DNA of 64,000 bases from Rosa chinensis (lineage: Eukaryota; Streptophyta; Magnoliopsida; Rosales; Rosaceae): the NCBI RefSeq assembly GCF_002994745.2, contig NC_037091.1, positions 13,578,501 to 13,642,500 on the forward strand, read 5' to 3'. The notes beneath the pieces were generated by a model. That model saw nothing but the letters and a program-made list of their open reading frames with translations, was not told the DNA's origin and made no database searches. Numbering within the stretch: the first letter of the stretch is position 1; each line of letters begins with the position of its first letter. Positions 1 to 64,000 of this stretch are shown in pieces. The translations under genes and the position numbers were made by a program.

Positions 1-164
1 ATTGTACATAACAAGTTAAAAAGTGGCTATAAGCTACTTTAACGTATTCCTCTTTTTCCACTGATAAGGAGATGTCACATATTTTCAGCAATTAAAAAGA
101 TACATGCATACATGAAGACACACATAAACACTCATCTGCATAAAATGGATAAATGAGCAAGAAC

Positions 165-2468
165 CTGGATGGATAGGGAGCATGTAAGGAAGAAGCCATA
201 TCTCAGGGGGCAGGGGATTATTGCCAGACCATTCAAATGCTCCAAGTACCTATACCAACCACCAATATAACAAGGATTAAACAACTGAACTAGATTACCG
301 ATATATGGAGTTGTTCACATATACATTAAATTCTAGACTTAATGGTTTATTAGACCAACAAGATGAAGGTTAAGTTCTGAACTGATAACCACATTTTGCC
401 CCATGATGTAATTGCTGTGGCACTCCCATGGTCCAAAATCCATTTACGCCCTGTCTCCATCGCTCCTTTTCCATCTTTAGCCCCTTCGCCAAGCAACCTT
501 AAGGTAACATAAGTCAAGACACTACCAAACATGGTACTGGGGCCCTCTATGTGTAAACCCCACCCACCATCTTCATTCTGCAATTAAACATCTCTAAATT
601 AACATAAATTCAGTCGATGAGTAGAAGCTCTAGAAAAGGAAAGCTCTGATAAACTTTTAAGAGATGAGTAAGTCCTAAAAGTTTTAATCCAAATTCTTGC
701 CTGATGATTGTAAAGGTATCGACAGATCTCCTTCCTATGTTCATCTGTTAAGACTGCGTTCAGTGCCCCAGTGATGGACAAAGTAATCACCTGATCATTT
801 GATGAGAAAAAGTGTCAAGAATGACAATAAGTAAGTAATTATCTTTGTAGTAACGTTTATTGTATAAGGAGGTATTAAAATTATAGTTTCTGGTGTACTC
901 TGTTTAGGTTGACTAGCATATTATCCACAACAAGAGTCAATTTGAAACATCAGCACTTACCAGGCCAGGCAGTAAAAACATAGGGCCTCCATAGTCCCCA
1001 GGCCAATGTCCATCATGGGCTTGAAGTGTGGAATGGAAATTTATAGCCCTTCTTAAAACTTTAGTAACTGTCTCGTCGGTCAGATCTTCCGTGTCCTTTA
1101 CTTTGATCTGGGGTAAAACATCATGAACCGGGCTCTCCTTGGAAAACTACATTTTTGGTGAGGAAAGACAAGTGGTTATACTTAAGTGAAGTGATGTAAT
1201 TTTGATACTATAGGAAAAGAACTTGACATACAGCCAAAATCATAACAACAGCTTTAAAGAAACTCTAATTTTGGCATAGGTCTAAGATTAAGCATTGTTG
1301 CAAGTACCATGCAAACTGTACGTGCATTGCAATTTTGACATATTTATGGGCTTCGCTGCAAGACTAGCCCAAGAAGTATTCTACACAGTCTACCCTGTCA
1401 CATTTAAAATGAAAATTAAGGTCTATGATTTACAAGATCTATTCTTTCTAGTGAAAATGAAACTCCCGGGACCAATTTTAGAATAGTATAACAGGCTTTT
1501 CAAAGTTGACTGTAGCTGGTTGCACCTTGACTGGTAGTTGTTTACCTCGGCAGAATTTCGAAATTCAGAAGAACCTAGCTCTAAAGTAACTCACAAATTG
1601 GTGGAATGAAAAAATTCATATGAAATGACATTAAAATGATGTTTTGTCATTTCAGTAAAAGAAAAAAGCAAGGCCAGCAAAGACGTGAGTCAGCGGCATC
1701 CAAAGAGAACAAATATAACAACTAAGCAGGAAACAGTATAGAGCACGTTAAAACAGTTCAGAAAACACAGATCACAAAAAATATTTAATAATTAACTAAC
1801 ATTATCCTAGTTAACTATTCCCAGATGTAGCTATCATTGACTCCAAATTTTCTGAATTTGGAAAGAGCAACTAGATCAACAAAGGTTAATTAATAATTAA
1901 AATATATCTCCATCACTTCGAAAACTCATCCAATGAAGATTCAAAATGTTTTCCACAGTACTATGACCTTTGTGACCAAACAGAAGAACCATGACGCAAA
2001 CCACTGCTGTCAAAAATAACTTCAGAAGAAATTTTCACACTACAGTCGGCAACAATTCACTCCATCACGCAATCCATAGTCAAGCAAGAATTCCGGTCAA
2101 CTTCAATTCTCACTTCCAAAACACAATATTAAAATATTCATATACAGACTTAACAAGAAGGTACTAGATCCCTAAATGAAGTAAGCAACGTACTGAAGTA
2201 AAGCAAACTCAAAACAAAGCGAGAACGCAACCGATCATTCCAGAATTGAAAAAACATAAAAAATCCGAACCTGAATGCGCATGAGCCGATCGGAGCTGTG
2301 CTTCTGAACGAAGCGGTGGTTATGGTAGTGTTCGCGAGCCTTCTCGACCTCCTCAAGCTCCGCCGGAGTTCCAAGCTTGGGATCGAACTCCCAGACATGC
2401 CGGCCGACGTGGTTGTTGAGCGTCCGCAGCCATGGATTCCCTCCCTCCGCAATCTTCAGCTTCCACAT
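165..2468 (-). CDS. CAS: cycloartenol synthase, 5' part (exons 1-5; continues past the left edge)
   Basis: Oxidosqualene cyclase that would convert 2,3-oxidosqualene to cycloartenol, the first cyclic plant sterol precursor, on the ER membrane. Exons read on the minus strand: 2271-2468, 961-1146, 701-790, 383-577, 165-249. They splice in frame with no stop. The protein begins [20 protein letters not shown], the usual CAS start, and carries [36 protein letters not shown] and [15 protein letters not shown]. These match CAS better than beta-amyrin or lupeol synthases. The start is the ATG at 2468. Exon 3 ends CAG|GCAAGA, a GC donor, while the paralogues at 18186 and 60163 use GT. The diagnostic residues around the DCTAE motif lie outside the window, so CAS rather than a CAS-like paralogue is inferred from the N-terminal 230 residues. 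It is head-to-head with the LAS gene at 14301. Confidence 0.88.
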
Positions 2469-2519
2469 TCTCGATCCCGCGGCGATCGGCGGTCAGAATT
2501 CTCCAAGATCTGAAAAGGC

Positions 2520-2556
2520 TCGGAGGAGGAGGAGGAGAAGAAGAAGAAGAAGAAGA
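2520..2556. repeat. (GGA/GAA)n trinucleotide microsatellite in the CAS leader
   Basis: Run of GGA then GAA triplets on the plus strand just upstream of the CAS start codon. It reads as a CTT/TCC-rich tract in the CAS sense strand, a common composition for plant 5' untranslated leaders. Confidence 0.7.
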
Positions 2557-2918
2557 GTCGCCGGATTTCAAATCCAATTGAAAATGGAGGTATTTGAAGA
2601 GAGAAGACTGAGGATTTTGACGAAGGGGAAACAAACAAAATATGTAGCTCGCTGTGCTCTCACTGGATTCCGAAGTGGGAAGTTTTGAAAGAGAGGCATG
2701 TGGCAGTTGGCACATAAAACTATTGAGATTTACAGAGTGATAGTGGCAGACAAATTTCGTGGGGTGGGGTTCGTTTGGCTAGTGAATAATTTTTCCTTAT
2801 TTGTGTAAGGGATTATATGAATGTTCTTATGATGCGGCCAAACACGGAAAAAGAAAAGCTAGAAAGTAGATCCTTCTATGATAGTGCAGTGCAGGATACC
2901 CCGATAGATCCACGGGTG

Positions 2919-2944
2919 TTCTAGAAGCCCCGCGCCTTCTAGAA
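2919..2944. promoter_or_regulatory. two TTCTAGAA palindromes upstream of CAS (heat-shock-element-like)
   Basis: TTCTAGAA occurs at 2919-2926 and again at 2937-2944, 18 bp apart, about 450 bp upstream of the CAS start codon. TTCnnGAA is the inverted-repeat core of heat-shock elements; a full element needs three adjoining units, which I do not see. The regulatory role is inference only. Confidence 0.25.
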
Positions 2945-5900
2945 GAGCAGGTCGTCAACTAGGTCACGTTAAGGCCGTCTTGTCATGTCTCTGGATTCCC
3001 TTTTGCCTAATTTTTTGTGGCTTACATATTGCAGCCGTGCCATTTTGCGTACGTCTGCTCAATTAAAATAGTAATCACATTCTGAAAATATGAGTATTTT
3101 AATAGGGTGAAATATTCAAAACACTTAAAAATCTCTGTACATCTGATTGATCAGTCCTTTCTAAAAATTTATAAGATGGATGACGATTGACGATGATGGC
3201 TTGTAGCTGGGACTGATAACCTAAGCTCAATAATGTGATCCAGTTTGCTTTCTTAGGGTCAATGACGATGCTCACCACAGAAATGTAATGGACTAAGAAT
3301 ACTGCCGACCGTCGTTAACTACATAAGGATGAAGAAGAACCCAATGTTCAAGAAGTTTAGGTACGTGTCCTTGCTTGGACCATTCTAACATAGCACATGC
3401 CCTCTCTACTCTACCATCTACCTTCCCTGAAAGTCTTCTATTTTAGAAATTAAGTGAACTCAAAGACTTATGATGGAACCATTAAATCGGTTTTGAATAA
3501 AAATAATTAAGATTGTAGGACTTTAACATGATTCAAAAAAATGCTCTAAGTTAAGAACAAATTGTTCAATAATGCACAATATCAAGAAAGTAACTAATAT
3601 ACGAAAAAACAAACATACATAACAATACAATATTTAATAAGATTACCTCTCGCTCCTTTTTTTTTAAGATACGTCTATTTGGGTATGACTTGATCTTTCT
3701 TGGCTGTTGAAAATAATAACAAAGTAATAGTACAAGCTGTATCACACAAGTTTATATCTCAAATTCAATCCCTTGAACACCCTAGAAAATCAATTTTAAC
3801 TCACTTTCAATACTAGGTATAGATAACTCTACAAATTCTACAGTCAATGCAGTGCACTACTATCTCTTTTATAGGCAACAGGCAATTAATTGATTCATTG
3901 CACTTCGTAGAAACATGAGATATAGTAAGAAAAAGTTCGTCCACTTCCGCTCAATATTTTTACACCAAAAGTCTATTTGGTTTCCGTGCATGTTTATTAC
4001 TCATTCTCCATGCTCTAAACTCAACAGTGCATAAGTTTAGATTTGTTCCCTTAATTTCAACTAAGGCTGCACCTAGCTTTGGCTATATTTACCTTCATCA
4101 TACAATGAATGAATCATATCACATGCATTATATTGCGCATATTGCGGGTTACTTATTTCCATTCAAATGCTCCAATCTCCATAGTCCATAGTCCTCCATA
4201 ACATTAGCTTGGAGCCATACTACTAAAAGTACTTCGAAGACATGGATGCAAATAAGCCTAACCCTAGTTTCTTCAAACAAATTTGAAGGGGAGGTCAAAT
4301 TAAGTGGCGTCGCCTTATGCCCTCCCCAATTATATGCCCCACAAAAGATTCGAAAGCAATGCAAGACTTTTACATGTGCCAAGTTTAGTGCAATATTTGG
4401 CTAGCAAAAATTCAGGGGTTCGGGGTTCCATTCCTTCTTCTTCTCTTTTTTTTTTTTTTCCCTTCTTGTTTTTGTTTTCTTTCAAGTTATTCATAAAGTG
4501 GAAGGACCGGCCAGGTTGAATTATCTGGGAAGTGACCCAGCAATAAGTACATCCTAATGAAGAATTACGAGCCGAATGCAGCAACCAAACTTACTAACAT
4601 TGATTTCAACGTTGTTGTAGCAGAGGTGTCCTGATCAATGATAGGGTTAGTGAAGGCCCAAAAGAAAACCGCTACTAATCAGATTAGTTGGTGAGGCTGT
4701 TATGATGGATCGGGCCCATGGGCCAGAACGATAAAAGCTTTGACCAGACTGTGCTGAGTCCAATTTTTTTCTTTGTATTGTGCCATGATGTGTGTCAAAA
4801 ATAATTAGGTTGTGATTTTTTTCTTGCATTCCTTTCGGTTTGATCATTATAATAATGTTCTTATTATTAATGAAATTGTTGTCCTGTGTTTTCTGAAGTA
4901 CTCAAATAAATTAAGGACTTTTGTTGACCCAGTTCTATTTTTTCTAAGGTTACTCTTTAGGCTTAGGATTAATAAAAATAGTGTATCCTTAATCCTAATT
5001 ACTGTGCGGAGGGCCATTGGTTAGGATGGACTAGGAAGAGTGCCCGCGCTTTGCTGCAAGAAATGTTACTGGGATAACATTGCATAGCAGAATGTTTTTG
5101 TTGAACATGCTACACAAATTTCTCCACCGAAATCAATAACTTCAAATCAAACTTGGTAAGTATTGTTTAATAAAACAATAGATGAAAGACAATAATGAAA
5201 ACTGTTTGATGGATGTTGGCTTGAAAATTACAGATTTTGTGCCTTGTTCTTATTTTGAAGTTCCACCAATTTGATTGAACATTGATGCAGATTATGGTTC
5301 GGCCCCTGCAATGTACATTTGATAAATTTTATTAAGAATGAAGGGCTATTGCTCATTTCAAAAAGTCAGCAGTTTGGGGAATGTGCTGATTTCACAAAAT
5401 CAGCACAGTTAGTGATTATGCTAACCTTGGAGCACAATTTCTTAAGCTTCCAAATCTGTGTATCAGTAAAACATCTAATTGCTGCAGTTGAAAACAGACA
5501 TGAGCAGCTACTGCACTACCTCAATGGCAAGGCAAACAATGACAACCAGATTCGAGCACATCATCAAACTTTCCAAAAGTTTTTCTGATTGCAATAGTAG
5601 AGTGGTCTGCTCAGATACAACCAAGGCACTGTCCCATTTTTTGACTCTGTCAAAGAGAGTAGAAACTATGGTCATCAAATGCTGAGTAGTCAACAAACTT
5701 GCAAAAATAGTGTCAACATTAATCAAAAACACACGCTACTGAATCAATTAAGTGCAAATATTTACAATGGATCAGATTTTCAGTGGCTAAAGTTAGATAA
5801 AGAAAAAAGAAATAGTAAGGAGAAAGGAAAACCATAATGAATGCAGAGAGCAAATGTTGGGAGAGAAAATAAGTTTAAAAGTATACATTATATCAAAATT

Positions 5901-6999
5901 GAATTGAAATGAAATCTAGTATACATTATATGAAGATTGATACAATTTACTTTTAATCAAAAGTGTCTTTGGAGTAAATCATCAATTTCATGTTGAAAAT
6001 AGGAAATGATACAGAATCAATATAAAGACTCTGATGATCGTATTTTTTTTAATATGAACAGAGTAAAGAAGTAGTAGAGATATACTTTTATCAATCATAG
6101 TGATAAAATAGCTTGCAGAGAAAACTTACCAAGGAAGGGATAAACTATTCTTTAGCTGTGTCTTGTGTTTGGGTCTCGAGCTAAAGAGACTCAAAAGAGG
6201 GTCTACATTGAAGGATTTTATAAAAACTGGTTGCAGGTAGAACGCTCTTTTGATGCTTTTAGATATTCATTTCATAAGGTGTTGGCCTCTCTTGGTTTGT
6301 CGAGCACTTGATACCTAATCAGCAGCATATCAGACGAACAATATGATCAGCCAACAAATAACATAGTAAAGAGAAAAAAAATGAAAACCAAAAGAAGAAT
6401 CAGCGAACAGATGACATGGTAAGTTAGAAATGAATCATATGAGCAGTACATTAACATCGTGGGAACAAAAAGAGAGAAATTTTGTTATTCTAAAAGAACT
6501 TACTCAGTATAAGAGTAACCAGAAGGCAAACTAATCAGCTCGAACATTAATTATAAGAACTCTTAGCCAGAGTTCTTCATGGGTAGGGAGCAAATGAGAC
6601 TCTGAACAGAACAATTCTTTGCCATCTTCTTAGTTCATACAAATAGATTTCTTGATCTATAGCAAGACAGAGTTCAGAGCTGCCTCATTTCTCTTAACAG
6701 TAGTCATGCACATTTAAGAAAGGGAAGATGTTCTGCTTTCAAATCAGTTTCATAGCATAGTATAATTCCAGAAGACACATGACAGCTTTTAATTTTAGAA
6801 GTTCCAACATGTTTTCAACATCATGAATTCAGCTCTGAAAACAAAGTAAAACCAATTGCATGCAGTTTCAAAGAGGGGAATGCATCTCTATCGAGTGGAA
6901 AAAAAACCTTACTGATTGCCTACACATTATGAACTTGTATGGAGTATAAGAGAACAACAGAGGAATGCCATGAAACAGAAGAAATAAAACATTTAGTAC
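2945..6999. other. intergenic, no gene recognised
   Basis: AT-rich DNA with only short open frames (the longest about 89 codons, at 5319-5588) that resemble no family I know. No RNA gene or clear transposon end was seen. It separates CAS from the sigma-factor fragment. Confidence 0.6.
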
Positions 7000-7294
7000 C
7001 TGAGTAACTTCCTAACTTTCTTTTTGGACATATTCAGGCTTTCTGCAATCCTCTGAAAACAAAGTGTAATTAAAGAAATAAACATTGCTGGCATCAGCAG
7101 TTTCATATATAATTTAGTTGACAAAGTAATTGCTTTCTGATGATAACCACAAAAAAAAAACTTACATCGATAGATGGAGTTATTCGTTTCTCTTCCAATC
7201 TAACTTTTGCATTTTTGAGTAACCCTAACCTCTCATGCATATGTGTAGGCAGTAGTAAGGTTCTGGAATTTTCAACCAGCGCTCTTGAAACACC
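7000..7294 (-). pseudogene. plastid sigma-70 factor fragment, SIG1 type (region 3, two exons)
   Basis: Two exons with good splice sites: 7166-7294 (acceptor TTCCAG, donor GTAAGT) and 7000-7052 (acceptor TTTTCAG, donor GTACTA). The first encodes 43 residues with GVSRALVENSRT and HMHERLGLLKNAK; the second encodes RIAESLNMSKKKVRKLL. This is region 3 of the nuclear-encoded plastid RNA polymerase sigma factor SIG1 (SIGA), which in the intact protein follows the YWWIRQ of region 2. Regions 2 and 4 are not found nearby. At the end of exon 2 the family reads KKVRNATE or similar, but here the frame drifts after KKVR, consistent with a 1-bp deletion. With so much missing I call it a pseudogene fragment. 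Its retained intron shows that it came by DNA copying and not through mRNA. Confidence 0.75.
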
Positions 7295-10200
7295 CTGGAA
7301 TGCAAAGAACATGTATACCAGTTTTAGCCTTGCCAAAGAATCAATCTCTCATGATAAATGATATATATTACTACTCACCAAGTTGTTGACCATTTAAATT
7401 GAAAAGAGTATCCACCAGTAAACATAAGTAGAGATTTTGAACCCCTTTGATGAATCAAATTTGTCAACATCGTGTAGTAGTTAAGCCACCCTATAATAAG
7501 CTTCGTATATGAGAGTTGGATCATCTTAGATATAGTTACAGGGGTGGAGTCTGGAACAGGAAATCATGAAATCAACTGAACTTAGAGATGCAGCAACATT
7601 AAAGAGAACAGCCATAGAGCATGAGGGTAGATGATATTCTAAATGGCAGATGTATAAAAGAACTGAAGGCAGGGAAGTTTAAAAGCTGTACGCCGAAGGG
7701 AGAACTCAATTAAACCCAAATTTAATCCCAAATAGACGCCCCCAAATAGCTGAAGCTAATAGATTACTAAGGGGAAAAGAAAAAAAAAAACCAACAAAAC
7801 AAAAACTGCTGCTTATCATCTAGTAAATTCAATTGATCAATAATGTCAAAAACCAATGCATCAGTCATGAAACAATAATTCTTGGTTGGTATTTATTTTA
7901 TATGATTTTTGAAAGTGCAGAAAAGAAAATTACATGCTTCAGTTATTTGTTGAGTACTTAAAGCAGAAGAAATCTTTTGAAAATACTTTGTGTCCAATAA
8001 AGCAATGTGTGGTTATGCAGTAAGTGTTGTTTACATTTTTTCTGAATATTACAATAGACAACATGGATATTTTTGGTTATATTGTCTTGTTCAACTTCAA
8101 GCCTGTCTAGACTTTAAGCTAAGAAACTGCATGCAATTCATGAGGACACAACAACGACTAAAAACTAAGCTAACAAAAAAAAAAGTACAACAAAATGGCC
8201 AAACCTGCGATCCTCACTCTCGCCAAATCCATCAAAAGCAGAAATCAGAACACCACAGTCCCTTCTACTGCATAAAACACAAAGGTTAATCTAATCAGAA
8301 ACCAAAGGAAAATTTCCACATGCCAAACCAAAGAACTCAGCAAGAAATAAATCAATACACACAATAAAAACAAAACAATGTAAGATGCTGTTTTTGATTG
8401 CAAACATTAAGAGCAGATATAAAGTAAGTTGTGTATTAGAAATATCTGTACAGTTATTTTAGTTAGAACTATTGAAAAACCAGATTATACAAAAAAATGA
8501 TACTATTGCAAATTGTGAAAACAGCAAGAACAGTAATCAATTTCTATACTTATTAGTCATGGATTTTTGATGCATTTTCTATTTGGCTCCCATGAAATAC
8601 AGAAAATCAACTAACTAATAAGATAAAAAACAGAAAATCAAATATCTAATAAGAGAAAACCAAATTGAATGAAAGATTTATTAGTAAACAAAGTCCCAGA
8701 TTATGAATCGGAGCATATAATAACAAATCAAACTATCAAATTAATAAAAATAATAGAATCAAAACAAAGACTTAAGTCACCTACTACAACTTTGTCATCT
8801 TGTTCTTTTGGTTCTTCTTAATTTTTTTTTCTTCAAATAATCGTATATGCAAGTTCATGCAAAATATTAGAAAGTATCCATTTAGGGATACCAGAAACAA
8901 AGAAAAGAAAAACTTGTCTCTGAAAATGATTGAATGTTAGACAGGAAATTTATTCGAACTCAGAAAGAAGAACACAAATTCAACTAAAACATAGATTTAA
9001 TTACTTGACTCACCTAGAGAGCAACCTCTGTAAGTAAAGACCCTCAAATAAACTCATACTCAAAGCCGTTCTCTTGTGCTTCGCCGAATCAGTAAGTTCC
9101 TATAAATTTCATTAAAATCAAAGGATAGCTAAAGAAAGAAAAAGAAATAAGAAAAGAAGTATATTATTCACAGATGAAACCTTTTCTATTTGATTTTAGT
9201 CAAATCTTCCTCTCTCAGACTATCAATGGAATTTCAATTTGAGAGCTGTTCAAAAAACAAAAAATGCAAATACAAATCAGTGAACTAAACCATTATAGGT
9301 ATTTAACAAAAAGATTAATCTTTATTTTTGTTGTCCTGATTGTATGGAATTAAGAATCTTACCAGGCCGTGATAGGTATTGATGTTGATGGATGTTTCTG
9401 ATGTTGGCGAACAGAAGTACTGATATTGATCGAGGGTCCTGGAAACGAAAAAGAAGTGAAGATCTTGCTTATATAGTCAAGGATTCAGGGTAAAATTGTA
9501 ATCCTTGAGTAAATCCCTTTTGAACACTGTTTGGCAAGTCTGGAACCATCACAAACCTTCGTTTTGTCTTGATTCTAACTGTTTTGCAGCATATCTTCTC
9601 CTCCCCCAAAACGGACATAGCTTCTTGTACCCAAAAAAAAAAAAAAAGACATAGCTTCAGACACCAATGGCAGAGGCGTAAAAAAAGATAAAGTGAGGAA
9701 AGGAAACCTGAATTCACCCCCAAAACTAAGTAGCTTTGCTGTTTGATCAAATCTCTCTGATGAGAGAAGGAAATTGGGCGTCGTTGATACAGAAGCATCT
9801 CCTAAGAGCAAGTGTGGTCTTGCTCCAATCCCTCTCCCCCAGTATCTACGTCCACCCAGCCAAAACTGAGAAATGCAAAACTGATATAAGTGAAACCCAA
9901 AATTGTATGAGACTTCAACCTATCCAATAACAACGAATTGGAGAAGCAAAAAAATATGAAGCAAAAACAACCATTCAATAAAAGCCTCAATCTTCGAAAT
10001 TTTACCACCCTCAGATCACAAAAGCTTTAACTTTTATTTGGGGATAGGCTTACCTGAGAGAGAGGATTGACTGCGAATTCCGGTACGGACAAAAAACTCG
10101 TCGGCGAAGATGAAACCTCCGCCACTAAGATAGAGCTGACAGAACCTCTAGTACAGAGAAACTATCTCCTGCTGCGAAACTACATAGGACACACACAGAT

Positions 10201-11130
10201 CAAAGTCAAATGGGAATCCTAAGGTTCGTGATTCACTGATGAAATCAAGGAACAGCGAGATTGTTCGGTTGTTACATGTATGGTTGCAGTGTTGCTGTAC
10301 TTCTTCGATGTTGTACAGAGTGATGGGAATAGCTTAATAAAGACAAAGCAAGAACAGAACCATATAGAAAACAAACCTCTTTTTTTTTCTCTTTGTTTCT
10401 TCTCTCTTGATTTTAATTCGATACACCACATAGAACACGTGATCAGACTTTATAGCTATATTGAAAAACTTGGATTGGTTCCATATCTAAACAAGGCTTT
10501 TTGAGTTTCAATCATAGTTGATTTATTATAAAAGGTTTTTCCATCTCTATATACAGAAAAGAAAAATAAAAAAATATAGAGCACAGAAAAAAATAAAACT
10601 GTCTATTTCATATACACATAAATATTAGGATTCATTTCCACTATACAAAACAGTGAAGGCTTACCTGGAATCAAACTTGAATCAGATTATGATGGGCAGA
10701 AGACAGAGGACATAGAAAGCTACAGGTCAAATATACTGCAAAGAGCCTGCAAACATAACACACATTCACATAATGAACATAATATTCAAAGTGTCTAACC
10801 CCCACATGTAACAAACTAAACCTCATTTCATACAAAACTGAAAAACAGAAGCATATCTCAGCAGAAAATTGACAATTCGTGTAGTACAGATCCTTACTAC
10901 TGCAGATGAATTCCCAAATGAACTTAATTTCCAATTCCCAAAAGCACAACTGAGAACCAAAAAAACAAAAGCATTGTTTCCAAAAATCTCATGATTGGGA
11001 ACAGGTTCTGCCATCTGATTCGACAGTTGTTAAATCGCGCGATACTGCCAAGGCGGGGAGCTTTTGCAGGGTTCATTACATTAATGAGTGCAGGTCTATT
11101 TTTCAATATAAACCAATGTTTTCAATGTTT
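7295..11130. other. intergenic, no gene recognised
   Basis: AT-rich. Some minus-strand stretches (about 8199-8260, 9013-9097, 9363-9432, 10055-10140) are bounded by plausible splice sites and are open in one frame, but they do not join in a consistent frame and match nothing I recognise. Confidence 0.5.
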
Positions 11131-11144
11131 GATAATGTAATGAA

Positions 11145-12110
11145 AGACTGCAGTAACAACATTGAATCCCAGGTCTAAGCAATTTTATATTCTCAGAAAC
11201 AGACATGTGGGGCAAATACTCATAAATTATTCAGAAAAGCCCTGAATATAGTCTTTCAGGAAATAAAATTTTCATTTTTTTCCTCTCTTCTGCGCAAATT
11301 GAGTGTAGTCTTTCAACACCATATTACTCGGTTTAGAAATCTGTATCTGAAGCTTGAATTTTACATGTAGCAGAATGAAATGAAGTTGACAAACATTGTT
11401 TGCCCAAAGCAACCCTTTCTGAATTTTTAAGTAAGTTAACCACTTTAAGTAAGTAAAGTGGAGCTTTACACATATACCTGAGTGGTGATCAAGGGAGGGA
11501 ATTTCGCTACTAATTTGATGGTGATTCAAAACACACCATTAGTTCGATAAAACGCAGAAGCCAAATCGAACATCAGAAGGTGAAGAAGCAAACTCCTAAG
11601 CGGTGGATGCCCTGTCAAAATTTACTATAAAGGGTGCATGTCAGCACCTGAGTCTTTGAATTACAAAGCTAGAAGCAAAAAGCAAAATGGAGAGGGTCCT
11701 CACCCAGTTTTTCTCACTGAGAAGCGATAAAGCCAATTCCAAGCTTCAATGGTTGAGAAGTTCTGTTTTGACGAAGACCCAGGCATGTCTCCATCTCCAA
11801 GTCATATTGCATCTCCAAAACCATCTCAAAGTCCTTCATCGATTGGCAGGAATTTCTGGGCTCATGTACAGTATTACTGGGTTGAAAGACTATATAGAGT
11901 ATTTGCGCTGAAAGACTATTTTCAGAAAAGCCCTGAATATAGTCTTTCAGGAAAAATATTTTCATTTTTTTCTCTCTTCTGGGAAAATTGAGTTTAACAT
12001 CTCAGGAAACTATTTTTTTTTTTTTTTTTTAAGACATAGAGTAGTTAGTATGTTCATGGCAATATATGAAAATGAGACACTGCAGTAACAACATTGCACA
12101 AACTCCAGGT
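11145..12110. repeat. local duplication with shuffled order
   Basis: Two short blocks each occur twice. CTGCAGTAACAACATTG is near 11150 and 12080. The block containing CAGAAAAGCCCTGAATATAG plus a T-rich tail is near 11231 and 11925. The order of the blocks is reversed between the two copies, so this is not a simple tandem duplication. No coding role seen. Confidence 0.6.
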
Positions 12111-14228
12111 CTATCATGATAATGTTTTCAAAATACTCAGTCGGTATGTGTGATAACTTGATAATGGCATCATTTTCCAAAATGTGCCAATGTTTGATTA
12201 ATGCATGGTTCCGCTCCTCATAACTCCAAGGTTCTCATATTAATAACACAACCATACCACATTCAAATACAAACAAAAAAGCACCATAGAAATGGGAAAG
12301 ATAATTAAGGTCACCTCAGAGATACAGATAATAAAAACTCAACTAAGCCCTTCTTATTAGGCAGTATGAAAAAAATGGTCATTTTCAAGTTACATGAAGT
12401 ATACTAATAGCATATATTCTCAAAGATTGAAACAAAGAGTTAAATACTAATCAAAAACTGCAAACATCAGTCCAGAAATGTAACTAAAGCTAACATCGAA
12501 ACTAAAAAGATTAAGAAACTACCTTCCAAATCTGAAGACAATTCATCCCTTAAAATATTTTCTTGCCAGTTCCACCTGAGAAAAGAAAAAGTCACTATTT
12601 GTGAACGAAATGCAATCTTAAATGGAAAAGAAGTGGTCTATTTGCAAACAATCTAAACTGAAAAAAGGCATGATAAAATTAGTAAAAGAGAAATTTGACC
12701 AGGAATACATTGTAAGACACAAACTGTGACTAAGTTTGGCAAAAACCGAGTTCATTTGCCTACTTATGCTGCGATCTCTATTAGTGAAGACACAGGGTAG
12801 CTTATAAACTGTGAAATTTTTTTACAGTTGACTTAATTCTTGTGTGATTTCATTCAAAGGCGGGGAGAGAAGAAGATACTATAGTTGGTTCCAACCTAAG
12901 CAACAAAAGAAAAGAAAAAAAAAACTGAAAGAAAAAATAATAATAGACCCTGCATATAAGAACATGGAAAAATGTAAAGCTATTTATCACAACCTAATGA
13001 AAATGTAAATACTTTCTTCTTTAAGAAATTGGCACGTACCTTTGATTTCTCAGTAAAACCTCCACCCTAGCTTTGAACTTTGCATGTTCTAGAGTTCAGT
13101 GTCCCTATATAAAAACAAACTAACCAGAGTTACCAGAAATAACACCAAAAGCAAATCAACAATAAATCGAGCAGAGTGCTCAGCCACCTATCCAAATTTT
13201 AGTATGGTATAATATATTAGAAACACCTCAAGAAGTAACTCACTGCCTAGCCTAGTATGTAGATGTTGCAGTCATAACCCAAACACCATCAGTGAAAGAT
13301 AAAACATAAAACGTAACCATATGATTAGTAGAAGAAAGTATTGAAGCAGAATTTGCAAACTGAACAGACAGTAAAAAATATCCACAAAGACCTTACGATA
13401 GAATTATCAAAAATTCGATTAACCTTGTCTCGGCTTCAAAATACAGTTGAGTTTCTATACATAATAAGTCTACTGCAGTAGTAAAAACCATAACCAATCT
13501 ACTCCCAAGTTAAAAACCATAGCTAGGAAGATAAACATACCATACCTCTCCACAGTCTTCATATGTGGAATTGTCAAATCTATTTTAAACAAACAAAATG
13601 CCCAACCCTCTTATACTTGTAAAGAAAAAGTTGCAGACTTTGAAATTCAAACACACCCAGAATTGAAAAGATTAAAATTTGAGTTAAAATTTGAAAAAGA
13701 TTGAGCGAGCGACTCCAGCCGGTGACGATGTCAAATAGGCTGCTGCATGGTACACTGACCTGCACAGTTAAAGCACAATCGATTATAAATAAAATACAAC
13801 CTGAGGATGAAGAACAGAAATTTGGCGAAGAATCCATCCGGGCATAAAGAGAATTACCTGAGATGAGACCCTTTCGGCCCTCTCTTTGTTGTCTACCTTT
13901 CCAGAATATCAACACGCTCTCGCTCTCTCGATCTCGAGTTGCAGCACAAAGAAAATAAACTTTCGTCCTCTCCGTCACTCTTTGTGCAGATTCAAGGAGC
14001 TGGTGTACTTTCTCCAGAGCCAACTGCCAAGCCATAACCACTCGGCATCACAGGCAGCCAACACCTGTCGGGATCGAAACTGTTCATAAGGAGTTGCCTA
14101 GGAACAGTTACCCGCCTTTAGCATATAGTAAATTGATTGAGGATCATGTGCCAACGTGCGCATGGGACAAAACAAAACTGAATGTGGATGGCATGGGGTA
14201 CTTTGGTAATCCTATCACCGGCAAAATG
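12111..14228. other. intergenic upstream of LAS copy 1, no gene recognised
   Basis: A 153-codon open frame on the minus strand (13580-14041) has no recognisable domain and is probably chance. The last 130 bases before the TATA box show no similarity by eye to the corresponding region of LAS copy 2. Confidence 0.5.
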
Positions 14229-14238
14229 TATATAAATA
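14229..14238 (+). promoter_or_regulatory. TATA box of LAS copy 1
   Basis: TATATAAATA lies 63 bp upstream of the ATG at 14301. The stretch from the TATA box to the ATG is nearly the same in copy 2 (47514-47589), which supports its being the shared core promoter and leader. Confidence 0.65.
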
Positions 14239-14300
14239 AGCCAATGTGATAAACTTATCATCCTCACAATCACTCACACTATACTGTTTGGCCATCAAAA

Positions 14301-25575
<11,275 letters not shown>

Positions 25576-25943
25576 GCGTGTAAATGCTCATATAGATATT
25601 ACAGTTGTGAGTATAAAACTATGCTCATGTACAGTGTATTAGTGGTTGTGCAAATTTGATTTTGTTTATCAAGACCATTTTCAGAAATATGTAGTTGGGA
25701 CCAAACTATATCACAGTTTATAACTGTATTGTACAGATGATGTGAAATCTTCAATGTTAGCCTTGACATGTAAACAGTCCCGGATTCAATTAATTAATGC
25801 CAAGACAACTGACCAACTAAATAGAGAGAGCATCATCTCGGCCAACCTGAGATTACAACAAATATTTTCTACCATTCAGAACTGAGACCAAACCCTAGCA
25901 CAAAATCGGGGATGGCCAGATACAACAAAAAATTTTGGGGCAG

Positions 25944-28389
25944 TCAAAACTGTGAATTGCCAAGAGAAGTGACCATGCACCTAGCACTTTCAAACATTTT
26001 ATCTACTCTTTGCCATGAGTTGCATTGAACGTCTAGGAGCTTGCTTGCCTTATCCTGTAGTTGTGACCGGCGTCGAATTGTTTCGCCATGGATCTGTCCG
26101 GGAAGAAAATTAAAACACAGGCAAAAGAAATTAATTTTTTTTTACGACCAACTGGATATTGGTGATTTTACTCTTGCTATAAGCCAAGTTTATAAGCGAA
26201 CCATTTGTTCTCTAATTACAGTTCTAGTTCTGAGTTCCACTAATATCTAGGAGATATTATAATATTTCTAAAAGGTCTGTGGTAATGCTACTTGTTACTC
26301 ATCAATTTCCGGACCGAAATTATGACTAATTACTGCAAAAAGATGGTTGAATGCACAAAGGAATTATATCTATACCTTCAGAAAAACCCTGATCACAGCT
26401 TGTACAAGGTCAAAATTGTTTCTGCATGCAGTCTCGTGTATAAAATAGTCGAGAAGCAGTTCAATTGGAAGCAACTTTTCTGACTCTTCTTCATCCTCAT
26501 CACCCACAATCTGAAGAATTCGAAGTTCCATATCCAGGGATGATGGAGGCAAAGTTTTGATGAAATCAGTAAATTCTGAAACTGCAACAAAAGAAACACA
26601 TCATAGTTAGCATTATCTCTTCCAAAGATTCGCAGCAATTAACAATCCAACATTTCAACTGAATCACAAATAAAACTTCAGTAAATCCATAGGGTATAGT
26701 CTAAAAGATAACATATTTACAATTCTTCATTTCTGCAGATGACTGAAGCGCTTGAAGGAATATTGATGGTGCTAGAGCAGCCTTTATTCTAGATGATTCG
26801 TCACCACCATTTGCCTCCTCATTTGTCGACCCAGTAGGCTTAAACATTATTTCTCCTGAAAGAGATGGAACTGAAGGCAAAAATAAAGGAGCCTTTTCGG
26901 GTTTCTTTGGGGGCTCAATCGGTTTATTTCGTTCCTGGAAATTGCATAACTTACAGGTTAGTAACCAACAAACTGTACTGAAGAGCATAAAGAATATCCA
27001 TGACAGTTGGAAAAAATTTAGAAATGAGGTTGCAAGCCTGAATAAAAACAGGCAGCTGTAAAAGACTAAAAGTACCTTTATAATGTCTTAAGTTGATTAA
27101 GCTTTGCCACTGGCTTTTAGGATATGATGAGAGAGTAACAAGATCTGGAATTTGCTGTACAGGAATTGGAAGAGCAGAAGCATCTTTCAGTTGTTCAGAC
27201 TTCAGAGTTTCCAACAGGCTCATCAGAATCCTCAGCTAGCTTCAGAACCTTTTGTCGAAGACACAGATGGCAACTTAATGTTGAGAATATATACATATCC
27301 CACATGGGAAAAATGGGACCTTGCCTATGGGTTTATAAGGGTTTGGGCCACTCCATCCATTGCCAATTGGTTTTGGATGTGAACCCCAAATTACTTTATC
27401 ATGGTATCAGAGCCAGGTTACCCACGTGTGCGTGCCTAACGGCCACACGGGCTCCACGTCACCCAAGTTGTCCACGTGTATGGCTTGAAAATTCGCCACA
27501 CGTGCGGGGGCGTGTTGAGAATATATACATATCCCACATGGGAAAAATGGGACCTTGCCTATGGGTTTATAAGGGTTTGGGCCACTCCATCCATTGCCAA
27601 TTGGTTTTGGATGTGAACCCCAAATTACTTTACCACTTAACACTCACAACTCGCTTTCACTTGCATAGGAATCTACCTTTGAAGCTCTCGAAAACATTGA
27701 TTGATTCACCCTGATAAAGTTGCAGGTGCAGAATGTAATGATAACGCAATATTCATGTTATCAATGACCAAAAAAAAAAAAAAAATAGTATATTCAAATT
27801 CTTTGTTTTGCATGCTCATTATTCACTGTAAGCATAAATATCTTCGACTTTCCACTACATACAATGAAGTTTCCCAATGACAATTACCAACTTCAATATC
27901 CCAATGAAGTTTCACTCACTGTTTAACTGCCTTGGAATTCCACATACGTGAAGACTTACCAAAGATAGACCCCATTTTGATCAACATGGGAGGTCGCTAA
28001 AATATCCATATTCGGTGATGGAGACACATCAACATGCAACGCATCTATTTGTCTCGCTAAGATAACATCCCAAACTGGAAGACAAAAGCCATTTTCCATC
28101 CTCACTAAAACACATGTCTGTAACACGATCAGTATGGCCTTCAAATTTACGAACCATTCTTGATGCCACAACATCAAACAAGCGGATAATTAAGTCATCA
28201 GCCGCAACAGCCAAAAGACCTGAAAATTAATTTGATTGATCACAACATAATCCAGGGAAAGCAGGATAGAAATCATGCCAAAAAATATGTCAAACAAAAG
28301 TTACAATTCAAGCGATTGAATACAATCCTGACAACAGAGCTCCCAACTTCCCATCTAGATGGCACTCCACGTCCCTTGAAATCCCAGAC
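25944..28389 (-). pseudogene. UTP21/WDR36-like pseudogene, 5'-truncated and interrupted by a TRIM
   Basis: Intact UTP21 is a WD40 protein of the small-subunit processome, needed for 18S rRNA maturation in the nucleolus. Remnant exons in minus-strand order: 28305-28389, 27960-28219, 27076-27710 (split by the TRIM), 26721-26934, 26376-26581, 25944-26093 (TGA). They show ADDLIIRLFDV, KFEGHTDRVTDMCFSEDGKW, IPDLVTLS, RNKPIEPPKKPEKAPLFLPS, LLLDYFIHETACRNNFD and WQRVDKMFESARCMVTSL, the last WD repeats and the Utp21 C-terminal domain. It is broken by a frameshift in the WD repeat near 28060-28082, an extra base near 27088-27092, other stops around the TRIM, and loss of all upstream exons. Introns persist, so it is a decayed DNA duplicate and not a retrocopy. 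Confidence 0.88.
27279..27635 (+). mobile_element. TRIM (miniature LTR retrotransposon), structurally perfect
   Basis: 357 bp. Two 123-bp LTRs (27279-27401 and 27513-27635) begin TGTTGAGAAT and end in CA. By eye they differ only near the 3' end (TTATCA versus TTACCA). The internal 111 bp starts with TGGTATCAGAGCC (27402-27414), a primer-binding site for initiator tRNA-Met, and ends with a short purine tract. CTTAA target duplications flank it (27274-27278 and 27636-27640). It has no coding capacity, so it needs proteins from another element. It sits inside an exon of the UTP21 pseudogene. Confidence 0.95.
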
Positions 28390-28769
28390 CTGTACATCAT
28401 TACAATTGAGTGAAAGGTCCAGAAAACTTTAGTTGACCCTGAGAAAAGTATTTCTGTGTTGTAGGAGCCTTATATATGAGACTACATATAGTATTGATAG
28501 CTGATAGAAAAAACACCGAATTTGGCAGCTTAAAATGAACAGGATGGCAGAAGCCACACAACTAGGGATGGGAATGCAAGATTCCTACTACTTTTTGGTA
28601 AAGCGGGGAAAGCAAAGAGGAAAACATCTTTTTTATTTCCATTGTGCATGTATATTGAAACAATAATTAATCAGTTTACCAGTAATGACTAACCCATTTG
28701 CTCAATTTAGATCTCCACACTGTCATATATTAGTTTAGAGGTTCAAACCATCCTGATTTCAAATCCTGG
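28390..28769. other. spacer between the UTP21 pseudogene and the copia remnant
   Basis: No gene or repeat recognised in about 380 bases. Confidence 0.5.
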
Positions 28770-31700
28770 TTCTGCTACTCGGCCTAACATATTAGTTTGG
28801 GAACGACCTTTGTGTGGGTCAGAGAGGTACCCAGCATTAGCAAAATCAACCAAAACATTATTTGGGGTTTCAGTGTAGTGAGTGGCGCTTTCATCATCAA
28901 CATTTCCTTTCGGAATTACAGTTCTATCTGCGGCCCCTCTTGTCTCTCTGTAGGGAAAGAACAGTCCCAAGTCAATGGTTCCTTTTAGGTATCGAAAAAT
29001 GTTCTTGATACCATTCCAGTGACACTGCGTTGGTGCTGAGCTAAATCTAGCTGAGAATGCAATGTTTGGTTGAGTGCATTGGGCTAACTACAATAATGCA
29101 CCTCTTGCACTTAGATAGGGAATTTCAGTTCCCAGCACCTCTTCGTCATCTTCTTTTGGACGAAATGGATATTTCTTTGCATCCAAACTTCGACTGATCA
29201 TGGGAGTGCTAGCAGGATGCGCTTTGTCCATGTTAAATCGCTTGAGCATCTTTTGGACATACGCAGACTGGTGGATTAGTATTCCACAAACTCGGTGTTC
29301 TAGTTGAAGGCCTAGACAGAATCGAGTTTTGCCAAGATCTTTCATCTCAAATTCGGATTTCAAGTAGCTCGTGATTTCTCTTATTTCATCAAGAGTACCT
29401 ATTATGTTCATATCATCGACATATACAGCTACAATTGCAAATCTGGAACTTGTTTTCTTTATGAATACGCAGGGGCATAATTCATCGTTCTTATATCCCT
29501 TCCCAATCAAGTAGTTACATAGACAGGTATACCACATCCGCCCGGATTGTTTCAATCCGTAAAGTGAGCGTTTCAACCTAATTGCAAACGCACTCCATGG
29601 TTTAGAGTCACTTGATTTGGGTAATGTAAGGCCATCAGGCACTTTCATATATATCTCTGAATCAAGATCCCCATAGAGATATGCAGTAACCACATTCATG
29701 AGCTACATTTCCAGTCCTTTGGAAATTACCAAGCTAACTAGGTAGCGGAACGTTATAACGTCCATTACAAGAGAGAGTGTCTCCTCGTAGTCAATTCCAG
29801 GGGTTGTGAGAAACCTTGCGCCACAAGGCGAGCCTTGTACCTCAGGACTTCATTCTTCTCATTACGCTTTCTGACAAAGACCCATTTATATCCTACAGCC
29901 TTTACACTTAGTGGGGTTAGCACTACCAGACCAAATACCTGTCTCTTTACCAGAGAATCTAATTCTGCCTGGATTGCTTCTTTCCATTTAGGCTAATCTG
30001 CTCTTTGTTGACATTAATTCTGCAATAGAGCGTGGTTTGATATCATCGTGCTGTATGATTTCTTGAGCAATAGTGTATGCAAATACATCATCAATGTGTA
30101 TGGAAGATCTTTCGATCAACTCATACATACTCTCATAATCCATTGAGATTTCTTTGGTCTCTGAAATCATTTAAAACATCGGAGCGTCCTCCAGTTTTGA
30201 TTAATGGATATAACAATAATCAGAGACAATCTCATGAGAGGGATTCTCTACATTGATGATTAATGGATCGGTTTGTGCCTTACTCGCCCTCTTCTTCCTT
30301 GGATGATTGTCAGTCAAACCAAGTGGGCTCCCCCTCTTCCTTTGGGGAGCCACGGCCTCAACCACACCTCCACAAAGTGTGGTTGCAGCACCTCTATCTG
30401 CGGCGCTATCCCCTTGTTTTGGACTTTTAAATTTGCAAGCACATTTGCAGCTTGTATATGTTATCTCGTTACTTTTGCGATATCAGTAAACATATCAGGC
30501 ATTTAATCTGCTACGTTCTGAAGATCGATTATTCTTTTCACTTCACTTTCACATTGTGAAGTGCGGGGATCAAAATGAGACAGAGTGGGGACAAACCACG
30601 ACAATTCCTGTTGTTTTCTTGGAAAATCATTTTTCCTATCTCCCCCTAACAACGGGAAGACTGTCTCATCAAAGTGACAATTTGCAAATCTAGCGGTAAA
30701 GGGATCGCCTGTCAAGGGTTCTAAATAGTAGATAATTGTTGGAGATTCGTATCCAACATAAATACCTAATCATCTCTGAGGACCCATTTTTGTGCGCTGT
30801 GGGGCGCAATAGGCACATATAATGCACAACCAAATATGCGTAAGTGTGAAATGTTAGGCTCATATCCAGTTACCAACTGGTATGCAGAAAATGGTTGGCT
30901 AGCAGTGGGTCTGAAACGAATAAGTAAAGTTGCGTGCAATATTGCATAACCCCAGGTAGATATAGGCAAGTTGGTGTGCATAACCAGTGCCCTAGCCACC
31001 ATCTGTAGCCCTTTGATGGTAGCTTCTGCGAGACCACTTTGTGTATGCACATGGGGTATAGGATGCTCTACATCGATTGATTACACGCATTTTTATACGT
31101 GTAATTATATCTAAAATACTAGAATTAAGCTAATCCTCGAGTCAATTATTATATAATTAATTCTTTTTTATTTATTGTGTAGAAAATAAGCGGAGTTGCG
31201 GAAACGAGAGAAAATTGTACAAAAGTGGAGCAAATCGGAGTTTTCGACGAGGAGACGAAATTGTCGACACGGTCAACCATGGTCAATGCAAGTTTGAGAG
31301 AGAAACCTGACTAGTCCCTTGACAATATATATGGAAATATTCGAGATTGTGGAAGTGGAGAAGAAAGAAAAATAGAAAAGAAGAAGAAGAAAATTACAGA
31401 AAATAAAGAAAAGGTTTTGTATTAATTGATCATTAGCTTGATTATTTAATACCTCCAGCCATTAACATGCAGCAGTAGACCTTAGTTTAATTAAGCTTTA
31501 CACTTAATTAAGCTTTGGTTTCAATTGAGAAGTCTGCCGCCGTCACGTGCCCAAACCATTTCTTCCTTTCTTCTTGTCCACTCCCATACTGACACGTGGC
31601 AACCCTACTCCCTTCACTTTGGCCAATCGATCTCAGCCTTAGATGGTGATATATATATCTGCTATATATTTATGAGAGGAGGAGGAGAACGACATACCTA

Positions 31701-32979
31701 CAGCGGCAGCCGCACTACACTAAAACAGGGGGCAGCCTTTGGGCTACTCTCATTCTCTTCTCCCATCTTCTTCCTCCATTTTTCATTTCTATTTTTGTTA
31801 GTTTTCATTTTTCATCTTTTCTTTCTATTTTATTTTGAGATTTGAAGGATTTACTCATCCAAAGCTTCAAGGATTCTTCATCAAAGCCTTCTCTTCTACA
31901 AGATTCAAGATTTGGGTAATGGTAGGAGTTATAATTCAAGAGTAGTCATGTTGGTTTTCTAGCTAATTGTGGCTATCCTTATTTTCTCCTACACTTCTCT
32001 TTTCTTTTCTCTTTGAATTTTGTATCTTTGATGTTCATAATTATGAGTTGTGAGTAATTTCCTTGTTGGGGTTTAGGGTTGTGTCCCTAACCCAAATTTT
32101 GTGTAAAAGATGTTTAATTTAATGTAATGATGCAATTTTCATATGATGGATGCTTATATCTATTTTTGTTGGGTTAAAACGCATGTCTAGGAGCCTAGTC
32201 AACTCTAGGGTGTGTATTTTGAGCATGTCTAGGATGGAGTTAGAGGCTTGACCCCCTCTAATTTCTAAGCTAGAAACCTTCAATTTCGAATTCGAGGGGT
32301 TATAAGCATGGTGATTTACACATGTTGCGTGATTGCGCGGGCGGGTCCTTTAGTAGTCTAATTCCTCGATCTCTACGCCTCTTGATGTGAATTAGTGACC
32401 CTTGAACCGGCTCTAATTCATGTCAAGTGAGTTCCTACGGCCCTTGAACCGGAGTAGGAATACCATGAAAGGGAATTTCGGTCCTTGAGCCTTGAACCGC
32501 CTTGGATACGACTACCGCCAAAGTAGGGATTTGCATCCACATTATATTAGCTTCCGACACATAGAATTTGGGTGAATGAACCTCCCTAACACCCAACATT
32601 CCCATTTATATTGTTTACACTTTTATTAATTTATTTTCATTTTTATTAATTGCTTTACATTTCATTACATTTTGTTAATCTAAAATCAACTCTCAAAATA
32701 TTGAACTCCAACTCATTGTAAATATTTTTCACTAGGCTCTTAGTTTTGATTAGGCTTTGGTGAAAATCAAAGCCGAGCATTGCTAAGGCTTGGTGCCTTA
32801 GATTAACATTTTTATTTATTTTCTTTTTCTTTTCGTTGTTTGCTAAGTGTCTTTATTTCCGATTACCCAAGGATTGTGGGTTAGCCACTAATCTCGGTGG
32901 TACGATAAACTTTGGGCATAATATTTCCCTATCTTGACAATGATACGTACGCTTGTGTAAATGTGTATCAAGTCAATGG

Positions 32980-33051
32980 CGCCGTTGCCGGGGATCGAAC
33001 CCGGGTCACCCGCGTGACAGGCGGGAATACTTACCACTATACTACAACGGC
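32980..33051 (-). tRNA. tRNA-Asp (anticodon GTC), complete, embedded between inverted LTRs
   Basis: 72-nt cloverleaf on the minus strand: acceptor GCCGTTG pairs with CAACGGC, anticodon stem CCCGC/GCGGG, anticodon GTC (33016-33018), T-arm with GGTTCGATCC, discriminator G. TGG at 32977-32979 corresponds to a 3' CCA, which plant nuclear tRNA genes do not encode. This, and its place directly after an LTR spacer, indicate a cDNA copy of a tRNA primer and not an ordinary tRNA gene. Internal A and B box sequences are present, so transcription is possible but unproven. Confidence 0.8.
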
Positions 33052-33069
33052 TTACCACTATACTTACCA
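33052..33069. repeat. duplicated tRNA D-arm segment
   Basis: TTACCACTATAC, part of the tRNA-Asp complement just upstream (near 33031-33042), is repeated immediately after the tRNA 5' end and followed by TTACCA. This fits template slippage or switching at the junction of the two LTRs. Confidence 0.7.
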
Positions 33070-35201
33070 TTGACTTGGTTCATAAACTCTTCGCAAGCGT
33101 ACGAATCGCTGTCAAGTAAGGGAAGTAATTGGACCTTAGTTTATCGTACCTCAGGGATTAGGTGTTGGACCTAACCAAGATAATTGGCGGTAGGATACTA
33201 AAAGCACACAAGAAAAATAAAAAGTAAAATAAGACTATAAACAATCAAGGCACCAAGCCTTGGCAATACTCGGCTTAGCTCACACCAAGCCTATTCAAAG
33301 CCACTAACTTGTAGCCTCAAGATGGGTATACACAAATGAGTCGATGGATTTAATGTTTGAGAGTGGATTTGAACTTAACAAAAAGTAATAAAATGTAAAG
33401 CGATTAATAAAAATGCAAGGAAATTAAACTAGAAAAGCGTGAACAATATAATGGGAATGTCGGGTGCTAGGGAGGTTCTTTCACCCAAATCTCATGTGTC
33501 GGAAGCTAATCTAATGTAGATGCAAATTTCCTACTTTGGCGGTAGTCGTATCCAAGGCGGTTCAAGGCTCAAGGACCGAAATTCCCTTTCATGGTATTCC
33601 TACTCCGGTTCAAGGGCCGTAGGAACTCACTTGACATGAATTAGAGCCGGTTCAAGGGTCACTAATTCACATCAAGAGGCGTAGAGATCGAGGAATTAGA
33701 CTACTAAATGACCCGCCCGCGCAATCATGCAACGGGTGTAAATCACCATGCTTATAACCCCTCGAATACGAAATTGAAGGTTTCTAGCTTAGGAATTAGA
33801 GGGGGTCAAGCCTCTAATTCCATCCTAGACATGCTCAAAATACACACTCTGGAGTTGACTAGGCTCCTAGACATGCATTTTAACCCAACAAAAATTGATA
33901 TAAGCATCCATCATATGAAAATTGCATCATGACATTTAAATAGGCATCCTTTACATAAAATTTGGGCTAGGGCACACAACCCTAACCCCCAACAACAAAT
34001 CTACTCACTACCCATCAATATACATAATTTTAAGAGGAACAAAGTGAAGAGAAGTAGAAGTAACAAGAACAAGCCACAAATTGCTATAAAGCAATTATGA
34101 CTAGCCTTGATTTATGACTCCCCACTTTTACCCAAATTTAATGGTAATGAAATTCTTGATGCTTGGGCTTCCTCTTTGAAATTTGTGGAACTGATAAGAA
34201 GATGGAATTTTAGTGAGGTAGATCTTGGTGAAGAAGAAATTGGTGAGGTGAAGAAAATCTTGGTGAGGTGAAGAAAAGATGAGAAGGAAGAGATTTTGGT
34301 GAGGTGGGATGGATTTTGGTGAGGTGGGAAGAAAAATGGAGAAAGAGAGTTATGTGGTGGTTTGGTGCGGCTCAAAAGAAAAAGAAAAAAAATTGGAATG
34401 GGATCTCCCTCTGCGGCGGAATTGTGTATCTATATATATGCTCTCGGCTATCACGAAGGAAGAGAGAAGAATAGGGTTTTTGGACTTATGGACTGCCACA
34501 TGTCAAAACCAGATTGATTGAATAATGTAGGAGAATTTGATCACGTGCTGTGTTGGCTGCAACCTTAATTAACCTTGTGTTGCTGTGTGTCACATGCTCA
34601 TTGGTGGAGCTGATTCTCTTCATTCTGTTTGCACAGCCCACGTGCCTCCTTCTATAATTAAACAATTGTCTAATTAATTAAACATTTGTTTAATTAATTG
34701 AACATTGTTTAATTAATCCCTCTCACTATTATTCTGTATATTTTCTTTTCTCTCTCTTTTGCTCCGATCTTGAGGCACATCTGTCCAAATTATTTTAGGG
34801 TGATAGACTTCTATCTCCTCGCTCAAGTTGATCATGGTTGACTAATGTTGACTTTTTCGTCCTTTTGTCGATAATTCCCTTTAGCTCCAATTTCGCCTCA
34901 TTTTCTCACGATTTCCGTAACTCTGCTTATTTTCTACGAAATAAATAAAAATAGATTAATTACATAATAATTAACAAGGGGATTGGCTTATTTCTAGTGT
35001 TTTAGATACAATTAGACGCATATAAATGTGTATAATCATCGATCCCATTAGACATACAATAATCATCAAATTCTTTTGATGTAAACTCTCCAGCGTTATC
35101 AAGCCTTATAGACTTGATGAGGTGATCACAGTGGTGAGCCCTTAAATGTATATGTGCATACTGATAGATATTTGATCACCATAAGGTTTTGGCACTATCA
35201 G

Positions 35202-38090
35202 GTAGGGCTCGTAAGAGCACCCAATTACCATACCATGGGCCAGGTTCACAACCCACCATGATGGTGCTCATCAGTGGCGACTCCCCGAGCGCCAAGGGCC
35301 TCAGACCTGGCCAGAACAGCCCATCTAATTACACACCAGAAGCTGATATAACTACAAAGGGACAGGCTGCGTCCCACATCCAAGAAATGGGAAACTCCTT
35401 TCCCATGCTCAAATATAAGAGATTAACACAACCACCGACAGATAACTTCTTCCCTTTACTATTATTCTGCCCAAATATATATAGAACCTTGAGCATCGAA
35501 GAGGCATAAACCGTCCGGTATGGTTTATTCCTCTAACATTGTGTATTATGTCAGGCAGGGACCCGAAGGTTATATTGATACCTAACTGTGGTATAGCATT
35601 CTGTGTGACGTACCCGGAGAAATCCACCAGAAACATTGGCGCGCCAGATAGGGGCTTGTAATCATGGTAGAGCCGAACGAAGAGGCAAGTGCGGGTAGGA
35701 ATGTTGCCCGGGCATTAATATTCACTCCCGGCATTTCGACATCGGAGGCACCGAGCACCAGGATTGAAATGCAAGGCTTGGGATCCCTGGACCCACTAGG
35801 AGCAAACAACCCACCAGTCGTCCCGGACCCTCTGGCCCAGATTTTAGAGTTGGTAGCCATGAGAGAGGAGATTGCGACCTTCCGTGAGCAAAACAAGATT
35901 GACCGGGAACAGCAGAGAATCGATAGAGAGACCAACCTCCTCTCGCAACAAAGACTACAAGAGTTAGAAGATGAGAACACTATGCTTGCTCGGACGTTGG
36001 ACAGACGACACTAGCATAACGAAGCTCTTACTCAAGCTCTTGCTAGGGCTTTGCAAATCACTGCAACAGAGTTAGCAGCCGCCCCAGTAACCACAATGGT
36101 AGGTGCAACTAGTACCGGCCCCTTTACAGTCAGCGGGTCATTCATATACCTATTGATCTGTACCTTAAAAGCCTGAGGCATATGCCACCCCCACCTCTAC
36201 CCAGGCCGCCACAATTTGAGCCGCCGGTAGTCGACGCAAACACGACACTAGTCGTACAGATGTGTAATTCGCTGAGCGCCCTTCAAGAAAGGTGGAGGCA
36301 GCCGAGAACAGAGATATGTGGCGTCCTTTGACAACTTTCGAAGATCGACCCAGGAAGTCTGAGGCGTAGTACGTTCAAATGCTTGAAAACCGCTCAAGAT
36401 TAATTACACGGGTATCGGGGCCTATATCAACATTTGCAGGCCTTTCATTCGCAGACAAGTGCCAAGGGGTACACAGATGAGTTCTGTTGCAACATGTTCC
36501 AGGAGACATTGTCCGGTGAGGCTTTGAGTTGGTTCCACGAGCTACCAGCTGGTTATGTAGGAAATTTTAAGGAACTCGCAGACAAATTTGTGGCTCGTTT
36601 CATTCTATGTACCGATGGAATAAACACCCCAACAAGATTACTGAAAGTACAACAGGGGGAGAATGAAATGTTGAAGTCTTTTGATAACAGATGGCAAGCG
36701 GCTACCGCCAAGTGCCGGGATCTAAACAAAGAATTGGCGGAATTGGCTTTCAGGAGGGGTTTAAGACCTGGAGACTTCCTCTACGGGATTAATCATCACC
36801 CCCTGGCCAGCTACGACTAGCTAATAGCTACAAACATCAGGCACACCTAGGTCGAGTTTGAAACATATAGGGATAACGTCAAGCAAGAAAGGAGAAAAAC
36901 CACCAATCCGGTCCTGGTGGCCAGGGATGAGCCCAAGAAGAGGGAGTGGACCCAGGATGGCTGGCGATCACCCTATCCTACAAACAAGAGGGGTAAGGAA
37001 TCTTCATCCAAATCTAGCAACTATACTAGCACTCAATCCCATCAAGAAGAGAGATCACAACAATACCCAAAAACACCACCCCCACCCAGGCACGAGGTAT
37101 TCACCCTCCTCACCACCTCATACGAGACCATCTGGAACAAGAACATGGACGAAATACCCAGACCACTCGTAAGTTCCCAAAGAGCAAGCTTACACAGCAA
37201 GATACCGGTAGGTTCTGTACCTATCACGAAGAGGCCGGGCGCCAGACCAACCTTTGCATGGCTCTAAAAAAATACGATCGAGTCGCTCATTCAAAAAGGC
37301 AAACTTCAGCGGTACCTGCCCGCTAAGGAGATAAAAGCTATCGACGTGTATGGCCGGATTCTCACAATCCATGGTGGAGGACCAAAGGATTTACAACCCC
37401 AAATGAGGAAGCGGGGCACGAGTTTCGGCCACCATGAGGTTTTCAATTTCCACAACACCCCCCGGGAGGGAAATGTGACTGGATGGAAGTCGATCACTTT
37501 TCTGGAGGAAGAGGAAGGGAACCTCAAAATGCCTTATGACGACCCTTTCCTCATCACGCTCCAAATAGACCACTACATTACTTCCCGAGTACTCATAGAT
37601 ACCGGCACCGCTGTTAGTGTACTGTTTCGTGATGTATATAAGGCCCTGAATCAGGGACGATCCAAGCTATCACAGGACAATGAGCCCCTGATAAGTTTCT
37701 CTGGGGATATCGTTCAACTACTAGGATCTAATTATCTATCAATCACGGTGGGAGAAGGTCCAAACTACTCGACCATCAAAACAGAGTTCATCGTGGTCGA
37801 TTGTGTCTCATCCAACAACGCGATCTCGGGGCTACCGACACTCTGGCGCCTGAAGACGTTTGTAGCTGGCCACATGCTCATGATGAAGAATCCAACTCCA
37901 ATGGGAGTGGCGATGATCCGGGGTGATCAGGCCGCGACAAAGCATAGATCACCCCGCGGCAAAGGATTGCTATTCTTTAACGGTCTCCCGGGGAAACTGA
38001 AGGTCAAAGATGTTATCGGTAATTACGGATCCCTCACCTACGAACCGGTACGAGGACCGAAGAGATGACATAGATTCCTGGCGGCTCAAA
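35202..38090 (+). mobile_element. truncated Ty3/gypsy element (LTR end, primer site, gag, protease)
   Basis: Follows the copia remnant abruptly at about 35200. The first 430 bases look like LTR sequence. A putative primer-binding site starts TGGCGCGCCAGATAGGGG at 35637, then the gag ATG at 35664. Gag and protease frames follow to about 38068. No reverse transcriptase, integrase or second LTR is found, so the element is truncated after the protease. The exact left limit is uncertain. Confidence 0.75.
35664..38068 (+). pseudogene. gypsy gag-protease, broken into several frames
   Basis: Three main open pieces. 35664-36014: N-terminal gag with a Glu/Arg/Gln-rich coiled-coil-like stretch. 36434-36820: retrotransposon gag domain, with GEALSWFHELPAGYVGNFKE and LADKFVARFI. 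37346-38068: aspartic protease with active-site DTG in VLIDTGTAVSVLFRDVY. A Lys/Arg-rich linker lies between gag and protease at 36860-37270. Stops and frameshifts separate the pieces, so no functional polyprotein is made. Confidence 0.8.
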
Positions 38091-39398
38091 TTGGTAGGGA
38101 AATTAGTGGAAAATTTACTCTCCCCTGCTCATGGGAAAGACCAAGAAATCAATTTTCTTTTCAGCAACCAAACGAGGCCTTATGTCTTATGTTTGATAGT
38201 GTTATAGTTTTATTATGTCTTATGTTTGATAGTGTTATGGTTTTATACATGCACGCTTTTAACTAGCTGTTGGTATGACATTAATATGAAGATGTTACTC
38301 TTCCTTTTACAGCGTAGTACTTAAACCAATTCAAAATGACAGTAACTGTGATGGTTAACATTCCCTCTTTGATTAGTGATCGTACTACTTGCTGATTTAT
38401 ACATATATGGTAGTGTTTACGTTTTCATGTTTCAAGGTGGTGCAGAACGGATAAATAGTATGTAGAGTTGATACTTGTAGGCAGCAGATGATTAGATACT
38501 TTGAGGTCTGTCCTTGTAATTAATGTGTTTTCTTTTAATATTTTTCTTTTTCTTTTAAAGATGAGCTCAAACGAGACGAGACATGAGTTGAAGTCAATTG
38601 GAATAGAGCCAATTTACATCCCTATCATATCCCCAATGTGAAAGTGTTAATTAGAAACTGATAGTAATAGGGATACATTTGAATGCTATAAATTCAATTG
38701 AACGTACTGAAATAATAAGTTTTCAGATACAAAATGCAGTGCGCTAGCTTTCTCTATAGCATTGTAGCTAAAGTTCGTAGGACTTACAACTTATAAGAGC
38801 TGGTTGTTGAGTTGTCTAGCTAGTAAGTCGAGGTACATACGCATCCAAACTTAGTAGCATAATTACTAGTTGCTAGCTAGTAATCAACAAATACTATAGT
38901 TTTTGTATTTATTTAAGAGAAGTTTTTAGGCAAACAGATCATAATGAATAAAAAGAGACTTGAGAGAAATTTGTATAACAGGCATCTGGTCATAGTTTAT
39001 TAAAATAAGACTTCAAAATTGTTAAACCAATCATAATCTAAAAAAGAAAAAAGACTTCAATTATTGGGATCATTTGTACATGACTGCTAATCATGTAAAA
39101 TAACTAATTAAGAATAAGAACGACGAGCCATAATTGCTTGTTTATGTGAAAATGAGTACAGCTTTTTTAAATATAATCATTCATTGATGATATGAAAAAT
39201 TACAAATATTGGAATCAATTTTAAGTTATTAACCTATTCCATAAGTCATTCCAGCCATCCTCAATACAAGTAAAGAGAGATAGCTCACTTAGAGGAAACA
39301 ACACAATGAGCTGCAAAGTTGCATTCACCGAGTTGGAAGATTACTGTCTCTACACCAGATACATGCATGCATGAGCATTTTAATGTCTTCAATGATTG
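38091..39398. other. intergenic, no gene recognised
   Basis: AT-rich. A short direct repeat, TTATGTCTTATGTTTGATAG, occurs twice within 38170-38240. Nothing else recognised. Confidence 0.55.
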
Positions 39399-39406
39399 GT
39401 CCCTCC

Positions 39407-40198
39407 CAAAGCCGGCCCTGTGACTTTGGGAGGCTCAAGGTGAAAATTTTTTCGAGGCCCAACAGATTATATAATTGCATCCCTAAAGATGTGGGTGGTG
39501 GACGAGGCAGTTGGCGGTTTTGAAGGAGTGCTGCTAGTACAGTGTTTTGGAGAGCAGCAAGTTGAGCTGAAATTTGATTTTGGTTTTAGGTGAGTGTTTC
39601 CATGGACAAGTGCAGCTCTTCATTTTGATTTTGCAGAAATTCCAGAGTCTGAAAACTCAGGAGGAGATGAAGAGGTAGTGGGGAGTTGGGAAGAGGAGGA
39701 TGGTTGAGCATATGTGAGCGGTGGTGGTGGTGGTGGTGGTGGATTGACAAGTGCAAAGGAGAAGGGAACAGAGGGCATTTGGGGTTGGTTGCCTTTGATC
39801 GTCATGGCCCTGATTACCAGTTGATGGAGCACATACAGTAAAAGTAAAGGAAATGAAAGAAAGAAAAGGCAAATATCAAAAGCAATTCATTTCCTTCCTA
39901 AGCCTCAATGGCAATAGAACAGAAGGTATAAATTAGAGGAATGTGTCCTTAGCATTACAGGTGACCAACACGTGCCACACGACCACAAAAGGAAATTGGA
40001 CTAGGCCTACAATCTACTGATGGACTAATATAACTAATTGGGCTTGAAGGATAATTGATGGGGTTGAAGGCTGTCCTGATCATAGTGCGTCTAAGCGTTT
40101 TGTTTCTTTACTTTTTTTCCTTCTTTTTTTTATTATTGTAAGCCAACATAAAATTTCTTTTTGAGGCCCTAGGCCGCCCAGGCCCAAGGCCTGCACTG
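39407..40198. mobile_element. hAT-like non-autonomous DNA transposon
   Basis: 792 bp flanked by a perfect 8-bp target duplication, GTCCCTCC (39399-39406 and 40199-40206). Ends CAAAGCCGGCCCTG and CAGTGCAGGCCTTG (read inward) form imperfect inverted repeats with the CNNNGCNGGCC pattern of hAT elements. No transposase frame. A Pro-rich minus-strand frame near 39620-39832 comes from a GGT repeat. Confidence 0.75.
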
Positions 40199-40206
40199 GT
40201 CCCTCC

Positions 40207-41757
40207 TTAGACCAATTATTCTATATAAAGGAGTTAATTAGTCTAACAGCCTCAGAGCAGTCAGCCTCTACAAGGAATGAGTACATCAAGAAATTAGCAG
40301 ACCATATGAGTCATAAGTGGAAGACTTACCCTTTCATAGTGAAAAACAACAATCAAAACCAAATCATAGAGGTCTCTATCTTCTTTATAGCAAATTAAAA
40401 TCTAGTGTCTTTTCAAGGAGAGCTCCACAAATCTCGGACTGTTCTTGGTTAGGGTTTGCAATTTTCTTCTTGTCCGGTGGCGCTCATAGTCGGCGTTGGC
40501 TCGCCTCGCCGGCTAGAGGCTGCTAGCGGACAGGAAATTAAATACTAGAGGCCTGGGAGCTTCTTAGCGAGGGGTTTGGATTGGATGGTTTAGGCTACGA
40601 GCACTGGACAACGTATTGAGCGCGGTGGTGGTTTGTACAGGAGAGCGCGCCTCGTCGAGGGACCTTCAAAACTGGCGATTCAGAGATACTCAGCGGCAAT
40701 GCGGGGTGCTGGATCGGAGGGCACAGCTTAGCGGTGAGGCTGGTGCATTGCAGCGCAGCTCAGCGTGGGCGTTGCAGCATAGGGTGCGACGACCGTTGGA
40801 TGAGGAAGATGGAGTGTGGGCTTGGTGTAGGCAATCCTCTTTTCTTGGGCTGGGTGATTTTGGGCTAGGGCTTTTGTCCTTGGTCCAACTCTATGTTTTT
40901 AGCTTTTTGTCTAATTACAATAAATTTCTTTATATTAAGAACTTAGATCTCTAGCTCCTCCTGCATAGTACTAATGGAGGATCCACATTACCTCTACATA
41001 TTTGATTGTATAATTAGTGAGTCTATTACTATGTACCACTGTGGGTAATACTATTATCTTTTTATTTGTTTATGCCCTTAAATGGCAGCGGAATGGTATC
41101 TAACAGTCTATTCTGACTGTTGATGATTATATATGACAATCATTGATCGATTGATTCAAAAAAAAAAAAATTTAAATTATTCTATCCCAAAAAAAAAAAT
41201 TATTGTGGCCAATAGGAAAACTACTTTTTTTTGTTTTGTTACAATACTTTTCTCATTGCTGGCAGATTTTTATCCACAGATTGAATGCCTTTAATACTGA
41301 CCGGGACTGGGAGTGCCCCATGTCACCAACTTCTCTGTACATCCAGACCCAAATATTGATGACCAACTGCCATAGTTCCTTTCCCATTTGAAATCAAGTA
41401 ATACAGTTACACAGCCATTAATTAACCAACAAGATACAAGTTGGCGAAGAATGTGATTCACAAGTTCTTGAAGACTCACTTCAGCAGTCGATGTCTCCAC
41501 TCTTCCTAACCTGCGCCTATATGTTTTAATAAATATCCGGTAAAGCCGTCTTTTCAGATAGCTCATACGAGAGAAACAGTCTGCCAATTAATCCCTAGTA
41601 ACTCAGCTTTGGCATAATCTAGTGTTATTCACAAGCTGAGTACTGTCTCATACTTTCCTGTGTCTTCATGAAAGTCTTTGTACTGTGATCTAAGCCAAAT
41701 CCCCAGTAAATTAGCTCCCTCATGTGCTGAAAGAGTGTTACGCTGATTGTTTTCATT
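40207..41757. other. intergenic, no gene recognised
   Basis: Contains a GC-richer block (about 40460-40830) with a 112-codon plus-strand frame at 40616-40954 that shows no family resemblance. Otherwise AT-rich. Confidence 0.5.
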
Positions 41758-41925
41758 TATCCTCAAGAGAAACAATAATTGAGGAATATTTTCTTATCAT
41801 TTACTGTATGAAGATACAGATTTTATACAGAGTGCACAACTACACGATCCACAATTCTAGGCCTACAATCAAGCACTTATGTATCTAAACAATTACGACA
41901 GATTACACAAATTAACCAAATCAAC

Positions 41926-44900
41926 TCATTGACTCATTCTGATTCCTTCCTTTACTAACACAGCAGTAGCTCCTTCCTCAAGACTCCCCCTCAAGTTGGA
42001 GTGTATGTTAATTACATTCAACTTGCCAAGTAAAGCTTTAAACTGTGCTGCACTCACTGGTTTAGTAAACAGATCAGCCGGCTGCTCCTTGGTTCTAATG
42101 TGAGCTGTTTTGATCACTCCTCTTTGCACTTTCTCACGCACCACATGACAGTCAATCTCTATGTGCTTGGTGCGCTCATGAAACACCGGGTTCGAAGCTA
42201 TATGAATTGCAGCAAGGTTGTCACAATATAACTTAACTGGTTGCTTGTGATGTATGTTCAAATCACTCAATATGCTACGCAGCCAAGTTATTTCACAACA
42301 CACTGTCGCCATTGATCGATATTCTGCCTCAGCACTAGAGCGTGCCACAGTGCTTTGTTTCTTTGTCTTCCATGAAATAGGTGCATTTCCAAGGAGCACG
42401 CAATAACCTGACACAGACCTCCTCGTGTCTCTGCATCGAGCCCAATCAGCGTCGCAAAACGCTTTCAACTCTAATGAACCCGTGGAAGGCAGCAGAATTC
42501 CTTGACCTGGTGTTTGCTTGACATACCTCAAAACCTTGTGTGCTGCCTCAAGGTGTGGTTGTCGTGGTTTGTCCATAAACTGACTCAATATATGGACAGC
42601 GTAAACAAGATCTGGTCTTGTAATGGTCAGATATATGAGCCGCCCTACAAGCCTGCGATATTGGGAAGGATCACTTAACAAACTTCCATCTGCTAGTGTG
42701 AGTGATAAACCTTGCTCAACTGGGAAATGTGAGGGCTTGGCACCAAGGAAACCTGAGTCTTCAAGGATCTCCAAGGCATATATTCTTTGACATAATGCAA
42801 TTCCTTTCTTTGATCTCGCCACTTCTATTCCCAGAAAGTATTTAAGTTGCCCCATGTCTTTCAACTTAAAACAACTTGAAAGGAATTGTTTAGTCTTCAA
42901 AATGTCATCCAAGCTGTTCCCTGCCAGTATCACATCATCCACATAAACTAATAAAACTGTAAACCGTCCTTGACAGTTTCGGACGAACAGAGAGTAATCT
43001 GACCATGATTGGTGAAACCCGGCAGATTTGAGTGCACTTGAAAGTTTGATGAACCATTGTCGTGAGGCCTGCTTTAGGCCGTAAATTGATTTGTGTAATT
43101 TGCACACTCTTGTCTCCCCCTTTCGTCCGAAACCAGGAGGAAGCTGCATATAGACTTCTTCATAAAGATCACCATTCAAAAATGCATTGTTCACGTCGAG
43201 TTGGTGTAAGTGCCAACCCTTCATAGCTGCAAGGCTGAGAAGAACTCGTACTGTTGTTAACTTAGCAACAGGGGCAAATGTTTCCCTATAGTTCACGCCC
43301 TCAATCTGACTGTATCCCTTAGCGACCAATCGAGCCTTATATCTTTCAACAGACCCATCCGGGTTGAGTTTAAACTTGTAAACCCACTTGCAACCGATGG
43401 GTCGTTTGTTTGGTGGAAGGGAGACCAAACTCCAGGTATGATTAGACTGAAGAGCTTGAATCTCTTTGTGCATTGCCTCTCTCCATTGTGGACATTTAAC
43501 TGCCTGCGAAAATGAGGTTGGTTCTTTTTGTATGGTGAGTTTAGTGGTAAAAGCTCGATGGTTAGGGGAAAGTCTAGTATAAGACAATACATTAGAAAGA
43601 GAGTGGGCAGTACCTTGAGGAGCCTCGTTCGTTGAAGATGATTGTGCAGGCCGAGAGGGAAGAGCAGCTTCGACGTGGAAATCTTGAAGAAATGATGGTG
43701 TTTTGGTAGGCCTGCTAGAGCGACGTATTGGTGGTGATTGGGAAGGAGGCATAGGAGCAGAAGTAGTGGGCGGTGATGAAGGGATGACAGACTCTGATGA
43801 TGATTCCGTATTCAAAGGAATGATTGACTCGGATGATGTGTTAGGATTGGATGTTAGGTCAGTTGGAGGATTTATAGGAAGAGAATTTTGAGTGTCTGGT
43901 GAGATCTCATGATCAAAAGATGATGGAGCTATTTGTGGCAAGAAAATGGGATCGGGATTTGTAGAGTGTGAATGAGAAGCAGATTGAAAAGGAAAAGAAT
44001 CCTCATAAAACACTACATCACGTGAAACCAAGACCTTTTGTTTCTCTAAATCATAAACTCTATATCCCTTTTTACCGTGGGGATAACCCAAGAAAATACA
44101 CTTGGTGGAACGGGCATCAAATTTTGATGGTTTGTGAGGGTGTGTGGACGCAAAACACAAACATCCAAATACCCGTAGATGTAGGTAGGTGGGTGCCTTG
44201 TGAAACAACATTTCAAAAGGTGTTTTGCCTTTGAGAATTGGTGTGGGTGTCCGATTTATGAGATAAGCAGAGGTAAGAATAGCATCTCCCCAAAAAGGTT
44301 TTGGTAAATGAGCTTGGAAAAGAAGAGCGTGAGCAACATTGAGCAAATGTCTATGCTTACGCTCTGCCACACCATTTTGCTGTGGTGTGTTGACACAACT
44401 GGTTTGGTGGATTATCCCTTTTGACGCATAAAAATGGTCTATTTTAAACTCGGGACCATTGTCACTTCGCACAATCTTGACTGTTTTACCAAATTGATTT
44501 TCAACTAGTTGAATGAAGTTGACTAGGAGACTGCGTGCTTCTGACTTGTGTTTCATTAAATACACCCAAGTGCACCTAGTGTGATCGTCAACTATGGTGA
44601 GGAAATATTGTGCACCAGTGTATGTAGGAATATGGTACCCACCCCAAATATCAACATGAATTAATTCAAAAGGAGAGTCACTAGAATTAACATGCAAAGG
44701 AAAAGGCATTCTGGTTTGTTTAGCTAGAGGACATACAGAACAGTTGCTTGTATCACAAGCCTTATTTTCAAGAAAGGGAAATGATACAGAAACTTTGCTC
44801 GAAGGGTGACCGAGCCTTTGGTGCCAAAAACTTTGAGTGCGACTATGAACGGCATGACATGTTCCTTTCTTGATCAAGTCAAGGCAGTAGAGTCCTTCCC

Positions 44901-45096
44901 TCTCAGTTCCCGTCCCAATCATCCTCCCTGATCGTAGGTCCTGTATGAAACAAATTTGGTTGAGAAATATGGTAAGGTAAAAGGAGTCATGAGCCAATTT
45001 ACTAATAGAGATCAGGTTCAAATAAAAGAATGGGACACAAAGAACATTATGGAGAACAAAATGAGGAGAGAAAACGACTTTGCCAATATGCGTGAC
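41926..45096 (-). CDS. copia pol: integrase, reverse transcriptase, RNase H
   Basis: In frame with gag after the single stop; first internal Met at 45021 gives 1031 residues. Order: GAG-pre-integrase region (HQRLGHPSSKV), integrase core (VDDHTRCTWVYLMKHKSEA, RSDNGPEF, TPQQNGVAERKHR), long Ser/Pro-rich linker, reverse transcriptase (WVYKFKLNPDGSVERYKARL, LDVNNAFLNG, LLVYVDDVILAGN), RNase H (CDADWARC, SSAEAEYRSMA) and ADLFTKPVS at the C-terminus. The frame ends inside the 3' LTR, as is common in short-LTR copia elements. Integrase, RT and RNase H motifs all look intact. Confidence 0.93.
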   Translation of the reverse strand, partial: VTHIGKVVFSPHFVLHNVLCVPFFYLNLISISKLAHDSFYLTIFLNQICFIQDLRSGRMIGTGTEREGLYCLDLIKKGTCHAVHSRTQSFWHQRLGHPSSKVSVSFPFLENKACDTSNCSVCPLAKQTRMPFPLHVNSSDSPFELIHVDIWGGYHIPTYTGAQYFLTIVDDHTRCTWVYLMKHKSEARSLLVNFIQLVENQFGKTVKIVRSDNGPEFKIDHFYASKGIIHQTSCVNTPQQNGVAERKHRHLLNVAHALLFQAHLPKPFWGDAILTSAYLINRTPTPILKGKTPFEMLFHKAPTYLHLRVFGCLCFASTHPHKPSKFDARSTKCIFLGYPHGKKGYRVYDLEKQKVLVSRDVVFYEDSFPFQSASHSHSTNPDPIFLPQIAPSSFDHEISPDTQNSLPINPPTDLTSNPNTSSESIIPLNTESSSESVIPSSPPTTSAPMPPSQSPPIRRSSRPTKTPSFLQDFHVEAALPSRPAQSSSTNEAPQGTAHSLSNVLSYTRLSPNHRAFTTKLTIQKEPTSFSQAVKCPQWREAMHKEIQALQSNHTWSLVSLPPNKRPIGCKWVYKFKLNPDGSVERYKARLVAKGYSQIEGVNYRETFAPVAKLTTVRVLLSLAAMKGWHLHQLDVNNAFLNGDLYEEVYMQLPPGFGRKGETRVCKLHKSIYGLKQASRQWFIKLSSALKSAGFHQSWSDYSLFVRNCQGRFTVLLVYVDDVILAGNSLDDILKTKQFLSSCFKLKDMGQLKYFLGIEVARSKKGIALCQRIYALEILEDSGFLGAKPSHFPVEQGLSLTLADGSLLSDPSQYRRLVGRLIYLTITRPDLVYAVHILSQFMDKPRQPHLEAAHKVLRYVKQTPGQGILLPSTGSLELKAFCDADWARCRDTRRSVSGYCVLLGNAPISWKTKKQSTVARSSAEAEYRSMATVCCEITWLRSILSDLNIHHKQPVKLYCDNLAAIHIASNPVFHERTKHIEIDCHVVREKVQRGVIKTAHIRTKEQPADLFTKPVSAAQFKALLGKLNVINIHSNLRGSLEEGATAVLVKEGIRMSQ

Positions 45097-46413
45097 TCAT
45101 GTGGTAGTTCCATCTGGTAATTTAACGAAACGATTGGCAACAGATTTAAATGATGTACGGAGACTGGTGTGACAGACTATGTGGTCACTAGCTCCACTAT
45201 CTAGTATCCATATGGTTTCTTTACCACTTTGAGAGAGGTGCAATGCTTTACCTGAGAGTTCCTCATAATTGGGAACATTACCAACTTGATTAACAGTAGT
45301 GATACCAGCCTTGTTTTTGTGGATGAGACCCAGCAATTGTTGGCAATCTTCCTGAGAGAAGGGGAAATTCATGGCAGTCTCCATCTTGTCATTGAATGAG
45401 ACCGCATTGTTTGCCTTAGAGCTTCCTTGACCCTCTCCCATGATAGCCTTCCTTCTTCGACAATATTCAAAGGTATGATATCTACCATTGCAGAAAGTGC
45501 ATTTGAGATGTGCACGACAATTCTTGGTAGAATGATTTGTCTTGTTACACTTCTCACACTTCACTGCTCCTTCTCCATCTTCATGTTCACGGTTGCCTCT
45601 CCTCACGGCAAACGCAGTGGCTTCTGGCTGTGCCAAGGCTTTTCCGGTGGACAACTCAGCTTGCTTCTCGTGGCGGAGTGCCATTGAATAAGCCTTGCTT
45701 ACTGTAGGAAAAGGGTCCATGTTCACTACGCTGCTCCTGATTGTTGCATAGTTGTCGTTGAGGCCCATTAAGAATTTCATGGTCTTCTGCGTGTCCATGT
45801 AAGCCTTAATTTCCTTAGAAGCTTCACAAATGCAGGGAGTAATTTCGCATAGCATGTCCTTCTCATCCCATAAGCTTTTGAGTTTGGTAAAGAAAGAAGT
45901 AGCAGAACTTGTTCCTTGCTCACAATCATGAATGGCATTTTCGATATGGAACAGCTGCACTGTGTTAGTGTGAGAAAATCTCTCCTGTAACTCTTGCCAC
46001 ATACCTCTTGCAGTCTTGCAGTGGATGACGCTGCTGGATATTTCCTTCGACATAGAACCCAGCAGCCAAGTTTTAACCAATGTGTTGCAACGATCCCATT
46101 GTAATTGTTCTTCAACTCTCTGGGTTGATCTTTGAATGGTTCCATTGATGAAACCCTTTTTGTTTTTAATCATAAGAGCCATGCTCATAGACTGAGCCCA
46201 AGTGGTGTAATTGTCTTCCACTAAGGGCTGTGCCACGAGAACTGCTCCAGGCTGATCTGAGTGATGAATGAACAAAGGGTGATTGGAATTTTCCCATGGT
46301 TCTGGCATCTTCAGCGTAGTCGAAGTTTTGCCTTGTTCAATGACTTGGCGTTCTTCGTCCCCTGGCATGAAGGCTTTGATTTGAAAATTCTGATATGGTG
46401 TGGTTGTTCTCAC
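45097..46413 (-). CDS. copia gag and start of protease (ends at a premature TGA)
   Basis: 438 residues. Gag (UBN2-type) domain at about residues 50-250, then two zinc knuckles of the form C-x2-C-x4-H-x4-C (CEKCNKTNHSTKNC and CTFCNGRYHTFEYC), then the protease active site WILDSGASDHI near the end. The TGA at 45097-45099 interrupts the polyprotein inside the protease. The same frame continues directly into the pol part, so this is a single nonsense change and not a designed gag/pol boundary. Confidence 0.9.
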   Translation of the reverse strand: MRTTTPYQNFQIKAFMPGDEERQVIEQGKTSTTLKMPEPWENSNHPLFIHHSDQPGAVLVAQPLVEDNYTTWAQSMSMALMIKNKKGFINGTIQRSTQRVEEQLQWDRCNTLVKTWLLGSMSKEISSSVIHCKTARGMWQELQERFSHTNTVQLFHIENAIHDCEQGTSSATSFFTKLKSLWDEKDMLCEITPCICEASKEIKAYMDTQKTMKFLMGLNDNYATIRSSVVNMDPFPTVSKAYSMALRHEKQAELSTGKALAQPEATAFAVRRGNREHEDGEGAVKCEKCNKTNHSTKNCRAHLKCTFCNGRYHTFEYCRRRKAIMGEGQGSSKANNAVSFNDKMETAMNFPFSQEDCQQLLGLIHKNKAGITTVNQVGNVPNYEELSGKALHLSQSGKETIWILDSGASDHIVCHTSLRTSFKSVANRFVKLPDGTTT

Positions 46414-46670
46414 GTTTTAGGTCTCAGATCATGCTTTGATACCATCAAGAGAAACAATAATTGAGGAATATTTTCTTATCATTTACTATATGAAGATACA
46501 GATTTTATACAGAGTGCACAACTACACGATCCACAATTCTAGGCCTACAATCAAGCACTTATGTATCTAAACAATTATGACAGATTACACAAATTAACCA
46601 AATCAACTCATTGACTCATTCTGATTCCTTCCTTTACTAACGCAGTAGTAGCTCCTTCCTCAAGATATCC

Positions 46671-47157
46671 TACTGATTGCGGTCGACATAGGTATTTCTT
46701 GGTTGCTTTTGTTGGAATTTCACCTTTTAGTTTGTAGGTCAAAGGAGAAGACAAAACTTAAATCTTGTTTACAATCAGAGAAGTTTAAGTTCTTGATTCC
46801 TTATTTTATTATAAGAAGGATTTTAATTGCACTCTCATATTCAAAGTGAAGGAATTTGAAGAGCAACAATCATAAGTCATATATAAACCAAAGAGATAAG
46901 GTACATCATTTAATTCCGATCTTCAATTCTATTTGTTTATATATTTCTATATTTATTTTTATTTTTTTGTAGTCCTAAGTTCAATTAACACTTGTAGACC
47001 TACTATCAGCAGATATAGATATGCTAAGGCAGCAGAAACAGTATGTCGTTCCCAATCATGGTTGGTTCATGGAGCAGATAAGCTCAAGTTGACATGGTAC
47101 TCATGGAAATGCTTCTTTGCTTGAAGAAGAAGGAAAAGCAATAAACAACTTATAAAA
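46671..47157. other. spacer, no gene recognised
   Basis: AT-rich DNA between the copia element and the small MITE. A 63-codon plus-strand frame at 46933-47124 has no recognisable domain. Confidence 0.5.
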
Positions 47158-47408
47158 GCAAGTTCACCCGTTGGATCACCTACTATTCATTGCTTTTTAG
47201 TGTATATTTTCATTCTTTGGGTCACGAAATACACTGTGCCGCGCCCATGACCCAGGGCTCGAAATACATTGTGCAGGTCACCATGGTGACCTAGAAAGTG
47301 ATCAAGGGTGACCCAAGGCATGAAATACAATGTACTCATGACCCAGAGGGTAAAACACATAAAAAATAGTGAATAGTAGGTAACTTGGTGACCCACGGGT
47401 GAACTTGC
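47158..47408. mobile_element. small inverted-repeat element (MITE)
   Basis: 251 bp with terminal inverted repeats GCAAGTTCACCCGTTGGATC (left) and GCAAGTTCACCCGTGGGTCA (right end, complement), both followed by CCTACTATTCA. The interior repeats GTGACC and GACCCA motifs. A target duplication was not identified with certainty, so the superfamily is open. It sits about 100 bp upstream of the LAS copy 2 TATA box. Confidence 0.7.
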
Positions 47409-47513
47409 TCTAACCACTAACTTACAATCACCAACTTTTCTCCTATGGTCCTACCTACAGAGTTTGATAACCTAGATGTGTACAAAAGAAATAAGTAATG
47501 CGTAACGAAAATG

Positions 47514-47523
47514 TATATAAATA
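47514..47523 (+). promoter_or_regulatory. TATA box of LAS copy 2
   Basis: TATATAAATA lies 67 bp upstream of the ATG at 47590. Similarity to copy 1 begins just before this box (AAAATGTATATAAATAAG) and is lost upstream of it. Confidence 0.65.
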
Positions 47524-47589
47524 AGCTTGTGTGATAATCTTATCATCCTCACAATCACTCACACTAAACATATTGTTTGGCCATCAAAA

Positions 47590-48165
47590 ATGTGGAGGCT
47601 GAAGGTTTCAGAAGGAGGAAGAGATGGTAACCCATGGCTCACAAGTGTGAATAATCACATCGGGAGACAATTCTGGGAGTTCGACCCAAATCTCGGAACA
47701 TCGGAAGAGCGAGCTCAGGTGGAAAAAGTACGTCTTGAGTTTCGTAACAATCGTTTTCGAACCGAACATAGTTCTGATCTATTAATGAGACTTCAAGTAC
47801 GTACTAGTTCATGTATTAATGAGTAATAATTCAACATCAAAAAGCTATTTACGTTTCTGCATATGTTTTAGTTTGCAAAGGAGAAAGAAAGTGATCCAAT
47901 GAAGCTACCAGTTCAGGTGAAAATAAAAAGTGAAGAAGAAATTAATGAAGAAGTAGTAACAGCCACATTGAGGAGGGGGTTGAGATTTTACTCGACTCTT
48001 CAGGCTGAGGATGGTTTTTGGCCTGGTGACTATGGTGGTCCTCTGTTTCTTCTACTTGGCTTGGTACGTACGTAAAGTTTAACCCTAGCCAGATAATATT
48101 GTTGAATTAATAAATTAGATCTTTTAGTGTATTAGGTATGGCTGTGTACGTATGTCCTTCCCAAT

Positions 48166-48203
<38 letters not shown>

Positions 48204-51152
48204 AAGTAAAATTTTAAGTTTTCAATTACTGAGTGTTTTTCTTTCACCAAGAAAAAAAATCATAATATTAACAAGGAAAAATTTCAGTTTACTACCCTGA
48301 TGTTTGGCCTCGACATCATGTTAGTCCCTGCCTTTTCAATTTAATCAGTAACACCCCTGTGCTTTCAATTTCCATCAACCGTGCCCAAAATTTTCTCAGG
48401 CATCCAAATTTGACGTTAAGTGCTGAGCTGACACTGACCAACTGCTGCCGTGGGCCCATTTAAAGGGATAAATTCCTATTATGACCCTAATGGGTACCCA
48501 TCAGACTCCTCCCTCTTACAACTTCTATTAACCTAATTTTTTTCTAAACCCAATCTCACTTACACTCTCTGAAATCTGAATAGAGCAACAATCTATTTAG
48601 AGCAGAAGCCATAGCAAAGATCCTCACTTCCACTCTTTAACTCTCCACGTAGACAAGGTAACAATAACAAGTTGAACAAAAGCATAAAATCCTCCACCCA
48701 AATCAGTTTCCAGAAATTTTTTTTTTTCCCATTACTTTCACCACGATCCCCAACCGCCCAAGCAGACCCAGATTCCTCTACCCATTTCCCCAATTTCTAC
48801 AAAGCCCCTTTCGCTTTCATCACTAAAACAAAGCTGGATTGAACACCCAGATGATCGAAAAAGAAGCCCGACGAGGCAAGATGGTCGTTGTCGGTGTCAT
48901 TAATTCCTGGAAACCTTCAACCTTCATTCGTCAAGCCCTAAGAACATGAGATGTCTGCAAAATAAATTGCAATAACAGAATGACAAATTGCACAAGAGAG
49001 ATAGCTAGCACAATAACAAGTCCAATTTCACACGTTAGAGCCTTGATTCATGAATTGCAGGAACAGAATGACAAATCCATACCACATTCATCGTACATAT
49101 ATAAATTGCAAGAACAGAATGACAAATCCATCCTCAATGTTTAAGAGGCAGAACAAAATCTCCCGTGCTTTCAAGATAGAAGAAACTCAGAAAGGCAATA
49201 GAATCAAATGCAAAACCAATAGGCAAGTGCATATATGCTATCAAATTGCAGGGCAAACAAAAATACCATAATTTGCACTTAAATTCTGAAATCAGATTAT
49301 TGAAGGTTTCCAGAAACCTTAACACTCGCTCAATTAATAAAAAATGAAAACAATATTCATTTTCCCATTGTTCTTCTTTCAGCCAAGAACGTATTTTTCC
49401 AGAAAATTCAACAAAAATTAAATTAAATTAATATATGAAAATTGACCTGTCTGATCATCTAGTGCTTGAGGAATTCTCTTTACCCAGAATCTTAATAGCG
49501 AAATTGTCAACAATCTTGATGTTCCGAGCAAACTTGACCTTGGAAAAATTGGCCTCCCCTAGAGCCCAACCCAGATCATACCGCGGGACAGGAATCCAAA
49601 TCGAGTTGCTCCACTGCTCCTTGTCGCCATCTCCGGCAAATTTCTATATCCACACCCCTTTCTCTCTTGCACGGCTGCCAAACTTGAGACTTGTCCTCTT
49701 CGTTGTGGGAGTCAGCAGAGCGAGCGACAGCCTCGAGCTCCTCCTTATCCTCTTCCTCGTTGATCGGCTCCTCCTTATCTGAATTGGATAGGGCTTCGTC
49801 GGAAGAGACTTGGGGATTCGGGGCTTATGCCATGGATTCTGAGATCGAGGGTTTGCAGGAAACGCCGATGGGCATGGTTGGGAGATCTGAATTGTGGTTC
49901 TCATTAGTTTGGAGAGAACCCATTAACCAGCGATGTGGGTACCAAAATTGATTTTTTTTCCTCTGAGTTTTGGATGAAAATTAAATGAAATGTCAAATTT
50001 ACCCCTTTTTATAGGCCCACTCGTTGAATTTGTCGCTTCCATGTCATCAACTAACGTCTGAATTGGATGCCATAAAAAAATTTGGGCATGGCTGATTGAA
50101 ATTGAAAGTACAGGAGTGTTGCTGATCAAATTGAAAGGGGAGGGACTAACATGATGTGGGGTGCAAAGTACAGGGTGCTAAACTGAAATTTTTCCTATTA
50201 ACAATCATATGCACGGTCCGTCTTGCAAAGAGAGATACTAAAAGATGTGCAACCGTGTGCTTTCATTCTTAAGGGTAGGACAGAGTATTGATACTCTCCT
50301 CACGTAACCCCAAATTAACCACTTTAGCAACAAAAAATGTGAGGTTTTATCAAATCTCTTGATACTAATTAGAGTAATCCAAAAACTTATATATCTTATA
50401 TTATTATGTCTCTTTTTTTATTGTGGGACTTCCATGTTTCATATTTTTAGCTTGTAACTCACATAACCCCAACAACCCTAAGATTCAAAATAAAATAAAA
50501 AGAATAATTAGATTACTCGAGGTTTTGTATCTTGGACTTCTATTGACAACAAAATTTTAATTATTGTCATCTCAGATGCAGACTTAGGGCACGTTTACTT
50601 ACTTGGAAGGAAATAGAATGATTACGGGGTAAAAACATTCATGCGTTTACTAACACATAAAGCAATCGGAATGATTCTGGGTAAAAGAATTCCTGCGTTT
50701 ACTAACACATAAAGGAATCAGAATGGATGTAGGTCTCATCTCCTTATTAGGAGTCGATTCCTGAATACTCAGGAATTCGATTACGAAGGGGAAAGATGGG
50801 TTTAGGAATCATTCCTCCGGAATCAATACCGATTCATTTCTTCTCCCATTCCACTTGTCTCCGATTCATGATTATTTTCAATTTTAAATAAGTAAACGTG
50901 TCATTAATTATTCCAAAACTTAAGCTATTAGTAAAATGATCAACAATATGTATCTCAAAATATCATTGATATTCAATCCACGCAGCCAGTGTTGAAAGGA
51001 TTTGCTTGAACTATTGATCTTAATAGATTGTAGATTAACTCTAGCTTGTAAGAATTATGCCTCGAGTCATTGACATGTATATGCCATGAAATTAAATGGA
51101 ATCATTTCATGCATACATATATACACAAGTAAATGAATCATTCATTTTCATC

Positions 51153-51202
<50 letters not shown>

Positions 51203-54200
51203 TCCCCCTTTTTGTCAAATGCATACATTTAACGTCGTAATCATTTTTAATCAAAATTATATATATGGGTATAATTTGTACGATGAAAAATAAGGTATTT
51301 ATCACATAGTTTCTTATCGATCAATGTTTACAAATAAAAAGCAAACCCTTTTTTTGTTCCTTTTATATATGATCCCAACACATAATATATGGATGAACTC
51401 TATATATCGTAGTCACGAGAGAACCGTAGCAAAACATCTCAACCAAGGGTAAGACCGTCTTTCCAACCCTCAGGAACTGTTCCCTAATGTAGCCCTTAGG
51501 AACAGTGGCACAGTGGAACTCAACTTTCGTATATAGTAAATATTAATCTTTATCAATATTTGTGTATTATATGTTATATATATATACCATAATACCAACC
51601 AAATGTTTGTTTGTATGTATGATTAATACCAATACTATATAATTTTATGAAAGAAACATTTCATAAAAGAAACTAGCAAATGAATGTATATTTTAGTAAA
51701 ACTTAACATTCTCTTAACTAACCATTCACTTATTCGATATAATTGTACATATGAATAAACCATCTCCGATTTATTAAGTTTTTTATTTATGATAATAATT
51801 ATTAATAGTGTTTTAAAATGGTTCGAATAATGAAAACAATGCATAATTAAGGACAAATTTTGGATGAGCTCATTCAAGTTGCATACGTGTTGTTTTCCTA
51901 TGAAGCTAGTTTTCTACTACAAACTTGATCGAGAGCAACGTAAATAAATTAAAATGAAATTAAAAATTATTGCATGTCTGCAGAGATGTATAATTCCCAT
52001 GATGCAACATTTGCCCTAACACTCGATATTAGTACTTCTCCTGAGCTCTCAACTTAGAATAGAAACCGTAGCTAAACATAAAGCTCTGGGATTTAAAATA
52101 ATCTCTATATTTTGTTGTTACGTTACAAGATCGAACAATCATAACAGTAAAAACCCAGAATTCGCCCACCTAATTACTTTGCTAATGACGAATCAAAAGC
52201 AAACAACTGGAAAAGAAAGACATAGTCAAAGACAATTGGAAAGAAGGAACAAAAGCAAAACCCCGATTATCTGCCACAATTACCTTGATCCAAATCCAAA
52301 TTCACAAATCGCAAGCAACAGCTCCTCTCTGCGCTAATAACTGTGGATCAACAAACAAACCAAAGCAGTACTCTTCGCTCTGAGAGAGATCCAAAAGCGT
52401 TTTGGGGGCAAATATTGAGAAGGATCGGTTTACTGTTACGGGATGAAACGCATATAGTCTAGAAGGACCGGTTCACTGTTTTGGGGCTCTGATGATGTTG
52501 AGACGCATATAGTGAGATCTTTTTCTTTTTTAGAGGATTGATGTCTATCTCTTTTGGGGGCAAATCCAGAAAATCACTGTATTAATATTCAACAGTACCA
52601 GAAACATTTTACTTTTATATATGTACTAGGCAATTCCTCCCGCGTGATGCCGCAGGTTTGTTTGCTTGCTAATGATGAACGCTTTGACGCTCATGTCACG
52701 TCGAGGTACTGATCGACTCAACGTTTGAATTAACAGGCACATAATTTCAATCACAAACCCAGATCCAAAGCCGTTCGTTTCTCCTTTGCTCAATCACCAG
52801 TCTGCTGCAAATTGAAGCAAAATCAATTCTCATGAGAAAAAAAAATTACTTGAACACATAAAAGAGCAATTAGCACGACAAAGTCACAAACATTCTCACT
52901 AACCAAAAAGAGGGGAAAAAGTAAGAATAATATTGTGCTATAAAATTTAAAGTAATCAAAACCAAACTAACAATCTTTTAAAGAGGCCTCAATTCCGGGA
53001 TCTTAGCTTTGGCTCTTCATATTTTGGGCTGTTTTCACTTTCGTCGTATAAAAAAAAATATATGTATATATATGTATATAGGTATGTGGTGTTACTTAAC
53101 TTTTTGTACCATATGTACTTAGTCAATGTTCATTTTAGGATTTAATAGTATGATTAAAAAATGTCATGTCTTCATTTTGTTGGTGATATAATTATGTCTT
53201 TGGCAATTTACTAATGAATTTTAAAATCCCTTATAATTTATGATGCTGTCGAAGTAAACACAGTTTGACTGTGCGTATAATTTAAGTTTAATATTTCCCC
53301 TTTCCCTCCTTATGGGGGCGGATCCGTGGCATCATAAATTATAGTTAAAATCATACTTCAATTACCAACCATTAGATTAAAAGACTATCAATGGATGAGA
53401 TTAGTCATACAGAATAATATATCATTACCTATTATTTTAATTTCTTTTTAATTAATTAATCAAATCTATTTATTATGATTTAATAAAAATCAATAATTGC
53501 TATTCTTATTTGGAATACAATTAAGGAATCAAATCTTTCAATTGTTTTCCTATTGAAACTCATCAAAAAGAAAAAGAAATCGATCAGATGAGGCTTTTGA
53601 TGAACTAAATGAAAACTTTAACAAACTAAATGAACATGAAAGAATTTTACACAACGTCAACTAGATATCATGAGACCTGATGTTTATCATCAACAAATGG
53701 CATGAACTGTACAATATTTAGAGCAAACAGAAAAAAAAAATTAAGGGTAACCTATTGGAAATATGCAATGAAAATATGATGACTCTTGATTTTGCTCTGT
53801 CATCTTGATGAAGAAAAGGTGAGAAAGAGCTAGAGAATTCAATCAGTTTTCATCATGCTTTGTCAAACGCCTCATCAGTTCTTTTTTGAGCAGTAGATGA
53901 GTTTCAATAGGAAAACAATTGAAAGATTTGATTCCTTAATTGTATTCCAAATCAGAATAGCAATTATTGATTTTTATTAAGTCATAATAAATAGATTTGA
54001 TTAATTAATTAAAAAGAAAAGAAAAGAAAACAAAATAATAGGTAATGATATATTCTTTATGACTAATCTCATCCATTGATAATCTTTTAATCTAATGATT
54101 GGTAATTGAAGTATAATTTTAACTATAATTTGTGATGCCACGGATCCGCCCCCTTTCATTATAATTCATAAATATTTTCATTTACACATCTTCATATTTT

Positions 54201-57200
54201 ACGGTAATGAAAGTATTCACCTAATAATTTTTACTATCATTCTGCATTCCATTCACCTAACTTTTGAGCTTTAAGTGTGCAAATTTGTTGAAATTGCCCT
54301 AGCAGGAAATATTTTAGTATTGATTATGTTACTTATAGTTCACAGTTCAAACCCTGCATTTACTATATAAAATATTAAAACATTATCCTTGATAATGATA
54401 ATGTATAAATCAATTTATAAACTCATAACATTAGTTGAATCTAACAGATTGAGAATAAACAGATTAATAATAACTTAATAATTAACTGCTCCTGCAACCT
54501 AACAACAGAATAATTTCAACTCTTATACAAATGAACAATAAACAACTTCACATAGAACCAAGGTCTATTCACACAGAGATCAATACTTGCAATTAGAATA
54601 ACACTATCTAAACATTTGTACCTGAACTCAAAATACTTGGAAAATTTAACAGCTCACAGTTCCTGATATCTGTAGAACAAAAACAAACAATTACCTATTA
54701 CAGCTATATACATAACAGCACAAAAACATAACATTTGCAGAAACAAAGTAGTCTGTGAATTTCATGTCATATTGTCATTATATAGAGTTCTCTCCCATTT
54801 AAAGTTTCAAAGGGCATCATTATACCTGGTTACAAAATTTACATCACTTTAGGAGACTTTCAATTATTGAAAAACTTACCTTACTTGATTTCTTTGGTCA
54901 GCCATTTTCAAAAGAAACAAAGTTTTTTTTTTTTGGGTGTGGGGGGGGTCCGTTTTCTAGTGAAGTGTAGGGTTTGAAAAGTAACATAATCAATACTAAA
55001 TGTAGTGGATACTCCGAGGCAGTTATTGGTTTCTTATGAAAAATAATCCATCTCCCCAACCAAAATTGCACACATGGATGGCCGATTTTTCAAGTCATGT
55101 TTTATGTTGATCACAATATAAAACAGACATCGTAGTTTCCCAAAAAAGAAAAAACAAAAAAAAAAACAAAAGAAAAGTATGAATTAGACCACATATGCTG
55201 CAAATTTTCTGAATATGATTTCTTTGAGAAGCAGAATATCAAGGTTTCTCAAAAAACATTTACATCATTTAAACTTTGTAGTCCTTGAAATCCAGAAAAA
55301 CGAACGTATTGATATGTGCTAACATTGTCCATAGATCACTCAATATCAGTAGTCAACATCAATCAATCAACTAATAAAAGTTATCTTCTACACTTACCGA
55401 CTCACAAAAATTGATAAGAAACCATATTGGATGCAAGCTTACAGAAAAATCATGTTATTGCTGATAACTATACTAATAATCACTCCTCAGAACGTTAATT
55501 AATTTCACCCAATGGGAATTACAGATACCAACAATGACACATTAATTCCATACCTGTATAAGAATAGAACACCAAACCAATACCAAATAACAAATATGTC
55601 AATCGAAATACTAAAACAAAAAGAGTTAAAATTACTGTCCTACTCACTATCGCCCCCATCTTCTTGTCAACTGTAAATCTGTAATACAAAACGGCACAAT
55701 CTAATTGAGTCTTGTTTAACAAATCCAATATACAACTACTTAATAGTATCAGAAAAGAAGAAGAAGAAGAACCAAAAATCAGATTCGACCATCTAAGATT
55801 CTGAATAAAGCTATTCAAACACTTCTTTGATGTCAATCACTCTGGTACAGACCGAAAATAAAAAACTTACCTTCAATCACTGAAATCCCAAACCCAGCAA
55901 CACTTCTTCTGTTTTCTGCAACGGAAGATACTTCGCTGACCATACCTGGTCAGCTTTGGCTAACCATACCTGGTCAGCTTTAGCTGACCATAACCACTAA
56001 GTGGGAGACACGTGTCCCCCTAAGCCAATTAAGCCTTCTACATGCGCTCGATCCCGTCGGTGGCGCTGTGCTTCATGACGGGGATGGAGGTGGAGGAAGC
56101 AAGCATAATACTGTTGCGAAGCAGGGTAGTACCCCGGAGGAGGATTTGCCGTTGCTGGAGACGTGCCGTTACCGGAGACAAGGAGATATCTCGATCCATT
56201 GTGTAGACTTTGATTGAGAGGGTGGGTGAGGCGGTGGTGACTGGAAACCGGCGATAGGGAGTGGAGAAGGGATTGAAGATTAAGGAGGAGGAGGAATGAG
56301 GTTTGGGGATGGTCAGCTTGGTCGGGGTGAGCAGCCGATAGGGAATGGAGAAGAGAGAAGGAGAACAGGAGAGGAAGAAGGAGAACAGAAAGAGAGGGGC
56401 CCAAAAATACACATGTTGGACCCTAAGTGGCGTTGGTCAGGACGGGCTGCCCATGCCTGGTCAACCAAGTATTGTCCTTCTGCAACCCAATTTCAAAAAA
56501 CAATACAAACAATCAATAACCAACAATATAGACCCCTTGGCTTTATTCAGAATCTTAGTTAAATGAAAATAATAAAGCACAACTACATCAATTGAATGAA
56601 AAAATTACAGCAATATTGAACAAAAAAAACAGCACTGATTATATGTGTAACCCAGCAGAAACAAAAACAAAAACACGACCTTCAAACCTTCAATCCTTAC
56701 TCATATCCATAACAACCAATCACTCTATATTGCTATCAATTTTATCATTATTTTCAATAATACATACAGTTAACAATTGAAAATCAAAACCTTACCTTCA
56801 ACCGCTCCAAATCAATCACTGAAATGCCAAACCCAGCAACACTTCTTTTGTTTTCTGCAACCTAATTTCAAAGAACAATACAGACAATCAATAACCATCA
56901 CTATAGACCTTTGGTTTATGATGAAAAGAGCAGATGTTACTTATATGAAAATAATGAAACACAACTACATCAATTGAATGAAAATATTACAGGAATATTG
57001 AAAAAAAAAAAAGAAAAAGGGCACTCATTATATGTATGACCATAACAACCAATCATTCTATGTTGCTATCAATTTTATCATTATTTTCACTAATACATTA
57101 AAACAAAAACACACTTCACTTTATAATGCCATATTTCTATATTCTATAAGCATAGATCATCATCCAATTGACTTAATGTGATAAATCAACATTCATCTGC

Positions 57201-60200
57201 TAAAGAGTTTCTGAATACAAAATATCCAAAGTTTCTAAGAAAACAAACTCAATAGTGGTATGAATTAAGCTGGTTGTGAAGCAGCCATCACCCTAAGCTC
57301 TTTCCAACACCTGAATTTAGGTAATAGTGTTAGTCATTCAGAAACCAAAAGCTTCATAGATGGGAATAAGCGTAAAAAAAAAAAAAAAATTGGAAGTGCT
57401 TAATTCCTGATACTTCACAATTACACCAAAACCAAACTTCATATCATTCTCATCCATTTCAGCTAATTTTCATAATGAAACCTCTCATAGCATTAAACCT
57501 CCTTTGATGCCAAAACCATGACCTCTGACGCTCATACTTGATCTACCTAAATATATGCCTTTTCCTGAAACACAAATACTAAATGCTCATAGTATAGCAT
57601 ACCCTGGCCAACTCTCTTGTTTGTTTCAATAGGCATATCCCAGGATACAGGGTGAGTCAAGCATTACTCATTGCGAGCTTCATAATGGGGCAAAACCCAG
57701 ATAAAAAAGTCTATGCACAATTGTATTTAAGCTACAGTTTGGACTCATATACTTAACAACCATATCCAAAATCTTCAGAAATCCATATCAGAAATAGGAA
57801 ATAGTTAATGTTAATATTATTTCTTTGCTCCATTTTTTTGCAATTTTTCTTCCTAGGTGTACACAGACACAACAAAACCAATTAACCATAGTAATTCAAG
57901 TACCCAACAAAGATCTCAAGAAGAAAAAAAGAAGAAACAGAGTCTCAACAACATAAAAACAAATATGATTTCAAAGCTAAAAACAACAAATAATCAAGTG
58001 AGAATTATAGTATATAAAAATTGAAACAACAATATCAAAAAGACAATTTTGTTAAAGATCAAACCTGCTCTATTTCACTGGAGCACAACTTTCTCTTCTC
58101 AGATTTCTCCCAAAACCTGAGTTTCAGAGCTGTTCAAAAAGAAAAATAAAGATTATCATACAGTACAGACTTCAACCAGCCAAACAATTGAATTGAATTT
58201 GTTTCAACTAAAAAAAAGGGAAAAATAAGAACATGTTTACTAATTTGAATTCAATTGAATTAAATAAAAGCTCAATAGCAGTGAAATTCGAACATACACC
58301 CGTGTTGACTTGAATAACAATGAAATTCTTCGCGTTTCCCTCTTCTTTTTCTTCCTCTTCTTCTCCTTCTCCTTCTCCTTTTTCTTCTTCTTCTTTTCTA
58401 CTTCTTTTCTTCTGTTTCAACAAAATCCCAAGAGTCGATGTCAGTGTACAGATGTTGCTACAGAAGATACAATCAATACAGATCATCCGAATGATCAATC
58501 ATCCGAACACTAGATTAAGAAAAAAGAAAAACTCACCAACGATGAACAAAAAGCCAAACCATCAAACCCAAAAAGTGAAATCGCCTTCCGCAAGAGAGCG
58601 TTTTGAAAGATCTATAATTGAAGAAACTGAACAAACCAAGACGGCAAGAGCGCATCGGCCAACAACCCTATCTAACAACACCAAAACTGTAATTGAGAAT
58701 AAAAAACCCATATCCCTCTCCCACTTCTTTCTCTGTGTGCCTCTCTGATCAGTCTCGGATGAAGAGCAACTAACGTCTTGCTGAGATGATGAGATGAATT
58801 CTTTATCTTTCCTGAATCTCACTAATCCTGTTCATGGTTCTTTGGATCGTTCTTGAACCCTCTCACAGAAGCCGTACAGCTGTAGGGGTAGAGAGCGAGA
58901 GACAGAAAATATCCAGAGCTGTAAAGGTGGCTTTTTAACTTAGACTGAATGGCAGGGATGTAACTTAAGGAAAAAAGGAGGGAAAAGCGTCAGTTTACTG
59001 TTCACTAAAATGAACATTTTTTTTTTTTGAAAGGGGTTTGGAACTCAGCCTAGCTGGGAGGCTCAGCCCCACGCCTATTAATATTATTCATGAGCAAAAA
59101 AGAGTACACCGGGGAGCACATATGGCCTAAGCCCCGTGAATTACAACAATAATCTGCATAGAGAACGTCCCGAATGATAACAGGATTTTCATCTAATCAT
59201 AGTTTATTTAAATAGTCAACACTAACAAGGTGTGCTAACCTGTTGGTGACACCATTTGCTTCCCTATATACATGATGGATTTGAAAGGAAGCAAAGCTGC
59301 AAATGTACCTCTCACAGTCTTCCAAAATCCGCCCAATATCAGATAAATCCTCCTCATCCCTATTGCGGGCGTAGACAAGACTAGCACAATCTGTTTCAAA
59401 CTCCACATCCAACCAACCTTGATGGATCGCTAACAGCATACCTGCCCGCATAGCCTCAGCTTCCATGTGAATCGCAGAAGATGCAGAAGGGAAAGGCCTT
59501 GCAAGAGCAGCTACACAACGACCTTGGTCATCACGATTCACGACCTACTGCACCTATTCTGCCCACATTCAAATCCGCAATGAAAGCACCGTCAGTATTG
59601 AACTTCAGACGCCCAGACGGAGGACACTGCCAGTAGGACACAGGTCTCCTCTGTTTACTCTTAGACATCGGTCTGGCCTTCCTATATTCCTCCAAATATT
59701 TGCAAGCCCCGTCTTATCATGTTCAAAGGGTCATACACTCATACACCCCATTCTTCCAAACAATCTTATTTCTTTCTGTCCATAAAACCCAAAGAAGTAC
59801 GAGAAATAATTCTAGATCATAACCATGCAAAGAGTCAAACATGAACCTGATCCAATCACTCAAGTTGATAGTTGCATAGTCCGTTGTATTGATCTTGAGT
59901 GGAGAATAATACCAAAACAGTTTGACCACTGAGCAATCCATGAATAAGTGGAGAATAATAAAATGAACACTTCTTATGAACAAGATGGGTTGTGTACTTG
60001 TGTTACATGCACAGAGATTAATTAAGTTAATTAAGCAATTAATAATTATAATAATATTGGTGCCGTGGCGTAGGTTATTGGATTATCTGTAACAGGGGCC
60101 CTTGATGCAATCTTGCCACACGAACATTCAAAGGAGATCCGCCGCTATCTTTATAACCATCAGGTATTGCATCATATCACGTCATTCTTTCCATTTTCAA

Positions 60201-61754
60201 CTTCTTGAAGTTTGATAATGTACTTTTCAAATGCTACCTGCCATAATATTACATAAGGGGGGCAGTTTAGTTTCCTTTTAAGAGAAACAAACAAAGCTTT
60301 CAGCCATTTAGTTGGAACTAGATAATTATTAATAAATCATATAGAAATGAGCTGCCAAATCCATTCAATTGACTTTCGATTGGAAATTGTACTAGTCCAT
60401 ATCCAGTAGTGTTTAATTTATTTGGAGCTGTATATATTACGTTAAACCAAACGTTTAAGCTACACTCAATTCGCGCAATCTGTAATTTTATTTGCATGGA
60501 ATATTAATTAGTATCGATTCATAATCCATTTTAATTTGATGTTGTTGGTAGTATGTACTATATATGGCCAATATGTTGTTGGCCAGTATTGATGTTATAC
60601 TAATTATTATAGTACCTTGCACCTCTTTTGATAACTTAGCCAAGTGCTAAAAAGCGATTTGCTATATTCTAATTGTTTCTAGTCAGTGGTTTTCGATCAA
60701 TATAATACCTTTTTTTTCTTTTTTCTTTTTGAGAATGATCAGTATAAGCACTTAAATAGCAAAAACTATTTAAAAAAAAAAATTGTGTTGCCATAATATC
60801 TTCTTTCAGAATGATTGATGACGTCTCAAATTCAAACTTTTTCTCCCCCTCATAGTCAAACAAATTAGTGTACTTTGTAAAGGGTTAAGGACAGCCGCAC
60901 AGGTTTCTACTTACAAAAAAAAAAAAAAAAATCAAACAAATTAACTTACTTAATTTGTAAAGGGTGTTTTTAAGTTTATAAAAGTTTTTGTTGTTATTAT
61001 ATATTTGAAACATTTCAAGTGTATATACTTGCATTTGTTGTACCTTCAATAAGTAATTAGTACGTGCATATAATTAACCAAAAGGTGCTTCTAAGAAAAC
61101 CTTAATAATTGGTTTGGATTAACACGTACTCCCATCATGTAATTGCAACTAATGAATTGCATGCAGAACAAAGATGGAGGTTGGGGACTGCATATAGAAG
61201 GGCGAAGCACAATGTTTTGTACAGCTCTGTCCTATGTGAGTTTGAGATTGCTCGGAGAGGAGATGGACGGCGGTGATGGCGCCATGGAGAAGGGAAGAAA
61301 ATGGATTCTTCACCGTGGAGGAGTTACTAACATCCCATCATGGGGAAAGATGTGGCTCTCAGTAAGCTTCAGCACCTAAACCTTAAGATGAAATCTCTGC
61401 AGATCAATATTCGAATTGCTAGCATTTGGCATTGCCCGCCCTTTTGCCCTACAATAATTTGGCCCTAAACCCTAATTTATAATATAACAATTACTTCATT
61501 ATTAATGTGGTCTTGATATGCATGTATCATTTGTTTAGTGAAACCCGTGTGGTCCTATTTATTAATCAAATTGACATTATAATTCAGAGACAAGCCTAAG
61601 CAATAAACAAAGAAAATAGGCTGGAATGTCAATATTTGAATTAATTTAATCAACCTTTATTAATTTTTTCGTTACTCTATCTTTATGGCTACAAAGTACA
61701 TATTAAACTTATTTTAAAAATGATTAAGGACAACTCAAGCTCAAACTTGTGTAG

Positions 61755-61790
<36 letters not shown>

Positions 61791-64000
61791 GATATTGCTA
61801 TATATTATATGTTAAAGTTACTATACATGGTGGCGGCAGCTCTATAATACAACATTAACTACGGATTTGAGTTACTAACGAGTAGCTAGCTAGTAGTAAT
61901 TAGTGTAATGTATTATCAAAGTGTGTTATCACTCAAGTTCACGTATGTAATTAGCTTAAATTCTGTATGGCAATACTTGTAGTTAGGGATTTGGTTCAAA
62001 TGTAACATGATGGAGTTTGTAGCTCCATATAGTAAGTATATATATAATATATTCATCTTGACACTCAGGCTCAGAGTTTGAATTCCCGTCTAGTTTACCG
62101 TCTCCATTAAATATAATGAACTTGTCGAACACTCTATCGATCTTTACCTCTCATTGCTAGGAATGAAAGTCGATCACTGGGACACTATTTTGCTAGTTAG
62201 TTTAACTAAGAATTTATGCATGGCAGGTACTTGGTGTATATGAATGGGACGGTAACAATCCACTGCCTCCTGAATTGTGGCTTCTACCGTACTTTCTCCC
62301 AGTACACCCAGGTTTAGTTTTCTTCCATACATATACTTGAGGCATTATCATTCATGTGTTACTTTATCCCAATAATAAAATGGATTAGCTTTTATTATTC
62401 ATATTTATATGGGGGATTGATTGATAGTATGGTGCAGGTCGAATGTGGTGTCACTGTAGGATGGTGTACCTGCCTATGTCATATTTATACGGCAACAGAT
62501 TTGTTGGTCCCATCAACGGCCTTGATTTATCCCTCAGAAGAGAGCTTTATACCCTTCCCTATCACCTGATTGATTGGGATGAAGCAAGAAATCTATGCGC
62601 CAAGGTACGCCTACTACTTAAATTGGGGTTGTCTATAGTTCTTGGATGTTTATCATACACTCATTTATATTTAATTGAACTAAAATTACAATTTAATTGA
62701 ACCAAATTTACAACATTGACAACAAAGTTATCACATTTACATATAATTGAACCAAGTTACCACATCGACAACAATTTGTTCATAAACTTGTAAACATATC
62801 GTAGGTGAAGTAATTACCTTTAATAGAACTAAAATTACCCAAAATTGTTGTCAAATCTGTAAATGAGTGTATCATATACATGCAGGTACTGTAGAATTTC
62901 CCACTTAAATTACTGGGAAAAATAATTGCAATGAGATAACATTCCAGGCTTTGCTAATTGTGTTCTGGTAGATTAAAATATATCTTCTGGATTCAGTAGT
63001 TGTTTAATAGGGTATATACTAGAGTTCTAGTTTCGTGAGGTCTAAGGGAGTGAACCTCCATAAGGACAAAGTATGGTGAACTAATTAGGTTAGGTCTAGA
63101 TAATTGGAATATTCTTGTTGGAGAATTAATGTAAGGTTTTATTAGCTCAAATACTAATAATTGTTGTAATGGTTTAGTTGGATAAATTAATTTGAGGTAT
63201 TTCTCAGTTGGAAAGCCAATTTATGACATTCATACATTTCAATTTATTCCAGCTAAGGTAAACTAAAACAATATTCCTCGTAAAAAATCTGCAGGAGGAT
63301 TTGTATTACCCACATCCCATTTTACAGGACGTGTTGTGGGGCTGTCTTCATAAGGTTGGGGAACCTCTTCTCATGAGATGGCCATTGTCTAACCTCAGGC
63401 AAAAAGCTCTCACCACTGTAATGGACCACATACACTATGAGGATGAAAACACTCAGTATATCTGCATTGGACCTGTCAATAAGGTTTTATCATTTAACTA
63501 ACACTATTTACTAATGTTATAATTAAAAAAAAGATGGTTAATTTGTCTAACATGTTACGCTACCGGAGATGATTTTACTAATCTACAGTTCTGGAATGGT
63601 TGAATTTGTAATGACCAAGAGTGATGAACTATGTCAAATATGTAAGTATATATGCCCTGAGATTTTGAAGAACAAAGGCTGATGGTGATCAAAAACATGC
63701 AGGTACTAAACATGATTTGTTGTTGGGTGGAGGATCCGAATTCAGAAGCATACAAGTGTCATCTTTCAAGAATCAAAGATTATCTATGGGTTGCAGAAGA
63801 TGGAATGAAAATGCAGGTTAATAATCCTGAATTCAATAATATTAATGAATTATTATTTTCCTATAGATTCAGAAGATAATGTGAGTAATTAAACATTTTG
63901 GTGATGCATACATAGGGATATAATGGATCTCAGTGCTGGGATGTTGCTTTGGCTGTTCAAGCAATCCTTTCTACCAACCTTGTGAATGAATATGGTTCTG
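47590..64000 (+). CDS. lanosterol synthase-like, copy 2 (exons 1-9; runs off the right edge)
   Basis: Tandem paralogue of the gene at 14301. Exons: 47590-47796, 47872-48063, 60074-60163, 61167-61361, 62227-62311, 62438-62604, 63295-63483, 63703-63816 and 63916 to the window end. Exons 1-8 match copy 1 in length base for base, and all visible exons are open (about 441 residues). MWCHCR and GYNGSQ are present; the DCTAE region with the product-determining residues lies beyond the window. Changes from copy 1 include Pro131Leu in the conserved FLLPGL, Pro176Arg in EGPSTM and Lys276Asn. Lanosterol synthase activity is inferred from copy 1. Intron 2 is 12 kb because of insertions, against 3.3 kb in copy 1. 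Whether it is spliced and expressed cannot be judged here. Confidence 0.88.
48169..48200. repeat. (TA)16 microsatellite in LAS copy 2 intron 2
   Basis: Pure TA run; copy 1 has the matching array near 14940-14960. Confidence 0.9.
49455..49600 (-). pseudogene. captured N-terminal kinase fragment of a CIPK (SnRK3)
   Basis: Reads [20 protein letters not shown] then [11 protein letters not shown], the glycine-rich loop and VAIK lysine region of CBL-interacting protein kinases (family pattern YELGRTLGEGTFAKVKFAR). It ends before the catalytic loop. It follows the ISWI fragment directly on the same strand, so the element has fused parts of two genes. Confidence 0.78.
49700..49833 (-). pseudogene. 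captured N-terminus of an ISWI-type chromatin remodeller (CHR11-like)
   Basis: From an ATG at 49833 the frame reads Met-Ala-stop and then continues [13 protein letters not shown] and [19 protein letters not shown], the acidic N-terminal segment of plant ISWI ATPases of the CHR11/CHR17 type. The stop at codon 3 and the abrupt end after about 45 residues make it non-functional. It is carried inside the Pack-MULE. Confidence 0.75.
50587..50903. mobile_element. PIF/Harbinger-type MITE in LAS copy 2 intron 2
   Basis: 317 bp absent from copy 1 (near 15428). Ends GGGCACGTTTACTTACTT and (complement) TGACACGTTTACTTATTT, with a TTA target duplication (50584-50586 and 50904-50906). The interior has a repeated GCGTTTACTAACACATAAAG motif. 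Confidence 0.8.
51155..51200. repeat. (TA)23 microsatellite in LAS copy 2 intron 2
   Basis: Counterpart of the array at 17073-17112. Confidence 0.9.
53314..54153. mobile_element. foldback element with ~250-bp inverted arms
   Basis: Arms 53314-53564 and 53896-54153 are inverted copies of each other, starting GGGGGCGGATCCGTGGCATC and staying closely similar to the inner ends, around a 330-bp centre. No clear target duplication, so the superfamily is not assigned. As part of a LAS intron its transcript would form a long hairpin. Confidence 0.8.
55866..57100. repeat. ~300-bp tandem duplication, first copy split by a MULE
   Basis: Unit A (55866-56776, excluding the MULE at 55923-56477) and unit B (about 56785-57100) share CCCAGCAACACTTCTT, CAATCAATAACCA, ACAACTACATCAATTGAATG and TGCTATCAATTTTATCATTA in the same order. 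Confidence 0.75.
55923..56477. mobile_element. short Mutator-like element, possibly with captured sequence
   Basis: 555 bp with a perfect 9-bp target duplication, TTCTGCAAC (55914-55922 and 56478-56486). The pre-insertion sequence is visible in the second tandem unit near 56860. Ends GGAAGATACTTCGCTGACCA and (complement) GGACAATACTTGGTTGACCA are inverted repeats. The GC-rich interior is open over 124-135 codons in two minus-strand frames, but I recognise no family. Confidence 0.82.
59017..59958 (-). mobile_element. 5'-truncated LINE (L1-like) with poly(A) and target duplication
   Basis: 942 bp ending on the minus strand in a 12-nt poly(A) (59017-59028) and flanked by an 11-bp duplication, TAAAATGAACA (59006-59016 and 59959-59969). 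Minus-strand frames encode the end of a plant non-LTR pol: a zinc-binding RT-like region (59723-59983, ...[17 protein letters not shown]) and an RNase H-like domain (59197-59541, with [23 protein letters not shown] and [16 protein letters not shown]). The apurinic endonuclease and reverse transcriptase are missing. Confidence 0.88.
61759..61788. repeat. (TA)n microsatellite in LAS copy 2 intron 4
   Basis: TA run that is much shorter at the matching place in copy 1 (near 21450). Confidence 0.85.
62625..62902. mobile_element. small Mutator-like MITE in LAS copy 2 intron 6
   Basis: 278 bp with a 9-bp target duplication, ACTTAAATT (62616-62624 and 62903-62911), absent from copy 1 intron 6 (near 22245). 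The ends share GATACACTCATTTA-type inverted repeats of about 43 bp with mismatches. No coding sequence. Confidence 0.78.

Follow-up and report, generated by a model that had tools for sequence, protein, structure and literature searches.

The window analysed here is a stretch of 64,000 nucleotides from Rosa chinensis. At 31078-35038 it contains an element that sits inside a relic of a copia-type integrase. The element consists of LTR(a), AGTCAA, the complement of tRNA-Asp, 18 nt, TTGACT and an inverted LTR(b), with TCGAT at each side. The two LTRs are inverted, U5 to U5, whereas those of a standard LTR retrotransposon are direct, and the 105 nt between them (32971-33075) hold spacer, tRNA and join only. 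A primer binding site (PBS) is present, gag and pol are absent, and there is no internal region and hence no PPT between the LTRs. The outer termini are TGATTA...TAATCA, and the element has the TG...CA termini and the short target-site duplication of fixed length that characterize integrase-type LTR insertions. Removal of the element and one TCGAT leaves a clean empty site in frame, with about 145 open codons across the rejoined sequence. The paired inverted LTRs ruled out a classification as solo LTR, TRIM or LARD. This and all other loci were read from the genome assembly sequence alone. The palindromic LTR-tRNA-LTR structure is confirmed as real, and the sequence bears out the series of LTR, spacer, tRNA complement with CCA, inverted spacer and inverted LTR, the duplication and the termini described in an earlier sequence-only reading.

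Table 1. Features of the palindromic element and of its host site in the window.
Feature	Position	Strand	Remark
Host left flank: copia-type integrase, adjoining SH3-like domain	30772..31077	-	PF25597 E=1.8e-5, 25 bits, below cut-off 27
Target-site duplication TCGAT, left copy	31073..31077	.	Empty site is a continuous copia integrase frame
LTR(a), TGATTA...GTATCA, 1893 bp, U3 end outermost	31078..32970	+	
AGTCAA spacer, U5/PBS boundary	32971..32976	+	Identical spacer in ordinary copies inspected
18-nt tRNA-Asp primer binding site TGGCGCCGTTGCCGGGGA	32977..32994	+	
Complete tRNA-Asp(GTC) with 3' CCA, complement on + strand	32977..33051	-	ARAGORN; Rfam RF00005, 65 bits
Apparent templated insertion TTACCACTATAC + TTACCA	33052..33069	.	
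Inverted spacer TTGACT	33070..33075	-	
LTR(b), inverted, 1963 bp, U3 end outermost (...TATAATCA)	33076..35038	-	
Target-site duplication TCGAT, right copy	35039..35043	.	
Host right flank: part of integrase core (rve), frame as in left flank	35044..35172	-	PF00665 E=0.011, 16 bits vs cut-off 33: weak

The tRNA-Asp complement is complete with its CCA but 75 nt long (72 + CCA) rather than the 72 nt stated at first, and it is identical at 74 of 75 positions to the sequence in genes and other copies, the lone substitution being at tRNA nucleotide 2. Since TGG/CCA is missing from the tRNA-Asp genes (12 gene copies read) and present in the window copy, the source was the mature tRNA. The inverted spacer, previously taken to follow the tRNA directly, is separated from the tRNA 5' end by 18 extra nucleotides (33052-33069). 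The insertion can be read as the tRNA D-arm copied again twice, and its final CCA also fits the acceptor or second PBS-spacer.

The description as a palindrome holds for the inverted LTRs, but the palindrome is imperfect and its arms differ. LTR(a) and LTR(b) aligned at 78.7% over 211 bp at the U3 edge and at 82% over 1106 bp of R-U5, with no alignment in the approximately 620 bp of U3 between these blocks. R is thus common to both arms (0.89-1.00 alike), U5 is different and U3 is unrelated. The two arms accordingly belong to different LTR subfamilies, so two molecules were joined. LTR(a) matched L024 at 0.97-0.99 over 31278-31677, at 0.74-0.89 over the next 400 bp, at 0.83-0.98 in R and at 0.96-0.97 in the last 200 bp, and its U3 was also found in a same-strand pair at C6:43142938 and C6:43151740 (89-90%). 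LTRs related to LTR(a) bound elements with direct repeats, and by sequence similarity ordinary elements that carry a primer site have LTR(a) as their LTR. Matches in U5 and R together with AACCAAGTCAATGG sites point to the second donor, that of LTR(b). Gene conversion between the arms was rejected, the R module being common to L024, L033, L034, L035 and L031b at 0.81-1.00. Clearly heterotypic arms were observed in the window and L031 only; shared ancestry of these two palindromes is unlikely, as the U3 of both arms and the R of arm a differ, though the joins look alike. The PBS is that of tRNA-Asp. Non-chromoviruses are described as using tRNA-Asp among other primers (PMC6317226), and the Ty3/gypsy OTA clade (Athila/Tat) is a possible source of LTRs primed in this way.

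A genome search with a pattern that requires about 33 nt of tRNA complement, and that accordingly counts over-extensions of that length or more, yielded 64 matches, against 0 for a reversed-pattern control. Taken with the 75-nt tRNA match, these sequence matches exclude a random origin of the window structure. Distinct loci with a primer site and tRNA read-through accounted for 33 of the 64 matches, while 22 were called tRNA genes (12 read and 10 judged only by the missing TGG); the read-through calls at L071, L072, L076 and L077 were made without an upstream LTR. The downstream joins differ, and the sequence after the tRNA is different at all 33 loci, which suggests that each represents an over-extension of its own with another acceptor. 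At 17 of 32 loci (L038 excluded) the copy stopped no more than 6 nt from the 5' end of the tRNA, at 7 of these exactly at nucleotide 1, with the window and L037 scored short due to a substitution near the end. The open reading frame scanned in L038 encodes a hAT transposase, and four open reading frames from L031-L034 gave no Pfam match above cut-off.

The sequence-only reading had proposed a search for further inverted LTR pairs around a tRNA-Asp complement, and such copies were found. An inverted LTR follows the tRNA at no fewer than 7 of the 33 read-through loci, a lower bound since the search for inverted arms reached about 5 kb at 8 loci, 1.5 kb at 16 and 0.5 kb at 9. Palindromes were present at 4 of 10 read-through loci versus 1 of 20 other family-1 loci (Fisher p 0.03), a comparison of loci chosen by similarity and including some local duplicates, on which we do not lean. 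The window element and L041, a complete palindrome with an ATATG duplication, both combine a duplication and two U3 ends with inverted LTRs on either side of a tRNA complement. L075 is also a complete palindrome, with an AATTT duplication if one extra base is allowed, and the inverted-LTR cases at L031, L036, L045 and L061 are incomplete or embedded, or were traced over part of their length. Read-through of the full primer, which had been put forward as the route to the palindrome, fits the window but is not required: L021 is a complete palindrome with a GAGAG duplication and only the ordinary 18-nt PBS, without tRNA extension, so that a palindrome is possible without read-through. Arm identity was 97.9% in L021, 94.9% in L045 and 93.7% in L075. 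An inverted primer site and inverted leader precede the inverted LTR in L036 (75 nt), L041 (157 nt) and L075 (118 nt), as expected from copying a plus-strand DNA, whereas in L045 and L031 the arm continues beyond U3 into internal sequence and the acceptor was therefore not simple strong-stop DNA. An ordinary element with the full tRNA complement inside, which the sequence-only reading had named as evidence against itself, occurs in L032, where direct LTRs match at 99.7% in the 749 bp covered; L034 has direct LTRs (100% over 1189 bp) and a 55-nt part of the complement inside. We retain the reading in view of the 33 differing post-tRNA sequences; L032 and L034 are other outcomes of the same over-extension.

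We consider it likely that the window element is an integrated aberrant product of reverse transcription, in which an over-extended plus strand switched to a second LTR DNA and was integrated by two U3 ends. The existence of other copies and the clean empty site support this course of events, as it had been proposed from the sequence at the outset. Plus-strand strong-stop DNA of an element a (U3-R-U5-spacer-PBS) would have missed the 18-nt stop before A58 of its tRNA-Asp primer and continued copying as far as the primer's 5' end, which left a 3' end unable to anneal properly to the minus strand in second strand transfer. Two further rounds of extension on the tRNA D-arm would have followed before this end switched, at the CCA/TTGACT boundary, onto plus-strand LTR DNA of a different and presumably co-packaged element b. 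Copying would then have continued to the 5' end of that strand, the PPT-defined U3 terminus, and the linear DNA with U3 at both ends would have been integrated with a normal 5-bp duplication. Read from the inserted bases, the switch apparently proceeded in some three steps and involved a templated insertion. We infer the order of events and the co-packaging from the structure of the product; the enzyme responsible (reverse transcriptase or host Pol theta), a role of microhomology and the cause of the tRNA-Asp read-through belong equally to the interpretation. There is retroviral precedent for an unmodified primer copied in full, and for HIV only the shorter strong-stop products are described as serving transfer (review PMC13191261). 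Full copies would accordingly be expected to go no further; the elements L032 and L034 nevertheless look whole.

That the join was made by host Pol theta end joining (alt-EJ), and not by reverse transcriptase, is a possibility of some substance that we nevertheless find doubtful. Iterative templated insertions such as the 18 nt at the window join are described as a Pol theta hallmark (review PMC12426944), and alt-EJ as required for the second-strand transfer of LTR retrotransposons (reviews PMC12786077 and PMC12426944). Moreover, 2-4 nt are shared at the joins of L032, L041, L061, L064 and L072, and GGGA at L021. Similar switches are, however, made by reverse transcriptase, and the microhomology excess is insecure: when the joins were read automatically, the loci with the acceptor aligned at the join (13 of 33) had a mean of 1.3 nt versus 0.78 expected (P ~0.06), with no shared nucleotide at 5 of these joins, which weakens the end-joining reading. 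A general microhomology rule drawn from 13 hand-picked joins (mean 2.7, or 2.3 with L045 and L065 as 0) was dropped after the automatic reading. The excess of ends near the 5' end of the tRNA, like the inverted leader and PBS tracts, comes naturally from polymerase run-off, although end joining is still compatible with both.

Self-priming of the over-extended strand, with the resulting hairpin opened into a palindrome, appears improbable as a general explanation and is refuted for the window, where the unrelated U3 and different U5 of the arms are impossible by self-copying of one strand. The close arms of L021, L045 and L075 could have arisen on one strand, but the acceptor-stem join of such a snap-back (tRNA end, GCCA, inverted spacer) is absent from the window, L031, L036, L041, L045 and L075. 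Compared with shuffled sequences, the single strand at the window join has a more favourable fold (z -3.4), though the palindrome in itself produces this. Inverted LTR pairs are generally known to arise by nesting and recombination, but two opposite LTR insertions, or an inverted duplication, next to a genuine tRNA-Asp gene would hardly leave one 5-bp duplication at the outer ends, an in-frame empty site and a CCA that directly abuts the spacer, nor account for 33 read-through loci, and such a rearrangement is very improbable. An assembly artefact is just as hard to credit: palindromes are a known assembly hazard, but fold-back chimeras have identical arms while those of the window are heterotypic, and the joins differ among palindromes, three of them flanked by perfect 5-bp duplications and a fourth by a duplication with an additional base. 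On account of its inverted arms and its duplication, automatic annotation could label the element a foldback or TIR DNA transposon with long inverted termini; with LTR(a) flanking ordinary primer-site elements and related LTRs bounding direct-repeat elements, the chance that it is one is close to negligible.

The over-extension and switch that we favour would make these loci a natural record of failure of plus-strand strong-stop synthesis on the tRNA primer, in which every event shows its outcome and some also show the acceptor. The heterotypic arms are strong evidence for a meeting of molecules from two subfamilies in one particle or nucleus; the duplications, three of them perfect and one with a base added, suggest that a pair of U3 ends is acceptable to integrase in the germ line. 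A wider proposition, that tRNA-Asp-primed elements often overrun A58 and that host end joining turns the products into read-through elements and two-U3 palindromes, with LTR-tRNA-LTR palindromes as a recurrent product class of this genome rather than a mishap of a single element, strikes us as unlikely. The joins make a role of Pol theta in plant second-strand transfer testable. The palindromes, which annotation could mistake for TIR transposons, are possible sources of hairpin RNA. On the wider proposition, a transcript from either U3 would form a long R-U5 hairpin with a tRNA loop, from which small RNAs that silence both parent subfamilies together would naturally arise.

Among the literature matches listed, none described an integrated element of the LTR-tRNA-LTR palindrome type, and the known systems resemble it in part. 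Complex LTR insertions in the Triticeae (Sabot and Schulman 2007, PMC1950507) likewise fuse two parents by abnormal switching and have 5-bp duplications, but there an internal LTR lies between two cores, and the account mentions no inversion, palindrome, tRNA or PBS. The alt-EJ second-strand synthesis of Yang et al. 2023 (via PMC12786077 and PMC12426944) involves a microhomology-based second strand transfer as considered here; it concerns fly and mouse elements and circles, and these reviews describe no tRNA copies or palindromes for it. A murine leukaemia virus (MLV) circle with tRNA-Gly sequence between the terminal repeats (Colicelli and Goff 1986, via PMC12220202) has a reverse-transcribed tRNA next to an LTR, as here, but is one cloned circle, described there with neither inverted LTRs nor an integrated palindrome. 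In the hairpin-induced tRNA-mediated recombination of HIV-1, 63-65 nt of tRNA, in one case tRNA-Asp, are found at a template switch as in the window; that case is experimental and inside nef, and the source describes no LTR palindrome (PMC12220202). Over-extended HIV-1 plus-strand strong-stop DNA, made on unmodified tRNA-Lys3 and in TRMT6-TRMT61A mutant cells, passes A58 like the window copy, and copying reaches the tRNA 5' end with partial stops also inside the tRNA (PMC13191261). The HIV-1 product is described from in vitro reactions and mutant cells (PMC13191261), whereas in Rosa chinensis the full copies are integrated and derive from tRNA-Asp.

The insertion in the window is a single unit bounded on either side by copies of TCGAT. 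When the flanks were joined with a single TCGAT, the junction lay within a minus-strand frame open for ~145 codons that bears copia-type integrase sequence to its left and right: the right part gave a weak match to the rve core (E 0.011) and the left part, in the same frame, one to the neighbouring SH3-like domain (E 1.8e-5, slightly under the cut-off). The TCGAT duplication described in the sequence-only reading is thus borne out by both copies and an in-frame empty site. Its palindrome of two LTRs around a tRNA-Asp with CCA was likewise recovered by ARAGORN, Rfam and the arm alignment. The tRNA complement is complete, as had been claimed, but its length is 75 nt rather than 72, and at one position (tRNA nucleotide 2) it does not match the genes and the other copies. 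Since the copy contains CCA, whereas TGG before the acceptor stem was absent from all 12 tRNA-Asp genes read, the mature tRNA is indicated as its template.

Features of the window and of other loci in the genome (L-numbers) with inverted LTR arms
Locus	Feature	Position	Details
Window	LTR(a), left	31078-32970	
Window	Spacer AGTCAA		Between LTR(a) and tRNA complement
Window	tRNA-Asp complement including CCA	32977-33051	75 nt; called tRNA by ARAGORN and Rfam
Window	Extra 18 nt		Between tRNA complement and spacer TTGACT
Window	Spacer TTGACT		Between the 18 nt and inverted LTR(b)
Window	LTR(b), inverted	33076-35038	
Window	Two abutting long ORFs	41926-46416 (-)	Copia-type gag and pol domains (RVT_2, rve)
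Window	221-bp repeats, 98% alike	41763-41983 and 46445-46665	Enclose the copia-type ORFs
L041	Full 75 nt tRNA		157 nt inverted leader and inverted primer site; arms 90-91%; duplication ATATG
L075	Full 75 nt tRNA		118 nt inverted leader; arms 93.7% over 1515 bp; AATTT at either end, allowing one extra base
L036	75 nt inverted leader		One arm without recognisable outer part
L021	Ordinary 18-nt primer site only		GGGA shared at join; arms 97.9% over 3564 bp; duplication GAGAG

To find further cases of read-through, we searched the genome (515 Mb, 53 contigs), in which the window occupies C4:13578501-13642500 and the retrotransposons have a plant-like look, for the primer site extended by 15 nt of tRNA complement, allowing up to 3 mismatches. 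This yielded 64 matches and none for the reversed control pattern. Resemblance to tRNA genes accounted for 22 (12 read, 10 judged from the first three bases) and extra copies for 9 (8 of a 794-bp array on contig C8 and one tandem unit at L067/L068), while 33 were distinct loci at which the primer site continues as tRNA sequence. Ten belong to the window family with the spacer AGTCAA or a variant of it, 19 to a second family with the spacer ATTTT, and 4 are other or uncertain (L071, L072, L076, L077); among 100 listed of the 167 window-family primer sites, 8 were read-through loci. For the 32 loci with a clean end, copying stopped no more than 6 nt from the tRNA 5' end in 17, in 7 of these exactly there, and 11 of the remaining 15 end points lay in tRNA nucleotides 10-25, the D-arm. 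A 34-nt initiator-Met pattern with CCA, used as a control for a different primer, gave 14 matches, 10 without TGG, as expected of tRNA genes, and 4 with it (C7:13845501, C5:16868754, C6:53018272, C7:59867181). Because of these four candidates, read-through may not be restricted to tRNA-Asp.

The sequence beyond the tRNA differed at all 33 loci. The further copies considered by the sequence-only reading exist, in that an inverted LTR follows the tRNA at 7 of them (the window, L031, L036, L041, L045, L061, L075). The arms of L045 and L031 extend beyond U3 into internal sequence, in L031 afterwards returning to the leader, and both palindromes are portions of larger structures followed short of their ends. 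A palindrome does not require read-through, since L021 has only the 18-nt site. An element with direct LTRs and the full tRNA complement inside, which the earlier reading had named as evidence against itself, does occur: the LTRs of L032 match at 99.7% over the 749 bp seen. Those of L034 are identical (100% over 1189 bp) and enclose 55 nt of tRNA copy. We do not take such elements as refuting the reading, since with a different sequence beyond the tRNA at every locus each would record an over-extension of its own. L033 has a full tRNA copy and, ~0.8 kb on, a second, directly oriented LTR (95%) with its own ordinary primer site (L019; both in C1:57391000-57397000), and is therefore a compound element. 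After the tRNA, six loci (L035, L049, L062, L064, L067, L074) lead back into a U5 end or a stretch of primer site. At L067/L068 (C2:78194152-78194257), two successive units of primer site and 49 nt of tRNA complement lead back to the U5 end and then a normal primer site, which reads as tandem or repeated over-extension. A single second-family event, L052-L060 (C8:556989-563373), recurs as 9 head-to-tail units of 794 bp; an LTR end with its tRNA copy appears to have been amplified here in the manner of a satellite.

Alignment of the window arms was confined to 211 bp at the U3 edge (78.7%) and 1106 bp of R-U5 (82%), with ~620 bp of unrelated U3. Identities in 100-bp segments were 0.31-0.56 in mid-U3, 0.89-1.00 in R and 0.60-0.72 in U5. 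Judged by sequence, the arms evidently derive from two different subfamilies. Elements with the same LTR and primer site had been proposed as a check, and the U3 of LTR(a) was found elsewhere, for example in a same-strand pair 8.8 kb apart (C6:43142938 and C6:43151740), next to a primer site of the usual kind (L024); the primer sites listed also included some with the LTR(b)-type end (AACCAAGTCAATGG). The likeness in R need not mean gene conversion, since this module is common to L024, L033, L034, L035 and L031b. A central module of ~600 bp (window 32078-32677 and its counterpart in the inverted LTR) contains several CCTTGAACCG repeats and has an identity of 0.89-1.00 across subfamilies with differing U3 and U5, and L031a and L045 carry another module; this pattern suggests that LTRs recombine as modules around R.

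In HIV, the plus strand is described as normally stopping after 18 nt, before m1A58, an unmodified primer as being copied up to its 5' end, and transfer as using only the shorter products (PMC13191261). An over-run plus strand would end in sequence not matching the minus strand, which would explain the separate acceptor at each of the 33 loci. Were the acceptor another plus-strand LTR DNA, extension to its U3 terminus would give a linear molecule ending in U3 on either side. Two points speak for such an acceptor: in the established retroviral scheme, U3 is not at the start of genomic RNA, and L036, L041 and L075 contain an inverted primer site and leader. We consider this pathway, from over-run primer copying through a switch to a second plus-strand LTR DNA to a two-U3 linear DNA, to be probable.

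The joins themselves could be made by reverse transcriptase or by host Pol theta. Read by eye, the strand copied from LTR(a) in the window runs to the tRNA 5' end and restarts twice in the D-arm, first at TTACCACTATAC (shared base C, or AC before the substitution) and then at TTACCA (shared ATAC), before crossing into the other element at CCA|TTGACT, where CCA is shared. This reads as an iterative templated insertion. Templated insertions are described as marking Pol theta activity (PMC12426944), and alt-EJ factors as needed for second-strand transfer (PMC12786077, PMC12426944). However, when the joins were read automatically at the 13 loci (of 33) with the acceptor aligned there, 0-4 nt were shared, with a mean of 1.3 versus 0.78 for random joins (P ~0.06), and 5 of the 13 shared none. 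With the excess of microhomology not secure, we slightly lowered our estimate for Pol theta in place of reverse transcriptase and regard it as rather unlikely. Thirteen joins picked by hand, a selected set, averaged 2.7 shared nt, and microhomology as a rule at joins was dropped. Confidence in the switch between plus-strand DNAs is unaffected, since that pathway does not rest on microhomology.

Primer sites for tRNA-Asp fit non-chromovirus Ty3/gypsy elements (PMC6317226). L031-L038 contain 5 ORFs of at least 200 aa; the 4 from L031-L034 had no Pfam match above the cut-off, and we therefore claim membership of neither Athila nor Tat. Among the titles and abstract openings listed from the open-licence literature, we recognised no integrated LTR palindrome with a copied tRNA. 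We rate the window element as an aberrant product of LTR retrotransposons whose anatomy is definite and recurs. Among the nearest known cases, as far as described in these sources, are an MLV circle in which a tRNA lies between the LTRs, recombination mediated by tRNA in HIV (both PMC12220202), and the complex elements of Triticeae (PMC1950507).
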